From Acuticoccus yangtzensis (GTDB lineage: Bacteria; Pseudomonadota; Alphaproteobacteria; Rhizobiales; Amorphaceae): a stretch of 64,000 bases of DNA. Below, one piece after another: positions 1 to 64,000 of this stretch; the first letter of the stretch is position 1; the number at the start of each line of letters is the position of its first letter. Below the pieces are notes generated by a model. It had not been told where the DNA came from. It did no database searches and saw only the letters and a program-made list of their open reading frames with translations. The translations under genes and the position numbers were made by a program. The stretch lies in the NCBI RefSeq assembly GCF_001927245.1, contig NZ_MJUX01000003.1, forward strand, positions 1 to 64,000, written 5' to 3'.

Positions 1-2374
1 TGCCGCCGTCGACGGTGCCGAGATCGGCCGCGTCGAGGACCGCATCCACGGTGCCGGTGTCGACGATGCCGAGGTCGGCCGCGTCGAGCACGGCGTCCAC
101 GGTGCCGGTGTCGACGGTGCCGATGTCGCCGACGTCGAGGGTGGCGTCGACGAGGCCGTCCTCCGTGCCGAGGGTCACGTCGGCGGAGATGGGCGCATCG
201 CCGGTGAGGCCGTCGATGAGGTCGAGGTCTGCATCGGCGGACACGGCGAGGGGGGCGCCGTCCTCCAGACCGAGGTCGGCGTCGGCGGTGATGTCGATGT
301 CACCGACGATGGCCTCGACCGGATCGAGAACGACGTCCGCGTCGGCGACGAGATCCTCGCCCGGCAGGTCCACGCCGAGGTCGACGGCAAGGTCGCTGTC
401 GCCTTCGGCCGGCGCATACCCGCCGAGATCGACGGCGCCCAGCACATCATCCACGGTGCCGGTGTCGACGGTGCCGAGATCGGCCGCGTCGAGGACTGCG
501 TCCACGGTGCCGGTATCGATGGTGCCGGTGTCGGCCGCGTCGAGGGCAGCGTCCACGGTACCGGCGTCGACGGTGCCGAGGTCGCCGGCGTCGAGCGTGG
601 CGTCGACGAGGTCGTCCACCGTGCCGAGGGTCACGTCGGCGGAGATGGGCGCATCGCCGGTGAGGCCGTCGATGAGGTCGAGGTCTGCGTCGGCGGACAC
701 GGCGAGGGGGGCGCCGTCCTCCAGACCGAGGTCGGCGTCGGCGGTGATGTCGATGTCGCCGACGATGGCCTCGACCGGATCGAGAACAACGTCCGCGTCG
801 GCGACGAGATCCTCGCCCGGCAGGTCCACGCCGAGGTCGACGGCAAGGTCGCTGTCGCCTTCGGCCGGCGCATCCCCGCCGAGGTCGACGGCGTCCAACA
901 CATCATCCACGGTGCCGCCGTCGACGGTGCCGAGATCGGCCGCGTCGAGAACAGTGTTCACCGTACCGGTGTCGACGGTGCCAAGGTCGGCTGTGTCGAG
1001 CACCGCATCCACGGTGCCGGCGTCGACGGTGCCGAGATCGGCCGTGTCGAGCGTGGCGTCCACGGTGCCGGTGTCGACGGTGCCGAGATCGGCCGCGTCG
1101 AGGACAGCGTCCACGGTGCCGGTGTCGATGGTGCCGAGGTCGGCCGCGTCGAGGACGGCATCCACCGTGCCGGTGTCGATGGTGCCGAGGTCGGCCGCGT
1201 CGAGGACGGCATCCACCGTGCCGGTGTCGATGGTGCCGAGGTCGGTCGCGTCGAGGACAGCATCCACGGTGCCGGGGTCGACGGTACCGAGGTCACCGGC
1301 GTCGACGCTGGCGTCGACGAGACCGTCCTCCGTGCCGAGGGTCACGTCGGCGGAGATGGAGGCATCGGCGGGCAGGCCGTCGTCGGCCGGGTCGGGGGTG
1401 GGGGCAGCGGGGAGGATGTCGTCGGCGGGGCCGGATGAGGGCGGGGTGGCGTCCACGGGGGCGTCGGTGTCGGCGACGACCGGGTGGGCCGGGCCTTCGG
1501 GCGCACCGGCACCGGCGGTGTCAGCCGCGTCGGCATGCTCGGCGCCAGGAGCCTGCGCGGCGTCGGTCGGCGTCTCGTCGGCAGTTTCGCCCACGGGGGC
1601 GGGCGGCGCGCCGAGCTCGGCCGGAGACGCAGCCAATCCGGACGCTGCGGGGGAGGGGATGGCGGCGCCGGCCGAAAACCCAGGCGCGGACGTGCCGAGG
1701 CCGGCCGATCCGGCCGCAGCCGGACCACCCGCAGCCGATCCGGCCGCAGCGGGACCACCCGTGGCCGGATTGCCGGAGGCGGCAGGATCGGCGGCAGACG
1801 GGGCGGACCCGCCCTCTTCGGGGGCATCCGTGGTGGACGGTGCCGCGCCGACGGGATCGGACTCGGCGGAACCGGCGGGCTGACCGGGAAGGGACGGGGC
1901 CGCCGCGGCAGGGTCGAAGTCCTGCGCCTCGGGGGCGAGCCCGTTCAGCTGAACGCCGACCGGCACAGCCGCCGGCGCGGCGGAGGCCGCAGGGGCCGGA
2001 GGCGTGGCCGCCGGCTCAGAGCCGATGGTCCCCGCCTCTTCGATGTCGAGTTCGAGTTCGGTGACAACGCCGTCGCGCTGCGACGCGGCCGAGCGGTCGG
2101 AGCCGGTAGTGGGCACGGAGTCCGGACGCACGTCGCCGAACAGGTCGAGCTGGTTTTGCGGCTCGACGACCCCTTGCGGCGCGGCGCTGGTCAGCGTCGC
2201 CGTCGGACTGGACTCGGCGCGGTCCAGCCCCATCGGCGCCATCGGCGTGGCGGTGGTGGTATCGAGCGTGCCGACACCGTTCGCACTGTCTGCGGACACT
2301 TCACCTGCGGGATCGAAGACATCGATCGCCTCGTAGAGCTTCGACTCCAGCGGCGTGCTCATTTGGTCGACCAT
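1..2374 (-). CDS. Large acidic repeat protein, N-terminal part (runs off the left edge)
   Basis: The leftward frame opens with ATG at 2374, preceded by a clear GGAGG about eight bases upstream, and stays open for 791 codons to the window edge. The first 340 or so residues are low-complexity, rich in Ala, Pro, Gly and Asp, with no obvious signal peptide. The rest is built from a 17-residue unit of the type VDAVLDAADLGTVDTGT, which interrupts a longer block containing DVTLGTEDGLVDA. The composition is strongly acidic with almost no Lys or Cys. This recalls large repeat proteins secreted by type I systems, whose export signal is C-terminal and so would lie outside the window; that is inference. 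The opposite strand is also open here, but only the leftward frame has a ribosome site and a sensible beginning. Function unknown. Confidence 0.75.
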   Translation of the reverse strand, partial: MVDQMSTPLESKLYEAIDVFDPAGEVSADSANGVGTLDTTTATPMAPMGLDRAESSPTATLTSAAPQGVVEPQNQLDLFGDVRPDSVPTTGSDRSAASQRDGVVTELELDIEEAGTIGSEPAATPPAPAASAAPAAVPVGVQLNGLAPEAQDFDPAAAAPSLPGQPAGSAESDPVGAAPSTTDAPEEGGSAPSAADPAASGNPATGGPAAAGSAAGGPAAAGSAGLGTSAPGFSAGAAIPSPAASGLAASPAELGAPPAPVGETADETPTDAAQAPGAEHADAADTAGAGAPEGPAHPVVADTDAPVDATPPSSGPADDILPAAPTPDPADDGLPADASISADVTLGTEDGLVDASVDAGDLGTVDPGTVDAVLDATDLGTIDTGTVDAVLDAADLGTIDTGTVDAVLDAADLGTIDTGTVDAVLDAADLGTVDTGTVDATLDTADLGTVDAGTVDAVLDTADLGTVDTGTVNTVLDAADLGTVDGGTVDDVLDAVDLGGDAPAEGDSDLAVDLGVDLPGEDLVADADVVLDPVEAIVGDIDITADADLGLEDGAPLAVSADADLDLIDGLTGDAPISADVTLGTVDDLVDATLDAGDLGTVDAGTVDAALDAADTGTIDTGTVDAVLDAADLGTVDTGTVDDVLGAVDLGGYAPAEGDSDLAVDLGVDLPGEDLVADADVVLDPVEAIVGDIDITADADLGLEDGAPLAVSADADLDLIDGLTGDAPISADVTLGTEDGLVDATLDVGDIGTVDTGTVDAVLDAADLGIVDTGTVDAVLDAADLGTVDGG
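151..906. repeat. Two long near-identical repeats 456 bp apart
   Basis: Positions about 168-450 and 624-906 are nearly identical, with only a handful of substitutions, and are spaced 456 bp (152 codons) apart. A third, truncated copy begins near 1320. Each encodes the same block between runs of the 17-residue unit, so the protein has a two-level repeat architecture. The spacing keeps the reading frame. Confidence 0.85.
920..1295. repeat. Tandem 51-bp (17-residue) repeats
   Basis: About seven tandem units. The period is 51 bp, measured on the recurring GGTGTCGATGGTGCCGAGG at 1121, 1172 and 1223. The units are rich in GTCGAC, which reads as Val-Asp on both strands, and this keeps several frames free of stops. 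Isolated pairs of the same unit also lie at 1-150 and 450-610. Confidence 0.85.
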
Positions 2375-2747
2375 AACAAATCCCTCCGCAAAACACCGAA
2401 CTTGACTGCAAGATATATGCAGAGAAGCGTCCGTCGTTCCACGCGCGGCCCGGCATATCAAAGTGTAAATCCTGGAATATTCTTTGGATTTAAAGAAAAG
2501 AAGCGCGCCGTATCCAAAGGAACAGCGGTGCGGTGCGGCAAGCTCCAAGGAATGGCAAGGCTGTAATCATCGGGAGGCACCCCTTGTGCGAACGGGACCG
2601 CAATCGGCTCGTTCGCGCCCGGGGTCTGCTGAAGAGGACATTGCGTCTTCCCCGCCATTCAACCTTGCGACGGCTTCGTTGGACCGGTCCCTTCCGCTTC
2701 TGGACCGGACGCACTGAGGACGCCGCCCAGCCGGGCCCGAAAGAACC
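2375..2747. other. Divergent intergenic region
   Basis: This 373-bp gap lies between the leftward repeat-protein gene and the rightward hybrid kinase. Positions 2395-2515 are more AT-rich than the surroundings and should hold the promoters of both genes. No convincing -35/-10 pair, hairpin or small gene was identified. Confidence 0.5.
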
Positions 2748-5700
2748 ATGACGAAAACCCGCCGCCTCCAAAGGTCACTGCCCATCCTCGTGGTGACCGT
2801 GATGCTGACGCTCGTCGCCGCGATGCTCAGTTGGTACCTCGCGCAGGAAATCAAGGTTTCACGCAACCGCTTCAAAATCGAAGTGGAGCTCTATGCGCAG
2901 GCCTTCCACCAGCAGATCGATGCCAACCTGTTGCGCCTCAAGGACGCGATGGGGTTCGTTCTCGCCGGAAAGGGGGACGACATCGCCAGAGACATGGCGG
3001 ACCTGGGCGGTCAACCGACCAGCATCACCGAGCTCGGATACTTTACCTTGTCGGGCCTCGCCTTCCATGCGTCGCACCGCACCCCGCTCGCGGTCGAGCG
3101 TGTGATGGGCGAAAGCGTGGTCTTCGATAATCCGTCCTATGGGGACGCCACGAAGATCGGCGCCCGTCTGATGCAGAACCCGGGTGAAACCGTCGCGCTG
3201 AGCCCCACGATGTGGCGCAACGTCATGCCTCATCTGTCCGCCGACCATATCGTGATCGCGCAGGCTCTTCCCACCGGTGAGGGCAATCGCCTCGTCGTCT
3301 ATGCGGCGATCGACATGCGGCTCGCAGCGCTTCAGGTGCAATCGGGTCTTCTGGTCAATGCCGGGCTCACGAGGATCGAGCTGAACTCCGACAACGCCGA
3401 GGTCACCCTCAACTTCGACCCGCCGCCGCAAAACCTCGACAGGCTGTTCGGCGTGACCTTCGGAGACGCGGAAGTTCATGTGACGCCGAATTTCACCGTC
3501 ACCGCAACCCTGCGCTCCTACATGAAGGGGCTCTTCAGCGTCATCGTCATGATCGCGGGGGTCCTGCTGATCGGTCTCGCCGGTCTGACGATGGTTCTCT
3601 TCTATGCGCGCATGCAAAGCCGCGCCGATGCCGCGATGAAGAAGGCCCTGAAAAAGGCAGAGCAAGCCTCCGAGGCGAAATCGGTCTTCCTCGCCAACAT
3701 GAGCCACGAGATCCGCACGCCGCTGAACGGCGCGTTGGGCATGGCCGAACTCCTGACCCGCACGGACCTGACCGAGAGCCAGCGCCGCTATGCCGAGCAG
3801 ATCAAATCGTCCGGCCACACGCTTCTCGCCATCCTCAACGACATTCTCGACATCTCGAAGCTCGAAAGCGGTGAGCTCGCGATCGATCCCGTTCGCACGA
3901 GCCTCAACCATCTCATCACCGATATCGTGCGCTTCTACGCCCCCAGCGCACAGCACAAGGGGCTCGGCTTCCTCCTCGACCTCGACCCCAATCTCCCGGC
4001 CGTGGTCGAAGTTGATCCGACACGTCTGCGCCAAGTGCTCGGCAATCTCATCTCCAACGCGTTGAAGTTCACCAACCACGGCAACATCATCGTGCGCGCC
4101 CGCTCGGTGTGGGACGAGGAGACAGGCGAGAAGCGGATCTATTTCGCGATCGAAGACCGCGGGATCGGCATCGCGCCGGAGAACATCCACAAGCTGTTCT
4201 CGCGGTTCAGCCAGGCGGAGGAGAGCACCACCCGCCGGTTCGGCGGAACCGGCCTCGGGTTGAACATCAGCAAGCAGATCGTGGAGCTGATGAACGGCTC
4301 GATCGGTGTCGAGAGCACGGTCGGAGAAGGGTCGACCTTCCACTTCGAATTGCCGCTGACGGAGCTCGAAGGCCCGCTGGTGACTGAAGGTGCCGGACGG
4401 CGCGTCGCTCTCATCGCCAGCGATCCGGACGTCACCCTCATCGTCGAGAGCAACCTCGAGAACCGGGGCATCGAGGTGGTCACCTTCGCGCCGCACGTGC
4501 GCACGCTGCGCTTGATCGCCGAGGAGCACGAGCTCGAGCCCTTCGACGCCATCCTGCTCGACGACAAGCCGAACATTCAGGACGCGGTGACGCTCGCCGA
4601 GCGGATGAAGCGGAGCGGGGCGCTGGTGGACGTGCCGACGATCGTGCTCGGATCGCAGGAAGCCTGCGAAGATTATCTCAAGTTCGATATGGCCGTGGTG
4701 AAGCCGTTCAACGGTCATGCCCTTGTCTACAAGATCATCCGGATCGCACGCAGCGATAGCGACGACAGCGAGGCTGAAATGGCTGCCATTCCCTCTGCGC
4801 CGACGGGGCCGCTTTACGAAGGGCGCCGGGCTCTTCTCGTCGACGACAATAACGTCAACCTGATGTTCGGCAGCGAAATCTTGTCCGATCTCGGATTCGA
4901 GGTGACCCAGGCCAACAACGGTCTGCGGGCCGTGGAGGCAGCGGCGACGGGCGATTTCGACGTGATCCTGATGGATTGCCAGATGCCCGTCATGGACGGC
5001 TACAAGGCGACCGGTGAAATTCGCGCGGCGATGGACCGGGGCGACGTGCGGCGCGTGCGGATCATCGCGCTGACGGCCAATGCGCTGAAGGGCGACCGTG
5101 AGAAATGCCTCGCCGCGGGCATGGACGACTTCCTGACCAAGCCGCTGATCCTGCGCGATCTGGAGCGAGTGCTGGGAGATATTGAAGGGCTGCGGCGCGA
5201 TCCCGCCGCCGAGCACGCCGCCGCACGGGCCCAGCGCCAGGCCTCGGCGCCGCAGCCCCAGGCAGCCTCGGCCCAGACTACCCTTCCCCAGGCTGCACCG
5301 GCTAAAACTGCTCCGGCCAAGGCTGCTCCGGCTCAGGCTACAGCGGCGAAGACTGCTCCGGCTCAGGCTGCTGCGGTGAAGGCCGCGCCCGCCGCTGGAC
5401 GGGCCGCGCCACAGGCGTCTCAGGGGGCCCCTGGATCCGCTGCGAAGGCATCGACCGGAGCGGCGCGAGCCCAGCGTGAGGCGGCCCCGTCCGCCGGGCC
5501 GGCGGCCCCGGCACCGGCGCGGAAGGCGGCACCGACGTCTGCCGCACAGGCGAATGCCGCGCCCGCGGCGCAAGCGGCCCAACCTGCGGCGGCAGGATCG
5601 CCCCAGGCCGCCAAGGGTCCGAAGGCGAAGATGGCGGCTTTGGCGGCGAAAGTCGCCGCTGCGAAGGCGGACGCGGCGGCTTCGGTGGCGAAGCCGGCGA

Positions 5701-6371
5701 CGGCGCAACCGGCAGGAGCGCGATCCGAGGCGGCGCAACCCGCTCCGGCGCAACCCGCTGCGGCCAAGCCGGCCGTGGCCACGGCCGCCACGCCGGCTGC
5801 TGCACCGGCAAAGGCGGCCACCCGAACCGCTGCGCCCGCTCAGGCCAGTGCCCCTGCCAGCGCTCCGGCGGCGCGTGCCTCAGCAAGCGCTCCCGCGGCG
5901 GGTGCACCGGCGGCGAGCGCCAAACGGACGCCCGCAGCGAACCCGGCGCCGGCGCCCGCTGCGGCGGCCAGCGGTGCCCCGGCCGCAGCCGCGAAGCCCA
6001 AGGTGCCGGTGCTCGACCTCGCGATTTTCGAGGAAACACGCCGCTCCATGAAGAAATTCCAGACCCTGCTGGACTTCTACAAGTCCGACACCGAGGCCTA
6101 TCTCGAAACCATCACCCAGGCGCTGGCGGAGGGGAAGATCGAGGATGCGGTCATGCCGGCTCATACGATCAAAAGCTCTAGCCGCATCATCGGCGCATCG
6201 GGCCTCGCCCTTCTCGCCGAACGGTTCGAGACGAGCGCCCGGAGGGACACGCCTCCCGTGGCCGAGCTCAACGCGCTGCGGCAGCACATGGAGCGCATCT
6301 TCGCGATGACCCTCACCGCGATCGCCAAGCAAATGCCGCCCGAAACCAACGCGGCATCCGACGCGGCCTGA
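2748..6371 (+). CDS. Hybrid sensor histidine kinase with receiver and Hpt domains
   Basis: A 1207-residue membrane sensor kinase of the hybrid phosphorelay type. A first membrane helix (about residues 10-32) and a second (about 262-286) enclose a roughly 230-residue periplasmic sensor region. The HisKA box with MSHEIRTPLNG places the phosphorylated His at 320. The ATPase domain shows NLISNALKF, DRGIGIAP and FGGTGLGL. A degenerate receiver-like domain (about 545-665) precedes a full receiver with LVDDN and the phospho-Asp in LMDCQMPVMDG (Asp743). An Ala/Pro/Gln-rich linker of about 270 residues follows, then an Hpt domain with AHTIKSSS (His1139). Phosphate would pass His-Asp-His and on to a separate regulator, none of which is adjacent. 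The signal is unknown. Confidence 0.93.
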   Translation: MTKTRRLQRSLPILVVTVMLTLVAAMLSWYLAQEIKVSRNRFKIEVELYAQAFHQQIDANLLRLKDAMGFVLAGKGDDIARDMADLGGQPTSITELGYFTLSGLAFHASHRTPLAVERVMGESVVFDNPSYGDATKIGARLMQNPGETVALSPTMWRNVMPHLSADHIVIAQALPTGEGNRLVVYAAIDMRLAALQVQSGLLVNAGLTRIELNSDNAEVTLNFDPPPQNLDRLFGVTFGDAEVHVTPNFTVTATLRSYMKGLFSVIVMIAGVLLIGLAGLTMVLFYARMQSRADAAMKKALKKAEQASEAKSVFLANMSHEIRTPLNGALGMAELLTRTDLTESQRRYAEQIKSSGHTLLAILNDILDISKLESGELAIDPVRTSLNHLITDIVRFYAPSAQHKGLGFLLDLDPNLPAVVEVDPTRLRQVLGNLISNALKFTNHGNIIVRARSVWDEETGEKRIYFAIEDRGIGIAPENIHKLFSRFSQAEESTTRRFGGTGLGLNISKQIVELMNGSIGVESTVGEGSTFHFELPLTELEGPLVTEGAGRRVALIASDPDVTLIVESNLENRGIEVVTFAPHVRTLRLIAEEHELEPFDAILLDDKPNIQDAVTLAERMKRSGALVDVPTIVLGSQEACEDYLKFDMAVVKPFNGHALVYKIIRIARSDSDDSEAEMAAIPSAPTGPLYEGRRALLVDDNNVNLMFGSEILSDLGFEVTQANNGLRAVEAAATGDFDVILMDCQMPVMDGYKATGEIRAAMDRGDVRRVRIIALTANALKGDREKCLAAGMDDFLTKPLILRDLERVLGDIEGLRRDPAAEHAAARAQRQASAPQPQAASAQTTLPQAAPAKTAPAKAAPAQATAAKTAPAQAAAVKAAPAAGRAAPQASQGAPGSAAKASTGAARAQREAAPSAGPAAPAPARKAAPTSAAQANAAPAAQAAQPAAAGSPQAAKGPKAKMAALAAKVAAAKADAAASVAKPATAQPAGARSEAAQPAPAQPAAAKPAVATAATPAAAPAKAATRTAAPAQASAPASAPAARASASAPAAGAPAASAKRTPAANPAPAPAAAASGAPAAAAKPKVPVLDLAIFEETRRSMKKFQTLLDFYKSDTEAYLETITQALAEGKIEDAVMPAHTIKSSSRIIGASGLALLAERFETSARRDTPPVAELNALRQHMERIFAMTLTAIAKQMPPETNAASDAA

Positions 6372-6390
6372 GGGCCACGAAACGGACGGA

Positions 6391-6421
6391 AGGCGGGATA
6401 GGGCAACCCATCCCGCCTTTT
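6391..6421 (+). terminator. Rho-independent terminator of the hybrid kinase gene
   Basis: A 9-bp stem AGGCGGGAT/ATCCCGCCT with a ten-base loop, followed by a short T run, 20 bases after the kinase stop codon. The next 235 bases, to 6656, contain no recognised gene. Confidence 0.8.
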
Positions 6422-6656
6422 CGCGTCTGGTGGATCTCCGGGCCGCCGCCTCCGCCGGCTCATCCGGCGACGTCGATCGACGAAGACGAGGAGCGCGACC
6501 GCGGATTCCGGTCGCGCGCCTCGTCCGCGCTGTCAGCACAGGCGGCAGCGAGGGTGAAGGCCCAACCCCCTGGGGCCTTCACCGCGATCACCGCCGACCT
6601 TCCCGCGAGGGATTTCTCTTCCCGCGCACGGCCGTCGCACCGCCGGAGCGCGACGT

Positions 6657-7133
6657 TCAGCGCACGCCAGCCCGGTAGAAGACACGGCCCTCGGCGGCCT
6701 CACCGCCGAATGCGAAGACGTCGTAACGGGCCTGCGGATCATTGCCCATTCCGACCGATCCGGCCGGCATGCCGGGCACCGCGATCCCGCGCACGTCCGG
6801 CTTCTCGCTCAGCAGGCGCGCGATCGCCTCCGGCGGAACATGGCCCTCCAGCACATAGCCTTCGACCACCGCCATGTGGCAGCCCTCCATCGCCTGCGGG
6901 ACACCGACGCGCGAGCGCAACTGCGACAGGTCCGTGAGTTCGGTCACCTCCACCTCGTAGCCGAGCCGCGCCATATGGTCCGCCCAATCGCCGCAGCAGC
7001 CGCACCACGGTGTCTTCGCGACGTTGATCCTGTGTTCCGCGGGGTCCGCGTCGGCCGGTGCAGGCCTCGCGATCGCGGTAACGCAGACGAGTGCGAGCGC
7101 CGCAGCCGCCCATCCGCCTTGCCGTGTCATCAT
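6657..7133 (-). CDS. DUF411 exported metal-binding protein
   Basis: A 158-residue protein with an N-terminal signal peptide (about residues 1-28) and a DUF411 domain. Conserved features are TPWCGCCGDW (Cys44, Cys46, Cys47), which probably binds copper or another soft metal, and EGCHMAVVEGYVLEGHVP. DUF411 proteins often accompany copper resistance genes. The start at 7133 is chosen because it overlaps the stop of the multicopper oxidase gene (ATGATGA) and has a purine-rich ribosome site inside that gene. A longer in-frame extension upstream lies wholly within the oxidase gene and looks like out-of-frame sequence. It is probably translated together with the oxidase. Confidence 0.85.
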   Translation of the reverse strand: MMTRQGGWAAAALALVCVTAIARPAPADADPAEHRINVAKTPWCGCCGDWADHMARLGYEVEVTELTDLSQLRSRVGVPQAMEGCHMAVVEGYVLEGHVPPEAIARLLSEKPDVRGIAVPGMPAGSVGMGNDPQARYDVFAFGGEAAEGRVFYRAGVR

Positions 7134-8569
7134 GCCCGCTCTCCCTCGATCTCGACGTAAGCCATCATCCCGGCGGACTGGTGTTCGATCATGTGGCAAT
7201 GGAACATCCACTTGCCCGGCTGCTCGGCGACGAAGACGACCGACACTCGGTCCTCCGGCGCCATGACCGTGGTGTCGCGCCATGCGCCGTCCACCTGCGA
7301 GCCGTTGCGCTCAATTTCGCGGAAGTGCGTGCCGTGCAGGTGCATCGCGTGCGGGAAGGCTGTGGCGTTCACCATGTCGACGACGACCGTCTCGCCCGTC
7401 TTCAGCGTGGCGAGCGGCGCCTCCATGCCTCCCGCGACACCGTTGAAGGCCCAGACGCGCCCGGCCGCGACGAGTTCGCGCATTCCCATCATGCGGCCGC
7501 CCATCATCGCCCCGCTCATTCGACCCATGGCGCCGCCCTCCATCGTCAGCGGGATGCGCCGGGCGTTGGCAAGGTCCGGCGTCGGCCGCGCATTGGGCTC
7601 CAGCGGCGCGACAGGGCGGCCCGCAAGCCCGCTGCCGCCCGGCGCGTCGCCGTAGACGAAGCGCGCCAGGTGGAGCTGGTCGGTCAGCGTATCGGCGTCG
7701 AGCTGCAGCGTTGCGCCGGGCTCGGCCGTCGCGTCGAGGATCAAGTCGGCGCGCTGGCCGGGGCCGAGAACCAGATGCTCGTCGCCGAGCGGTCGCGGCG
7801 TGACGGGGTTGCCATCCTCGGCGATCAGAACGGGCGCATGTCCGGGAAACTTCAGCGCGAAGATCTGCGCGTTCGCGACGTTGACGAGCCGCAGCCTGAC
7901 GCGCTCGCCCGCGCTCAAGCCGATCGCGAGATCGGAGCTGTTATTGACCGTCGCGACGTTGCCGAGGCGCCCGGCGTGGGCCGCGCTGTGCATGTCGCCG
8001 AAGGAGGTGTCCAGCGTGAAATCGCGCGTGACCACCCAATCGTCGATCACCAGGACCAGGTCCCGGTCGACCTGAGGCGGGTTCCGCTCGTCGACGATCA
8101 AGACGCCATAGAGCCCGCGGTCCTGCTGGTTCCAGCCGCGGAAGTGGGTGTGATACCAGTAGGTTCCGGCGTCCGTCAGGTCGAACTCGTAGGTCATGCG
8201 CGCACCGGGTTGGACGGGCGGCTGAGTGAGCGGCGCTGCGCCGTCCATCGCGTTCGGGGGGCGCAGCCCGTGCCAATGGACGGAGGTCGGCTCGGGTAGC
8301 CGGTTCTCGAAGTCGACGCGGAGCCGGTCGCCGACGCTGTAACGCAGCAGTGGACCAGGGACCGCACCGCCATAGTTCCAGGTGTCGACGAGGTGCGTGG
8401 CCGTGCCGAAGGCGAGCGCCTGGCGGCCGGCCGCGGCGACGAGGGGGCGCGCGGGCGGGGCCTGCGGCGCCGCAAGGGCAGGGTAAGAGGCCACGAGCGC
8501 GGCACCGGCCGCGGTGCAGCCCAGGAACCGCCGGCGGGTGAGGTCCGCCACGGCCGTTTTGATCGTCAT
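7130..8569 (-). CDS. Tat-exported multicopper oxidase
   Basis: A 479-residue periplasmic multicopper oxidase. The N-terminus has a twin-arginine signal (RRRFLG followed by an Ala-rich stretch). All four copper-ligand motifs are visible: HWHGL near 97, WYHTHFRG near 140, HAMHLHGTHF near 408 and HCHMIEHQ near 457. A Met-rich loop (GRMSGAMMGGRMMGM, about 345-360) resembles the Met-rich regions of CueO/CopA-type cuprous oxidases, so Cu(I) oxidation in copper tolerance is the likely role; this is inferred from motifs and from the DUF411 neighbour. The start at 8569 puts the Tat motif at the expected distance. It forms an operon with the genes on both sides. Confidence 0.9.
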   Translation of the reverse strand: MTIKTAVADLTRRRFLGCTAAGAALVASYPALAAPQAPPARPLVAAAGRQALAFGTATHLVDTWNYGGAVPGPLLRYSVGDRLRVDFENRLPEPTSVHWHGLRPPNAMDGAAPLTQPPVQPGARMTYEFDLTDAGTYWYHTHFRGWNQQDRGLYGVLIVDERNPPQVDRDLVLVIDDWVVTRDFTLDTSFGDMHSAAHAGRLGNVATVNNSSDLAIGLSAGERVRLRLVNVANAQIFALKFPGHAPVLIAEDGNPVTPRPLGDEHLVLGPGQRADLILDATAEPGATLQLDADTLTDQLHLARFVYGDAPGGSGLAGRPVAPLEPNARPTPDLANARRIPLTMEGGAMGRMSGAMMGGRMMGMRELVAAGRVWAFNGVAGGMEAPLATLKTGETVVVDMVNATAFPHAMHLHGTHFREIERNGSQVDGAWRDTTVMAPEDRVSVVFVAEQPGKWMFHCHMIEHQSAGMMAYVEIEGERA

Positions 8570-8691
8570 TGCAACATCCAATCCGTATGAGCGCCGCCAT
8601 GTGGGGCGCATCGCATCAAATCCAGCGGCAGCGGGCCGTGAGGGCGCGCACCGCCGTTCGTGGACGCGGGCAGCCGGGCCGCCTGCGCCGA

Positions 8692-9162
8692 TCAGATGGA
8701 TGATTTGGGCGGCGGCGGATCTCTCGTGATCGCGAAGGCCTGCACCGCCTGGTCTCGCGTTACGGCGGGCATTGCCCCTCGCCGTCGTGCGAGGGAGGTT
8801 CGCGGCGGAAGGACGGCGAGAAGCTGTGCCCCGCAGGCCATGGTGGATGCGCAGTCGGTGAAGGTTTGGGGTGCGTCGCCGCAGTCCCCCATCGGGCATG
8901 GCGCCGCGGCCCCGTGCGTCTCGGCCGATCGATGCTCCGCGATCTTCCCCGGCGGTGCCGCCACGGCGACGGTCGTGGCCGCGATGGGCGGCGCCATGAT
9001 GGTCGCCACAGTGGGAGTCGGCGCCGTCGTGGTCGTGGCCTCTGTGGTCGCAGCCGTGCCCAGCGCGCCATTCGTCGCCGCCGCCGCAAAGCCCGAGACC
9101 GGGGTGGCCAGGGCGAGGCATAAGGCGAGGGTCAAACGGAGGATCGGACCGGTCCAACTCAT
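8692..9162 (-). CDS. Small exported protein, first gene of the copper-type operon
   Basis: A 156-residue protein with a clear signal peptide (hydrophobic LTLALCLALATPVSGFA), an Ala/Thr-rich middle, and a Cys-containing region with CPMGDCG and a later TDCASTMACG. The Cys/His/Met content and the position 122 bp upstream of a multicopper oxidase suggest a role in metal handling, similar in outline to small DUF2946-type proteins of copper loci, but no family could be assigned securely. The start at 9162 is chosen for the signal peptide. The C-terminal PPPPKSSI is low complexity. Confidence 0.55.
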   Translation of the reverse strand: MSWTGPILRLTLALCLALATPVSGFAAAATNGALGTAATTEATTTTAPTPTVATIMAPPIAATTVAVAAPPGKIAEHRSAETHGAAAPCPMGDCGDAPQTFTDCASTMACGAQLLAVLPPRTSLARRRGAMPAVTRDQAVQAFAITRDPPPPKSSI

Positions 9163-9763
9163 GGACCCGACGATGAAGCCGCCCGGCCCCGCCGTCAATC
9201 GACGTGCGTGCCGCAGGGGCCCCATCCCGCCGGCCCTACACCCACGCGCATCCGTCGCTGAGACACACGCGGCCACCGAGAGCCAGATCGCCGCTGCAAG
9301 GCTTCGGCTGGTGCCGTGAGTTGCCTGCGTCGAGAAATCCGGCGCGGGTGTCGCGGAACGCTCGCCCTGTCGGCGGGAAGGTCGGGCCCGGCGCGTTTCC
9401 GACGCCGCGATGCAGGTCGTGCTTGTTTCGTCCTGCGGGACCACCAATCGGTGATGCGCTGCGCCTATCGCACGGTCGCCGGACGGCTATCGGGCGGGTT
9501 TGACGCACCAAAGCGCGGGAGAACCGTTCAGGTTGGCGAAGCACGGGAGGCTATAGCGAGGGCCAATGGCGGAGGGAGAAGGTCTGGCAGCCAACGTTCT
9601 CCGCGTCTTACCATATGGAACAGCCACGATGTTTTTCGACTGCTCCACTTCGGCTTAAGTCGCATCCCCGTCAGAATGCTTCTTTCAGGATCAGTGCAAT
9701 ATGTCACCCTTCTCGAACAAGGCGCTGAGGCATCTCGACGTAACGAAATAGCCGATCGACCAC
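9163..9763. other. Gene-poor stretch
   Basis: About 600 bp between two leftward genes. Open frames exist on both strands, but none has a credible ribosome site, domain or composition. The part near 9600-9760 is more AT-rich. Nothing could be supported here. Confidence 0.5.
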
Positions 9764-10774
9764 TCACGGTTCAAAAATTCTGAATCTTTCTCTGTACTGC
9801 GCTGGTGTGAGGCTTGTGAGCTTCAGGAACGTCTTTCGGAACGCGCTCGTGTCGGCGTAGCCGACGCTCCAGGCGACGCGATCGACCGGCGTAGTTGTGC
9901 GCTCCAGCGCCTCCCGGGCCTTTGCGATCCGGACCTGCTGTAGGTAGTCGTTCGGTCCGTGCCCTGTGGCCGCCTTGAAGCGGCGCAGGAAGGTGCGCTC
10001 CGTCATCCCGGCAATACCGTGAAGCTCACTGATTTTGATTTGAGATGCAGCGTGTGCGTGCAGGTGGTGCTGGATGCGCAGGATCGCCTCGTCGCCGTGG
10101 TTGAATCGCGGAGTGAACTGCGCGAACAGCAGCTGGCTTCCCCGTGGCGGGTCGATCACCAGGAATCGGGCGGTCGATAACATTGTGGCGGGGCCGAGAA
10201 GGCGCTCCACAAGCGTGAGGCCGAGATCGGCCCAAGCGAGGATCCCGCCGGCCGTGATGATGTCGCCGTCATCGAGGACCACATGCTCTGCAGCGAGCTT
10301 CACCTTGGGGAACTGGGCGCCGAGATCCGCTGCGAACGCCCAATGCGTGGTCGCTCGGCGACCGTCGATCAGCCCGGTTGCAGCAAGCATGAATGCCCCT
10401 GCGCAAACCGAGCAGAGCGTCGCGCCCTTGCCGTGCAGCGCCGTCAGCCATTCCGTCGCAACGGGGCTCGATGCCATCTTTCTCGGCACGATTAGGCTCG
10501 GCGGTGCGATGACATGGGTGATGGCATGCGTGCCGGCCTGACTGTCCCACACGCATTCCATTCCAGCATCGGTGGGGCGCCAGTGGCTGACGCGGATCGG
10601 GAGTGTGCCCGCCGCCTCGGAGGCGATCCTGAAGACGTCGGTGAGGCCGTAGACGGCAGAGAGCTGACAGTCCGGATAGATCAGCAAGGCGATTTCCGCG
10701 CTCGCCGCTGTCCGCGGCGGCTGTGTCGGTTTCGCCCTGCTATTTGTCCGTTCCGCCACGCGCGAGCGTCCCAT
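9764..10774 (-). CDS. GlxA-type AraC family transcriptional regulator
   Basis: A 336-residue regulator with an N-terminal DJ-1/PfpI-like amidotransferase fold (about 27-190, beginning IALLIYPDCQLSAVYGLTDV, with a Cys in LCSVCAGAF) and a C-terminal AraC pair of helix-turn-helix motifs (about 230-330; MTERTFLRRFKAATG and VGYADTSAFRKTF). Members of this family control diverse catabolic or stress genes. The gene is divergent from the exported hydrolase at 10817 across only 42 bp, so that gene is the likely target. The gap holds a short inverted repeat, CTTAG-N6-CTAAG (10781-10796), which could be an operator. Confidence 0.88.
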   Translation of the reverse strand: MGRSRVAERTNSRAKPTQPPRTAASAEIALLIYPDCQLSAVYGLTDVFRIASEAAGTLPIRVSHWRPTDAGMECVWDSQAGTHAITHVIAPPSLIVPRKMASSPVATEWLTALHGKGATLCSVCAGAFMLAATGLIDGRRATTHWAFAADLGAQFPKVKLAAEHVVLDDGDIITAGGILAWADLGLTLVERLLGPATMLSTARFLVIDPPRGSQLLFAQFTPRFNHGDEAILRIQHHLHAHAASQIKISELHGIAGMTERTFLRRFKAATGHGPNDYLQQVRIAKAREALERTTTPVDRVAWSVGYADTSAFRKTFLKLTSLTPAQYRERFRIFEP

Positions 10775-10816
10775 TGAGCACTTAGCTCTGTCTAAGCGAA
10801 ATCGAGGGGATCGACG

Positions 10817-11755
10817 ATGCCGCTCAAGGTCAACCGGCGCTCATTGATGTTGACGGCCGCAGCGACCGCCGTCGCGGCGGCCCTGCCGCGCCCCATCCAC
10901 GCTCAGACACAAGGAGACTTCACCATGGCGACGATCGAAACACGCGACGGAACGGAAATCTTCTACAAGGACTGGGGACCGAAGGACGCGCAGCCCGTGG
11001 TCTTCCACCACGGCTGGCCGCTTTCGAGCGACGATTGGGACAACCAGATGCTGGTCTTCCTGGCGAACGGTTACCGGGTCATCGCCCATGACCGGCGCGG
11101 CCACGGCCGCTCCGAGCAGGTCTCGGGCGGGCATGACATGGACCATTACGCCGCCGACGTCGCGGATCTCGCCGCAGCGCTCGACCTGCGCAACGCGGTC
11201 CACATCGGTCACTCGACCGGCGGCGGCGAGGTTGCGCGCTACGTGGCGGGAGCCGAGGCGGGGCGTGTGGCGAAGGCTGCGTTACTCGGCGCCGTTCCGC
11301 CCGTGATGGTGCAGTCGGAGGCGAACCCGGACGGCATCCCGAAGGAGGTGTTCGACGGCTTCCGCGCCGCACTGACGGCAAACCGTGCGCAGTTCTACCG
11401 CGACGTGCCGTCCGGGCCGTTCTACGGCTTCAACCGCGACGGTGCCGAAGTCAGCCAGGGCTTGATCGACAACTGGTGGCGGCAGGGCATGGCCGGCGGT
11501 GCGAAGGCTCACTACGATGGGATCGCGGCCTTCTCCGAGACCGACTTCACGCAGGATCTGCAGTCGATCACGGTGCCGGTGCTGATCCTTCACGGCGAGG
11601 ACGACCAGATCGTCCCGATCGAGAATTCGGCGCACAAGGCGATCAAGCTCCTGCGGAACGGCGAGCTGAAGACCTATCCGGGCCTGTCGCATGGCTTCTT
11701 TGCCACGCATCCCGATGTCGTGAATGCGGACCTTCTGGCGTTTGCCCGGAAGTGA
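10817..11755 (+). CDS. Alpha/beta hydrolase of the non-heme chloroperoxidase family, Tat-type leader
   Basis: A 312-residue alpha/beta hydrolase. A leader of about 30 residues has RRSLMLTAAATAVAAALP, a plausible Tat signal. The core begins MATIETRDGTEIFYKDWG. The nucleophile is Ser133 in GHSTGGG, with the acid near Asp262 (HGEDDQ) and the base at His292 (LSHGFF), as in bacterial non-heme haloperoxidases and esterases. Two starts are well supported: ATG 10817 after GAGGGG, and an internal ATG at 10925 after AAGGAG, which would yield a leaderless cytoplasmic form. A paralogue with the same layout lies at 42126-43148. The real substrate is unknown. Confidence 0.88.
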   Translation: MPLKVNRRSLMLTAAATAVAAALPRPIHAQTQGDFTMATIETRDGTEIFYKDWGPKDAQPVVFHHGWPLSSDDWDNQMLVFLANGYRVIAHDRRGHGRSEQVSGGHDMDHYAADVADLAAALDLRNAVHIGHSTGGGEVARYVAGAEAGRVAKAALLGAVPPVMVQSEANPDGIPKEVFDGFRAALTANRAQFYRDVPSGPFYGFNRDGAEVSQGLIDNWWRQGMAGGAKAHYDGIAAFSETDFTQDLQSITVPVLILHGEDDQIVPIENSAHKAIKLLRNGELKTYPGLSHGFFATHPDVVNADLLAFARK

Positions 11756-11763
11756 GCAGTGCC

Positions 11764-11792
11764 CGGGTCCTCGTCCTGACGGCGAGGACCCG
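11764..11792. terminator. Bidirectional hairpin between convergent genes
   Basis: A perfect 10-bp stem CGGGTCCTCG/CGAGGACCCG with a nine-base loop, between the stop of the rightward hydrolase (11755) and the stop of the leftward cytochrome (11803). There is no long T run, so its efficiency is uncertain. Confidence 0.6.
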
Positions 11793-11802
11793 AGACCGCG
11801 GG

Positions 11803-12348
11803 TCAGTCTTGCGGCGCGACGAAGCGGAAGACCGGCGCGGGTGCGGGGGTGTCGACACCCGGTCCGGCCGGCGGTGGCACCTGATGGTCGACCGGCTCGA
11901 GCGATTGGAGGTAGGCGGCAAGGGCCGCGGCGTCTCCGTCGGTGAGGTGCGCGTAGTTTGCGAAGGGCATGGCGGGCGCCAGAATCCGGCCGTCCGGCCG
12001 CTTGCCCGATCGGATCGCGGCCATGATGTCGACGGTCGTCCAGCCGCCGAGGCCGGTGTCGTGAGGCGTAAGGTTGGGTGGCCAAAATGCGCCGAGCCCC
12101 GGAACCTCGAACCCGACCGTCCCCCCGGAAAGGCCGGCGCCGGGGAGGGGCACACCGTTTGCGTCCCGCGGCGCATGGCACCCGCCGCAGTCCATGATCG
12201 AAGCGAGATATCTGCCGCGGTCCACATCCGGTGTCTGTGCGCCGGCGGGCGATGCGGCGAGGATCAGGAGCGCCGACGCCGCCAAACGGCGAGCGATGTC
12301 GGGCCTTCTGATTTTGCCAGGAGCGTTCAAGCAGTCTGCGGGTTTCAT
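11803..12348 (-). CDS. Exported c-type cytochrome
   Basis: A 181-residue protein with a signal peptide (LAASALLILAASPAGAQ), one heme c site (CGGCH, about residues 54-58) and a likely axial Met in the APAMPFANYAHLTD region. This pattern matches the single-heme cytochromes that serve as electron acceptors of periplasmic dehydrogenases or form one domain of alcohol dehydrogenase subunits. The C-terminus is Pro-rich. It is convergent with the hydrolase at 10817 and lies downstream of the LysR gene on the same strand. Its redox partner is not evident nearby. Confidence 0.85.
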   Translation of the reverse strand: MKPADCLNAPGKIRRPDIARRLAASALLILAASPAGAQTPDVDRGRYLASIMDCGGCHAPRDANGVPLPGAGLSGGTVGFEVPGLGAFWPPNLTPHDTGLGGWTTVDIMAAIRSGKRPDGRILAPAMPFANYAHLTDGDAAALAAYLQSLEPVDHQVPPPAGPGVDTPAPAPVFRFVAPQD

Positions 12349-12465
12349 TGCACGTCCTTTCGCCGGTGAGGTCGATCGGACCTGAGCCTTCTCGAATGCC
12401 GCCGGATGTCAGAACGCCGGCGTCTCGTTTCGGCTGAAACGGTTGTGGCGCGCCAGCCAGACCCT

Positions 12466-13362
12466 TTATCGCCGGCCGAGGTCGCGGGCGAGGGCGAGGA
12501 AGGCCTTCATCGCGGCGGATGCGTTGCGGCGGCCGGGGTAATAAAGGCAAAGGTCCGCGAGCGGCGGTGTCCAGTCTTCCAGGACGCGCACGAGATCGCC
12601 TGCCGCAATGTCGGCCCGGACGTTGGCTTCCATGAAGTAGCCGAGGCCGACACCGTCGAGCACCGCACTGCGCGCCAGCGACGCTTCGTCGAGCGTGAGC
12701 GGACCCGTGACGTCCACGTCCGCCGTTTGTCCATCCTTCTCGAAATGCCATCGGTAGAGGGCGCCGTTCGGCAGGCGGACGCGGATGCAGCGGTGGCCGG
12801 GTAGATCGGCCGGCGTGCGCGGCTGGGCGTGCGCCTCGAAATAGGCCGGCGACCCCACCACCGCGGCGCGCTGCGGGAGGCCGAGCGGCACGGCGATCAT
12901 GTCGCTCGGCACGAGGTTGCGGGCCCGCACGCCGAGGTCGAACCCTTCCGAGACGATGTCCACCAGCCGGCCCTCGGTCACGAGATCGACGTGCACCTCC
13001 GGATATCGCCGGATGAAGGCGAGAATGAGCGGTGCGAGGATCTCGCGCGCCGCGGTCGCGAACGTGTTGATGCGCAGTGTTCCAGACGGTGTCGCCTGCT
13101 GCGAGCGTGCCGCATCCATCGCCGCCCGGATGTCTTCGAGCGGGGCGGCGATCTCGTCGACGAACGCGCGGCCGGCGCCGGTCAGCGAAACGCTGCGGGT
13201 GGTGCGATTGAAGAGCCGCACACCCAGATCGGCCTCCAGCTTCGCGACCACGTTGCTGAGTGCGGTGGTGGACATCCCGAGGTCTGCCGCAGCGGCACGA
13301 AACGAGCCCCTCCGCGCGATGGCGAGAACGGCGTGAAGGTCATTGAGCGCCGGCCGATACAT
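12466..13362 (-). CDS. LysR family transcriptional regulator
   Basis: A 298-residue LysR regulator. The N-terminal winged helix (about 5-62) contains [25 protein letters not shown] and [15 protein letters not shown]; the C-terminal part is the usual substrate-binding co-inducer domain. It is divergent from the SnoaL-like/SDR gene pair at 13468-14567 across about 105 bp that contain a perfect inverted repeat, so it probably regulates that pair. Confidence 0.92.
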
Positions 13363-13394
13363 TGTTGCGAAATCCGCAATGTCTCATCCCGATT

Positions 13395-13413
13395 CATCCC
13401 GCTAAACGGGATG
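13395..13413. promoter_or_regulatory. Candidate LysR operator
   Basis: A perfect 7-bp inverted repeat CATCCCG-CTAAA-CGGGATG. An additional direct half-site (CATCCCG) sits ten bases to the left at 13385-13391. Its place in the divergent region between the LysR gene and its putative targets fits an autoregulatory LysR site. No experimental support. Confidence 0.6.
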
Positions 13414-13467
13414 GCTGTCGACCCTTAATTCCGATGCTCAAGCAGAGAGACGGAAGGGATACGACTC

Positions 13468-13791
13468 ATGAAACTGCCATCGCCGATCAAGACGTACTTC
13501 GACGCCGACGGGAAAGCCGACGGAGCCGCGCCGATGAGCGCGTTCGCGATGGACGCCGTCGTCGAGGATGAGGGGAAGACCTACCGCGGCTCAGACGCCA
13601 TCGAGACATGGTGGCGGGCCGCCAAAGCGAAGACCGAACACACCGCGGAGCCTTTCGCCATCGCGCAAAAGGGTGACGTCACCGAGGTGCAGGCGAAGGT
13701 CGCCGGCAACTTCCCCGGCAGTCCCGCCAATCTGACGTTCGCCTTCCGTGTTGCGGATGGGGCCATCACCCGGCTCCGGATCGGCGCATGA
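13468..13791 (+). CDS. SnoaL/NTF2-like small protein
   Basis: A 107-residue protein with the compact alpha+beta cone layout of the SnoaL/NTF2 superfamily: an early helix (IKTYFDADG), then an acidic strand [10 protein letters not shown] and the repeated-strand region ending [15 protein letters not shown]. Such proteins act as small isomerases, hydrolases or ligand binders; the substrate cannot be told. Its stop overlaps the start of the SDR gene (ATGA), so the two are probably co-translated and share a pathway. Confidence 0.75.
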
Positions 13792-14567
13792 GCGGGTTTC
13801 TGACGCTTGAAGGTCGCCGCGCGGTGGTGACGTCCGGCACGCGCGGTGCGGGGGCGGCGACCGTGGCCCTGTTCCGCGAGCTCGGCGCCACCGTGCTGAC
13901 CTCCGCACGCCGGAGGCCGGAAGACATGCCGGAGGAGATGTTCGTCGCCGCCGACCTCACGACGCCGGAGGGATGTGCCACGCTGGCGAAGGAAGCCCGA
14001 GCGCGGCTCGGTAGCGTCGACATCCTCGTCCACATGCTCGGCGGCTCATCGGCGCCGGCCGGCGGATTTGCCGTGCTGGGTGACGCGGAGTGGGCCGCAG
14101 AGATCGACCTCAACCTCATGGCCGCCGTCAGGCTCGACAGAGCGCTGGTGCCGGCCATGGCAGAGGAGGGAGAGGGCGTGGTGATCCACGTCAGCTCGAT
14201 CCAGCGCCAGCTTCCTCTGCCGCAGTCCACCACCGCCTACGCCGCGGCAAAGGCGGCGCTGTCCGCCTACAGCAAGGCCCTGTCCAAGGAGGTTTCGCCG
14301 AAAGGCGTCCGCGTCCTGCGCGTCGCGCCGGGCTGGATTGCGACCGAATCCTCGCTGGAGCTCGCCGAGAGGCTTGCGCAGGAGGCCGGCACCGACCTCG
14401 AAGGCGGCAAGCGCATCATCATGGACGGGCTGGGCGGCATTCCGATCGGCCGCCCGTCTGCGCCGGAAGAGGTGGCGAGCTTGATCGCCTTTCTCGCGTC
14501 GGAGAGGGCGGCGACGATCACCGGCGCCGAATACGTCATCGACGGCGGCACCATCCCGACGGTCTGA
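13788..14567 (+). CDS. Short-chain dehydrogenase/reductase
   Basis: A 259-residue classical SDR. The nucleotide-binding motif is TSGTRGAG (about 16-23), a variant of TGxxxGxG. The catalytic Ser is in HVSSIQRQ, and Tyr and Lys are in the [10 protein letters not shown] motif. The C-terminal [12 protein letters not shown] matches the family. It should reduce or oxidise an alcohol/ketone with NAD(P). It forms a two-gene unit with the SnoaL-like protein, and the divergent LysR gene is the likely regulator. Confidence 0.9.
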
Positions 14568-14594
14568 ACGATGCCGCACTCCGGAACGCGAGGC

Positions 14595-15467
14595 TCAGTA
14601 GGGCCACATCGGGATGGGCGGTTCGACGGGCGGTCCGAACGCGCGTTCGAGCCATCGCATCAGGTGTGGCGAGAGGGGATCCGGCTCCTCCAGCGATGCG
14701 ATGTGCCCGGCGCGGGGGAGTGCCACGAACTCGGCGTCCATCGCGCTCGCCATCGCCTTGCCCTCGGCGATGGTGCGGGACCTGTCCTCGCCGCTCGCGA
14801 TGACGAGGCGCGGCATCCTGAGCGCGCCGACGGCGGCGAGGCGATCCTCCCGGCCGAAGATCAGCTTGCCAAGCGGAACGATGCTGTCGAGGAGGCGCTC
14901 GGGGTGCCAGCCGAGAAGTCGGGCGCCGAAGTCGGCCATGAGGCGGGGCGAGCGCTCTTCCTGCGCCGGAGAGAAGAAGAGCTGCGCGACCGCCTCTGCG
15001 ACGGCAAGCGGCACGCATCCGGCGGCCTCGACGGTGCGCAGCAAGGCGTCATAGCGGGCGCGGGTGGGTTCGGGTTCGGGCGTCAGCGCGCTGTTGATCA
15101 GCGCCACGCCGGCGACACGGTCGGGCGCCATGAGGGCGAGCTCGGCCGCCCACATCGCACCCACCGAAAGGCCGACGACCGCGAACCGACGGATCTTCAT
15201 GCGGTCCATCAGCAGGAGATGATGCTCGGCAAGGTCGCGCATCGTCGTGCCGGCGGGAAGCGGGCCGGACCCGCCGTGGCCCCACAGATCCGGCGCGAAC
15301 ACGCGGTAGCGGCCGGCGAGCATCTCCATCTGCGGCCGCCACATCTCCCCGTCCCAGAGGTAGCTGTGGCCGAGGAGCACGGCATCGCCGGCGCCGGCCT
15401 CCCTGACGTGCATGTGCGAGCGCGCGATGGAGGCCGTGAATTTTGCTCGTTTGGAATTGCAGAACAT
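14595..15467 (-). CDS. Alpha/beta hydrolase
   Basis: A 290-residue hydrolase. HSYLWDGEMW forms the oxyanion-hole region, the nucleophile Ser is in VGLSVGAMWA, and the probable acid and base are in ASGEDRS and RAGHIASLEEP. The start at 15467 is preferred because of AGGA about eight bases upstream; the in-frame sequence further upstream looks non-coding. It converges on the SDR gene with a 27-bp gap. It is one of five alpha/beta hydrolases in the window; the substrate is unknown. Confidence 0.85.
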   Translation of the reverse strand: MFCNSKRAKFTASIARSHMHVREAGAGDAVLLGHSYLWDGEMWRPQMEMLAGRYRVFAPDLWGHGGSGPLPAGTTMRDLAEHHLLLMDRMKIRRFAVVGLSVGAMWAAELALMAPDRVAGVALINSALTPEPEPTRARYDALLRTVEAAGCVPLAVAEAVAQLFFSPAQEERSPRLMADFGARLLGWHPERLLDSIVPLGKLIFGREDRLAAVGALRMPRLVIASGEDRSRTIAEGKAMASAMDAEFVALPRAGHIASLEEPDPLSPHLMRWLERAFGPPVEPPIPMWPY

Positions 15468-15735
15468 CGAGATCTTCCTGATCCGCCCTGTGAAGATCTC
15501 AAGGTGGCGACGATCGGTTACACGCCCGCACTCGATCCGGGCCGCAATGGTTACAGCCGAAACCTTCCGCGACCGGATGCTGTGCAACACACGAGTGATT
15601 ACAGAGGCAATACGCATCACCGGAACAGAAACACTGAGAACACACCGGGCCTCCAGCTAAGGCGGCAGCGGATCGACCCGTCGCGCTTTGCCAAGCAGGC
15701 GGCGACATCCGTGCCGATCCCAATGGAGTTCTCCG

Positions 15736-15999
15736 ATGAACGTGAAGACCCTGACACTCGTCGCGATGTCCGCCCCGGTGCGGCAGACACCGTCGCACAC
15801 CACCGCGCTCAGCCGCGTCCGCGCTCGGCTGCGCGATTTCTGGCGCGCCAGCCGGGAACGGGCGCGCCAGCGGCGCCAGGCCCGCCGCACGGCGGCCGCG
15901 CTGGAGCACCTCAGCCCGCGGGAGCTTCGCGACATCGGCCTCGTGCGCCTCAGCGACGCGCGCCGGACGCGCTACGTCAGTCACCCCGAGTTCGGCTAG
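15736..15999 (+). CDS. DUF1127 protein
   Basis: An 87-residue, very basic protein ending with the DUF1127 signature LSPRELRDIGLVRL. The N-terminal half is an Arg-rich helix. In alphaproteobacteria, DUF1127 proteins are small and Arg-rich; some affect RNA stability or phosphate and carbon metabolism, but a role for this one is not known. The start is chosen at the ATG after GGAG at 15725; an upstream in-frame ATG lacks a ribosome site. Confidence 0.8.
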   Translation: MNVKTLTLVAMSAPVRQTPSHTTALSRVRARLRDFWRASRERARQRRQARRTAAALEHLSPRELRDIGLVRLSDARRTRYVSHPEFG

Positions 16000-16104
16000 C
16001 CGAGACGCGGCCGCACGCCCTCAAACATGGGCTGGCGGCCGCCGCACACGCAGTCCGGCAACAGGATTTACTCGGTGGCCGGGACGCCGGACGAGGCGCT
16101 CTCC

Positions 16105-16258
16105 GCGCCTCTCGGCTCGCCCGCCTGTGATGAACGTTCGTCGCCAGCCGCTGCGTGCGCTTGTGGAACGTCGCGGGGCGGACGCTGACGCGGTGTTCGC
16201 GCTCGGCACCTCCAAGCCGCCCCTCCGTCCGAAGCGTACGCACGATCCTGACCTCAAT
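16105..16258 (-). pseudogene. Relic of an acdR-type Lrp/AsnC regulator
   Basis: The leftward reading IEVRIVRTLRTEGRL, with later RVSVRPATFHKRTQRL, lines up with [15 protein letters not shown] and [16 protein letters not shown] of the intact Lrp-type regulator at 22636-23109. Only the N-terminal helix-turn-helix is left; the frame then degenerates and there is no effector domain. Together with the acdS relic at 16419 it preserves the divergent acdR-acdS arrangement, so this is a decayed second copy of that locus. Confidence 0.75.
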
Positions 16259-16418
16259 CCGGCCAGAAAGAATCTTCCATACTTTGGCGCATTATCGATG
16301 GATTTAGGATGATTTGTGCGGATGCGCGATATGTAGACGAAATTTTCAATTCAACTTAGAGAATACCTTTCAAACGAAAAGGTCTACTCTCCACCTATTC
16401 TCGAGACGAGGCTTTTCG

Positions 16419-16619
16419 ATGCCGCTACTCACTCCGCCTGACCGCAACCCGCTCACCTCCGGCCCTGCGTCGACGGAGCGTCCTCCGCACTTGCCGGGTG
16501 CAATCGGCGGGTCGATGGAGATCTGGGCAAAGTGCGGTCACTGCAAGTCCAGCCACCCCCTTGGCGGCAGAAGGCTCGAGTCCATCATACCGGTGAGACG
16601 CAGTCATGGACAGACTTGA
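16419..16619 (+). pseudogene. acdS: Relic of ACC deaminase acdS, N-terminal fragment
   Basis: The 66-residue reading MPLLTPPDRNPLTSGPASTE, with GAIGGSMEIWAK, is clearly related to the acdS start at 23248 ([25 protein letters not shown] replaced by DAIGG). The lysine of the GGNK motif that binds pyridoxal phosphate has become GGRR, and the frame ends after the first fifth of the enzyme. The upstream 70 bp (16351-16418) also match those before the other acdS start, including an imperfect CTTTCAAACGAAAAG palindrome. The tail overlaps the start of the response regulator gene. Confidence 0.8.
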
Positions 16620-17403
16620 CGATCGGACGGCCCCTCATCGGGCGGGCGCACGCGCCATGACCGGACTTGCAGGCGACATGCCGCAGCGCACCGGCTCCCT
16701 TCTCGTCGTTGACGACGATGAGACGATCCTGCGCATGATGGTCGACTTCCTGGGTGACAACGGCTTCTCCGTCCTGTCCGCGGCGAGCCGGGCGGAGATG
16801 CGCCGCCACCTCACCCATGCGCAGGTCAGCCTCGTCATTCTGGACGTACAGCTTGGCCAGGACGACGGATTCGATGTCCTGCGCGAGATCCGCTCCGGCT
16901 CGGACGTTCCGGTCGTGATCCTCACCGGCCACCGCCGCGACGAGATCGACCGCGTGGTCGGTCTTGAGCTCGGCGCCGACGATTACCTCACGAAGCCGTT
17001 TTCGCTCCGGGAGCTGATGGCGCGCATCCGCGCGATCCTGCGCCGGCAGGAATTCGGACGCACTCAGCGAAACCGCGATCCGGAGCGGGGAGGCTATCGC
17101 TTCGCGGGCTGGCAGCTGGCGCGGCGCCACCGCCGGCTCACCGACCCGTCCGGCAACCTCGTGCCGCTCACCAAGGGCGAATACACGCTCCTCCACGCGT
17201 TTCTGGAGTCGCCTCAGCGGCCGCTGTCGCGCGAGCGGCTGCTACAGGTGACGCGAGTGCACGAGGATGTCTTCGACCGCAGCATCGACGTGCAGGTGCT
17301 GCGGTTGCGCCGCAAGCTCGAAGCGGACCCGAGCGCGCCGCAGATGATCCTCACCGAACGCGGGATCGGCTATGTCTTCGCCGCCCGCGTCGAGCCGTTC
17401 TGA
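16606..17403 (+). CDS. VirG-like OmpR-family response regulator
   Basis: A regulator of up to 265 residues. The receiver domain begins SLLVVDDDETILRMM, with the phospho-Asp in LVILDVQLGQDDG and the Lys in DYLTKPFS. The C-terminal winged helix has LTKGEYTLLHAFLESP, SIDVQVLRLRRKLEADP and ERGIGYVF. The wording is close to VirG of Agrobacterium. The start is uncertain: 16606, 16657 and 16678 are all in frame, and the first overlaps the acdS relic. The stop overlaps the next gene (TGATG). With the kinase at 18365 it makes a two-component pair. Confidence 0.88.
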   Translation: MDRLDDRTAPHRAGARAMTGLAGDMPQRTGSLLVVDDDETILRMMVDFLGDNGFSVLSAASRAEMRRHLTHAQVSLVILDVQLGQDDGFDVLREIRSGSDVPVVILTGHRRDEIDRVVGLELGADDYLTKPFSLRELMARIRAILRRQEFGRTQRNRDPERGGYRFAGWQLARRHRRLTDPSGNLVPLTKGEYTLLHAFLESPQRPLSRERLLQVTRVHEDVFDRSIDVQVLRLRRKLEADPSAPQMILTERGIGYVFAARVEPF

Positions 17404-18368
17404 TGCGCGATCGCGGTTGGCGGTGGGCCTGCGTTGCCCTCGCGGCCTTGACGGGCGCTGGCCTGATCTGGACCCGTGATGGCGTCGGCGACGCTTCGGC
17501 GCAGCCTCAGCCGGCGGGCGGCGCCGCCTTGGAGCCGATCGCGCCCCTTCCGGCCGAGCCCTGGCTCGACGAGGCGCGCGTCGCCCTCGGCGAGCGCCTC
17601 TTCCACGACACCCGGCTGTCCGGCTCCGGCACGCTGAGCTGCGCCTCATGCCACGACCTCGCGACCAACGGCGCGAGCGCCGCGGAGCTGGACACAGGCG
17701 ATGCCGGCGACATGCTCGCCGTGAACACGCCGACGATATTCAACGTCGCACACAACTACCGTCTCGGCTGGGAGGGGCGCTTCCGAGACCCCGCCCGGCA
17801 CGCCGTGGCACTCATCGAGAACCCGCGCATCATGGGGGCGTCCCTCCCGGCCGTCGTGGAGCGGTTGAGAGCGGATGGCGCGCTCACTGCCGCCTTCCGC
17901 AGCGCCTACGGGCAAAACATCAATGCCGCCAACGTCGTGGACGCGCTGGTCGAGTTCGAGCGCTCGCTCGCAACACCAAACGCGCCCTTCGACCGCTGGC
18001 TGAAGGGCGAGACGGATGCGCTCTCCGAGATCGAGTTCGAGGGTTATCGGCTCTTCAAGTCGACGGGCTGCTCGTCATGCCACCAGGGAATTGCCGTCGG
18101 CGCGAATCTCTTCCAGCGGCAGGGCGTGTTCCAGCCCCTCGTTCCGCCGCCGCCCGACATTGTGCGGGTCCCCGGCCTTCGCAATGTCGCGGCCACTGCG
18201 CCCTATTTCCACGACGGCAGCGCGGCGACGCTCGCCGAGGCGGTGCACCGGATGGCGCGGGCGCAGCTCAATGCATCGCTGTCGGACGAAGAGGTCGACA
18301 AGGTGGTCGCCTTTCTGAGGACGCTGACGGGTGAGTATCGCGGCGTTCCGGTCCATCCGGCCCCATGA
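17403..18368 (+). CDS. Di-heme cytochrome c peroxidase (CcpA/MauG family)
   Basis: A 321-residue exported protein with a signal peptide or anchor (about 8-28) and two heme c sites, CASCH at about 80-84 and CSSCH at about 223-227. Other family landmarks include NTPTIFNVAHN and the C-terminal VPGLRNVAATAPYFHDGS. Members reduce hydrogen peroxide with electrons from small cytochromes, or, as in MauG, modify a protein. It is coupled on both sides by overlapping start/stop codons to a response regulator and a sensor kinase, which suggests a function linked to that signalling pair. Confidence 0.9.
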   Translation: MRDRGWRWACVALAALTGAGLIWTRDGVGDASAQPQPAGGAALEPIAPLPAEPWLDEARVALGERLFHDTRLSGSGTLSCASCHDLATNGASAAELDTGDAGDMLAVNTPTIFNVAHNYRLGWEGRFRDPARHAVALIENPRIMGASLPAVVERLRADGALTAAFRSAYGQNINAANVVDALVEFERSLATPNAPFDRWLKGETDALSEIEFEGYRLFKSTGCSSCHQGIAVGANLFQRQGVFQPLVPPPPDIVRVPGLRNVAATAPYFHDGSAATLAEAVHRMARAQLNASLSDEEVDKVVAFLRTLTGEYRGVPVHPAP

Positions 18369-20851
18369 AGGGGATCTGGCTCGCCGTCGGCGCGACGCTG
18401 ATCCTCCTCGCCGCCAGCTGGGGATGGCTGCAGAGCATCCGCGCGAACGAACACGCGAGCGCCCACGCGATGGCAGCGTTCGACGACTTCGTCACTGCCG
18501 AGAACGATTTGCATCGCGCGGTCCTCTCCGCCCGTGCCGGCTCACTCCGACACTACGACCCGCTCGTACGCGCGCTCGACGCCATGCTGCGTGCGCAGGA
18601 CCGTCTGCGGCGGACCGCACCGGCGCGCGACCTATTCATCCGTGCAGCCGATGCGCTGGGGCCGCGGATCGAGGCCGAGGACGCGTTGGTCGAGCGCTTC
18701 AAGAGCACGAACGCGCTGCTTCACAACTCGCTCGCCTACTTCAGCCGCCTCAGCGAAGACCTCGACGCGGCGGCGACACCTGCCGCCCGCAAGGCGGACG
18801 GGATCGCCACGGCGGTGCTCCACATCATCGTCGATCCGTCCCCGGCGAGCCTCGCGCAGCTCGATGCGGAGATCGCACGGATCGAGCCGATCCATCCGGA
18901 GCGTCATCCCGGTCTCTCTGCCCTCATCACGCACGCTCGCCAGCTTCGCCTCCTTCTGCCCGAGATGGAAGAGACGCTGGCCGCGCTCACCGATCTCGGG
19001 TCCGCGAACGGCCTCGCCACCGCACGCAACGCGCTTCTCTTCAGGCAGGCGAGCATCGCAGCGTCCGCCGATGCGGCCCGCTTTCTCCTCTACGCGATCG
19101 CACTCACGCTGGTCGGCCTGCTCGCCTGGGCTGGGGCTCAGCTTCGGGCGCGGATCCTACTGATCCGCCGGCGCGCAGCGATCGAGCATGTGGTCGCGAC
19201 GATCTCGCTTCGCTTCCTCGACACGCCGCGCGGGACGATGGAAGCGCAGCTCCAGCGCGCGCTGGGGGAGCTGGGAACGAGTTTCGGCGCCACGCGCGGC
19301 TGGTTCATCGTAAGTGCGCCGCTGAAGAGCGTGTACTGGGCGCGCGGTGGCCCGCCTTTCCCGCCCGGCTGGCCACGGGACGTCGTGGCGTGCATGACGA
19401 AGGCAGATCGGGGGGACGGCGGCATCGTACACATCGAAAATCTTCGCGCACGACGCGCGAGGATGCACACGCCGCTCGCCGGATCCTGCGGCGGAAGCCT
19501 TCTCTCTATCGCGCGTGTCAGCGGCGGTGAGGTCCGCGCGGTGCTGGGGTTCGACTGCCTTCGCGCACGCACATTTCGCGAGTCGGGCGCCGACCAGCTC
19601 CTTGCCTTGGCGTTCGACGTGCTGACCAACGCCGTCGCCAAGAGCGCGTTGGAGGAGGAGCGGGAGCGCCTGGAGGCGCACCTCCAGCACGCGCGGCGCA
19701 TGGAGACGGTGGGCGTCTTCACGAGCGGCATTGCGCATAACTTCAACAATATCATCGGCGCGATCATGGGCTATGCCGAGATGGCGTCGGTCGGCGCTGC
19801 GGCAGGCTCGCGCCTCGCCGAGCACATCGAGGCGATTGCGGCTGCGTCCGAGCGGGCACGACAGCTCGTGGATCAGATCCTCGGCTTCGGGCGCCGCAGC
19901 GAGAGCGTGCGCCGCGCGGTCCCCGTCGACGCGCTCCTCGCCGAGACCGTGTCGCTCCTTGCGACCTCGCTACCGCCGTGCGCGCGCCTCGACGTCGCAC
20001 GACCGCCGGATTCCCTTTCGGTCACGGCGGACCCCGGCCAGTTGCAACAGATTCTCCTCAACCTGTGCCGTAACGCAGCCGAGGCGATGGACGGCGACGG
20101 GACGGTTTCGCTTTCCGCCCGCCCCGTCGACCTAGCGGAGCCGCAGGGCGCCGGGGCGGACACGCTGGCGGCGGGCGCATATGTCGTCATCAGCGTGGAG
20201 GACGCCGGACGCGGCATGGACGAGGCGACGCTGGGGCGGATCTTCGAGCCCTTTTTCACCACCCGGCGGCAGGGCAACGGTCTCGGCCTCGCCACGGCGC
20301 TGGAGATCGCCCGCGATCACCATGGCACGATCACCGTACAGAGCACGCCAGGGGCCGGCAGCCGCTTTGAGGTCTGGCTGCCGCAGGCACCCGCGGTGGC
20401 GGCATGCGCGGACGATCGAGCGCTCCCGTATGGCGCCGGAGAAACGGTCATGCTGGTGGAGGCGGACGAGCGGCAGCGCATGCGGCTCGAGGAGGTGCTG
20501 GCCGCGCTGGGGTACGAGCCCGTCGCCTTCGCCGAGTGGGCGCGCGCCGTCGAAGCCGTCCGCGCCGCGCCGATGCGATTCGATGCCGCCGTGATCGTCT
20601 CGGGCGACGGAGTGTTCCTCGGCGCCGAATGCCCGGGCGCGCTTCACGAGGCTGTGCCGGAGATGCCCATCATCCTCTCCGCCCGAACCGCGAAGCGGTT
20701 CGACATCGGGCGGCTGACGGGTGCCGGCATCGCCGAGATGATCCCTTACCCGCCGACGCCGGCACAGCTTGCCGACGCGCTCGCGACATGGCTGAGCGCG
20801 GCGCGCGACCCTCGGACAAGCCTCGTGCTGGACACCGCCCCGCCCGCGTAG
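18365..20851 (+). CDS. VirA-like sensor histidine kinase
   Basis: An 828-residue kinase. A membrane helix at about 4-20 and another at about 236-256 enclose a helical periplasmic sensor region (DAHL-like). A GAF-like cytoplasmic domain (about 265-425) follows, then the HisKA box SGIAHNFNNIIGAIMGYAEM (His458) and an ATPase domain with NLCRNAAEAM, DAGRGMD and NGLGLATALEIA. The C-terminal receiver-like domain lacks the phospho-Asp (VIVSGDG) and is probably regulatory, as the C-terminal receiver of VirA is. It overlaps the peroxidase gene by ATGA. No other vir genes are nearby. The signal is unknown. Confidence 0.88.
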   Translation: MKGIWLAVGATLILLAASWGWLQSIRANEHASAHAMAAFDDFVTAENDLHRAVLSARAGSLRHYDPLVRALDAMLRAQDRLRRTAPARDLFIRAADALGPRIEAEDALVERFKSTNALLHNSLAYFSRLSEDLDAAATPAARKADGIATAVLHIIVDPSPASLAQLDAEIARIEPIHPERHPGLSALITHARQLRLLLPEMEETLAALTDLGSANGLATARNALLFRQASIAASADAARFLLYAIALTLVGLLAWAGAQLRARILLIRRRAAIEHVVATISLRFLDTPRGTMEAQLQRALGELGTSFGATRGWFIVSAPLKSVYWARGGPPFPPGWPRDVVACMTKADRGDGGIVHIENLRARRARMHTPLAGSCGGSLLSIARVSGGEVRAVLGFDCLRARTFRESGADQLLALAFDVLTNAVAKSALEEERERLEAHLQHARRMETVGVFTSGIAHNFNNIIGAIMGYAEMASVGAAAGSRLAEHIEAIAAASERARQLVDQILGFGRRSESVRRAVPVDALLAETVSLLATSLPPCARLDVARPPDSLSVTADPGQLQQILLNLCRNAAEAMDGDGTVSLSARPVDLAEPQGAGADTLAAGAYVVISVEDAGRGMDEATLGRIFEPFFTTRRQGNGLGLATALEIARDHHGTITVQSTPGAGSRFEVWLPQAPAVAACADDRALPYGAGETVMLVEADERQRMRLEEVLAALGYEPVAFAEWARAVEAVRAAPMRFDAAVIVSGDGVFLGAECPGALHEAVPEMPIILSARTAKRFDIGRLTGAGIAEMIPYPPTPAQLADALATWLSAARDPRTSLVLDTAPPA

Positions 20852-20905
20852 GACGGGACGAGGCTGCAAGGGACGGCCGCAAGGCCACCCCTCATCGCGG
20901 GCGCG

Positions 20906-22498
20906 TCAGATCCCGTGGGACGCGCGGATCATGTCGGCGCAACGCTCGCCGATCACGACACAGGGGGCCATTGTATTGCCACTGGTCACGTTCGGCATCA
21001 CCGAGGCGTCTGCAACCCGAAGGTGATCGACGCCATAGACCTTCAGCTCGCCATCGACGACCGACATCTCGTCCCGCCCCATCTTGGCGGTACCGGCCTG
21101 GTGCCAGAACGTCACCGCGGCGTTGCGCAGATAATCCTCCATCGCGGCGCGGGAGAGATTGCCGGGCAGGGCCTCGCCCTTCACAAGATCCTTGAACGCC
21201 GCGTCGCTGCCGAGTTCTCGCGCCAGCTCCAGCGTGGTGAACGCGGCCGCGATGTCATCCGGATGCGACAGCGTGTTGGCCACGATCCGGATCCGATCAC
21301 GCGCATCACAGCCCGTCAGGTGCAGCGATCCGCGGCTTTTGGGGTGTGCGAGGCCGGCGAACATCGTCCACCCGTTGGCCGGGACCGCGGACGAGGCGGT
21401 CTCAGCGCTCGGCACCGGGAATTCCAGCTGGCAGTGGAAGATGTCTGGCCGATCCAGCGCCGCATCGCTCGTCCAGTAAAGCGTGGCTTCGGAGCCGCCG
21501 TAGTTGACCGCTTGCGGCGCCTTGCACTCGAAGATGCAGCCGAAGGCGACATGGTCCTGGTGGTTCTGGCCGACGCCTGCGAGGTGCTGGACAATATCGA
21601 TCCCGTGACGGCGTAGCTCGTCTTCCGGCCCGATCCCCGACTGCATCAGGAGCTTCGGCGTATTCACGGCGCCCATCGACACGATGACCTCATGCCGTGC
21701 CTCATAGCGTGTGACCCGACCGTTCCTGATGACCTCGACGCCCCTGACCGCATCGCCGGAGTACGTGAGGCGGCTGACGAGCGTGTCCGTCAGGACGGTG
21801 AGGTTCGCCTGCCCCATCCGCGGGCGGACGTAGGAGCGGAAGACCGACGAACGCTGGCCGCCTTTCACCAGAAGATCGGTGATCGCCGCGCCACCGCGCC
21901 CTTCCATCATCGCGCCGTTCGGGCTGTCGAATGTGGGGATGCCGAGCCCGCGCGCTGCCTCCACCATCGCGGTGGCGACGGGTTGAGGGTCTTGCGCGGG
22001 GCTCACGTAGATCGGCCCGCCTTCGCCGCGGCGCTCCGGATCTCTGACGCCGTGCCAATCCTCGACCCGCTTGTAGATGTCGAGGACCGACTCGTAGCGC
22101 CACCCGGGATCGCCGGATGCTTCCGCGAAGTGCTCCCAGTCGTTCTTGTGGCCGCGCGCCCAGACGCCGACATTGATGCTGGAGCTGCCGCCGAGCAGCT
22201 TGCCCATGTTGAGCGCCATGCGTCGCCCGTTGAGGTGCTGGTTGGGCTCTGCCGAGAATGCCCAGTCGCGCGCCGAGCCGAGGTTTGCGGGCCATTGGCC
22301 CGGCGTCGTCACCTCGGGCACCTCATCGGTGCCGCCCGCCTCGATCAGAAGCACGCTCACCTGTGGGTTCTCCGCCAGGCGGCCCGCGACGACCGAACCG
22401 GCAGAGCCTGCGCCGCAGACGATGAAGTCGTAGGATCGATGGTGATCGCCGCCGTTGCCGCGCGCCGAAGCGGCACTCAGGGAGAATAATTCAGTCAC
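20906..22498 (-). CDS. GMC family FAD-dependent oxidoreductase (choline-dehydrogenase-like)
   Basis: A 530-residue flavoenzyme. The FAD-binding motif is VCGAGSAGSVVAGRL near the N-terminus, with the GMC signatures NMGKLLGGSSSINVGVWARG and SMGAVNTPKLLMQSGIGP. The active-site His is in TFWHQAGTAKMG. The C-terminal NVTSGNTMAPCVVIGERCADMI is typical. The start is taken as GTG 22498, five bases after GGAGG; longer in-frame starts read through the ribosome site. The substrate is an alcohol, sugar or choline-like compound that cannot be specified. Confidence 0.9.
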   Translation of the reverse strand: MTELFSLSAASARGNGGDHHRSYDFIVCGAGSAGSVVAGRLAENPQVSVLLIEAGGTDEVPEVTTPGQWPANLGSARDWAFSAEPNQHLNGRRMALNMGKLLGGSSSINVGVWARGHKNDWEHFAEASGDPGWRYESVLDIYKRVEDWHGVRDPERRGEGGPIYVSPAQDPQPVATAMVEAARGLGIPTFDSPNGAMMEGRGGAAITDLLVKGGQRSSVFRSYVRPRMGQANLTVLTDTLVSRLTYSGDAVRGVEVIRNGRVTRYEARHEVIVSMGAVNTPKLLMQSGIGPEDELRRHGIDIVQHLAGVGQNHQDHVAFGCIFECKAPQAVNYGGSEATLYWTSDAALDRPDIFHCQLEFPVPSAETASSAVPANGWTMFAGLAHPKSRGSLHLTGCDARDRIRIVANTLSHPDDIAAAFTTLELARELGSDAAFKDLVKGEALPGNLSRAAMEDYLRNAAVTFWHQAGTAKMGRDEMSVVDGELKVYGVDHLRVADASVMPNVTSGNTMAPCVVIGERCADMIRASHGI

Positions 22499-22635
22499 AT
22501 GCACCTCCGCAAACGGAACAAGCCGAAGGAATTTCCGGCGGACGTGCAGGTAGGCAGCGCGCATTACGGAGCGAGTACTGAAGAGTTACAGATGAAACAC
22601 TTGCATGACACCGAAAGGGGAGCGGGGAGGTGGGC

Positions 22636-23109
22636 TCAGAATGGCAGTCGTGTGTTGTCCTTCACCTCCTTCATGACGAAGAACGTGCGGGTTTGGCGCA
22701 CGCCGGGCAGTGCGATCAGCTTGGCTCCGTGCAGCTTGTTGAAGTCGGCCATGTCGCGCACGCGAATTTTGAGGAGATAGTCGAAGTCGCCGGCGACGAG
22801 GTTGCAGTCGAGGACCTCCTTCATCGCGAGGACCGCGGCTTCGAATTCGGCAAAGCTTTCGGGCGTCGAGCGGTCGAGCACCACGCCGACCATCACGAGC
22901 GCGCCGAGGCCGACTGCGGTGGGCGCGATCTCGGCCCGCACACCGGTGATGAAACCCTCCTCGAACAGCCGCTGCGTGCGCCTGTGGCACGTCGCGGCGC
23001 TGACGCTCACGCGCTGCGCAAGTTCGGCGTTCGTGAGCCGGCCCTCCGACTGAAGCAGGCGCAGGATCTTGAGGTCGATTCGATCAAGAGTGGCGGAAGA
23101 AACTTCCAT
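22636..23109 (-). CDS. acdR: Lrp/AsnC regulator of acdS
   Basis: A 157-residue Lrp-type regulator: helix-turn-helix [24 protein letters not shown] (about 22-45) followed by the RAM effector domain (about 65-150; [29 protein letters not shown]). It is divergent from acdS, the standard AcdR-acdS arrangement, and the shared region contains a palindrome. ACC or leucine would be the usual effector in this system. Because acdS here is internally deleted, the regulator may be an orphan. The start at 23109 is chosen over a longer in-frame start for family length. Confidence 0.85.
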
Positions 23110-23195
23110 TTTTGTTGCTTCTCTCGGACGATCTTCAAGGGATTTAACCAGGTACGCGCGCAAGTGGTAACTCAATCGCTCAACTTAGACAGCAC

Positions 23196-23211
23196 CTTTC
23201 ACAGTGAAAAG
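23196..23211. promoter_or_regulatory. Palindrome in the acdR-acdS divergent region
   Basis: CTTTCACAGTGAAAAG contains a perfect TTTCAC-A-GTGAAA inverted repeat. It is partly retained in the decayed copy at 16367-16381 (CTTTCAAACGAAAAG). Its position 37 bp before the acdS start and between divergent genes fits an Lrp-type AcdR box. Confidence 0.55.
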
Positions 23212-23247
23212 TCTAATCTCCAGCTGCTCCCAAGACGAGATTTCTCG

Positions 23248-23672
23248 ATGTCGCTTCTGGCCCAATTCGACCGTCATCCGCTCACATTCGGCCCAACGCC
23301 GATCGAGCGTCTGCCGCGCCTCTCCGATGCGATTGGCGGGTCGGTGGAGATCTGGACCAAGCGGGACGATTGCAAACCCGGCCTCGCCATGGGCGGCAAC
23401 AAACTACGAAAGCTCGAATACATCGTGCCGGACGCCAGACCCGGGCACAGGTGCGGCAGATCGTGGACGGCACGGCGGACCTCGTCGGCTTGGGACTCGC
23501 AGCCCGCACGGAGGCCATGATCATCGACCCCGTCTACGAGAGGAAGTCGATGCAGGGCCTCATCGACCTCACGCGCAAGGGCTTCTTCGCCGAAGGCTCG
23601 CGCGTGTCTTTCGCCCACCTCGGCGGCGCACCGGCCCTCAACGGGTACGGTTACACCTACCGCAACGGCTGA
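23248..23672 (+). pseudogene. acdS: ACC deaminase acdS, internally deleted
   Basis: The first 63 or so codons match the N-terminus of 1-aminocyclopropane-1-carboxylate deaminase, including FGPTPIERL and the PLP-lysine motif [11 protein letters not shown]. From about 23460, in a different frame, the C-terminus is recognisable: [29 protein letters not shown] and [19 protein letters not shown]. About 200 central residues of the usual 337 or so are missing and the two parts are out of frame, so no active enzyme can be made. The regulator gene on the other side is intact, which suggests that the loss is recent. Confidence 0.88.
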
Positions 23673-23765
23673 GCCCGCGTCAGCCAACCCCGCACTGAGG
23701 CTCGTACCGCCGGCGGTCCGTTCCGCCGGGGAACCCTTCCTGCAACCTCATCAACGGAGTCTGAA

Positions 23766-24527
23766 ATGCAACTGACCATCAATGCCGTCTCCCTTGCCGG
23801 TGCGGCTCTCCTTGCCCTGACTGCCCCACTGCCTGCCGGGGCCGAGCCGATCAGGAACGTCGTCATCGTGCACGGCGCCCTCGTCGACGGGTCCGGCTGG
23901 CGCGGCGTCTACGACCGGCTGACCGACCGCGGCTACAACGTCACGATCGTGCAGCCGCCGATGACGACGCTTGCCGACGACGTCGCGGCGACCCACCGCG
24001 TCCTGGAGCTGCAGGACGGACCCTCGGTCCTCGTCGGACACAGCTATGGCGGCATGATCATCACCGAGGCCGGCACCACGGATGATGTGGCGGGCCTGGT
24101 CTACATCGCTGCCTTCCAGCCGGACGAAGGCGAGACCCTCGCGGGCCTCGCCGGAAAAACCCCGCCGGCCACCACCGGCATCAAGGCGACGTCCGACGGC
24201 TTCCTCTATCTCGACCCCGCCGTCTTCGCGGCCGACTTCGCGGCGGACCTGCCCGCGGCGGATGCCGAATTCCTGGCGCATTCGCAGGTCTTCCCCGCGA
24301 CGGTGACGTTCGAGACGAAGATCTCTACTCCCTCCTGGAAGACAAAACCGAGCTGGGCGCTCATCCCGGGAAAAGACCGAGCGATCAACCCCGACCTGAT
24401 GCGTGAAATGGCGGAGCGGGCCGGCAGCAAGGTCGAGGAGATCGACGCGAGCCACGCCGTCTTCATCTCACGGCCCGACGCCGTGGTAGCAATCATCGAG
24501 GATGCCGCCAACGCGCTCGCCGACTGA
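23766..24527 (+). CDS. Exported alpha/beta hydrolase
   Basis: A 253-residue hydrolase with a signal peptide (about 1-26, LAGAALLALTAPLPAGA). VHGALVDGSGWRGVYDRL is typical of the plant-esterase/EstC-like group, and the nucleophile Ser is in VGHSYGGMIITE. The likely catalytic His is in DASHAVFISRPD. The domain TKPSWALIPGKDRAINPDL carries the acid region. It stands downstream of the acdS relic with about 90 bp between. The substrate is unknown. Confidence 0.85.
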   Translation: MQLTINAVSLAGAALLALTAPLPAGAEPIRNVVIVHGALVDGSGWRGVYDRLTDRGYNVTIVQPPMTTLADDVAATHRVLELQDGPSVLVGHSYGGMIITEAGTTDDVAGLVYIAAFQPDEGETLAGLAGKTPPATTGIKATSDGFLYLDPAVFAADFAADLPAADAEFLAHSQVFPATVTFETKISTPSWKTKPSWALIPGKDRAINPDLMREMAERAGSKVEEIDASHAVFISRPDAVVAIIEDAANALAD

Positions 24528-24676
24528 GCGCCGGCGAGCGGCTTCACTACAGCCGTAGTCTCGCCGCGCCCGGCTGAAATCGCGCGGTCGTCCGTCACTG
24601 TTCCCATCGAGCGTGACCCGTCACGGCGCGCTCGATGGCTCGCCTCAACCATGCGGGACGGAACAGGACTTCAGTC

Positions 24677-25507
24677 ATGCAACGCTCAGCGACCCTCTCC
24701 CACGTCGACACCTCGCACGGCCGCGTGGCCGTGGAAGACAGCAGGGAGGACAGTGGCACCGGCGGAACGCCGGTTGTTCTCCTCCACGGCAACTCGTCCT
24801 CCCGCGAGATCTTCGAACACCAGCGCCACTCCCCCTTCGCGAGAGGCCGGCGACTGATCGCCGTCGACTTCCCCGGCCACGGGGCCTCCGGCGATGCACA
24901 CGATCCGCTCCGCACCTACACACGCAGCGGTCTCGCCGACGTCATCACCGAGCTCTTCGCTATCATGCGCATCGGGGAGGCGATCGTCGTCGGCTGGTCG
25001 CTCGGCGGCCACGTCGGCATCGACCTCCTGTCGCGCTTCGCCGGGCTGAAGGGGCTCATGATCACCGGGACGCCGCCGGTGCGACCCGGCGCAATGGCGG
25101 AGGGATTCCACGCTTCTGCGCAACTCGGTTTCGCCGGCCGTCCCGATCTCTCGGACGAGGACGTGTCGGCCTTCGCGCGCGCAATGGTCGGCGACCCCGT
25201 CCCGCCGTTCCTCCCGGCTGCGATCCGCCGCACCGACAAGAGGTTCCGCGACGTCCTGTTCAAGGCCGCCCGCGCCGGCGCCGGAGGCGACCAGCGCGAT
25301 GCGGTGGAGACCAGTAAGGTTCCAATCGCCGTGGTGAACGGCGCCGCCGATCCGCTGGTCAATCTCGATTATTTCGACAGGATCGCCTACGGCAACTTGT
25401 GGGACGGCCACTGCCACCGGCTGCCGGGCGCAGGCCATGCCCCGTTCTGGCAACAGCCGGCAGCATTCAACGCCGTCCTGGGACGCTTCCTCGACTCGGT
25501 CGCGTGA
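24677..25507 (+). CDS. Alpha/beta hydrolase
   Basis: A 276-residue hydrolase: LLHGNSSSREIFEHQ for the oxyanion region, Ser in VGWSLGGHVGID, acid near NGAADPLVN, His in LPGAGHAPFWQQ. No signal peptide, so probably cytoplasmic. The start at 24677 has AGGA upstream and gives normal family length; an in-frame ATG at 24635 has no ribosome site. It is 13 bp from the PanE-like reductase and probably co-transcribed. Confidence 0.85.
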   Translation: MQRSATLSHVDTSHGRVAVEDSREDSGTGGTPVVLLHGNSSSREIFEHQRHSPFARGRRLIAVDFPGHGASGDAHDPLRTYTRSGLADVITELFAIMRIGEAIVVGWSLGGHVGIDLLSRFAGLKGLMITGTPPVRPGAMAEGFHASAQLGFAGRPDLSDEDVSAFARAMVGDPVPPFLPAAIRRTDKRFRDVLFKAARAGAGGDQRDAVETSKVPIAVVNGAADPLVNLDYFDRIAYGNLWDGHCHRLPGAGHAPFWQQPAAFNAVLGRFLDSVA

Positions 25508-25520
25508 GAGGGAACGCAAG

Positions 25521-26603
25521 ATGGACAAGGTCAAAACATCGGCGACCGTCGCGGGCGACGCGGCTCGCCGGCACCGCGCCACGGGGCTGACGGTGGCCGT
25601 GCTGGGCCTCGGCGGGATCGGCGCGGTCGCGGCCGGATATCTTCAGGCCGCAGGGCGCAATCGTATCATCGCCTGCGCCCGGCAGCCGCTCGAACGCATC
25701 GTGATCGAGCGGTCTCACGAGGAGCTCGCGGTCCAGCTCCAGGCGATCACCGATCCGAAAGACGCCGGCCCCGCCGATTGGGTCCTCCTCGCCACCAAGG
25801 CGCATCAAACGCTTTCGGTCGCGCCCTGGCTCGCGCGCCTGTGCCACCGCTCGACCCGCGTCGCGGTCTTGCAGAACGGGGTGCGACAGGTCGAAAGAAC
25901 CGCGCCGTGGATCAGCGAGGCAACGGTCGTTCCCGCCGTCGTCAGCTACAGCGGCGAACGGGTCAGCGCTGATCGCGTGGTGCTGCGTCAGCCGGCGGCC
26001 TTCGACCTCGCGGTTCAGGCTGACGCAGACGGCCGTGCGTTCAGCGATCTCTTTGCCGGAACGCCGCTGCGGATCCTCATCAGCGATAATCTCTCCACAC
26101 TCGCCTGGCGCAAGCTCCTCATCAATTCGGTTGCCAATCCGATCACCGCCCTCACGCTGCAGCGCCTCTCCGTCTTCCGGCGAGACGACATCCGCGCGCT
26201 CGCCGAGACCATGTTGAAGGAGGCCGTCGCGGTCGCTCGCGCAGACGGCGCACGGGTGACGGAGGACGACATCTCGCAGATCCTCGGCACCCTTCGCGAC
26301 ATCCCGGCTGACATGACCACCTCGATGCACCTCGATCGGCTGGCCGGCCGGGCGCTGGAGCTCGACGCCCTCAACGGGGCGATCGTGGCCGCCGGCGAAA
26401 GGCTCGGCTTTGCCGTGCCGCTCAACCGCGCGCTCCTGACTCTCCTGCGCGCGGCGCAAAGCGAGGAGCCCATGGTGCCGCGGCCGGATGACGCCGGGCG
26501 CCCCGACGATGGTGCGTCGCCGGCTGGCGCTCCGGCTGCGTTTGCGCCTGACGGTCCGCTCACAGAGCGCAATCGGCAAACCGCTCCAGCAGGAACTGCG
26601 TGA
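25521..26603 (+). CDS. PanE/ApbA family ketopantoate-reductase-like protein
   Basis: A 360-residue NAD(P)-dependent reductase. The Rossmann motif is VLGLGGIGAVAAGYL. LATKAHQT and LQNGV are typical of the family, and the catalytic Lys is in LAWRKLLINSVANPITAL. The C-terminal helical domain ends near residue 320; the last 45 residues are a Pro/Ala/Asp-rich tail. AGGGA lies upstream of the start. Ketopantoate reduction for coenzyme A is the archetype, but pairing with a hydrolase and the divergence leave other 2-oxoacid substrates possible. The 3' end overlaps a LysR remnant on the opposite strand. Confidence 0.85.
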   Translation: MDKVKTSATVAGDAARRHRATGLTVAVLGLGGIGAVAAGYLQAAGRNRIIACARQPLERIVIERSHEELAVQLQAITDPKDAGPADWVLLATKAHQTLSVAPWLARLCHRSTRVAVLQNGVRQVERTAPWISEATVVPAVVSYSGERVSADRVVLRQPAAFDLAVQADADGRAFSDLFAGTPLRILISDNLSTLAWRKLLINSVANPITALTLQRLSVFRRDDIRALAETMLKEAVAVARADGARVTEDDISQILGTLRDIPADMTTSMHLDRLAGRALELDALNGAIVAAGERLGFAVPLNRALLTLLRAAQSEEPMVPRPDDAGRPDDGASPAGAPAAFAPDGPLTERNRQTAPAGTA

Positions 26604-26706
26604 GAGCGCGCAGCTTTGCCGGCGGCGGACCGGCTGAGGGCGGGCGCACCACGTAGAGCCCGGCCCCGGGCGATCCAAATTGCGGCAGCACGACATCGAG
26701 CGCGCC
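26560..26706 (-). pseudogene. LysR regulator, C-terminal remnant
   Basis: The last 48 codons of a LysR effector domain: GALDVVLPQFG, YVVRPPSAGPPPAKLRALTQ and a terminal FLLERFADCAL. No helix-turn-helix or upstream portion is present; at about 26710 the reading switches to a phage-type hydrolase fragment in another frame. It overlaps the last 44 bp of the PanE-like gene on the other strand. Confidence 0.65.
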
Positions 26707-26716
26707 CAACCGTAGC

Positions 26717-27028
26717 GGGCCCGCACAGGAAGAGTGGCTCGAGCTCGGTGACCAGCGCAGGAAGGCTTTCGGCCGCGATCGCCCCGCCGCTGGCGACGGC
26801 GATGCTCGTCCCTTGGACGACGCCGGACTTCGCCAGCGGCTCGATGTCAGGCGGCAGCGCGACGTCGCGCGGCCAGCGATAGCCGAGCAGCTGGCTCGCG
26901 GAGTACGGCCGGATGCTGACGGCATCGCCCTGGTTGCCGCCGAGGACGAGGATGACGCCGTTCTTCGCGCGACCGGCGTAGAACCCGACGTGTCGCTGCC
27001 AACTGTCGCGCCTGCCGCGACAGAACAC
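26717..27028 (-). pseudogene. Phage-type TIGR02594 peptidoglycan hydrolase fragment
   Basis: The leftward reading WQRHVGFYAGRAKNGVILVL, followed by GGNQGDAVSIRPYSASQLLGYRWP, matches the C-terminal half of TIGR02594 NlpC/P60-like proteins common in alphaproteobacterial prophages. A following hydrophobic GTSIAVASGGAIAA could be a membrane segment. The catalytic Cys part is missing and both ends are broken by other fragments, so this is a remnant. Confidence 0.6.
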
Positions 27029-27080
27029 GACGACGCAGCCGATCGTCGATTTGTCGAGGTTGCGGCCCCAGCTGAGCCTC

Positions 27081-27266
27081 TATTACAACAGCCACGACGC
27101 GCTGCGCCGCCACCTCGCCGACTTCGTCGCAGCCTACAACTTCGCACGCCGTCTCAAGACCCTCAAAGGCCTCACGCCCTGCGAGTTCATCTGCACGACT
27201 TGGACGAATCAACCCGAACGGTTCACTCTCAACCCGCTCCAGCAAATGCCGGGACTAAACATTTAG
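27081..27266 (+). pseudogene. IS481 family transposase, C-terminal fragment
   Basis: The final 61 residues of an IS481-type integrase core: HLADFVAAYNFARRLKTLKG, LTPCEFICTTWT, and the typical C-terminus PERFTLNPLQQMPGLNI followed by TAG. The DDE catalytic region is absent. It sits 50 bp outside the left end of the tRNA-Ser element. Confidence 0.8.
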
Positions 27267-27316
27267 ACGAAAACCCGGCCGCAACCGGATCGAGAGAACC
27301 GTTTTGCAAGGGGCAA

Positions 27317-27333
27317 TGGCGGAGAGACAGGGA
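27317..27333 (+). repeat. Left attachment site
   Basis: TGGCGGAGAGACAGGGA, identical to the tRNA-Ser 3' end at 32158-32174. It overlaps the arm of an inverted repeat, CAGGGAG-CCATAT-CTCCCTG (27328-27347), that may be part of the integrase core site. Confidence 0.88.
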
Positions 27334-27394
27334 GCCATATCTCCCTGCTAGTTTGTTGCGATTGCTAGCTATATTGCGCCTTCTCGACTTTAAG

Positions 27395-27416
27395 CCCCAC
27401 ATTCCACCCCACATTT
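27395..27416 (+). repeat. 22-bp end repeat, left copy
   Basis: The sequence begins CCCCACATTCCACCCC and ends ACATTT. It has an internal duplication (CCCCACATT twice) and an identical copy, in the same direction, at 32028-32049. It lies 61 bp inside the left attachment site. Likely an arm-type binding site for the integrase. It is followed by an inverted repeat CACATTT-TCTG-AAATGTG (27410-27427). Confidence 0.7.
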
Positions 27417-27998
27417 TCTGAAATGTGACTTTGGATCGATTGCTAGCGATGCGCGTACCCAAGACCGGCTGACTGTAGGCGTTACCGGCGCACGGCTTGT
27501 GGTGCGGCACAGTTCATGTAGCACAGATTGCGATTGGTCTGCCGCCTATCGCTCGTTTGCCGATGTCACCGCTTGGAGCCGGCCGAAGCCTACCGCCTAC
27601 GGGTCCACCGGTCGTTTTTGCCACTACAGCGCTTCAAATAGAGGCGTATTTGAATGTGGCTGCACCCGAATTACTGGAAGGTGTGCTGCGCAGCGGTGCA
27701 GTGGGTCGGGGGGAGGTATCTTGTAAGTCCTTCAAGCCTGCCGGTGAGGCTGCCAGAGTACAGTCTAGAGGGACACACTAATGCATGGCTGAATTTGTTA
27801 TTGAATGCGCTTCTTCTGGAGGGCGCGACAGGTACGGCAGCCCCATTTTGAATGAACGGCGCCTGTTGTCGGCTTGACCAGACAAGACTTGGCAAGGAAG
27901 CTTGCTTCTCCGAAAGCGCCATGTCGCCAGATTCCCATGGGGATCAGCTTGGCGTGGATTAGGGACTACAGAACTCCTTTGCGCGGGACAGGTTCACT
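27417..27998. other. Gene-poor left part of the element
   Basis: About 580 bp with no supported gene. An 11-bp sequence CGATTGCTAGC occurs at 27359-27369 and again at 27437-27447, close to the left end. The rest shows no recognisable domain in any frame. Confidence 0.5.
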
Positions 27999-28378
27999 AT
28001 GTGGCATTTCCGTTGGCTCATCATTTTCGCGGGAATTATGGCTGCGGCTCCAGCTTTCAGCAAGACACGCTTTCACCGTGCAGCGAAGGCCGCCCGCGGG
28101 AACTGGCCTCCAGAGGTGGGAAGCAAGTTTTCATGTTGCCCATGCGCCCCCCCGCCAATAAGCGCTGCTCAATGCGAATGAATATGCCCGGTCATGTGCG
28201 CCTTTACGGTATCCGCGTGGCGAAAGCACCGAGCGTTAGCCGACTTGTGACGGTCCGGCGAAATCGGATCGTATATCAGGCCGGAACCGGCGCCGATGTG
28301 TTCACGCTCGAACTCGACGTATCGAACCGATATGGGCGGCGAAAGATTTTGTTCGACGTTCAAGTGAGGACGCACTAG
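27999..28378 (+). pseudogene. Frameshifted small secreted Ig-like protein
   Basis: The frame at 27999 starts with a convincing signal peptide (MWHFRWLIIFAGIMAAAPAFS). In another frame, 28178-28378 encodes GHVRLYGIRVAKAPS, RNRIVYQAGTGADVFTLELD and VSNRYGRRKILFDVQVRTH, the strand pattern of a short Ig-like domain. The two halves are out of frame, with the break somewhere around 28090-28170. Either a disrupted gene or two unrelated stretches; the first is preferred because leader and domain lie in the right order. The family is not securely named. Confidence 0.4.
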
Positions 28379-28759
28379 GGCCTTTGTGGACCAGTCGAGG
28401 CCCCCCGTGGCGTATCAATCAATGCAAAGCCGCTTTGCGCATTGATGCAGGCCGAGCCAGCTGTCGAACCACTCCCGATCAACATCGACTTGATCTGTTC
28501 CCACAGAAGGGAGGGGGGATGCGCAATGCGGGGTGGGGGTGGTGCCTGAATAGGTTCCATACCTTTCCGACAGGCAGGCAATTTTTAGAAATGGCCGGTT
28601 TCACCGAGCAGGATGGCACCGCGCCGCAGCCGCGCTTGGGTGCGCGCTGCGACGACCAACGCAGTCGAAGGGGCGGAAGGTTCAGTACCCTTCCCATGGT
28701 ATATACATGCGGTACCGAGATGGAGCCGGAGGAAGGCTCATTTAGGCCGTGACGGGTAC
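28379..28759. other. Non-coding stretch within the element
   Basis: About 380 bp with no supported gene. An imperfect direct repeat GGTACCGAGATGGAGCCG / GGTACCGAGGTGAAGCCG occurs at about 28711 and 28787, the second inside the following gene. Nothing else was seen. Confidence 0.4.
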
Positions 28760-29233
28760 TCATGCGGAGCCATCGAATTTGCTCGGGTACCGAGGTGAAG
28801 CCGTCGCCACACGGTTATGCTCCATATGAGTACCGTGTTCTAAATTTTGCGCCTTCCAGATCCGCTCCCAATCGCGCGTTGGCGGCATCCCATCGCAGGA
28901 CTTGTCGGTCACGCGCCACTCGGTTGCCTGCCGTCCATACCATTGGCCCTGCTTCATTTTGACGATGAAGCCGGCAGCCTCCAGTTCGAGGAGGGCGCGG
29001 TGGACCGTGGCCTTGCTCATGTGCAGAAGTCGGGCGGCATCGTGCTGCGAAAGGGCGAGGGTGCCGTTGTTGTCCGTCCTGGCGTCGCCCCGCATGGTGT
29101 AGCGGCAGCGCAGCTCGATCAGGATTTTGACGGCGGGGCCGCTTAGTTGCCGGAAGGCGGGGTGCTGGGCCGTGCTGTAAGGGAGGGGCCAATACTGCCC
29201 CTCCGTATGTTTGGAGCGCCGACGCTTACCCAT
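28760..29233 (-). CDS. Winged-helix protein of the integrative element
   Basis: A 157-residue basic protein with a helix-turn-helix region: LALSQHDAARLLHMSKATVH, then RALLELEAAGFIVKMKQGQW as recognition helix and wing. The N-terminus MGKRRRSKHTEGQYWPLPYS is followed by a helical region (GPAVKILIELRCRY). It looks like a replication-initiator-like or MarR-like small DNA-binding protein, as often found beside AlpA and integrase in rhizobial islands. The start at 29233 is chosen because it overlaps the end of the upstream gene by 8 bp. Confidence 0.65.
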   Translation of the reverse strand: MGKRRRSKHTEGQYWPLPYSTAQHPAFRQLSGPAVKILIELRCRYTMRGDARTDNNGTLALSQHDAARLLHMSKATVHRALLELEAAGFIVKMKQGQWYGRQATEWRVTDKSCDGMPPTRDWERIWKAQNLEHGTHMEHNRVATASPRYPSKFDGSA

Positions 29234-29513
29234 GGGCAGGCTCCAGCACGTTGATTGTCGAGCGGAGCACGTAGCGCGCATGCGTGCCGGAAAATGGCCC
29301 TCCGTGCGGCTCGTGGATCGTCTCCACCGAAACGCCGAGCCGACGCAGCTTGAACACGTAGGCGCTCCAGCGCGGCGCAGGGTTGTCTATCGGCGTGCAG
29401 CCGCGTTCGTCGGCGACAATGAGCTGTAGGAGTGCCCAGGCGACGCGACCTTCGGCGGTGATGGTCTCGGCTCCTTCACCGATGCAGAACCGGATGGATA
29501 TGCGCCTAGTCAT
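29226..29513 (-). CDS. Small winged-helix-type protein of the element
   Basis: A 95-residue protein beginning MTRRISIRFCIGEGAETITA. RVAWALLQLIVADERGCTPI and YVFKLRRLGVSVETIHEPHG give a compact helix-helix-wing pattern seen in small DNA-binding proteins of integrative elements. The start at 29513 overlaps the end of the preceding gene, and the stop overlaps the next start, so the three small genes are translationally coupled. Function unknown. Confidence 0.6.
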   Translation of the reverse strand: MTRRISIRFCIGEGAETITAEGRVAWALLQLIVADERGCTPIDNPAPRWSAYVFKLRRLGVSVETIHEPHGGPFSGTHARYVLRSTINVLEPAHG

Positions 29514-29706
29514 GGTAGCCCTCCGGCTCGACTCCATTCATGCGCGCGATGACGCCCGCGAGCGCCAAACTGCAACGGTTGCGGCGCTGGACAATCAGGC
29601 ATGCGGGGGTGGGTGATGTTGGATGAGGAAGGACGGCCAGCTTTCGCTGCGCCCAGTCGAAGAGAGGCAGCCCGTTGAGGCGAGCGCCATCGTTCGGTAA
29701 GGTCAT
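29506..29706 (-). CDS. Small hypothetical protein of the element
   Basis: A 66-residue protein beginning MTLPNDGARLNGLPLFDWAQ and ending ARMNGVEPEGYHD. GGAGG lies four bases before the start at 29706, which makes it a real gene despite its size. The end overlaps the next start by 8 bp. The middle contains CLIVQRRNRCSLALAGVIAR. No family was recognised; the position between alpA-like and winged-helix genes suggests a regulatory accessory. Confidence 0.6.
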   Translation of the reverse strand: MTLPNDGARLNGLPLFDWAQRKLAVLPHPTSPTPACLIVQRRNRCSLALAGVIARMNGVEPEGYHD

Positions 29707-29802
29707 GGGACCTCCGTAAAGACCAGTTTCGGGGTGCCCCGGTCGCAAGCGGATCGCCGGCAAGCATTGGCTGGCGGCCGGGGCGATCAAATTTAAGAGG
29801 TG

Positions 29803-29985
29803 TCAGGCCTGATGGCGCACGACGGCCGCTTCGAGGTCCTTGCGAACCCAGCGTGTCACGCCGTGAATACGGACGGGCTTGGGAAAGGTGCCATCGTTGA
29901 CGCGGCGCCAAAATGTGGCACGAGAAATCCCGAGCCATGACGCGGCAGCCGCGTCGGTTAGAAGAAGGGGGGCTGATTCGTTCAT
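29803..29985 (-). CDS. AlpA-like helix-turn-helix regulator
   Basis: A 60-residue MerR/AlpA-type protein: LLLTDAAAASWLGISRATFW, followed by RRVNDGTFPKPVRIHGVTRW and a final VRKDLEAAVVRHQA. AlpA-type proteins act as activators or excisionases for tyrosine integrases of P4-type elements, so it probably controls excision. The start at 29985 is preferred; an in-frame start at 30003 adds six residues. Confidence 0.85.
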   Translation of the reverse strand: MNESAPLLLTDAAAASWLGISRATFWRRVNDGTFPKPVRIHGVTRWVRKDLEAAVVRHQA

Positions 29986-30034
29986 TTCAACGCGGCTCTC
30001 CATGTGGATTTGCGTTGCACGGAGAGTTGCGCCC

Positions 30035-30790
30035 CTACGCCTCTGATTGGAAGTCTATTCCCAATAGACCAATTGGCCGCCTCGCATCATTTAGGTCTTG
30101 CTCGGAGATGTTGGCGACGGCCGCTTCCGCAGCGGATTGCCCGTCTGTTCCTAAGCGCAAAAGGGCGCAGATTTCCGTAATAGCCTTTGCGAAGGGCGTG
30201 ATTGGCTCTTGCTTCGAATTCCACCCAAGCTCTGGTTTTTCGCGTCGGCACCTGACATACGCTGCGGCAAGTCTTGCTGCTACAAAATGTGCTCTGGGGT
30301 TGATGGGGGCACCAGGTCCGCTGCTTGGAAAATGAAGGTTCATCTCATCTTCCAATTCGGTTCGGGCGAAATTCATGCGTTTCAACGTATTAACGCTAAT
30401 TGCGACCGATGAAATCGTTAGACCTTCGAGGCGTGCGATGTTTTCTATGCTCGCCCTCTGATTTTTTTCTGGCAACTCGTCATCGACAATCTCCCGTATT
30501 GTAGTATTTTTTATGACTGTTAATATAGATGCGAAGTAGCTGTGAGAAAGTCTTTCGGCTTTCTTCAGGGTTGAGATTGCTTCCTTGTATTCTTTTCTAG
30601 ATTTCAAGCGAGGCATGTTGCGGGCGAAATCGTTCATAAGATTTCCGATCCATATTGCCTCAGGATTGTACAAGGATGGTTCAGGTAGGAGTAGATCGGT
30701 GACAACGGCCCTTATTTCAGCAGCGTGCCCATTTAGAACCGTCGACTGATTGAGCAGAGTAGCGGCTAGCTCTCGTTTCTCGCTGTTCAT
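30035..30790 (-). CDS. Unrecognised 251-residue cargo protein
   Basis: A mostly helical soluble protein, with no signal peptide or membrane segment, beginning MNSEKRELAATLLNQSTVLN. There are charged helices around 60-115 (RLKSRKEYKEAISTLKKAER), then ENIARLEGLTISSVAISVNT, which could be a helix-turn-helix, and AHFVAARLAAAYVRCRREKP. No domain was recognised. The gene is more AT-rich than the chromosome, a sign of transfer. Its ATG overlaps the integrase stop (ATGA), so the two are co-translated. It may be a regulator of the integrase, or accessory cargo. Confidence 0.7.
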   Translation of the reverse strand: MNSEKRELAATLLNQSTVLNGHAAEIRAVVTDLLLPEPSLYNPEAIWIGNLMNDFARNMPRLKSRKEYKEAISTLKKAERLSHSYFASILTVIKNTTIREIVDDELPEKNQRASIENIARLEGLTISSVAISVNTLKRMNFARTELEDEMNLHFPSSGPGAPINPRAHFVAARLAAAYVRCRREKPELGWNSKQEPITPFAKAITEICALLRLGTDGQSAAEAAVANISEQDLNDARRPIGLLGIDFQSEA

Positions 30791-32019
30791 AGGTGTGCCG
30801 AACCGCTTGCGTCACGGCCACTCAATGCGAACTTTGCCCAAGCTCCCATCATCTCGCGTCGCGGCTCAAACAGGTCCGTGCGTCGGTAGGCCCGCTCAGT
30901 CTTGCTCGCCACCGTATGAGCCAGCGCAGCCTCTTTGACCTCGTGCGGATAGTCCGTCACTTCCTCCGCCCAATCGCGAAAGGTGGAGCGAAAGCCGTGA
31001 ACCGTGACGGCCACGCCGAGCCGCTTCATGACTGCGGCGAGCGTGGCGTCGCTCAGAGCGCGCCCCGGCACGCGGGAGGGGAAGACGAGGCCACCGTTGC
31101 CCGCCAAAGGACGGACAATCTCCAGAACCGCCACAGCGGCCTCTGAGAGCGGAACGCGATGCTCCGTCCGCGCCTTCATCCGATCAGCCGGCACGGTCCA
31201 CACACGCGCGTCAAGATCAATTTCATCCCACCCGGCGCCGCGCACCTCGCCGGAGCGAGCGGCGGTGAGGATGGTGAAGCTGAGCGCAAGTGCGCCCATG
31301 CCGTTAACGGCGCCAAGCTTTGTCCAGAAGTCAGGAAGGGAGTTATAGGGCAGCGCCGCGTGATGCTCGGTCTTGTCGCGCTGTTTCGCGAGGCCCTTTT
31401 CTACGCCCTCAACTGGATTGACGCCTTCGCGATAACCAGCCGTCCGCGCCCAATCCAGCACCGTGCGCAGACGCTGCCGGACACGTCGCGCCGTCTCCGG
31501 GCACTCGGTCCAGATCGGCGCCAGAACGCGCAACACGTCTGCCTGCTCGACCGAGGCCACGGGAAGGTCGCCAATCGTCGGAAAAGCGTATCGCTCCAAC
31601 GTCGCCAGCCACTGCTGGACATGCTTCCCGTTTCTCGAATTGGGAACGATGTGTTCGGCGTGGACCGAACAGGCCGCATCCGCAAAGGTCACGGCAGGCG
31701 CCCGGCCCTTGTCCCGCTCTGTTATCGGGTTGCCGCCGGAGCGCGCCACCGCGCGCAAGTGCTGCGCAGCGGTGCGCGCATCGGCAAGCGATACAATGGA
31801 CGCAGAGCCAAGCCCAATGTCGCGCCGCCGCCCATGCACGACCGTGCGCAGCGTCCATCGTCGCGCGCCGCTCGGATCGACTTCGAGGTAAAGGCCGTTG
31901 CCGTCACTATGGCGTCCGGGCCCCGCGCGGCGCACATGGGCCGCTGTCAGTCTGCGTTGCGGGTGCGGCCCTTTGGGCTTTCCCGTCGTGTCCGTCCGAA
32001 CGTCCGCTGAAACCGGCAT
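30787..32019 (-). CDS. Tyrosine site-specific integrase (P4-like)
   Basis: A 410-residue phage-type integrase with an N-terminal DUF4102 domain (DGNGLYLEVDPSGARRWTLR), a core-binding domain, and the catalytic domain: Arg in LTAARSGEVRGA, HxxR in VHGFRSTFRDWA, His in LAHTV and the Tyr nucleophile in TERAYRRTDL. It would recombine the 17-bp core at tRNA-Ser. The start is taken as ATG 32019; GTG 32040 upstream overlaps the 22-bp end repeat. It is the first gene inside the tRNA end of the element and reads away from the tRNA. Confidence 0.92.
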   Translation of the reverse strand: MPVSADVRTDTTGKPKGPHPQRRLTAAHVRRAGPGRHSDGNGLYLEVDPSGARRWTLRTVVHGRRRDIGLGSASIVSLADARTAAQHLRAVARSGGNPITERDKGRAPAVTFADAACSVHAEHIVPNSRNGKHVQQWLATLERYAFPTIGDLPVASVEQADVLRVLAPIWTECPETARRVRQRLRTVLDWARTAGYREGVNPVEGVEKGLAKQRDKTEHHAALPYNSLPDFWTKLGAVNGMGALALSFTILTAARSGEVRGAGWDEIDLDARVWTVPADRMKARTEHRVPLSEAAVAVLEIVRPLAGNGGLVFPSRVPGRALSDATLAAVMKRLGVAVTVHGFRSTFRDWAEEVTDYPHEVKEAALAHTVASKTERAYRRTDLFEPRREMMGAWAKFALSGRDASGSAHL

Positions 32020-32027
32020 CGCGTCCA

Positions 32028-32049
32028 CCCCACATTCCACCCCACATTT
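32028..32049 (+). repeat. 22-bp end repeat, right copy
   Basis: Identical to 27395-27416 and in the same orientation, 108 bp inside the right attachment site and just upstream of the integrase start. Placement at both ends suggests integrase arm sites; here it could also let the integrase control its own promoter. Confidence 0.7.
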
Positions 32050-32157
32050 ATGATGCGATATGGTGAGACATGTCGAGCCTAGGTGAGAGCATCACCAGTC
32101 GGAAACACAGGCTATGTGAGGATATTTTGACGATACGAGAGCGAGTGAAAACGAAAG

Positions 32158-32174
32158 TGGCGGAGAGACAGGGA
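32158..32174 (+). repeat. Right attachment site within tRNA-Ser
   Basis: The 17-bp sequence TGGCGGAGAGACAGGGA forms the last bases of tRNA-Ser (CCA end plus acceptor and T-arm sequence) and is repeated at 27317-27333. Confidence 0.88.
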
Positions 32175-32247
32175 TTCGAACCCTGGGTACGGTTGCCCGT
32201 ACAACGGTTTTCGAGACCGCCCCGTTCGACCGCTCCGGCACCTCTCC
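32158..32247 (-). tRNA. tRNA-Ser (anticodon CGA)
   Basis: A 90-nt tRNA read leftward: GGAGAGG acceptor paired with TCTCTCC, a long variable arm typical of tRNA-Ser, anticodon CGA in TCTCGAAA, T-loop GTTCGAATC, and an encoded CCA. Its 3' end is the integration site of the adjacent element and remains intact. Confidence 0.95.
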
Positions 32248-32470
32248 CGTGACGCGCAACCTAGTCATGTTGCGCGGGTTCGGCAAGGACCAAACTCAGA
32301 TCCCGAACGATGATTCTGGGGACAGCTCGGACGCTGTCCCATCGCGCCCACGGATGACGGTGCGGCCCCGTCTCCCGGGTCGGTCCCGCGTCGACCGTGC
32401 GCCATGGGCAGCGGTTCGGAGACCCGCGTGGAGAGACGCCCCGAGGGTGGGGCGCCTGGTGCCCGACTTT

Positions 32471-32495
32471 GGGCGGCGGAGGCGAACCGCCGCCC
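32471..32495 (-). terminator. Hairpin downstream of the sugar ABC operon
   Basis: A perfect 9-bp stem GGGCGGCGG/CCGCCGCCC with a seven-base loop, 10 bp after the stop of the binding-protein gene. No T run follows, so termination is inferred from position only. Confidence 0.5.
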
Positions 32496-32505
32496 GTGGA
32501 ACGGA

Positions 32506-33462
32506 TCAGTAGGGGCTGTCGGGGTAGTAGAACTGCTCGGCATTTTCCGGAGTGATCACCTGGCTGCCGATGATGAAGCGGCCGGACACCGGCGTCGGCG
32601 AGACGAGGCCGAGCGCGGTCAGCTCGATCGCCGTGGCGATCTGGGCCGGCGGGTAGGTCACGTTCACCGGAAGCTGCGGATCGCCGTCCATGATGCGCTG
32701 GACGATCTCCTTCATGCCGGCGCCGCCGACCACCCACATCTCGTCCTCGCGCCCGGCCTGGGCGATCGCCTCAAGAACGCCGATCGCCATGTCGTCGTCG
32801 GCCGCCCACACGGCGTCGATGTCGTCGAACTTCGAGAGGAAGTCCTGCATCACGTTGAAGGCGTCGTCGCGGTTCCAGTTGCCGTGCTGCATGTCGAGCA
32901 CGTTGATGCCGGAGCCTTCGATCGCCGCGGTGAAGGCGTCCACGCGCTCGTTGTCGAGCGTGGTCGGGATGCCGCGCAGCACCACCACGTTGTCGCCTTC
33001 GCCCAGATGCTCGGCGAAATATTCGCCCGCAGTGCGGCCGAAGCCGGTGTTGTCGCCGGCGACGTAGAGGTCCTCGATGCCCTCCTGGCTCAGCCCGCGG
33101 TCGACCACCGTCACCCACACGCCCTGATCGGCGACGTACTGGACAGGCGCGGTCAGCGGCTCGGACTCGAAGGGAAGCACCACCAGCGCGTCGATGCCGC
33201 GGGTGGCCATCATGTCCTCGATGTCGGACACCATTTCGCCAGCGTCGCTGGCGGTGGCGAGCACGAATTCAAGCTGCGGGTAGGTGGCCTCCAGGCGCTT
33301 GATCGCCGCTTGGGCGTGGTAGTTGAGGCCGCCCATGAAGCCGTGGGTCGCGGCCGGGATGGCAACACCGATGGTCTTCGTCTCGTCCTGGGCGAAGGCG
33401 GGGCCGGCCGCCGCGCCCGTCATGGCCGCCGCGAGGGCGGCCGCCGTCAGAATGCGATTCAT
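32506..33462 (-). CDS. Periplasmic sugar-binding protein of an ABC importer
   Basis: A 318-residue protein with a signal peptide (about 1-24) and the periplasmic-binding-protein type 1 fold: [41 protein letters not shown] and [17 protein letters not shown]. This is the group of ribose/xylose/inositol-type binders. It is the last gene of the leftward operon, 26 bp after the permease. The sugar cannot be identified. Confidence 0.9.
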
Positions 33463-33488
33463 GTTTCAGTTCCTCCGGTTGGCGCGCG

Positions 33489-34481
33489 TTAGTCCGCGGC
33501 CTTTTTCTCCCGCTGCAGCACCACAGCGAGGATGACGATGACGCCCTGGATGGCGCCGTTGAGGTACGGCGAGACCATCGAGGCGAGGTTGAGAATGTTG
33601 TCGATCAAGCTGAGGATGAGGACACCGACCACGGTGCCCCAGACCCGCCCGAAGCCGCCCTTCAGCACCGTGCCGCCGATGATGACGGCGGCGATCGCCT
33701 CCAGCTCCCACAGGACGCCGGTGGAGGCCGACGCGGAGCCGAGCCGCGGCACGTACATGATGACCGCGATGCCGACCAGAAAGCCGAGCAGCACGTAGGT
33801 GAGGATGCGCGTGCGGTCGACCTTCACGGCCGAGTAGCGCGCCACCTGCTCGTTGGCGCCGAGCGCGGCGCAGTGCCGCCCGAACGGGGTGCGCCGCATG
33901 ACGATCTCGCCGATGACCGCGACCAGCGCGAAGACGATGATCGGCCAGGCGACGCCCCAGATGCCGCCATAATAGACCGGCCGGTAGAGCGTGCGCAGCG
34001 CATAGTCGAGCGACAGGGTGCCACCGTCCGCCAGCCACGTGACGAGGCTGCGGTAGATGCCCATCGTGCCGAGTGTGACGATGAAGGCCTCGATCCCGAC
34101 CTTTGCGATCAGCACCCCGTTGAGGAGCCCGGCGAGGAGCCCCGCTGCGATCGCCGTCAGCATCCCCGCGACGATGGTGAGCCACGAGACGCCGAGCGCG
34201 GGGATGAGCGCGTTCATCGTCAGGATGACGACACCGGCGACGAAAGCGGCCATCGAGCCGACCGAGAGGTCGATGCCGCCCGCGGTGATGACGAAGGTCA
34301 TGCCCACCGCGATGATGCCGATGAAGGCGGAGCGGGCGAGAACGTTGGTGATGTTGCCCGCCGACAGGAAGTTGTCGTTGATCGACGCGCCGATGAGGAC
34401 GAGGGCGATCAGCGCCAGCAGCGGGCCGAGGACGTGCAGGTCGAGCCGGAAGGTGCGCCCGGAAGATGCGGTATCGTTCAT
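33489..34481 (-). CDS. Sugar ABC transporter permease (RbsC-like)
   Basis: A 330-residue inner-membrane permease with eight to ten helices. Family landmarks include GMTFVITAGGIDLSVGSMAA, KVGIEAFIVTLGTMGIYRSL and AVIIGGTVLKGGFGRVWGT. AGGAGG lies upstream of ATG 34481, and the start overlaps the ATPase stop (ATGA). The reading frame stays open upstream into the ATPase gene, but that part is out of frame with it and is not coding. It works with the ATPase and binding protein beside it. Confidence 0.92.
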   Translation of the reverse strand: MNDTASSGRTFRLDLHVLGPLLALIALVLIGASINDNFLSAGNITNVLARSAFIGIIAVGMTFVITAGGIDLSVGSMAAFVAGVVILTMNALIPALGVSWLTIVAGMLTAIAAGLLAGLLNGVLIAKVGIEAFIVTLGTMGIYRSLVTWLADGGTLSLDYALRTLYRPVYYGGIWGVAWPIIVFALVAVIGEIVMRRTPFGRHCAALGANEQVARYSAVKVDRTRILTYVLLGFLVGIAVIMYVPRLGSASASTGVLWELEAIAAVIIGGTVLKGGFGRVWGTVVGVLILSLIDNILNLASMVSPYLNGAIQGVIVILAVVLQREKKAAD

Positions 34482-36028
34482 GGTGCCGGCGCCTCCTTCA
34501 GGTCGCCTCCCTTGGTGGTGTGGACCGGGCCGGCCGGGTGGCCCCCAGCGGGGCCGAGCCCCATGGCGAGGCGCACGATGGCCGCTTCGCCGATCGCCTC
34601 GCCGGTCACTTCCCCGGCGATGCGGCCCGCCTGCATGACCACCACGCGGTCGGCGAGGCCGATCACCTCCGGCATCTCCGACGAGATGACGATGACGCTC
34701 TTTCCGGCGTCGGCGAGGCGGCGGATGAAGGTGTAGATCTGCTGCTTGGTGCCGATGTCGATGCCGCGCGTCGGCTCGTCGATGATGACGATGTCCGGCT
34801 CGGCCAGCATGGTTTTGGCGAGCAGCAGCTTCTGCTGGTTGCCACCCGACAGGTTGCCCGCGCGCATTAAGCGGTCCTTGGCGCGGATGTCGAACTCGGC
34901 GATGGCGTCGGTCAGCGCCGTCGCCTCGGCTTTGGTGTCGATGGTGAGGCCGGAAAACTTGTCGAGCGCCAGGAGGGTGAGGTTCTCGGCCAGCGACTTG
35001 CCCAGCAGCAGGCCCTTCTCCTTGCGGTCCTCGGTGAGATAGACGAGGCCGGCCTCCCGCGCGGCCAGAACGTCGCCCCGCTTCAGCGCGCGCCCGTTGA
35101 TCTCGACGCGGCCGGTGGAGGGGCGCAGGCCGACGACGCCTTCCATCAGCTCCGTGCGGCCCGAGCCGACGAGACCAGCGAAGCCCAGCACCTCGCCGCG
35201 TTTCAGGGTGAAGGACGCGTCCTCCACGTGGCCGGGGACGGTGAGGCTGGACACGCTGAGCACCACGTCCGCGCCGCCGGGGCCTTTGGCGGGGTAGAGG
35301 TCGGTGAGGTCGCGGCCGACCATCGCCTCGGCCATCTGGTCTTCGGTGAGGTCGGCGGCGGGGGCTTCCAGCACCTTGCGCCCGTCGCGCAGCACGGTCA
35401 CGCGGTCGGCGATGGCCTTCACCTCGCCCAGCTTGTGGGAGGTGTAGAGGATCGCGGTTCCGGCGGCGCGCAGGCGGTCGATCTGGACGAGAAGCGTCTC
35501 GGTCTCGCGGGTGGTGAGGACGGCGGTCGGCTCGTCCATGATGAGGACGCGGGCGCTCCGGCCGAGCGCCTTGGCGATCTCCACCATCTGCCGGTTGGGC
35601 ACCGAAATGTCGGCGATGCGGCGGCGCGGGTCCAGCGGGCAATCGAGCCGTTCCAGCAGGCGGCGGCTCTCGGCCTGCATGGCGCGCCGGTCGAGGAACG
35701 GACCGCGGCGCATCTCGCGGCCGAGGAAGATGTTTTCCTCCACGGAGAGCGGCGCGGCGAGGTTGAACTCCTGGTGGATCATGACGATCCCGGCGTCCTC
35801 CGCCGCGCGGTGGTCGGCGAAGGCGGCGGGCGCGCCGTCCACCATCACCGTGCCCTCGGAGGGGGAGAGGAAGCCGGCCATGATCTTCATCATGGTGGAC
35901 TTTCCGGCGCCGTTCTCGCCGATGAGGGCGTGCACCTCGCCTGGGCGCAGGTCGAAGTCGACGCCGTGCAGGACGGCGATGGGGCCGAACCGCCGCGTGA
36001 CGCCGGAGAGGGCGAGGACGGGCGTCAC
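34478..36028 (-). CDS. Sugar ABC transporter ATPase with two nucleotide-binding domains
   Basis: A 516-residue duplicated ATPase of the RbsA/XylG type. The first domain has Walker A GENGAGKST and Walker B RVLIMDEPTAVL; the second has the degenerate P-loop GLVGSGRTEL, the signature LSGGNQQK and IVIIDEPTRGIDIG. It starts at GTG 36028, with GAGAGG upstream and a 10-bp gap from the dehydrogenase gene. It energises uptake through the permease at 33489. Confidence 0.93.
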   Translation of the reverse strand: MTPVLALSGVTRRFGPIAVLHGVDFDLRPGEVHALIGENGAGKSTMMKIMAGFLSPSEGTVMVDGAPAAFADHRAAEDAGIVMIHQEFNLAAPLSVEENIFLGREMRRGPFLDRRAMQAESRRLLERLDCPLDPRRRIADISVPNRQMVEIAKALGRSARVLIMDEPTAVLTTRETETLLVQIDRLRAAGTAILYTSHKLGEVKAIADRVTVLRDGRKVLEAPAADLTEDQMAEAMVGRDLTDLYPAKGPGGADVVLSVSSLTVPGHVEDASFTLKRGEVLGFAGLVGSGRTELMEGVVGLRPSTGRVEINGRALKRGDVLAAREAGLVYLTEDRKEKGLLLGKSLAENLTLLALDKFSGLTIDTKAEATALTDAIAEFDIRAKDRLMRAGNLSGGNQQKLLLAKTMLAEPDIVIIDEPTRGIDIGTKQQIYTFIRRLADAGKSVIVISSEMPEVIGLADRVVVMQAGRIAGEVTGEAIGEAAIVRLAMGLGPAGGHPAGPVHTTKGGDLKEAPAP

Positions 36029-36038
36029 CGGGGGCCTC

Positions 36039-37190
36039 TCACAGCGCGATCCACGCCGCGTCGGCGGCGGAGGAGCGCACGCAGGCGTCGACGAAGGTGA
36101 CGCCGAGGAGACCGTCGCGCACCGTGGGAAGGAGCAGATCCTCAGGCATTGGCTCCCCGGCCTTGCGGGCGCGGATGGCGCGGGCGGCGTCGCGGTAGAG
36201 GTTGGCGAAGCCTTCCAGATAGCCTTCCGGGTGGCCTGCGGGGATGCGGCTCAGAGAGGCGGTCGCCTCGGTGCCGGGGCCGCCGCGTGTCAGCCGCCGC
36301 GTCGGCTCGCCGTGCGGGGTGAAGAGCAGCACGTCCGGCGTCTCCTGGCACCATTCGAGGCCGCCCGCATCGCCGTAGACGCGCAGCCGCAGCGCGTTCT
36401 CACAACCGACCGCCACCTGGCTCGCCCAGATGAGGCCTTTCGCGCCGCTGGCGTAGCGAAGCATCACGTGGGCGTTGTCGTCGAGCCGGCGGCCGGGGAC
36501 GAAGGCGGTGAGGTCGGCGGCGATCCGCGCCGGGGCCTCGCCGGTGACGAAGGTGGCGAGCTGCAGCGCGTGGGTGCCGATGTCGCCGATCGCCCCGCCC
36601 GCGCCGGACTTCGCGGGGTCGGTGCGCCAGGCGGCCTGCTGGTTGCCCTCCGCCTCCACGGGGGCTGCGAGCCAGCCTTGCGGGTACTCCACGTTGACGA
36701 CGCGCACCGTGCCCAGCGCGCCCGCCGCCACCATCGCCCGCGCCTGCCGCACCATCGCGTAGCCGGAATAATTGTGCGTCAGCACGAAGAGCGCGTCGCT
36801 GGCCTCCGCGGCGACGGCGAGCGTGTGCGCCTCGTCCAACGTGCCGGTCAGCGGCTTGTCGCAGATGACGTTGATGCCGCGCTCCAGAAAGGCCAGCGCC
36901 GGGGCGAGGTGGACGTGATTGGGCGTGACGATGGCGACGGCGTCGATCCCGTCGTCCCGCGCCGCCTCGGCGTCCGCCATGGCGGTAAAGTCGGCGTAGA
37001 CGCGGGCGGGATCCAGCCCCAGCGCGGCACCGCTCGCCCGCGCGCGGTCCGGCGAGGAGGAGAGGGCACCCGCGACGAGGGTGAACTCACCGTCGATGCG
37101 GGAGGCGATGCGGTGGACGGCGCCGATGAACGCGCCTTCTCCGCCGCCGACCATGCCCAGTTTGAGCGGTGCCGCTGGCCGGGGCGTCAT
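36039..37190 (-). CDS. Gfo/Idh/MocA family oxidoreductase
   Basis: A 383-residue NAD(P)-dependent sugar or inositol dehydrogenase. The Rossmann part begins LKLGMVGGGEGAFIGAVHRI. The catalytic ICDKPLTGTLDEAH motif and GGAIGDIGTHALQLATF in the substrate domain are typical. ATG 37190 overlaps the stop of the upstream isomerase (ATGA). The context is uptake and oxidation of a cyclic polyol or sugar. Confidence 0.92.
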   Translation of the reverse strand: MTPRPAAPLKLGMVGGGEGAFIGAVHRIASRIDGEFTLVAGALSSSPDRARASGAALGLDPARVYADFTAMADAEAARDDGIDAVAIVTPNHVHLAPALAFLERGINVICDKPLTGTLDEAHTLAVAAEASDALFVLTHNYSGYAMVRQARAMVAAGALGTVRVVNVEYPQGWLAAPVEAEGNQQAAWRTDPAKSGAGGAIGDIGTHALQLATFVTGEAPARIAADLTAFVPGRRLDDNAHVMLRYASGAKGLIWASQVAVGCENALRLRVYGDAGGLEWCQETPDVLLFTPHGEPTRRLTRGGPGTEATASLSRIPAGHPEGYLEGFANLYRDAARAIRARKAGEPMPEDLLLPTVRDGLLGVTFVDACVRSSAADAAWIAL

Positions 37191-38245
37191 CGGTCGAGCC
37201 CCAGCATGGCGCGGTTGGCGGCCTCGTTGGTCCCGCCGGACGCGAAATCGTCGAACGCGGTTTCGGTGACGCGGATGATGTGATCGCGCACGAAGGCGGC
37301 CCCTTCGCGCGCGCCGTCCTCGGGATGCTTGATGCAGCATTCCCACTCCACGACGGCCCACCCGTCGAACCCGGCGGTCGTCAGCTTGGAGAACACGGAG
37401 GTGAAGTCCACCTGCCCATCGCCGACGCTGCGGAAGCGCCCGGCCCGGTCCACCCAGGATTGGAAGCCGCCATAAACGCCCTGCCGCCCGGTCGGATTGA
37501 ACTCCGCGTCCTTGACGTGGAACATGCGGATGCGCTCGCCATAGATGTCGATGTTGGCGAGGTAGTCGAGCGCCTGCAGCACGTAGTGGGACGGGTCGTA
37601 GAGCATGTTGGCGCGGGCGTGGTTGCCGGTGCGCTCAAGGAACATCTCGTAGCTGATGCCGTCGTGCAGGTCCTCGCCGGGGTGGATCTCGTAGCAGAGG
37701 TCGATCCCCGCATCGTCCGCCTTGTCGAGCAGCGGGCGCCAGCGGCGGGCGAGCTCGTCGAACGCGGTTTCCACCAGCCCGGCGGGGCGTTGCGGCCAGG
37801 GATAGAGGTAGGGCCAGGCGAGCGCGCCGGAGAAGGTCGCCAGCGCGGAAAGCCCGAGATTGCGCGAAGCGGCGATCGCCAGCTCCACCTGCTCCACCGC
37901 CCAGGCTTGGCGCGCGGCAGGGTCGCCTCGCACGGTGGGCGCTGCGAACCCGTCGAACGCCACGTCGTAGGCCGGGTGGACGGCGACGAGCTGGCCCTGA
38001 AGGTGCGCCGAAAGCTCCGTCACCGTGACGCCGTTCGCCTCGGCGACGCCCTTGAACTCGTCGCAATAATCCTTCGACGTGGCGGCGGCCTTCAGGTCGA
38101 TGAAGCGCCCGTCCCAGCTCGGCACCTGGACGCCGACATAGCCGCATTCGGCCGCCCAGCGGGTGATGCCGTCCCACGTGTTGAACGGGGCCGTATCGCC
38201 GGCAAATTGCGCAAGAAAGAGCGCGGGGCCCTTGATCGTCTTCAC
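37187..38245 (-). CDS. Sugar phosphate isomerase/epimerase (AP-endonuclease-2 fold)
   Basis: A 352-residue TIM-barrel protein of the IolE/IolI/xylose-isomerase-like group: CGYVGVQVPSWDGRFIDL, CYEIHPGEDLHDG, NMLYDPSHYVLQALDYLANI, MFHVKDAEF and AVVEWECCIKHPEDG carry the metal-binding Glu, Asp and His residues. The start is GTG 38245 with GGGAGGAAC upstream; longer in-frame readings look non-coding. It is the first gene of the operon, divergent from the LacI regulator. Confidence 0.88.
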   Translation of the reverse strand: MKTIKGPALFLAQFAGDTAPFNTWDGITRWAAECGYVGVQVPSWDGRFIDLKAAATSKDYCDEFKGVAEANGVTVTELSAHLQGQLVAVHPAYDVAFDGFAAPTVRGDPAARQAWAVEQVELAIAASRNLGLSALATFSGALAWPYLYPWPQRPAGLVETAFDELARRWRPLLDKADDAGIDLCYEIHPGEDLHDGISYEMFLERTGNHARANMLYDPSHYVLQALDYLANIDIYGERIRMFHVKDAEFNPTGRQGVYGGFQSWVDRAGRFRSVGDGQVDFTSVFSKLTTAGFDGWAVVEWECCIKHPEDGAREGAAFVRDHIIRVTETAFDDFASGGTNEAANRAMLGLDR

Positions 38246-38349
38246 GTCGTTCCTCCCGTCCGCACGCCGCCCGCTCTGACGGCGGGTCGACTGTCGCAGG
38301 GTGCGGACCCGCCTGGTGAAGGGGCGGATCCGACACTCGCCATCGCGGC

Positions 38350-38363
38350 TGCAATCGATTACA
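38350..38363. promoter_or_regulatory. Candidate LacI-family operator
   Basis: TGCAATCGATTACA, a near-perfect palindrome around a central CG (AATCGATT core), lies between the divergent operon (start 38245) and the LacI gene (start 38452). This is the usual form of LacI-family sites, so the regulator probably represses both directions. Confidence 0.65.
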
Positions 38364-38451
38364 TCAGAGCTGCCATGCGATTGCAAGACAGCTCACAGCA
38401 ATTTCGGTTAAGCGGCAGGGGCCAAGGCTCAGGAAACAGCGCAGGAAGCTG

Positions 38452-39483
38452 ATGACACGACCGGAAGACCGATCGAGACGGCGGCCGAAAATCGCCGATG
38501 TCGCCGCAACGGCAGGGGTGTCGACGGCGACGGTGAGCCGTGCCCTGTCCAACCCCGGCTTGGTGGGGGAGGCGACGCGCGCCCGCGTGATGGACGCGGT
38601 GGAGGTCACGGGTTACCGCATCAATTCGGCTGCGCGCGACCTGAGGCAGCGCCGCGCCCGCTCGCTCCTGATTCTGGCGCCGAACCTGTCGAACACCTTC
38701 TTCGGGACGATCTTCGCCGCGATCCAGAAGGTGGCCGGGGAGGCGGGGCTGGCGGTGCAGATTTCCGACAGCCGGCTGGAATCGAGCCGCCTCGCCACGC
38801 TGGGGCACGACGGGCGGACGGACGCCATCGTCCTGCTCGACGGTGCGCTGGATCCCGAGATCGTCAACGGCTGGCGGTTGCCTCTGGTCCAGCTCTGCGA
38901 GTGGAACGAAGATTATGATGCGCCGGCCATCACCATCGACAATGCGGCCGCGGCCCGGCTCGCGGTCGACCATTTGGCCCAGCTGGGACACCGGCGGATC
39001 GTTCACGTCGAGGGGCCGCCGGACAACGTGCTGGCCATCCACCGCCGCGCCGGGGCGCAAGCGGGGGCTACGGCGCGCGGGCTGGAGTTGACGCTCCTTC
39101 CCGGCGATTTCACGATGGAGTCGGGCGAAACGGCGGCGCGCCGTTGGGCGGCGATGACACCGCGCCCCACCGCGGTCTTCTGCGCGTCTGACGAGTGCGC
39201 CTTCGGTTTCATCGCCGAGTGCGCGGCCATGGGGCTGGCCGTTCCGGCGGACGTCAGCGTCGTCGGCTTCGACGATGTGGACTTCGCAGGCCGCTTCCTT
39301 CCGGCGCTCACCACGGTCCATCAGCCGCGGGCCGAGATCGGCCGCATCGGCGCCGAACGGCTGTTGGCGGCGCTGGAGGGGGGGCGCCCGCTGGGCCCGC
39401 GCGCCGAACCTGTGCCGACCCGCCTCGTCGTCCGCGCCTCCACCGCGGCGCCGCCCACGACGTCGCCGCGCCCGAAACAGTAA
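38452..39483 (+). CDS. LacI family transcriptional regulator
   Basis: A 343-residue regulator. The N-terminal helix-turn-helix is IADVAATAGVSTATVSRALS, with the hinge GYRINSAARDLRQRRA. The effector domain is of the periplasmic-binding-protein type (LLILAPNLSNTFFGTIFAAI, SVVGFDDVDFAGRFLPALTT). AGGAAG precedes the start. It is divergent from the sugar ABC and catabolic operon, which it probably represses until the sugar is present. Confidence 0.93.
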   Translation: MTRPEDRSRRRPKIADVAATAGVSTATVSRALSNPGLVGEATRARVMDAVEVTGYRINSAARDLRQRRARSLLILAPNLSNTFFGTIFAAIQKVAGEAGLAVQISDSRLESSRLATLGHDGRTDAIVLLDGALDPEIVNGWRLPLVQLCEWNEDYDAPAITIDNAAAARLAVDHLAQLGHRRIVHVEGPPDNVLAIHRRAGAQAGATARGLELTLLPGDFTMESGETAARRWAAMTPRPTAVFCASDECAFGFIAECAAMGLAVPADVSVVGFDDVDFAGRFLPALTTVHQPRAEIGRIGAERLLAALEGGRPLGPRAEPVPTRLVVRASTAAPPTTSPRPKQ

Positions 39484-39509
39484 CGGGCCGGGGGTGCGCC
39501 CCGGCCCGT
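39483..39509. terminator. Bidirectional hairpin between convergent genes
   Basis: An 11-bp stem ACGGGCCGGGG/CCCCGGCCCGT with a five-base loop directly after the LacI stop codon and 20 bp before the stop of the convergent dioxygenase gene. No T run. Confidence 0.6.
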
Positions 39510-39528
39510 CGCCTCTGTGCCGAGGTCG

Positions 39529-40464
39529 TCAGGCGTCCAGCTTCGGCAGCACCGCCTCGATCTCGCGGCGCTGCGCCTCGTACTGGCGCGGCAGCTTCAA
39601 CGACTGGCCGAGCGACTCGAACGGCTCGTCCACGGTGAAGCCCGGAATGTCCGTCGCGATCTCGAACAGCACACCGCCCGGCTCGCGGAAGTAGAGCGAG
39701 CGGAAATAGTCCCGGTCCCGCTGGTCCGTGGTGCGGATGCCGTGCTGGCTGAGGAGCTGCTCGCGCAGGGCGAACTCGGCCGCGTCGTCCGGCGCGCGGA
39801 AGGCGATGTGGTGCACCGATCCGGCGCCCTGCCGGCCGCGCGGGAAACCGCCCACCGCCCGCAGATCCACAACGCTTCCGAGGCGCGCACCCGCGACCTG
39901 GTAACGCGTCGTCGGCCCCTCCGTGGCGCCTTGCTCGAACCCGAACACGTCGGTGAGGATGGCCGCCGTCGCCGCCGCGTCCTCCAGCAGCAGGGTGACG
40001 CCGTGGAGACCGCGCACCGCATGCTCGGCCGGAACCTCGGCGGTCTCCCAGCCCTCCTCGGCCTCGATGCCGGGGATGCCGGCGAGCGCCAGACGCATTC
40101 CGTCCGGGTCGCGAAAGGCGATCACCGTTTCGCCGAAGCGCTTTGCCGGCGCCTCGTGGGTCACGCCCTTGGCGAGCAGGCGGTGAGTCCAGAAGCCGAT
40201 CGACGCTTCGGGCACGCGCAGAACCGTCTCCTGCGTCTCGCCGACGCCGAGGCGACCCGCGGCGGCGTTCTCCCACGGGAAGAAGGTGAGGATGGACCCA
40301 GGCTCGGCATTCTTGTTGCCGAAGTAGAAGTGGAAGGTGCCGGGATCGTCGAAGTTCACCGTCTTCTTGACCATCCGAAGGCCGAGCGTCCCCGTGTAGA
40401 AGTCGAGGTTGCGCTGGGCTGGGCCCGAAATCGCGGTGACGTGGTGCAGTGCATAGCCCGTCAT
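39529..40464 (-). CDS. Ring-cleaving dioxygenase of the VOC superfamily
   Basis: A 311-residue protein with two VOC (glyoxalase) modules: ALHHVTAISGPAQRNLDFYT at the N-terminus and GSVHHIAFRAPDDAAEF in the second half, with a Glu ligand in GGVLFEIATD. This set of His, His and Glu is typical of MhqO/LinE-like extradiol dioxygenases active on hydroquinones. AGGAGG precedes ATG 40464. The divergent DoxX gene is the kind of neighbour often seen in quinone-stress loci. Confidence 0.88.
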   Translation of the reverse strand: MTGYALHHVTAISGPAQRNLDFYTGTLGLRMVKKTVNFDDPGTFHFYFGNKNAEPGSILTFFPWENAAAGRLGVGETQETVLRVPEASIGFWTHRLLAKGVTHEAPAKRFGETVIAFRDPDGMRLALAGIPGIEAEEGWETAEVPAEHAVRGLHGVTLLLEDAAATAAILTDVFGFEQGATEGPTTRYQVAGARLGSVVDLRAVGGFPRGRQGAGSVHHIAFRAPDDAAEFALREQLLSQHGIRTTDQRDRDYFRSLYFREPGGVLFEIATDIPGFTVDEPFESLGQSLKLPRQYEAQRREIEAVLPKLDA

Positions 40465-40680
40465 GGTGTCCTCCTGTGAGGCGGGGGCGCCTCGTTCAAG
40501 GTGAGGCGGGGGCGCCTCGCTGAAACGAGAGATAGACACGAGAGCGCCCCGGCGCCGCCCCTTCGTCCTTGCGCTGGTGCAAATTTAACCTTGCAAAACC
40601 GGCAATTGTATTGCATCAACGGCGAACGATCTGTGCGTCACCGGGCCGACGGTCGGCCCCTCAACATCGTGAGACCTGCC

Positions 40681-41118
40681 ATGATCGATTCCCGTACCGC
40701 GCCCTACGGTGCCTTCCTTCTGCGCGTCGCCCTAGGCGCCATGTTCATTTCCCACGCCTATCTGAAGCTCGCGGTCTTCACCGTGCCGGGCTTCGAGGGT
40801 TACCTGACCTCGCTCGGCCTTCCTGCGCTGTTCGCCTGGCCGATCATCCTGGCCGAGCTTCTCGGCGGTATCGCCATCCTCGTCGGCTTCCACGCCCGCA
40901 TCGTCGCGGTGGTGACGCTGCCGGTGCTCCTCGGCGCCATCGTCGTGCATGCCCCGAACGGCTGGGTGTTCAACGCGACGGGTGGCGGCTGGGAATATCC
41001 GGCCTTCCTCGCCGCTGCGGCCGCGGTGCTGGCGCTGGTGGGTGACGGGGCCTTCGCGCTCCGCCGCAGCGCCCTGCCGCACCTCGGCAGCAACGCGCCG
41101 CTCCACCGCGCCGCCTGA
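40681..41118 (+). CDS. DoxX family membrane protein
   Basis: A 145-residue protein with four membrane helices: about 10-30 (FLLRVALGAMFISHAYLKLA), 45-65 (AWPIILAELLGGIAILVGF), 70-92 and 105-125. DoxX proteins are membrane partners in redox or quinone-related processes. Divergent from the VOC dioxygenase and followed 46 bp later by a LysR gene on the same strand. Confidence 0.85.
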   Translation: MIDSRTAPYGAFLLRVALGAMFISHAYLKLAVFTVPGFEGYLTSLGLPALFAWPIILAELLGGIAILVGFHARIVAVVTLPVLLGAIVVHAPNGWVFNATGGGWEYPAFLAAAAAVLALVGDGAFALRRSALPHLGSNAPLHRAA

Positions 41119-41164
41119 CGCTTCGCCCACCCGGCCCGGTGCGGGCCCGATAAGGATGCCCCGC

Positions 41165-42121
41165 ATGGCCGCACCCGACGACCTGTCCTGGGACGACTAC
41201 CGCCTCGTGCACGAAATCGCCGATGCGGGCGGCATGACGGGCGCTGCCGCGGCGCTCGGCATCAACCACTCCACCGTGTTCCGCCGCCTCGGCCAGATCG
41301 AGGCGGCGCTCGACGTCACGCTGTTCGAGCGGCACCGCACCGGCTATGCCCTCACCCCGGCGGGCGAGGAGATGGTCGCCGTCGCCGGGCGGATGGACGC
41401 CGGCATCGCCGCCTTCACGCGCAAGCTCGCCGGGCAGGAGTTGGCGCCGGAGGGCGAACTGCGCGTCACCACCAGCGATTCGCTTCTGCTCTATCTCTTC
41501 ACGCCGATCTTCGCCGTGTTCCGCGCCGCCTATCCGAAGGTGCGGCTCGACATCGTGGTCGGCAACCAGGCGCTCAACCTCTCGCGCCGGGACGCCGATG
41601 TCGCGATCCGTGCCACCGGGGCGCCGCCGGGCACGCTGGTCGGGCGTCGGGCGGCCCACATCGCCTGGGCGCTCTACGGCCGCCGCGCCGACTTCGGGGC
41701 AGGGGATGTCGCCATCGCCGCCGCGGTGGAGACACACACCTGGGTCGGCCTCGGCGACAGCTTCACCGGCCTCAAGGTGGTGGAGGCGGAGCGGCGGCTG
41801 ATCGCCCCGGAGCGCATCGCCTACCGCCTCAACTCGGTGATGGGCCTCGCCGAGGCGATCGAGGCGGGGATCGGCATCGGCCATCTTCCGTGCTTCGTCG
41901 GCGATGCGCGGCCGGACCTGATGCGCCTCGGCCCGCTGATGCCGGATTATGCGGCGGACCTGTGGCTTCTCACCCATCCGGACCTGCGCCATTCGCCCCG
42001 CGTGCGCGCCTTCATGGACGTCGTGTCAACCGAGATCCGCCGTCGCCGCGCCTTCATCGAGGGTGAAGACGCGGGAAGGCTTGTGCCCGCGGCGGACGCG
42101 GCCCTGCCCGGCGGGGCGTGA
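41165..42121 (+). CDS. LysR family transcriptional regulator
   Basis: A 318-residue LysR regulator: winged helix GGMTGAAAALGINHSTVFRR with LFERHRTGYALTPAGEE, then the effector domain (VTTSDSLLLYLFTPIFAVFR, GIGIGHLPCFVGD). An AAGG about ten bases upstream supports ATG 41165; ATG 41156 is in frame, three codons earlier. It could regulate the DoxX and dioxygenase genes. It converges on the hydrolase at 42126 with a 4-bp gap. Confidence 0.9.
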   Translation: MAAPDDLSWDDYRLVHEIADAGGMTGAAAALGINHSTVFRRLGQIEAALDVTLFERHRTGYALTPAGEEMVAVAGRMDAGIAAFTRKLAGQELAPEGELRVTTSDSLLLYLFTPIFAVFRAAYPKVRLDIVVGNQALNLSRRDADVAIRATGAPPGTLVGRRAAHIAWALYGRRADFGAGDVAIAAAVETHTWVGLGDSFTGLKVVEAERRLIAPERIAYRLNSVMGLAEAIEAGIGIGHLPCFVGDARPDLMRLGPLMPDYAADLWLLTHPDLRHSPRVRAFMDVVSTEIRRRRAFIEGEDAGRLVPAADAALPGGA

Positions 42122-42125
42122 GCGG

Positions 42126-43148
42126 TCAGCCTTCGATGAAGGCGAGAAGGTCGGCGTTCACCGTGTCCGGGTGCGTGGTGCACATGCCGTGCGGCAGGCC
42201 CGGATAGGTGATCAGCGTGCCGTTCGGCAGGAGGTCCGCCGACAGCGGCGCGGAGTCCGCGTAGGGCACGATCTGATCGTCGTCGCCGTGCATGACCAGC
42301 ACGGGCAGATCGATCGCCTTCAGGTCCGCGGTGAAGTCGGTCTCCGAGAAGGCCTTGATGCAGTCATAGTGCGCTTTGATGCCGCCCATCATGCCCTGCC
42401 GCCACCAATTGGTGATGACGCCCTGGTCCACCTTCGCCCCCGGCCGGTTGTAGCCGTAGAAGGGGCCGGACGGCACGTCGATGTAGAACTGGGCGCGATT
42501 GGCGACGAGGGCGGCGCGGAAGCCGTCGAACACCTCCAGCGGCAGCCCGCCGGGATTGGCCTCCGTCTTCAGCATGATGGGCGGAACGGCGCCGATCAGT
42601 ACCGCCTTGGCGACGCGCCCCTTGGCCGCCCGCGCCACATAGTGCGCCACCTCGCCCCCGCCGGTGGAGTGGCCGATGTGGATCGCGCCCTTCAGGTCCA
42701 GCGCGTCGGTGAGCGCGGCGACGTCGGCGGCATAGGTGTCCATCTCGTTGCCGCTGTCGGTTTGGGTCGAGCGCCCGTGGCCGCGCCTGTCGTGGGCGAT
42801 GACGCGGTAGCCCTTCATCAGGAACGTCATCATCTGGTTGTCCCAGTCGTCGGCGGTCAGCGGCCAGCCGTGATGGAAGACGAGGGGCGTTGCGTCTTTC
42901 GGCCCCCAATCCTTGTAGTAGATCTCGGTGCCGTCGCTGGTGGTGATGAAGGCCATGGGGGCGGGTCCTTGGTTGATCGGTGTCTGTGCGAACGATGGGG
43001 CCGGGGCGAAGGGCAGCGCGGCCGATGCGGCGAGCGTGGCGGCTCCGTAAAGGGTGGTGCGGCGGGTGAGGAGGGGGCCGTGGCTACTCCGCTCTCCGCC
43101 GGCAGGAGCCGCCTCGTCTGTCATCTCGGTGTGCATAGCGCCTGCCAT
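42126..43148 (-). CDS. Tat-exported alpha/beta hydrolase, paralogue of 10817-11755
   Basis: A 340-residue hydrolase with a long leader containing [20 protein letters not shown], a twin-arginine signal, and a mature part beginning [20 protein letters not shown]. The nucleophile Ser is in [10 protein letters not shown], the acid in HGDDDQIVP and the base in [11 protein letters not shown]. The mature region is very similar to that of the gene at 10817. GGAGG lies seven bases before ATG 43148. It belongs to the non-heme chloroperoxidase-like group; the true substrate is unknown. Confidence 0.88.
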
Positions 43149-43313
43149 TGTGGGCCTCCGGGTGGCTGGCCGTTGCGGCGCTGTCGGCCGCGCCGGGATC
43201 GGCCGCGTTGACGGCAAGGTGGGCGCTCTGCGGTGCTGGTGACAATTATACGGGCGTATCATCACCGGCCCGGACCGGCCGTGACGTGCCAAAGGGCTTG
43301 GCGTCGATCTAAC

Positions 43314-43331
43314 ATTCATGTATCCATGAAT
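43314..43331. promoter_or_regulatory. ArsR-type operator touching the start codon
   Basis: A perfect 7-bp inverted repeat ATTCATG-TATC-CATGAAT ends one base before the ATG at 43333. This form is typical of ArsR/SmtB operators. Its position means that the bound repressor would cover the transcription start and start codon of the arsenic operon. Confidence 0.75.
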
Positions 43332-43332
43332 T

Positions 43333-44166
43333 ATGGAAGAGATGCTCGACATCGACGCTTTGACCGCGCTCGGCCATCCAGGCCGCCTCGCCGTGTTTCG
43401 TCTGTTGGCGCGCCGCGCACCCCATGGCGTGCGGCCGAGCGAGATCGCCCACGCGCTGGATCTCAAGCCGAACACCCTCTCCGTCTACGTGACGGCGTTG
43501 ACCCGCGCCGGCCTGTTGACCAGTTGGCGCGAGGGGCGTTCCGTCTTCTACGGCGTCGCGCTCGACCGCGTCGGCGCGTTGATCGATTTCCTCGTCAACG
43601 ACTGCTGCCACGGGCGGCCGGATGTGTGTGAGCCTCTCGCGGCCCGCGCGCTGCAACGACTCCCGCAGAGCGCGGAGGTGACCCACGCCCACACCATCCT
43701 CTTCGTCTGCTCGGCCAATGCCGCGCGGTCGCAATTCGCCGAGGCGATCCTCAATCGCGACGGCGGCGCCCGCTTCCGTGCCTTCTCCGCAGGGACGCGC
43801 CCCGGACCCGGCCTCAGCGCGGATGCCGCCGCCGTGCTGACGGCGCGGGGGCATGACCTCGCCGGCCTCGCGCCCAAGCCGGTTGCCGCTTTCGCCGCGC
43901 CGGGCGCCGCTCCGATCGACATTCTCATCACCGTTTGCGACGAGGCGGCCAACCGGGAGCGGCCACGGCTGCCCGGCCTTCCCCTCACCGCGCATTGGAG
44001 CGTTGCTGCGCCGGGATCGGCGCCGGGCGACCGCGCGGCCGCATTCGGCGCCGCCTACGACACCATCAAGGCGCGGCTGGACCGGCTGATCGCGCTGCCC
44101 ATCGCCGCCCTCGGCCCCGCCCGGCTCCAGGCCGAGCTGGACGCCATCGGCACCCCTTCAACCTGA
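43333..44166 (+). CDS. ArsR regulator fused to LMW-phosphatase-type arsenate reductase
   Basis: A 277-residue fusion. Residues 1-100 are an ArsR-type winged helix ([40 protein letters not shown]) followed by a Cys-rich [11 protein letters not shown] that may bind As(III). Residues 118-270 are a low-molecular-weight phosphatase/thioredoxin-type arsenate reductase domain with the P-loop [10 protein letters not shown]. It would sense arsenite and possibly reduce arsenate. First gene of the ars operon, with a palindromic operator at the start. Start 43333 or 43342 (both in frame). Confidence 0.9.
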
Positions 44167-44219
44167 CCCTCACGACCCTGAGACGGCCCCACGCCGATAG
44201 GCCCCACGACGGACCCGCC

Positions 44220-44659
44220 ATGACCATCACCATCTACCACAACCCCGCCTGCGGCACGTCGCGCAACGTGCTCGCCATGATCAGGAATTCCGGCGTCGAG
44301 CCGGTCGTGATCGAGTACTTGAAGACCCCGCCGGACCGGGAACGCCTCACGGCGCTCATCGCCGCGATCGGCCTTCCGGTGCGCGAGATTATGCGCCGCA
44401 AGGGCACGCCCTACGATGATCTCGGCCTCGACGATCCGAAGTTCTCCGACGACGACCTGATCGGCCTCATGCTGGAGCACCCGATCCTTCTCAACCGGCC
44501 GATCGTCGAGACGCCGATCGCCACCCGCCTCTGCCGCCCGTCCGAAACGGTGCTCGACATTCTGCCGGATGCGCAGAAGGGCGCCTTCACCAAGGAAGAC
44601 GGCGAGGCGGTGGTGGATGCGGCGGGCAACCGCGCCGCTCCGAACAGCGGGGCCGCGTG

Positions 44660-44660
<1 letters not shown>
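44220..44660 (+). CDS. arsC: Glutaredoxin-type arsenate reductase
   Basis: A 146-residue ArsC of the ArsC/Spx fold. The catalytic Cys is in [16 protein letters not shown] near residue 12, with the typical [32 protein letters not shown] and RLCRPSE (Arg residues for arsenate). It reduces arsenate to arsenite with glutathione/glutaredoxin. The stop overlaps the start of the ACR3 gene (TGATG). A second reductase type is present in the fusion gene upstream. Confidence 0.93.
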
Positions 44661-45739
<1,079 letters not shown>

Positions 45740-45778
45740 AGGGCGTGACCCGGCGGGCGCGGCGGCGTAAAGGCTGAG

Positions 45779-47056
45779 ATGCCCGCACGCGCCGCGGCGA
45801 CGAACCCCGCCAGAGACCCGCCCTGTGATCCCGCACGAAACGAACGCCAGATGAGGCCGCCCGCGCTCCGCCTGTCGCCATGGACGGGGACGGCCTCCGC
45901 CCTCGGCGTGGTCGAGATCTTCGCCTGGGGCAGCACCTATTATCTGATGGCCGTTCTCGCCGGGCCGATGGCGGCGGACACGGGGTGGAGCCCCGGCGCC
46001 ATCGCGGCGGGCGTTTCGGTGGGGCTTCTGGTGTCGGGCCTCTCGGCGCCGCGGGTGGGGCGGCTGATCCGCCGCACCGGCGGGCGCCCTGTTCTCGCGG
46101 CGGGGATGGGCCTCATCGCCGCCGGACTGGCGCTGCTCGGGCTGGCGGAGAGCCTGCCGGTCTACTTCGCCGCGTGGGTGGTGCTCGGCCTCGGCATGTC
46201 GGGCGGGCTCTATGATGCGGCGTTCTCCACCCTCGGCCGCCTGTTCGGGCGCGATGCGCGGGCCGCCATCACCCAGCTCACCCTGTGGGGCGGGTTCGCC
46301 AGCACCGTCTGCTGGCCGCTGTCGGCGTGGCTCGTCGGCGAGCTCGGCTGGCGCGGGGCCTGCCTCTTCTATGCAGCGCTTCACGTCGGCGTCACACTGC
46401 CGATCTGCCTCCTGCTGCTGCCCCGCGCGCCCGCTGTCGCCCCGCCGGACAGGGACGCCGCGCAGCCCGCGCCCGAGACCCCGCCCAGCCTCCTCGACGT
46501 GCGCCTTCTCGCCATCCTCGCCACCGGCGTCACCTTCTCGATGGTGTCGGCCATCCTCGCCATTCACCTCGTCACGCTGCTGTCGGCGCAGGGCTACCAG
46601 GTGGCGGCGGCGATTGCGGTGGGCACGTTGATCGGCCCGGCGCAGGTGGCGGCGCGGGTCGGCGAGATGATGGGGCGCGGGCGGCATCACCCGATCTGGA
46701 CCATGGGGGCGGCGACGACCCTGGTTCTGGCGGGGGTGGCCGGTCTCGTCCTCGGCGCGCCGGCCTCGGCGGCGCTCATCGCCTACGGGGCGGGCAACGG
46801 GCTCTGGTCCATCGCGCGCGGGGTGCTGCCGCTCGCCCTGTTCGGGCCTGAGCTTTATGCCGAAACCATGGGTCGCATCGCCAAGCCGGTGCTGATCGCG
46901 GGGGCTGCCGCGCCCACCATCGGGGCGCTCATCATCGACACGGCGGGGCCGGCGGTGATGCTCGACGTTCTCGCCGCCGCGGCGCTGGTGCCGGTGGTCG
47001 CCATGGTCGTACTGGCGGCGCACCTCAAGGCGGCGCGTCCGGCTCCGTCGATCTGA
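45779..47056 (+). CDS. MFS transporter of the arsenic operon
   Basis: A 425-residue major facilitator with about twelve helices: GVVEIFAWGSTYYLMAVLAG, then RVGRLIRRTGGRPVLAAGMG as the MFS loop between helices 2 and 3. It starts 39 bp after acr3 in the same direction, with AAAGG before ATG 45779; an in-frame ATG at 45851 is an alternative. MFS proteins in ars operons (ArsK, ArsJ and others) export arsenite, methylarsenicals or an arsenate ester. Without a GAPDH gene nearby ArsJ is unlikely. The exact substrate is not known. Confidence 0.85.
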   Translation: MPARAAATNPARDPPCDPARNERQMRPPALRLSPWTGTASALGVVEIFAWGSTYYLMAVLAGPMAADTGWSPGAIAAGVSVGLLVSGLSAPRVGRLIRRTGGRPVLAAGMGLIAAGLALLGLAESLPVYFAAWVVLGLGMSGGLYDAAFSTLGRLFGRDARAAITQLTLWGGFASTVCWPLSAWLVGELGWRGACLFYAALHVGVTLPICLLLLPRAPAVAPPDRDAAQPAPETPPSLLDVRLLAILATGVTFSMVSAILAIHLVTLLSAQGYQVAAAIAVGTLIGPAQVAARVGEMMGRGRHHPIWTMGAATTLVLAGVAGLVLGAPASAALIAYGAGNGLWSIARGVLPLALFGPELYAETMGRIAKPVLIAGAAAPTIGALIIDTAGPAVMLDVLAAAALVPVVAMVVLAAHLKAARPAPSI

Positions 47057-47160
47057 CACCGCCTGCGAAATGCGTCCGGCCGCTGGGGCTCATCCCCGGC
47101 GCGCGACGCGCGGGCCGAGCGCTGTTCGACGCGGTAGGGTGGCGGCTTGCCCGTGCCCGA

Positions 47161-47237
47161 TGGCGACCCCGGCAGGATTCGAACCTGCGACCGTCGGATT
47201 AGAAGTCCGGTGCTCTATCCAGCTGAGCTACGGGGCC
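47161..47237 (-). tRNA. tRNA-Arg (anticodon TCT)
   Basis: A 77-nt tRNA read leftward: acceptor GGCCCCG/CGGGGTC, D-arm GCTCAGCTGGATAGAGC, anticodon TCT in GACTTCTAATC, T-loop GGTTCGAATCC, CCA encoded. Confidence 0.95.
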
Positions 47238-47277
47238 GTGAGGGCGGCCGCGCGGGAGGGGCCCACGCGGCGGTCTG

Positions 47278-47583
47278 TCAATGCGTCCAGGGGGCTGCGC
47301 GGTCGCCGCGGAAATTGTCGGAATAGGCGACCTTGCGGGTTTCGCGCGGCTTTTCGTCCTCGATCCAGAAGTCGAGGCCTTTCTTGTGGGCGTAGGCGAT
47401 GGCCGCCTCGCGGGTCGGGAAGTCGAGACGGATCTGGCGCCGGGTATCGGTGCCGGACGTCCATCCCATCAAGGGCTCGATCTCGGGTTCGCCGAGGCCC
47501 TGCAGCTCGAGCCGCCAGGTCTTGGTGCGGCGGGTGCCCGACTGCATCGCATTACGGGCAGGTTTGAAGATTCGTGCGCGCAT
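47278..47583 (-). CDS. NDUFS4-like ETC complex I accessory subunit
   Basis: A 101-residue protein of the NDUFS4/ETC_C1 family: MRARIFKPARNAMQSGTRRT, WRLELQGLGEPEIEPLMGWT and FPTREAAIAYAHKKGLDFWI. In alphaproteobacteria this subunit belongs to NADH:ubiquinone oxidoreductase. GAGGAG precedes ATG 47583. The tRNA-Pro gene lies 37 bp upstream on the same strand. Confidence 0.93.
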   Translation of the reverse strand: MRARIFKPARNAMQSGTRRTKTWRLELQGLGEPEIEPLMGWTSGTDTRRQIRLDFPTREAAIAYAHKKGLDFWIEDEKPRETRKVAYSDNFRGDRAAPWTH

Positions 47584-47620
47584 ACGCTCCTCGGGGCGGC
47601 CGGTGGCCGGCTGAAACGGA

Positions 47621-47697
47621 TGGTCGGGGCAGCAAGATTCGAACTTACGACCCCCGGTTCCCAAAACCGGTGCTCTACCAGGCTGAGCTATGCCCCG
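47621..47697 (-). tRNA. tRNA-Pro (anticodon TGG)
   Basis: A 77-nt tRNA read leftward with perfect acceptor stem CGGGGCA/TGCCCCG, D-arm GCTCAGCCTGGTAGAGC, anticodon TGG in TTTTGGGAA, T-loop GTTCGAATC and an encoded CCA. Confidence 0.95.
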
Positions 47698-47787
47698 ACA
47701 CGCTTTCGTCTAGCGAACATCGGCGCGCCCCGCAATGTGGCGCCGGCGACTTCCGGTCATCTGTTCAACGGATCGCGAGGTGGCGGC

Positions 47788-48375
47788 TCATTCGGGGATC
47801 CGGCGGTGGATGAGCCTGTCGCCGGGGGCAAGGCCGATCGCGTCGCTGACCCCGGCATTGAGTTCGAGTACGAACTGAGCGGGGCCGTCGGACGGGATGG
47901 TGGCGGTGGAGTAGGGGGTCGTGTCCTTGGCGATGGAGACCACGACACCGTCCGCGTCGGCATAGATGATGTCGAGCGGGAGGATGGTGTTCTGCATCCA
48001 GAAGGCGCGCTCGTCTTCGCGCGCGAAGATGAAGAGCATGCCGGCGTCGGCGGCCATCTCTTCGCGGAACATCAGACCGCGGGCGCGCTCGATCGGATCG
48101 TCGGCGATTTCGACCGAGAACAGGTAGGTCTCGTCCGACGTTCGGACCGCCAACTGGCCGGAGGGGAGGGCGTCGACGTCGATCTCGCCCGCCGGTGTCA
48201 GCGCACCGGCGAAAGGTGAGGCGGCGGTCGCAGGCGCGGCCGCTGCGCCGTCCTGTGCGCGGGCGGCGGCACTGGCGGGGGCCTCGTTCTGGGCGCTGGC
48301 GGTGCGGGCGGACGGGCCGGCACCGATGGCGATCGCGAGGGCCAGCGCCCCCGCGACACGGATCAGTTGGCGCAC
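47788..48375 (-). CDS. Exported DUF192 protein
   Basis: A 195-residue protein with a signal peptide (about 1-30) and an Ala-rich linker, then the DUF192 domain (about 75-195): ARGLMFREEMAADAGMLFIF, FWMQNTILPLDIIYADADGV, VLELNAGVSDAIGLAPGDRL. The start is assumed to be GTG 48375, 2 bp after the cold-shock gene stop; no ATG fits. The role of DUF192 is unknown. Confidence 0.8.
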   Translation of the reverse strand: MRQLIRVAGALALAIAIGAGPSARTASAQNEAPASAAARAQDGAAAAPATAASPFAGALTPAGEIDVDALPSGQLAVRTSDETYLFSVEIADDPIERARGLMFREEMAADAGMLFIFAREDERAFWMQNTILPLDIIYADADGVVVSIAKDTTPYSTATIPSDGPAQFVLELNAGVSDAIGLAPGDRLIHRRIPE

Positions 48376-48377
48376 GG

Positions 48378-48977
48378 TCAGTGCGACTGCGGGACGGTGT
48401 GACCGCTCTCGGGCAGGATCTCCGCCGCCATCAACCCCTTGGGGCCGTTGCCGAAGCGCACCTTCACCACCTGGTTGGGGCGCAGCTCCGTCACGCCGAA
48501 GCGGCGCAGCGTCTCCATGTGCACGAAGATGTCGGGCGTGCCGTCTCCGCGGGTGAGGAAGCCGTAGCCCTTGGAGCGGTTGAACCACTTGACGCGCGCC
48601 AGCTCGGCCGGACCCTCGGGCGACACCTGGATGTTGGTGCGCGAGGGCGGGAGCTGGGAAGGGTGGGCGGCCTGCGACTCGTCCATCGACAGGATGCGGA
48701 AGGCTTGGAGGCCTTTCGAACCCGAGACGACTTCACACACAACCCGTGCGCCTTCGTAAGCACTTTGGTAACCGTCTCGGCGTAAGCAGGTTACATGAAG
48801 GAGGATGTCGGACCCTCCATCATCCGGCACGATAAAGCCGTAACCTTTGCCGACGTCGAACCATTTGATGCTGCCGGAGACTTCCGTCAGGTCACTGAGG
48901 CCGTCAAACGGCTCGCCACCACGGTCCTCGACAGAGTATTGCTCGATAAATCGCACCAGCTTGTTGTCGCTCACCAC
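48378..48977 (-). CDS. Double cold-shock-domain protein
   Basis: A 199-residue protein with two cold-shock domains. The first (about 32-97) has [20 protein letters not shown] and DILLHVTCL; the second (about 125-190) has [20 protein letters not shown] and DIFVHMETL. Both RNP motifs are intact in each. The linker is polar. This tandem form is standard in Rhizobiales and binds single-stranded nucleic acid. It begins with GTG (48977 or 48974). Confidence 0.92.
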
Positions 48978-49107
48978 TATACCCGTCGCTTACCTACTGC
49001 CGTCGCCACGATGCGCATCCGTGACTCGGATGTTACCATTCATTGACCGTTGAGGCGACAGGTTTTCGCACTTGAGTGCAGGCCTGTTGCCCCGATGACA
49101 CACGAAT

Positions 49108-49887
49108 TTAAGCAAATTTCATCTTTTTCAGTGGTCCAAACGTGTCCGCGAGCGGTGTTCGCACCACCAAATCGGCGGCTTGATCCTGATCCGTCGGTGC
49201 TTGTGAACAAATGATCAGCCGTGCGCCCGCCTCTTTCGCCATCATCGGCAAGGCCGCCGCCGGGTAGACCACCAGAGATGTTCCCGCCGCCACGAAGAGA
49301 TCCGCCATCACCGCCTCCCGCATCGCCTGTTCCAACGCCTCTTCAGGCATCGGCTGGCCAAACGAGATGATGGCCGCTTTCAGAAGTCCGCCGCACCGTG
49401 TGCATCGCGGCGACTTCCCCGTTGTCGCAATCTGATCTTGCGCAAAGCTGATTTCGTGGCGCGTGTGACACTCCAGGCATGTGGCATGGTCGCCTGCGCC
49501 GTGGAGTTCGACCAGCTTCTCGGGCGGAACGCCGGACCGGGTGTGGAGCCCGTCGATGTTCTGGGTGACCACGAGGGAGACCGGCCCTTCCGCGGCGAGG
49601 TGCGCCACCGCCTCGTGCGCCGCATTCGGCGCGGCGGCGGCGAAGCGCTCGGCCATGTCGAAGCGGCGTTTCCAGTCTTCCAGCCGCGCCTCTTCGGAGG
49701 TGAGGAAGGCGTCGAAGAGGATCGGCTCCATACGAGACCAGATTCCGCCGGCCGAACGAAAGTCTGGGATGCCGGACTCGGTCGAGATGCCGGCACCGGT
49801 GAAGACCACGGCGCGTTCGGCCGAAGCGAAGGCTTCGCTCAGCGCCTGTTGGGCTTTTTCGGTGCGGTCGAATATCGCATGAGCCAT
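49108..49887 (-). CDS. Sir2 family NAD-dependent protein deacylase
   Basis: A 259-residue sirtuin. NAD-binding motifs VVFTGAGISTESGIPDFRS and TQNIDGLH, catalytic His in VELHGAG, and zinc ligands CLECH and CTRCGG. AGG about eight bases before ATG 49887 supports that start; an in-frame ATG at 49923 adds 12 residues. It stands alone, with 115 bp to the ComM gene. Confidence 0.92.
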   Translation of the reverse strand: MAHAIFDRTEKAQQALSEAFASAERAVVFTGAGISTESGIPDFRSAGGIWSRMEPILFDAFLTSEEARLEDWKRRFDMAERFAAAAPNAAHEAVAHLAAEGPVSLVVTQNIDGLHTRSGVPPEKLVELHGAGDHATCLECHTRHEISFAQDQIATTGKSPRCTRCGGLLKAAIISFGQPMPEEALEQAMREAVMADLFVAAGTSLVVYPAAALPMMAKEAGARLIICSQAPTDQDQAADLVVRTPLADTFGPLKKMKFA

Positions 49888-50039
49888 GCGCAATACCTGT
49901 CCTGAGCCGAACGCGGTTGACAAGGCGATTCAGGGGCCCTGCGGTGCTTCCCTCTCGATATGGTGAACGATGCAACACCATGGTCGGCGGTGAGCGAGCC
50001 GCCCGCAGTACGGGCTGGAAACCATGAGCGCGGGCCGGG

Positions 50040-51542
50040 TCAGCCGAGCGCATGGCGGTAGCCCAATGCCTCAGCGACATGGATGCGGCGCACGGCGGCG
50101 CTGCCTGCGAGATCGGCGATCGTCCGGGCCACCTTCAACGTGCGATGAAAACCGCGTGCGGTCATCCGCCCGGCCTCCGCGGTGCGCTCGATGAGGGCGT
50201 AGGCGTCGCTGTCGGCGTCCACCGTTTCGGAGATGGCGGAACCGCCGAGTTCGGCGTTCAGCCTGGCCGGCTCGTTGGCGAGGCGGTGGGCCTGCCGCTC
50301 GCGCGCGGTGCGCACCCGCGCGGCCACGGTGGCGGACTTTTCGGCGGGGGCGGCGCGAAGGTCCGCCGGGCTTACCGCGTTCAGGCGGATGGTGAGGTCG
50401 ATCCGGTCGAGCAGCGGGCCGGAGAGGCGGGCCTGATAATCGTCCCGGCAGGCCGCGCCGCGCTTGCAGGTGTGCCCCGGATCGTCGGCCCGGCCGCAGC
50501 GGCACGGGTTCATGGCCGCGATGAGCTGGAAGCGGGCCGGGTAGGTGACGCGCACATTGGCCCGCGCGATGTGGGCCTGACGGGTCTCGAGCGGCTCGCG
50601 CAGCGCGTCGAGCACGGTGGGGGCGAACTCGGGCAGCTCGTCCAGAAAGAGGACGCCGCCGTGGCACAGCGAGATTTCGCCCGGCCGCCCGCGCGGACCG
50701 CCGCCGATGAGCGCGGCCATCGACGCCGAGTGATGCGGCGCGCGGTAGGGGGCGGCAAGGTCGAGCCGCCCGCCCTCCAGCGCACCGGCGACGGAGCGGA
50801 TCATCGCGCTTTCGAGGAGGGTGGCGGCGTCCATCTCCGGCAGGATGGAGGGGAGGCGCTCGGCCAGCATCGACTTGCCGGAGCCGGGCGGGCCGACCAT
50901 CAGGAGATTGTGGCCTCCCGCTGCGGCGATCTCCACCGCGCGCTTGGCGCTCTCCTGGCCCTTCACCTCCGCAAGGTCGGCGGCGAAGGGGTCGGACAAG
51001 CGCGTGCTGGGGGCGGGGCGGGCGAGGGTCTGCCGCCCGGCGACGTGGTTGAGGAAGGCGGTGAGGCTGGCGGGGGCGAGGATCGCCATGTCCCCCGAGG
51101 CCCATGCGGCTTCCGGCCCGTCCACCGCCGGGCAGATCAGCGCCTGGCCGAGACCGTTGGCGCCGACGGCGGCCGGCAGCACCCCGGCGACGCCGACGAT
51201 GCGCCCATCGAGCCCCAGCTCGCCGAGGATGACGCAGCCGTCCACCGCCTCCTGCGGCAAAGCGCCCAAAGCGACCATCAACGCCAGCGCGATCGGCAGA
51301 TCATAATGGCTCCCGGCCTTCGGAAGGTCGGCCGGGGCAAGGTTGACCGTGATGCGCCGGGGCGGCAGCGACAGGCCGCATGCCGCCAGCGCGGCGCGCA
51401 CACGCTCACGGCTTTCGGCGACGGCTTTGTCACCGAGGCCGACGATCATGAACCCCACGGAACCGCTGAGGATCTGCACCTCGACGGCGACGGGAACCGC
51501 GTCGATCCCGCGAAAAGCGATGGTGGTGACCCGGCTTTGCAC
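50040..51542 (-). CDS. YifB/ComM family Mg-chelatase-like AAA ATPase
   Basis: A 500-residue ATPase: N-terminal ChlI-like domain (MIVGLGDKAVAESRERVRAA, VNLAPADLPKAGSHYDLPIA), AAA core with Walker A GPPGSGKSML and Walker B VLFLDELPEF, Cys-bearing MNPCRCG and a Zn-like Cys cluster, and the C-terminal helical part (MTARGFHRTLKVARTIADLA). ComM homologues act as helicases that promote branch migration during natural transformation. There are no other competence genes in view. Confidence 0.92.
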   Translation of the reverse strand: MQSRVTTIAFRGIDAVPVAVEVQILSGSVGFMIVGLGDKAVAESRERVRAALAACGLSLPPRRITVNLAPADLPKAGSHYDLPIALALMVALGALPQEAVDGCVILGELGLDGRIVGVAGVLPAAVGANGLGQALICPAVDGPEAAWASGDMAILAPASLTAFLNHVAGRQTLARPAPSTRLSDPFAADLAEVKGQESAKRAVEIAAAGGHNLLMVGPPGSGKSMLAERLPSILPEMDAATLLESAMIRSVAGALEGGRLDLAAPYRAPHHSASMAALIGGGPRGRPGEISLCHGGVLFLDELPEFAPTVLDALREPLETRQAHIARANVRVTYPARFQLIAAMNPCRCGRADDPGHTCKRGAACRDDYQARLSGPLLDRIDLTIRLNAVSPADLRAAPAEKSATVAARVRTARERQAHRLANEPARLNAELGGSAISETVDADSDAYALIERTAEAGRMTARGFHRTLKVARTIADLAGSAAVRRIHVAEALGYRHALG

Positions 51543-51833
51543 GTTCTGTCACTATCCGATATCGCAATTTCAAATAGCACGGCGCCAGATGACATTGCAA
51601 TCGAAAGGTGTGGTCGGTGGACGCGCTACCGTTTGGTGCTGGAAACGGCGTTGAATTTGCGCCAATGCGACATCACGTTTGACACAGTCCCGATGGCTGT
51701 GACCGGCGCCGTTGCGTCGGCCGCGGGCTGACACTACCGTCAGTCGCGTCCGTCGACGCTTGAAGACGCCGGCGAACGGGGAGGGAACCGAAGTCGATGA
51801 TTGACGCTCAGCGTCCGCTGAGGGCCGGGTGAC

Positions 51834-52811
51834 GTGACGCTCGAACCTCATCATGGCCGTCGCCGCCGCCGGGTAGCCAGGCTGAAATCCCTGCCGCCCG
51901 TCGTCCGCCGCTTCGTCCCCCAGGGGCGCACCGTCTATCCGCCGACCATCGGCGGCAAACCGCGCCTTCCGGGCATGCGCATCTCACCGCTCGACCGCGT
52001 GGCCCCCACCTACGGACAGCTCGGAACCCTCGAGGTGCGCCTCGCTCGCACCATGGGCGAAGTGCGCCGCGCCCAGCAGATCCGCTACGAAGTCTTCTAC
52101 GAAGAGATGGCCGCCCAGGCCGATCCCTTCACCATGGCGACCCGCCGCGACCGCGACCAGTTCGATTCCCTGTGCGACCACCTCTTGGTGCTCGATCACA
52201 ACGTCACCGCGCGCCGGTTCCGCAAGACCAAGCCGCGTATCGTCGGCACCTATCGCCTGCTCCGCCAGCAGATCGCCGAGCACAACGGCGGCTTCTACTC
52301 CAAGTCCGAGTTCGATATCGCGCCGATGATCGCGCGTCACCCGGACCTCAACTTCCTGGAACTCGGCCGCTCTTGCGTTCTGAAGCCCTACCGCGACAAA
52401 CGCACCGTCGAACTACTGTGGCACGGCGCGTGGTCCTACACCCTGCGCCACAATGTCGACGTCCTGTTCGGATGCGCCTCCCTGTCCGGCACCAACCCGG
52501 ACGATCTCAAGGTCCCTCTCTCCTACCTCTATCATCACCACCTCGCCCCGGAGGAATGGCGCTCGTCCGCCCTCACCAAGCGCAAGGTGGAGATGAACCT
52601 GATGCCGAAGGACGAGATCGACGTGAAGACCGCCCTGCGCGCCCTGCCGCCCCTCATCAAGGGCTACCTCAGGCTCGGCGCCTACGTGGCGGACGGCGCG
52701 GTGGTCGACCACCAGTTCGGCACCACGGACGTGATGATCGTGCTGCCGGTGGCCGGGATTTCGCACCGGTACATCAAATATTACGGCGCCGACGCGACGC
52801 GCCACGCCTGA
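51834..52811 (+). CDS. olsB: Ornithine lipid acyltransferase OlsB (GNAT superfamily)
   Basis: A 325-residue acyltransferase of the OlsB type: LEVRLARTMGEVRRAQQIRY, EVFYEEM, LLVLDH, IVGTYRLLRQQ, ELGRSCVLKPYRDKRTVELL and VDVLFGCASLSGTNP. It adds a 3-hydroxy fatty acid from ACP to ornithine, the first step in ornithine lipid synthesis. GTG 51834 follows GAGGG; an internal ATG at 51975 would give the more usual length, so the first 47 residues may be untranslated. Its partner olsA is not nearby. Confidence 0.82.
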   Translation: MTLEPHHGRRRRRVARLKSLPPVVRRFVPQGRTVYPPTIGGKPRLPGMRISPLDRVAPTYGQLGTLEVRLARTMGEVRRAQQIRYEVFYEEMAAQADPFTMATRRDRDQFDSLCDHLLVLDHNVTARRFRKTKPRIVGTYRLLRQQIAEHNGGFYSKSEFDIAPMIARHPDLNFLELGRSCVLKPYRDKRTVELLWHGAWSYTLRHNVDVLFGCASLSGTNPDDLKVPLSYLYHHHLAPEEWRSSALTKRKVEMNLMPKDEIDVKTALRALPPLIKGYLRLGAYVADGAVVDHQFGTTDVMIVLPVAGISHRYIKYYGADATRHA

Positions 52812-52831
52812 CCTCCGGGCGGCCGGACCCG

Positions 52832-52934
52832 GCGCGCCGCCAACCCGGCGCGCACCTTATGTCTGGCGCGCCCGCCCGGCGCGCACCTTACATTTCTGGC
52901 GCGCCGCCGGCCCGGCGCGCACCTTGCACCTCTA
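52832..52934. repeat. Three tandem GC-rich hairpin repeats
   Basis: Three units of 34, 33 and 36 bp (beginning at 52832, 52866 and 52899), each GGCGCGCC...CCCGGCGCGCACCTT. Each unit can fold into a short GCGCGCCG/CGGCGCGC type hairpin. They lie between olsB and the FAD oxidoreductase gene. Confidence 0.8.
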
Positions 52935-53070
52935 TGCCGGGTCACAGGACGGCGGCGCGGCCGCGGGGGCCAGCGCGAACGACACCGAGCGACAGCCGCC
53001 TATGCGGCAAATGCAACAACGGGCGCCCCGAAGCGCGGACGCCCGACAGCATGACACTGCGGGAGATGCC

Positions 53071-54054
53071 ATGACCATCGCCATCATCGGCGCCGGGATC
53101 GCCGGCGCCGCCGCGGCCCTCCACCTCGGCCGCGCAGGTCGAGACACCGTCCTCTTCGACAAGGGGCGCGGGGTCGGCGGACGGCTGGCCACACGCCGCA
53201 TCGCGGCAGCGGCGGAGGGCGCGCTCGCCTTCGACCACGGCGCCCCCTTCGTCACCGCGTCGGGCGGAACGTTCAGCCGCTTCCTTCACGCCTCGGTCCA
53301 AAACGGGCATGCGGCCCTGTGGGGCGATGCCGGTGTCGAAGCGCGCACCGTCGGCATGCCGGGCATGAACGGCCTCGTCAAAGCCGCTCTCCTCGGCTCG
53401 GAGGTGCGCACCTCATTCGAGGCCGCCTCCCTGTCCCGCACCGCCACCGGCTGGACCCTGACCGCCAAGGACGGCGCCACGGCGGAGGGATTTTCCGACG
53501 TTCTCGTGGCCATCCCCGCCCCGCAGGCGGCAGCGCTCCTCGGGCCCGTCCACCCCGCCTTCGCCGCCGCGGCAGAGGATTCGCGCTACATGCCCTGCTG
53601 GACGCTGATGCTGGCCGCGGACGGCGTCGATCCCGCACTTGCCGGCACGCCCGAAACGGCGCTCGCGGGGGAGGGGATCGCCACCCTCATCCACAACAGC
53701 GCCAAGCCCGGCCGCAGCGCGGGCACCCTCGTCGCCCACGCCAGCCCCGCCTGGTCCACCGCGCGGCTGGAGGACGACCGCGAGGCCGTGGCGGGCGACC
53801 TCGCCGCCATCGTCACCGGCGCCCTCGGCCTTCCCGCACCCGCCGTCGCCGTCGCTCACCGCTGGCGCTATGCGCGGCTTGCCCGCGTCAGCGCCCGCGG
53901 GCCGGACTACGACGCCGATGCGGGGATCGGCATCGCCGGCGACTGGTGCCTCGGCCCGGACGTGGAGGACGCCTTCCACTCCGGCATCGCGCTCGCCGAA
54001 GCCGTGCTGACCGCCGGCCGCCCTCACGTCGCCGCTCCTGCAACGGCACGCTGA
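53071..54054 (+). CDS. Renalase-like FAD/NAD(P)-dependent oxidoreductase
   Basis: A 327-residue flavoprotein beginning with a perfect dinucleotide motif, IAIIGAGIAGAAAALHLGRAG, then FDKGRGVGGRLATRR and FDHGAPFVTA, and a C-terminal IAGDWCLGPDVEDAFHSGIA that closes the FAD site. This layout matches bacterial renalase-like amine oxidases, which oxidise dihydro-NAD(P) isomers. GGGAGATG precedes ATG 53071. Alone between repeats and prfC. Confidence 0.85.
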   Translation: MTIAIIGAGIAGAAAALHLGRAGRDTVLFDKGRGVGGRLATRRIAAAAEGALAFDHGAPFVTASGGTFSRFLHASVQNGHAALWGDAGVEARTVGMPGMNGLVKAALLGSEVRTSFEAASLSRTATGWTLTAKDGATAEGFSDVLVAIPAPQAAALLGPVHPAFAAAAEDSRYMPCWTLMLAADGVDPALAGTPETALAGEGIATLIHNSAKPGRSAGTLVAHASPAWSTARLEDDREAVAGDLAAIVTGALGLPAPAVAVAHRWRYARLARVSARGPDYDADAGIGIAGDWCLGPDVEDAFHSGIALAEAVLTAGRPHVAAPATAR

Positions 54055-54151
54055 CGCTCCCGCCACGGCACTCTGACGCCACTCACAGGCGCACGTCAGT
54101 TCCGCCGCGCGCCACGTTGCCGTTCACCGGGGAAACCTTTAAATCCCCGCC

Positions 54152-55762
54152 ATGAACACGCTCGCCCCATTCCCCGCCGAAGCCGGGCTCAAGCCCGAGA
54201 TCGCCCGCCGGCGTACCTTCGCGATCATCTCGCACCCGGACGCCGGTAAGACGACGCTGACCGAGAAGCTGCTGCTGTTCGGCGGCGCCATCCACCTCGC
54301 CGGCGAGGTCGCGGCCCGTGGCGAGCGCCGCCGTACCCGCTCGGACTGGATGGAGATCGAAAAGAAGCGCGGCATCTCCGTCTCCTCCTCGGTGATGATG
54401 TTCGAGCGTGACGGCCACGTCTTCAACCTTCTCGACACCCCCGGCCACGAAGACTTCTCCGAAGACACCTACCGCACGCTGACGGCTGTGGACTCGGCGG
54501 TCATGGTGGTCGATGCGGCGAAGGGCATCGAGGCGCAGACCTTGAAGCTCTTCGAGGTCTGCCGCCTGCGCGATATCCCCATCATCACCTTCGTCAACAA
54601 GGTGGACCGGGAAGGCGTCGACCCGTTCGAGCTGATGGACGAGATCGCCGACAAGCTGGCGCTGGAGCTGTCGCCGGTCACTTGGCCGATCGGCATGGGC
54701 GGCCAGTTCCACGGCGTCTACAACCTTACCACCAACGACTGGCACAAGCTCGTCGGCGACGGCTCGACCCGCTACGGCTCCACCGAGAAGCTGTCCGGGA
54801 TCGACGATCCGAAGCTGGACGCCGCCGTGAAGGCCGACGTCCTCGCCGAGTTCCGCGGCCAGGCCGAGCTGGCCCGCGAGGCGATGCCGCCGGTGGACAT
54901 GAACGCCTATCGCGAAGGGCACCTGTCGCCGGTGATCTTCGGCTCGGCGCTGCGCGATTTCTGCGTCAGCGACCTGCTTGACAGTCTCGCCGCCTTCGCC
55001 CCGCCGCCGCGCCCGCAGCCGGCCGGCGACGAGATGATCGACCCCAACCGGGACGACGTCTCGGCGCTGATCTTCAAGATCCAGGCGAACATGGACCCCA
55101 ACCACCGCGACCGCATCGCGTTCGCGCGCATCTGCTCGGGCAAGTTCCAGCGCGGCATGCGGCTCAACCAGGTCGGCTCGGGCAAGGCGCTCGCCATCTC
55201 CGCGCCGATCTTCTTCCTCGCCGAGGAGCGGGAACTGGCCGAGGAAGCCTGGGCGGGCGACATCATCGGCATTCCCAACCACGGCCAGCTTCGCGTCGGC
55301 GACACCTTGTCCGAAAAGGGCGACTTCCGCTTCACCGGCCTGCCGCGGTTCGCCCCGGAAATCCTGCGCCGCGTGCGCCTCGGCGATCCGATGAAGACCA
55401 AACAGATGCGTAAGGCGCTGCAGGACCTGTCGGAGGAGGGGCTCGCCCAGGTCTTCCGCACGCACCTCGGCGGCGACCACATCGTCGGCGTCGTCGGCGC
55501 CCTGCAGCTCGACGTGATGAAGTCCCGCGTGGAGGCCGAGTACAAGGTCGCGATCGACTTCGAGCCCGCGCCCTTCTCCACCGCCCGCTGGCTCGCCGGT
55601 GATCCCAAGCTCGTGAAGGCCTTCGTCGACGGCAACAAGGCTGTGGTGGCGGACGACGTGGACGGCGACCCGGTCTACCTCGCCCGCAACGCCTGGGAGC
55701 TGAATTATACGCGCGAGAAGCACCCGGACATTCGCTTCTTCGAAGTGAAGGAGATGCAGTAG
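54152..55762 (+). CDS. prfC: Peptide chain release factor 3
   Basis: A 536-residue translational GTPase. G1 ISHPDAGKTTLTEKLL, G2 RGISVSSSVM, G3 LDTPGHEDFSEDTYRTLTAV, G4 FVNKVDREG. The RF3-specific region and the C-terminal LGGDHIVGVVGALQLDVMKS match. It recycles RF1/RF2 from terminated ribosomes. Followed by a hairpin. Confidence 0.97.
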   Translation: MNTLAPFPAEAGLKPEIARRRTFAIISHPDAGKTTLTEKLLLFGGAIHLAGEVAARGERRRTRSDWMEIEKKRGISVSSSVMMFERDGHVFNLLDTPGHEDFSEDTYRTLTAVDSAVMVVDAAKGIEAQTLKLFEVCRLRDIPIITFVNKVDREGVDPFELMDEIADKLALELSPVTWPIGMGGQFHGVYNLTTNDWHKLVGDGSTRYGSTEKLSGIDDPKLDAAVKADVLAEFRGQAELAREAMPPVDMNAYREGHLSPVIFGSALRDFCVSDLLDSLAAFAPPPRPQPAGDEMIDPNRDDVSALIFKIQANMDPNHRDRIAFARICSGKFQRGMRLNQVGSGKALAISAPIFFLAEERELAEEAWAGDIIGIPNHGQLRVGDTLSEKGDFRFTGLPRFAPEILRRVRLGDPMKTKQMRKALQDLSEEGLAQVFRTHLGGDHIVGVVGALQLDVMKSRVEAEYKVAIDFEPAPFSTARWLAGDPKLVKAFVDGNKAVVADDVDGDPVYLARNAWELNYTREKHPDIRFFEVKEMQ

Positions 55763-55771
55763 GTTTTTCGG

Positions 55772-55800
55772 GCGGCGGACAGGAACCTTAGGTCCGCCGC
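55772..55800 (+). terminator. Hairpin downstream of prfC
   Basis: A perfect 9-bp stem GCGGCGGAC/GTCCGCCGC with an 11-base loop, 9 bp after the prfC stop. No T run downstream, although TTTTT precedes the stem. Confidence 0.55.
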
Positions 55801-55849
55801 ACGACTCCCCAAGGGTGTCAGTCACGGCATCAGAAAGGGGAGGTCATCC

Positions 55850-56239
55850 ATGCCGCGTCGCGCATCCGGAAGGTCCGTCAAGGCCGAGGATATCAAGTGG
55901 CAGGACTGGAACGACCAGATCAGAGGCCAGTTCGACGGGGTGCGCTGGGGCAGCGTGTTCGACTTCGACGAACGGCCCGGCATCGGCCTGTTCGAGATAG
56001 CACCCGGCGCCGAGCTACCCAAGCATCATCATGACGCCGCCGAGGTCTACTTCGTCGTCCAAGGCGAGGGTTACGTGAAGGTCTACAACGTAGATCATGC
56101 GTTGGAGGCGAGCACCACGGTCTTCATCCCGGCCGACGCGACCCATGTGACGGTGAATACCGGCAAGTCGCCGCTGCGCATCCTCTACACCTTTCCTTTC
56201 GACCGGTTCGACGACGTGACGTATCACATCCTGGGCTGA
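55850..56239 (+). CDS. Cupin-domain protein
   Basis: A 129-residue single-domain cupin. The metal motif is LPKHHHDAAEVYFVVQGEGY, with a second motif IPADATHVTVNTG. The N-terminus is short and basic. A metal-dependent isomerase, oxygenase or sensor is possible; the substrate is unknown. AAGGGGAGG occurs upstream of the start. Confidence 0.85.
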   Translation: MPRRASGRSVKAEDIKWQDWNDQIRGQFDGVRWGSVFDFDERPGIGLFEIAPGAELPKHHHDAAEVYFVVQGEGYVKVYNVDHALEASTTVFIPADATHVTVNTGKSPLRILYTFPFDRFDDVTYHILG

Positions 56240-56394
56240 GACTCCGGAGGCGCCCGCGGGGAGGCTGCAGGGCGGGCGCCCGCCGCGGCGTGTGGCCTCG
56301 GGCGGGCAACTGGAATAAGTGGAATTCCACTTCAGCTCTTTGCATGCGGCGGGCCGGTCCGGCCGCGACCTCAAGTCCCCAAGCGAGGCAATCT

Positions 56395-58296
56395 GTGAGT
56401 TCCGTTTCCGCCGATCGGGGCGGCACCTTCGGCGCCATCAAGGGCTTGTGGCCCTACATGTGGCCGAGCGACCGTCCCGACCTCAAATTTCGCGTCGCCG
56501 TCGCCGTCCTGGCCCTCGTCGTCGGCAAGGTCATCACCGTCCTCGTCCCCTACACGTTCAAGTGGGCGACGGACGCGCTCACCGCGGGCGAGTTCGGTCC
56601 CGAGGCCGCCACCCGCATCGCCGACACGCCGGGCTGGAACCTACCCGCCTTCGTCGTCGGTCCGATCATGCTGGTCGTCGCCTATGGCGTCGGCCGGCTG
56701 CTGTCGATGGGGTTCACCCAGCTTCGCGACGCCCTGTTCGCCCGCGTCGGCCAGCATGCGGTGCGCCAGCTCGCCCGGCTGACCTTCACGCACCTGCACG
56801 CCCTCTCGCTGCGCTACCACCTGCAGCGGCGCACCGGCGGCCTGTCGCGCGTCATCGAGCGCGGCACCAAGGGCATCGAGACCCTCGTCCGCTTCACCAT
56901 CCTCAACGCGATCCCGACCATCCTCGAGTTCGCGTTGATGGCGGCGGTCATCGCCTACCAGTTCTCGCTCAGCTATCTCGGCGTCATCATCGTCATGGTG
57001 ATCGCCTATGTCTGGTTCACCGTGGTCGCCTCGCAGTGGCGCATCGGCATCCGGCGCGAGATGAACGACAGCGACACCGACGCCAATTCCAAGGCGATCG
57101 ACAGTCTCATCAACTACGAGACGGTCAAATATTTCAACAACGAGGAGATGGAGACCGCGCGCTTCGACCGCTCGATGGCGGGTTACGAGATCGCCGCGAC
57201 GCGGCAATGGACCTCGCTCGCCTGGCTCAACATGGGCCAAACGGTGATCTTCACCACCGGCATGGTCGTCCTCATGATCATGTCGGCCCGCGCGGTGATG
57301 GCGGGCGAGCAGACCCTCGGCGACTTCGTGATGGTCAACGCGCTCCTGATGCAGCTCTCCATCCCGCTCAACTTCATCGGCTTCGTCTACCGCGAGATCA
57401 AACTCGGCCTCGCCGACGTGGAAGACATGTTCAAGGTGCTGAACATCCCGCAGGAGGTGACCGACCGGCCGAACGCGGTGCCGATCGCCGTCAACGGCGG
57501 CACCGTGCGCTTCGAAGACGTGCGCTTCCACTACGACCCCGAGCGGCCGATCCTGCACGGCGTCTCCTTCGAGGTGCCGGCGGGGCAGACGCTCGCGATC
57601 GTCGGCCCGTCGGGCGCGGGCAAGTCCACCATCTCGCGGCTGCTCTACAGGTTCTACGACATCTCCGGCGGCGCCATCACCATCGACGGGCAGGACATCC
57701 GCGACGTCACCCAGGACTCGCTGCGGCGCCAGATCGGCATCGTCCCGCAAGACACGGTGCTGTTCAACGACACGATCGCCTACAACATCGCCTATGGCCG
57801 CCCCTCGGCGAGCCGTGCGGAGGTGGAGACGGCGGCCGAAATGGCGCAGATCGCGGGCTTCATCCGCGCGTTGCCCCAAGGTTTCGACAGTGAAGTGGGC
57901 GAGCGCGGGCTGAAGCTGTCCGGCGGCGAGAAGCAGCGTGTCGCCATCGCCCGCACGATCCTGAAGGCCCCGCCGGTCCTCATCCTCGACGAGGCGACCT
58001 CCGCGCTCGACACCCGTACCGAGGAGGACATACAGTCCGCGCTCGACAAGGTGTCGGCCGGGCGCACCACCTTGATGATCGCGCACCGCCTCTCCACCGT
58101 GGTGAATGCGGACCAGATCATCGTCCTGGAGGCGGGCCGCATCGTCGAGCGTGGCACCCATGCCGCCCTGTTGGACGAGAACGGCCTCTACGCCGAAATG
58201 TGGGCGCGCCAGAGCCAGCAGGCGGAGATCCCGCCCGAGGAGGACCTCGACCAGAAGCGCGAACCCTCCGTGCGTGAGCGCGAGGAGAAGTTCTGA
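56395..58296 (+). CDS. Atm1-like ABC exporter (half transporter)
   Basis: A 633-residue fused membrane-ATPase exporter of the ABCB7/HMT1/Atm1 group. Six helices in the first 330 residues, with the typical NDSDTDANSKAIDSLINYET and VKYFNNEEMETARFD. The ATPase domain has Walker A GPSGAGKST, Q-loop GIVPQDTVLFND, signature KLSGGEKQR and Walker B LILDEATSALD. Homologues export glutathione-type compounds linked to Fe-S assembly or metal detoxification. The start is GTG 56395 after GAGG. Confidence 0.9.
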   Translation: MSSVSADRGGTFGAIKGLWPYMWPSDRPDLKFRVAVAVLALVVGKVITVLVPYTFKWATDALTAGEFGPEAATRIADTPGWNLPAFVVGPIMLVVAYGVGRLLSMGFTQLRDALFARVGQHAVRQLARLTFTHLHALSLRYHLQRRTGGLSRVIERGTKGIETLVRFTILNAIPTILEFALMAAVIAYQFSLSYLGVIIVMVIAYVWFTVVASQWRIGIRREMNDSDTDANSKAIDSLINYETVKYFNNEEMETARFDRSMAGYEIAATRQWTSLAWLNMGQTVIFTTGMVVLMIMSARAVMAGEQTLGDFVMVNALLMQLSIPLNFIGFVYREIKLGLADVEDMFKVLNIPQEVTDRPNAVPIAVNGGTVRFEDVRFHYDPERPILHGVSFEVPAGQTLAIVGPSGAGKSTISRLLYRFYDISGGAITIDGQDIRDVTQDSLRRQIGIVPQDTVLFNDTIAYNIAYGRPSASRAEVETAAEMAQIAGFIRALPQGFDSEVGERGLKLSGGEKQRVAIARTILKAPPVLILDEATSALDTRTEEDIQSALDKVSAGRTTLMIAHRLSTVVNADQIIVLEAGRIVERGTHAALLDENGLYAEMWARQSQQAEIPPEEDLDQKREPSVREREEKF

Positions 58297-58320
58297 CGCA
58301 CCCGCCCCGCCGGCGGCGCC

Positions 58321-58686
58321 TCAGGCGACTTCGGCGGGGACGATCGCCTCAACGTCCACGAGCAAGGCCATCTCGCCCGAGGATGCGAACGTGACCCAAC
58401 TGATCCGGCCCAGCGTCTGCACCGTAAAGTCGTCCTCGGTGCCGGGGATGACCACCGTGTCGTAACCCGCACCGCCGTGGATCAACGGCCCGTCGGCGAA
58501 GACGGTGGGCTCGCCGAGCGCGATCTGCTCGGACATGATCAACGTGTCGTCGCCCGCCCCGGCGACGACGCGGTCAAGGTAGCTGATCTCGCGAATGACA
58601 TCGTCGCCGCCGCGGCCGAAGGCGAAGTCCGCCGCGCCGAGCTTGAGCACAAAATCGTCCGATAGGTTTGTTCCGACGAAGAGCAT
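58321..58686 (-). CDS. Short RTX-type calcium-binding repeat protein
   Basis: A 121-residue acidic protein with hemolysin-type nonapeptide repeats: FGRGGDDVI, AGAGDDTLI and HGGAGYDTVVI. It begins MLFVGTNLSDDFVLKLGAAD and ends in a hydrophobic ALLVDVEAIVPAEVA that resembles a type I secretion tail. It is far shorter than usual RTX proteins and no type I exporter is adjacent; the Atm1-like gene is of a different class. Confidence 0.75.
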   Translation of the reverse strand: MLFVGTNLSDDFVLKLGAADFAFGRGGDDVIREISYLDRVVAGAGDDTLIMSEQIALGEPTVFADGPLIHGGAGYDTVVIPGTEDDFTVQTLGRISWVTFASSGEMALLVDVEAIVPAEVA

Positions 58687-58899
58687 AGCCGTCCCTCCAA
58701 CAAAACCAAGGCACCAATCATTGCCACCTCAAGTGTCATCTGGCGATGCGGCGTGATGATGGCAACGCGGGCGACGTCACGTCTCGCCATCGCCCGAACG
58801 ACATTTTGCCGTTGGGACGGGCTGCGCGCTCCGGTAGAAGTGGGGGGAGAATTGGGCGAAGGGGCGGCCGAGCAGAGCGCGCCCCGCGAGGGGGATCTG

Positions 58900-59757
58900 A
58901 TGCGCATATCGCCATTCATCCGTTCGGTCGTCTTGGGCGCCGTAGTCTCGGCGGGGGCAGTGGGAGGAGCGTCCGCCGCCTGTGTGGAGGATGCCGCGCT
59001 CGACGCCTTCGTCGGCGACTTCCACGCCAAGACCCCCGCCAAGGCGCTCGGCGCGGACGGGGACGTTGCCAACGCGCGCTGCGTTCAGGACCTCTTGGTC
59101 GGCAAACTCACCGGCGAGCTCGGCCCCGTCGTCGGCTACAAGGCCGGGCTCACCAGCGCCCCCGCCCAAGAGCGCTTCGGGGTGGACGAGCCGGTGATGG
59201 GAACGCTGCTCGAGGCGATGCTGCTGGAAGACGGCGCGACAGTGCCCGCCGCTTTCGGCGCCCGGCCCCTGTTCGAGGCGGATCTTCTGCTGGTGGTCAA
59301 GGATGCGGCCATCAACGACGCGACGACGCCTGAGGAGGTGCTCGCCCACCTCAGCGCCGTGCGCCCCTTCATCGAGCTGCCGGACCTGATGCTGGCCGAT
59401 GGCGAACCGATGAACGGCCCCACCATCACGGCGATGAACGTCGGCGCACGCATGGGTGTGGTGGGGGACGAGATCCCCGCGACGCCGGACCTGCTGGACG
59501 CTCTGAAGACGATGACGGTGACCGTGACCGCCGCCGATGGCACCGTGCTCGCCGAAGCGCCGGGCGCATCGGTGCTCGGCCAGCCGCTCAACAGTGCGCT
59601 GTGGCTGATGGAGAAGGGCGTGACCTTCGCGCCGGGCCAGGTGATCAGCGTCGGTTCGATCGGCCCGCTGCTGCCGCCCGCCAAGGCCGGCGGCATGGCG
59701 ACGGTCACCTACAAGGGCCTCCCCGGCGACCCCTCCGTGACCGTCCACTTCGAGTAG
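58900..59757 (+). CDS. Exported fumarylacetoacetase/hydratase-like protein
   Basis: A 285-residue protein of the 2-keto-4-pentenoate hydratase/FAH fold: LTGELGPVVGYKAGLTSAPA, FEADLLLVVKDAAIN and the C-terminal LLPPAKAGGMATVTYKGLPG. Unusually, a signal peptide (about 1-27, SVVLGAVVSAGAVGGASA) precedes the domain, followed by a Cys, so it should act in the periplasm. GAGGGG precedes ATG 58900. Its reaction there is unknown. Confidence 0.8.
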   Translation: MRISPFIRSVVLGAVVSAGAVGGASAACVEDAALDAFVGDFHAKTPAKALGADGDVANARCVQDLLVGKLTGELGPVVGYKAGLTSAPAQERFGVDEPVMGTLLEAMLLEDGATVPAAFGARPLFEADLLLVVKDAAINDATTPEEVLAHLSAVRPFIELPDLMLADGEPMNGPTITAMNVGARMGVVGDEIPATPDLLDALKTMTVTVTAADGTVLAEAPGASVLGQPLNSALWLMEKGVTFAPGQVISVGSIGPLLPPAKAGGMATVTYKGLPGDPSVTVHFE

Positions 59758-60068
59758 GCGCCCAAGCGGCCCGGCCCCGATCGCGCCCAAGATGTCGCGG
59801 CTGCGGCTGCGGCGCACAAGGGCGGCGCGGCACGCAGCCGGGCAGTGCGCAAGGCCGGTGTGTCCATGGCGCCGGGCGAGGGCGGCGCATGCCCGGCCGG
59901 GGTCAGGGCGGAACGGCATGCCGCCCGACCGCGGCACGGTGCCCTTGCTCGCCGCGTGCCCTTGCGCGTCGCGGCACCCTTGCGCAGCGCATTCGCGCGG
60001 CGACCAAGTGTGGCCTGGGCGCGTGGCCCGGACGCTTGGCGCGCCAGGGCGGCGCGCCACGCGGACCT
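59758..60068. other. GC-rich intergenic stretch
   Basis: About 310 bp between convergent genes. It contains three spaced copies of a short GTGCCCTTGC-like sequence (59940, 59956 and 59973). No gene or clear terminator is seen. Confidence 0.45.
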
Positions 60069-63000
60069 CTACTCGGCGGCCTCGCTGGAGGGGTCGGGAC
60101 TGGACTGCCGCGCCTCGCGAGCGTTCACCGAGCGGGCCTTTACCGAGCGGGATGAAGACGGGCGCGCCAGCACAGGCGCGTAGACGTCCGGCTGCTCCCC
60201 GTCCGCATCGCCCGCGGCCTCTCCCTGAGCGGCAGCGGCCTCACCCGGAGCGGCCCTGGAGAGCGGCACCGGATCGGCCGCGGTGGGCGCCTCCTCGGCC
60301 GGCACACCCGATGACGCCACGCGCGCCCGTGCCACCACGGGGGCGTAGACGTCGGCCGGTTCGCGGGATCCGTCCGCGCCTGATCCGTCTGGCACGGATG
60401 CCGCTGCGGAGGTCGGCACGGTGCCGGCGGGAAGGCGAACCAGCGTCGCCGGAACAGCGGCCGGTGCAGGCGCCGCCCCAGTCGTGGCGCCAGCCGTGCC
60501 GCCAGATGCTCCCGCCATCACCAGCGCGCCACCGGCCCGCGGAGCCGCTTCGCGTCCGCACAGCCGCGCCCAGGTGCGGCCCACCGTCTCCGGCATCGCC
60601 AGCATCACCGGCACCACCACCAGGGTGAGAATGGTCGAAAAGGCCAGCCCGGCAATGATCGCCGTCGAAAGCTGCACCCACCAGATGGAGGTGATGCCGC
60701 CCACCGCGATCGTGCGGGTGAAGAAGTCGAGGTTCACCTGCGTCGCCATGGGGATCAGCCCGGCGATGGTGGTGATCGTCGTCAAGAGGATCGGCCGCAC
60801 CCGCTGCGCCGCCGTCGCCAGGGTCGCCGACAACAGGTCCGGCTGCTCCAGCCGCTCGCGGTTGAAGGTGTCGATCAGAACGATCGCGTTGTTCACCACG
60901 ATGCCCGCCAGCGCGATCACCCCCGTCCCGGTCATGATCACCGAGAACTTCTGCCCGGTGATCGCCATGCCGAGAAGCACGCCGAACACCGAGAGGATGA
61001 TCGTCATCAGCGTCAACGCCGTCTGGTAGAACGAGTTGAACTGCGTCACCAGCACCAGGAACATCATCACCAGCGAGGCCGTCATCGCCTTCACCAGGAA
61101 GTCGAACGCCTCAGCCTGGTCCTCGTTGGCGCCGCGGAAGGTGAAGCTCACCCCCGCGGGCCAGTCCTGGCCCTGCACCCATTCGTCGATCTCGGCGATC
61201 TTGGCGTTGAGGTCGTAGCCGTCCTCTTCCAGAACGTCCGCCTTCACCACCATTGCAAACTGCCCGTCGATCCGGGTGATCGACGACACGCGCTGCTGCG
61301 GCGTCACATCGATGAAGTTGGCGATCGGCACCTGGCCGCGTGCGGTCTGCAGCCGCAGATCGCCGAACTGGTTCAGGTTGCGCTCCTCTTCCGGGTAGCG
61401 CACGCGGATGTCGATCTGATCTTCCGAATCGTCGGGCTGATACTGGGTGAGCAGCACGCCGTTGGTGACGAGCTGGATGAGCTGGCCCACCTGCAGCACG
61501 TTCGCCCCGAAGCGCCCAGCCTCCTCGCGGTCGACGTCGAGCTGCCACTCGATGCCGGGGAGGGGGCGGTCGTCCTCCACGTCGCGCAGGCCCTCCACCG
61601 TCTCCACGTGGGCGCGCGCCCGCTCCACCGCGGCCAGCACCTCGGCGTAGGACTCGGACGTGACTTGAAGCTGGATGTCCTTGCCGGTCGGCGGCCCGCC
61701 CTCGATCTTGCGCACCTCCACCTTGATGCCGGCGAACTGCGTGCGCTCGCGAATGTCGGCGAAGATGGCGGCGGCCGGACGGCGGCAGCAATAATTCACG
61801 AGCTCGATCTGAAGCTCGCCGATGACGTCGGCGGGCTTGTCCTGCACGCCGCCGATCTGCCCGCCGCCGGCCGAATCGCCGCCCGACGGGAAGGCATTGG
61901 TGACCACGTTGTCCACGCCGTCGATGGCGAGAACCTCCGCCTCCACCTCGCGCACCAGCGCCAGCGCCTCGCGCGCCGACATGTTGCCGCGCGCCGAGAT
62001 CATGGCGACGGCGACGTCCGGCTCCTCCTCGACGAAGAATTCCACCCCGCCGTTGTGCGTGGAGAAGAACTGCATGACCCCCACTGCCACCACGACGACG
62101 ATGACGACGGTCGCGATGACCCCCGCCGTCGTCCCGGCGAGCGGGCGCAGGAGACCCACGTAGAGCCGCCCCGCACCCTTCAGCGTGGAGAGGTCGAACG
62201 GACCGTGCGGGATGGGTTCGGCGGGTTCCGCGCGCGATCCGCCCCAGCGCTTGGCGAGCCTGGTGGCGATCACCGTACCGGCCAGGAAGGCGGCGAGAGC
62301 GGCCGTGATCTGCGCCGGGGCAGGGGCGGCGGCAAGCGCCAGCATCGCCGCCGCGGCGGCCGCGCCGCCCGCGGTCAGGCCGATGATGAGCTGGTTGGAT
62401 AGCACCGTTCCCACCACCGGCAGGAAGACCAGCGCGGTGATCAGCGCCACCGTCAGCACGATGATGACCATCACCGGCAGGTAGGACATGAACTCGCCCG
62501 CGACGCCCGGCCACAACAGCATCGGCAGGAAGGCGAGCAGCGTCGTCGCGGTGGACGAGATCAGCGGCCACACCATGAGATGCGCCGCCTCGCGGAAGCC
62601 CTGCGCGCGCGATGCGCCCTCGGCGATCCGCCTGTCGGCATATTCCACCATGACGATGGCACCGTCGACGAGGAGGCCGACGCACAGGACGAGCCCGAAC
62701 ATCACCATCATATTGACTGTCATGCCGAGGCCCGACAGCACCGTGAAGCCGAGCAGGATCGAGGTCGGGATGGCGATGCCGACGAGGAGCGCCGAGCGGA
62801 AGCCGAGCGCCGCGACGATCACGATCATGACGAGCACGATGGCGGTGGAGATGGACGCCTCCAGCCCGCCCAGCACCTCGTAGATGAAGGAGGACTGGTC
62901 GAGCAGGTAATCGACGTGGATCGCGTCCGGCCAGTCCTTGGTGGCGGCCGTCACGGTGTCGACCACCATCTGGTTGTTGAGGATGATGTTCTCGCCCAGC

Positions 63001-63857
63001 CGCTTCACCACGTCGATGGTGATGGCCGGATGCCCGTTCACCCGCGTGAAGGTGGTCGGGTCCTTGAAGCTGCGACGGACCTCGGCGATGTCGCCCACCG
63101 TGACGACACCGTCATCCGACTGCTTGATGATGATCTTGAAGACGTCCTCGGCGTCCTCGATCAGCCCCGGCACCTTGACCGAGAAGCGGCCCTCGCCGGT
63201 GTCGAGGAAGCCTGCCGGCACCAGCGCGTTGTTGTTCTGCAGCGCCTGCAGAAGCTCCAGCGGCTGGACCTGGTAGGACTCCATCGCCGTGCGGTCGATG
63301 AGGACTTCGAGCTGCTCCTCGCGCGCGCCGGAGAGGTCGGCCGACAACACGCTCGGGATCGCCTCCACCGCGTCCTTCAGCCGCCGTGCATGGGTGTAGA
63401 GCGTGCGCTCCGGCACCTCGCCCGACAGCGCCACGATGATCGTCGGCACCAGGCTGAAGTTGGTCTCGGTGATTGTCGGCTCGTCGGCGTCGTCCGGCAG
63501 GTCCGCCTGGGCGCGGTCGACCTTGTCGCGCACGTCGGCCAGCGCCAGATCCTTGTCGAAGTCGGCGTTGAATTCCAGGATGATGCCGGCGTGCCCCTCG
63601 GCGGCGATCGCCTTGATCTCCTTCAACCCGTCGAGGCCGCGCAGCTCGGTCTCCATCGGCTTGACGAGCAGCCGGTTGGCGTCCTCCGGCGAAATGCCCT
63701 GCTGCGTGATCGACACGTAGAACAGCGGCACGTCGATGTCCGGGTTCGCCTCCTTCGGGATCGTCGCATAGACGAAGGCGCCGGCTCCCAGCAGGAAGAC
63801 GAGCAGCGTCAGGATCGTGCGCGGGCGGTCGAGTAGGCCGTCCAGGATCGCTTTCAT
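60069..63857 (-). CDS. RND family efflux transporter permease
   Basis: A 1262-residue inner-membrane pump. The first helix follows MKAILDGLLDRPRTILTLLV, with periplasmic porter domains and a proton-relay helix (GLLVDGAIVMVEYADRRIAE). Between the two halves a segment of about 80 residues (after LSNQLIIGLTAGGAA) adds hydrophobic helices. After the last helix (about 1060) there is a 165-residue low-complexity tail in which DVYAPVVAR and DVYAPVLAR recur. ATG 63857 overlaps the stop of the adaptor gene. The substrate is unknown. Confidence 0.9.
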   Translation of the reverse strand: MKAILDGLLDRPRTILTLLVFLLGAGAFVYATIPKEANPDIDVPLFYVSITQQGISPEDANRLLVKPMETELRGLDGLKEIKAIAAEGHAGIILEFNADFDKDLALADVRDKVDRAQADLPDDADEPTITETNFSLVPTIIVALSGEVPERTLYTHARRLKDAVEAIPSVLSADLSGAREEQLEVLIDRTAMESYQVQPLELLQALQNNNALVPAGFLDTGEGRFSVKVPGLIEDAEDVFKIIIKQSDDGVVTVGDIAEVRRSFKDPTTFTRVNGHPAITIDVVKRLGENIILNNQMVVDTVTAATKDWPDAIHVDYLLDQSSFIYEVLGGLEASISTAIVLVMIVIVAALGFRSALLVGIAIPTSILLGFTVLSGLGMTVNMMVMFGLVLCVGLLVDGAIVMVEYADRRIAEGASRAQGFREAAHLMVWPLISSTATTLLAFLPMLLWPGVAGEFMSYLPVMVIIVLTVALITALVFLPVVGTVLSNQLIIGLTAGGAAAAAAMLALAAAPAPAQITAALAAFLAGTVIATRLAKRWGGSRAEPAEPIPHGPFDLSTLKGAGRLYVGLLRPLAGTTAGVIATVVIVVVVAVGVMQFFSTHNGGVEFFVEEEPDVAVAMISARGNMSAREALALVREVEAEVLAIDGVDNVVTNAFPSGGDSAGGGQIGGVQDKPADVIGELQIELVNYCCRRPAAAIFADIRERTQFAGIKVEVRKIEGGPPTGKDIQLQVTSESYAEVLAAVERARAHVETVEGLRDVEDDRPLPGIEWQLDVDREEAGRFGANVLQVGQLIQLVTNGVLLTQYQPDDSEDQIDIRVRYPEEERNLNQFGDLRLQTARGQVPIANFIDVTPQQRVSSITRIDGQFAMVVKADVLEEDGYDLNAKIAEIDEWVQGQDWPAGVSFTFRGANEDQAEAFDFLVKAMTASLVMMFLVLVTQFNSFYQTALTLMTIILSVFGVLLGMAITGQKFSVIMTGTGVIALAGIVVNNAIVLIDTFNRERLEQPDLLSATLATAAQRVRPILLTTITTIAGLIPMATQVNLDFFTRTIAVGGITSIWWVQLSTAIIAGLAFSTILTLVVVPVMLAMPETVGRTWARLCGREAAPRAGGALVMAGASGGTAGATTGAAPAPAAVPATLVRLPAGTVPTSAAASVPDGSGADGSREPADVYAPVVARARVASSGVPAEEAPTAADPVPLSRAAPGEAAAAQGEAAGDADGEQPDVYAPVLARPSSSRSVKARSVNAREARQSSPDPSSEAAE

Positions 63858-64000
63858 GTGGCGTCAGCCTCTGCAACGGCAGTCACTGTCTGCCCGTCGA
63901 TGACGTAATCTTGCCCCACGGTGATGATGGTGACGGTGTCGGGCAGGCCGGTGACCCACAGCCCGTCGGCGTCCTGCACCGCGATCGTGACCGGCATGAA
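63854..64000 (-). CDS. RND efflux periplasmic adaptor (HlyD family), C-terminal end
   Basis: The last 48 codons of a gene that starts outside the window: VTIAVQDADGLWVTGLPDTV, then ITVGQDYVIDGQTVTAVAEA, ending ADAT. This is the C-terminal membrane-proximal part of RND adaptor proteins. The stop overlaps the pump's start (ATGA), so the two are an operon. Confidence 0.85.
   Translation of the reverse strand, partial: FMPVTIAVQDADGLWVTGLPDTVTIITVGQDYVIDGQTVTAVAEADAT

What the first reader, a model, noticed from the sequence alone, without database searches (positions are those of the whole stretch)
27317..32174. Complete small integrative element at tRNA-Ser(CGA) with mapped ends
A 17-bp exact repeat (27317-27333 and 32158-32174), one copy forming the tRNA 3' end, brackets a P4-like integrase, an AlpA-like gene and a leftward block of overlapping small genes. 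The ends, integrase position and intact tRNA agree with established site-specific integration. It has no conjugation, replication or capsid genes, so it would have to be a minimal mobile island or satellite.
Basis: partly seen in the sequence, partly recalled or inferred. Interest (0 to 1): 0.7.

Follow-up and report, generated by a model that had tools for sequence, protein, structure and literature searches.

The report
Minimal tRNA-borne satellite-like element
A 4.8-kb DNA element sits in a serine tRNA gene of an alphaproteobacterium and carries parts for cutting itself out and probably for copying itself, but none for moving between cells, so it most likely hitchhikes on phages; similar, apparently undescribed elements occur in many related bacteria.

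Summary
A 17-bp exact repeat (27317-27333, 32158-32174) brackets six leftward genes; the right copy is the 3' end of an intact tRNA-Ser(CGA). A 22-bp exact repeat lies just inside both ends, as expected for integrase arm sites. The window shows one member of a lineage: in 17 mapped elements (3.7-12.5 kb, at Ser, Thr, Arg, Lys and Pro tRNAs, mostly Alphaproteobacteria) a related integrase and winged-helix gene lie between direct repeats at a tRNA 3' end. In 16 of the 17, repeats shared by the two ends sit at similar distances from the att cores.

The leftmost gene resembles, weakly, phage O-type replication initiators. Its 3' end carries iteron-like repeats and an AT-rich box; a motif trained without the window picks this site as the best match in all 64 kb. 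The gene overlapping int by 4 nt matches the anatomy of 'iolg' in Vibrio PICMI satellites.

Best reading: a minimal phage-satellite-like element that needs a helper to move. Excision and replication are inferred from anatomy; helper and packaging are untested. It is not a PICMI, PICI or P4 by definition (no primase, no fis site).

The parts
27317..27333 (+). distal att copy, 17 bp
   Evidence: exact repeat; single copies in relatives without int
32158..32174 (+). att copy within the tRNA-Ser(CGA) 3' end
32158..32247 (-). intact tRNA-Ser(CGA), integration target
   Evidence: ARAGORN; Rfam RF00005 50.9 bits
32028..32049 (-). arm-type site, int side (AAATGTGGGGTGGAATGTGGGG)
   Evidence: 22-bp exact repeat; in the own genome matched only at these two places; arm function is inference
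27395..27416 (-). arm-type site, distal side, same 22 bp and same orientation
   Evidence: arm function is inference
27352..27450 (.). two 21-nt direct repeats (27352-27372, 27430-27450, 81% alike) around the distal arm site; possible excisionase sites
   Evidence: D4; function is inference
30787..32040 (-). int, tyrosine recombinase (likelier start ATG at 32019)
   Evidence: Pfam PF13356, PF22022, PF00589; PHROG 1
30035..30790 (-). p251, int-overlapping gene (4-nt ATGA overlap), positional counterpart of PICMI iolg; no family
   Evidence: PMC10803314 sections and passages
29803..30003 (-). AlpA-like excisionase/activator
   Evidence: Pfam PF05930 21.5 bits; PHROG 66
29506..29706 (-). p66, small gene of unknown function
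   Evidence: similar gene at the same position in part of the relatives; no accepted Pfam match
29226..29537 (-). HTH_91 winged-helix protein
   Evidence: Pfam PF22324 124.6 bits
28760..29233 (-). wHTH protein, probable O-like replication initiator
28695..28836 (-). probable origin: four iteron-like repeats (28816-28836, 28786-28802, 28746-28771, 28711-28727) and AT-rich box 28695-28710, straddling the 3' end of the wHTH gene
27334..28694 (.). distal region without a recognisable gene; lost or unrecognised cargo; no packaging site found
26563..27266 (.). left flank outside the element: LysR C-terminal stub (26563-26727, -), TIGR02594 C-terminal fragment (26846-27028, -), IS481-type transposase C-terminal fragment (27051-27266, +)

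Best explanation
This is a minimal integrative element with the life cycle of a phage satellite. Int, with the AlpA-like protein and probably the int-overlapping p251, recombines the two 17-bp att copies using arm sites about 110 and 60 nt away, and releases a 4.84-kb circle. The wHTH protein binds iterons at the 3' end of its own gene and starts replication with borrowed helicase and polymerase. The small HTH_91 and p66 proteins regulate this or link it to the helper. With no transfer, capsid or terminase gene of its own, the circle or concatemer is then packaged by a helper phage. Shown: att repeats, tRNA target, end-repeat geometry, recurring gene order, conserved cis site at the initiator gene. 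Inferred: excision, replication, all protein roles. Untested: helper, packaging.
For: att and tRNA. End repeat of 22 bp (0 of 264 control pairs) and shared geometry: in 12 of 12 mapped elements the longest direct repeat shared by the two ends lies 92-131 nt from the int-side att and 44-73 nt from the distal att; 4 of 5 later ones lie at 113-131 / 44-76. Gene order int, AlpA-like, HTH_91 on one strand in 14 of 24 loci, which had been fetched for a wHTH or HTH_91 match. Such loci bracketed by direct repeats at tRNAs, 3.7-12.5 kb apart. wHTH relatives match a phage replication-initiation model (1.5e-6, L149) and a helicase-loader model (5.9e-7, L171) and 'replication protein O' of a 16-kb Pseudomonas phage record (6e-12). 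Iteron-like repeats at the wHTH stop in 18 of 44 loci against 1/40, 3/40 and 4/41 control windows; the window has 8 pairs, reached by 2 of 500 shuffles. A PWM from 9 non-window sites gives 28746-28771 as the top hit in the 64-kb window, 26.5 against 13.8 bits. Other elements with the same int/wHTH start carry a large terminase (L107), portal and small terminase (L189), capsid-protease and tape measure (L193), a Panacea-type antitoxin domain (L178) or a type ISP enzyme (L180).
Against: No packaging gene, cos/pac site or helper was found for the window element. Its distal region matches nothing else in its own genome beyond short weak hits and the arm repeat, and nothing convincing in relatives. 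The excised junction was not found in IMG/VR. AlpA identity is marginal. In 26 of 44 loci the repeat test at the wHTH stop is not significant; in 29 of 34 untrained loci the origin motif is not found on the coding strand near the stop. For the window wHTH itself the replication models score poorly (best 0.0056 to a helicase loader, 0.0098 to an initiator), below a transcription-regulator model (0.00019) and MarR/IclR-type HTH models. Six of the 12 end repeats are only 9-11 bp and not significant by length. L189 and L193 could be decayed prophages.
Confidence: 0.6

Rival explanations
1. An excisable island spread by another route: mobilised by a conjugative plasmid through an oriT mimic, or by generalised transduction or gene transfer agents, with the wHTH protein acting only as a transcription regulator of the element.
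For: No packaging gene in the element. The window wHTH hits MarR/IclR-type HTH models more strongly than initiator models. Alphaproteobacteria often carry gene transfer agents (recalled).
Against: The iteron and AT-rich site at the gene's 3' end is conserved in sequence and near-constant spacing across host orders, as expected for an origin, though an operator is not excluded. The 20 proteins from relatives scanned include phage head and terminase genes and no relaxase.
Confidence: 0.22
2. A decayed prophage or larger satellite that has lost its structural genes and is no longer mobile; the 1.36-kb gene-less stretch marks the deletion.
For: 27334-28694 has no conserved gene; its longer ORFs have GC3 of 0.48-0.63 against 0.73-0.77 in int, p66, HTH91 and wHTH and 0.83-0.92 in two host genes, although AlpA (0.66) and p251 (0.50) are low too. 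The left flank is full of debris. Some relatives carry structural genes.
Against: Both att copies and both 22-bp sites are exact, and all six genes are open. Eight of the 16 other mapped elements, from distinct hosts, are equally small (3.7-6.3 kb) with mapped ends.
Confidence: 0.15
3. The repeats are coincidental and the genes a chance collection.
For: A 17-bp repeat alone could be an old tRNA fragment from another element; int genes of other islands occupy this tRNA in 3 of 8 informative relatives.
Against: Second 22-bp repeat at distances typical of the mapped elements and gene order shared with distant hosts.
Confidence: 0.03

Closest known systems
PICMI (phage-inducible chromosomal minimalist islands, Vibrionaceae; PMC10803314: abstract, outline, sections 7, 10 and 12, and found passages read)
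   Same: Size class; int followed by a gene overlapping it by 4 nt (ATGA), then alpA, often a small gene, then a replication gene; large non-coding stretches; the int-overlapping or int-contiguous genes fall in many distinct families.
   Different: PICMIs are defined by a primase and all those found lie at fis; here a wHTH initiator with HTH_91 stands where the primase would be, and the target is a tRNA. The paper reports no complete PICMI outside Vibrio; the words Alphaproteobacteria and tRNA do not occur in its main text.
Gram-negative PICI (PMC6092414: abstract, outline and found passages read)
   Same: One-directional int-alpA-replication order; origin with iterons and an AT-rich region immediately 3' of the initiator gene; AlpA as activator there.
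   Different: No primase or pri-rep fusion; about a third of the usual size (size recalled); the paper shows iterons on both sides of the AT-rich region, here they were seen on one side only.
P4-like satellites
   Same: Integrase type, AlpA/Vis-like protein, tRNA target (P4 features recalled).
   Different: No primase-helicase and no P4 structural-control gene named in the scans.
Capsid-forming PICIs
   Same: Some relatives (L107, L189, L193) combine the same int-wHTH start with terminase, portal or capsid genes.
   Different: The window element has none of these.

Membership tests
tRNA-integrating tyrosine-recombinase element | direct repeats at both ends, one being a tRNA 3' end; int near one end | tested here: met
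tRNA-integrating tyrosine-recombinase element | empty site with a single att copy in relatives | tested here: inconclusive
   No second copy of 12 bp or more in 8 relatives in the stretch held, 5 of them without int there, and LysR anchor shared with G005, but no genome with the exact uninterrupted left flank
PICMI | int, alpA and primase co-located | tested here: not met
   no primase in Pfam, PHROGs or NCBIfam scans
PICMI | integration at fis | tested here: not met
   tRNA-Ser(CGA)
PICMI | gene overlapping int by 4 nt (frequent, not universal) | tested here: met
   p251 starts at 30790, int ends at 30787
Gram-negative PICI | alpA plus pri/rep | tested here: not met
   AlpA-like present; no primase
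Gram-negative PICI | origin with iterons 3' of the initiator gene | tested here: inconclusive
   sequence pattern present; origin activity not testable
Phage satellite in general | phage-dependent induction and packaging | not testable with these tools
   needs experiment; no helper or cos/pac match found
Integrative conjugative or mobilisable element | relaxase or type IV secretion genes | tested here: not met
   none

The most novel reading that the evidence does not exclude
A separate, undescribed lineage of minimal phage satellites, centred on Alphaproteobacteria. It uses a primase-less O-like initiator with a conserved iteron origin in place of the satellite primase, keeps a fixed int arm-site geometry, and carries a hypervariable int-overlapping gene, so this anatomy arose or spread well beyond Vibrio.
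Probability: 0.5. Interest if true: 0.72.

Novelty: new variant of a known kind. Interest (0 to 1): 0.56.

Why it matters
Phage satellites are known mainly from enterics, vibrios, Gram-positive cocci and streptomycetes (partly recalled). My library searches for phage satellites with Rhizobiales or Rhodobacteraceae found no paper; with Alphaproteobacteria, integrase and AlpA none; without AlpA two, seen as listings only and by their titles on other subjects. If this lineage is what it looks like, an abundant bacterial class has its own minimal satellites. The gene set would mark a lower limit for such a lifestyle: recombinase, a partner gene, activator, initiator and origin. The recurring int-overlapping gene, fixed in place but not in sequence, becomes a testable puzzle across many hosts. 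The origin motif and end-repeat geometry give a simple way to find more elements and to fix their ends.

Tried and rejected
Packaging or helper signal: the distal 1.43 kb against the own genome gave the arm repeat and short weak hits (best a 21-bp exact match, E 0.011); distal regions of 13 relatives gave one 13-bp match (E 0.60), and tblastx against the held loci, own ones left out, gave none at 1e-3. The attP junction in IMG/VR gave 0 matches, an exact degenerate origin pattern 0. HTH91 in IMG/VR: 11 pattern matches, none confirmed, although L110, fetched by its int, does encode one. HTH91 in GenBank phages: none at 0.01. wHTH in plasmids: none at 1e-5; in IMG/VR 4 loci. The whole element against phages and plasmids matched only in the int and HTH91 regions (4 and 12 records). 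PADLOC gave a weak mad1 match to the AlpA-like HTH (0.00013) and weak matches of the wHTH protein to HTH ends of other models. Rfam gave the tRNA and one sub-threshold match opposite it. p251 has no relative in 149 other genomes and no match in Pfam, PHROGs, PADLOC or NCBIfam; its only PDB match is 0.051 to an unrelated protein.

Structure prediction of p251 was tried thirteen times and never ran, so no fold is reported.

Rows dropped before counts: L169 (same place as L149) and L118 (same contig as L193); the 12-bp tRNA-Tyr pair of L187 and the duplicate L169 in going to the 12 elements; G006 from the single-copy test because its contig ends inside the tRNA; L089 from PWM training (different register). 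L223 is probably the same contig as training locus L174 and is not counted as new. One search left out 10 loci without an int upstream on the same strand.

Charybdis elements (PMC12324425: abstract, outline and found passages seen) were considered and rejected: archaeal host, different gene set.
Full report
OBSERVATION. The 17-bp repeat TGGCGGAGAGACAGGGA is exact at 27317-27333 and 32158-32174 (3 sites within 3 mismatches in 64 kb, shuffle mean 0.38, 0 of 100 shuffles with 3). The right copy is the 3' end of tRNA-Ser(CGA) 32158-32247(-). Between them the recognisable genes run leftward: int, a 251-aa gene overlapping int by 4 nt, an AlpA-like gene, a 66-aa gene, an HTH_91 gene and a wHTH gene. 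No relaxase, secretion, capsid, terminase or primase family was found in them; the weak PADLOC matches are HTH regions.

ENDS. A second exact repeat of 22 bp lies inside both ends (27395-27416 and 32028-32049). No repeat of that length is shared by any of 264 random pairs of 250-bp windows from the same element, and in the own genome the search with the distal region found it only at these two places. Twelve elements with mapped att were compared. In all 12 the longest direct repeat shared by the two ends lies 92-131 nt from the int-side att and 44-73 nt from the distal att (window: 108 and 61) (in L178 an inverted repeat is equally long). Taken alone, only the window, L091, L149, L179 and L189 exceed every control pair (L171: 1 of 253 reaches it); the other six repeats are 9-11 bp and stand out by position only. 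Five elements mapped later fit in 4 of 5 cases (L234 does not). I read these as integrase arm-type sites. They support both ends independently of the 17-bp repeat.

EMPTY SITE. Nine relatives were fetched (seven congeners, two from the family); G006 drops out because its contig ends in the tRNA. Of the other eight, three have a related int (43-47% identical) beside the same tRNA gene (G001, G002, G004) and none has a second att copy of 12 bp or more in the stretch held (3.9 kb for G001, about 13 kb for G004, about 18 kb for the rest). In G005 an intact LysR gene and a flavodoxin-fold gene follow the tRNA. The window keeps the last 55 residues of such a LysR (39 of 55 identical) at 26563-26727 in the same order and orientation, then a TIGR02594 fragment and an IS481-type transposase fragment, then the element. 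So the site is a hot spot with older scars, and the exact pre-insertion junction is not available.

FAMILY. wHTH relatives occur in 11 of 150 genomes drawn as relatives and 20 of 385 class genomes; PF22324 in 17 of 397 order genomes and 0 of 14 control genomes; all three counts include the own genome. p251 is found only in its own genome (1 of 150). In 14 of 24 loci an int, an AlpA-like gene and HTH_91 follow on one strand (these loci were fetched because of wHTH or HTH_91 matches). A scan of species genomes gave 23 loci, one of them already held: mostly Alphaproteobacteria (Rhizobiales, Oceanibacterium, Kiloniellaceae, Parasedimentitalea, Sulfitobacter, Sneathiella, Maricaulis and others) and a few Gammaproteobacteria. 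Of 44 rows with an int upstream (two of them duplicates) and 14 later loci, 17 elements have a direct repeat of 14-62 bp at a tRNA 3' end, 3.7 to 12.5 kb apart: Ser(cga), Ser(gga), Ser(tga), Thr, Arg, Lys, Pro. The window's order is read from G191, of the same order, whose contig has the length of the Rhizobiales MAG contig of L169.

INT-OVERLAPPING GENE. In 28 of 44 int rows an ORF of at least 120 codons begins within -14 to +59 nt of the int stop, and in 16 of these 28 it begins 4 nt before the end of int (L118 and L193 are one contig; L178 then uses TTG; the ORF of L090 overlaps its AlpA-like gene and is no real counterpart). All-against-all phmmer at 0.1 joins only L150/L188/L173, L094/L182 and L118/L193. 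Ten of these proteins scanned against Pfam gave no match better than 0.05. PICMI115 has the same arrangement: its iolg overlaps int by ATGA and is reported essential for excision, and across 35 subfamilies the genes at that place fall in 13 distinct families (PMC10803314). I take p251 as the positional counterpart; homology is not shown.

REPLICATION MODULE. The wHTH protein matches initiator or helicase-loader models weakly in the window (0.0098 and 0.0056, while a transcription-regulator model scores better at 0.00019) and better in relatives (1.5e-6 for L149, 5.9e-7 for L171). The L149 protein matches 'replication protein O' (as deposited) of Pseudomonas phage vB_Pae_U1 at 6e-12. The profile also touches a plasmid initiator domain, 4pta_D, over 86 residues, at a non-significant 0.065, below several transcription regulators. 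At the gene's 3' end lie repeats: the 250-bp region scores above all 40 shuffles in 18 of 44 loci, against 1 of 40, 3 of 40 and 4 of 41 for control windows; the window scores 8 pairs, reached by 2 of 500 shuffles. Ten loci align over this site with 20 invariant columns of 303, ending in an AT-rich box (TATAAATACCATG-like). A PWM from nine non-window sites, picked by eye, places its best hit of the 64-kb window at 28746-28771(-), 26.5 bits against 13.8 for the next; leave-one-out ranks each training site first in its own locus (9 of 9). Of 34 untrained loci, 5 have their best hit on the coding strand within 150 nt of the wHTH stop (L178, L179, L180, L181 at 18.7-32.6 bits, L090 at 13.8); three more have a weak best hit there on the other strand (L152, L177, L192, 4.0-11.5 bits); the rest have none there. 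Three of 13 new loci have it (L221, L222, L224). So the motif marks a subgroup that includes the window. This fits the PICI rule that the origin lies immediately 3' of the initiator gene with iterons and an AT-rich region (PMC6092414 passages). A promoter-operator role is not excluded.

CARGO. Relatives carry, beyond wHTH, a recurring GG-x-GSG protein (10 loci by tblastn; within 400 nt of the wHTH stop in 7 of them by the positions), a Panacea-domain protein, a type ISP enzyme, or phage head and terminase genes. The window has no match to the GG-x-GSG or Panacea proteins, and its 1.36-kb distal stretch has no homologue among the held loci. L107 is a 9.4-kb IMG/VR contig with 60-bp identical ends, compatible with a circle, and encodes int, an int-overlapping ORF, a weak AlpA-like gene, wHTH and a large terminase.

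VERDICT. A real, complete-looking minimal integrative element of an apparently undescribed lineage. It works most likely like a phage satellite, but is not a member of PICMI, PICI or P4 by their defining features. The library searched holds only open-licence papers, so 'undescribed' is limited to searches.

Noticed in passing
window 26563-27266: A LysR stub and two truncated mobile-element genes abut the element: a TIGR02594 C-terminal fragment and an IS481-type transposase C-terminal fragment.
   Followed up: partly
L082 (G001), L084 (G004), L085 (G002): The same tRNA-Ser(CGA) is occupied by related but different integrases (about 43-47% identical) in three congeners: an integration hot spot.
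   Followed up: partly
L107 1-9398: IMG/VR contig with 60-bp identical ends, int with overlapping ORF, wHTH and a large terminase gene: possibly a circular relative caught outside a chromosome.
   Followed up: partly
L193 108-10613 and L189 5629-14829: 10-kb and 9-kb tRNA-bounded elements with the same int/wHTH start and a few phage head, tail or terminase genes, too small for full phages.
   Followed up: partly
L218 (Microvirga lotononidis plasmid) 8767-10598: HTH_91 homologue between an HTH gene and PC4, toprim and AAA genes on a 41-kb RepABC replicon, perhaps a phage-plasmid early operon.
   Followed up: no
L171, L173, L178, L179, L180, L186, L224, L225, L228, L232: A recurring protein starting GG-x-GSG; the three copies scanned (L171, L173, L178) have no Pfam match. 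Probable cargo of unknown function.
   Followed up: partly
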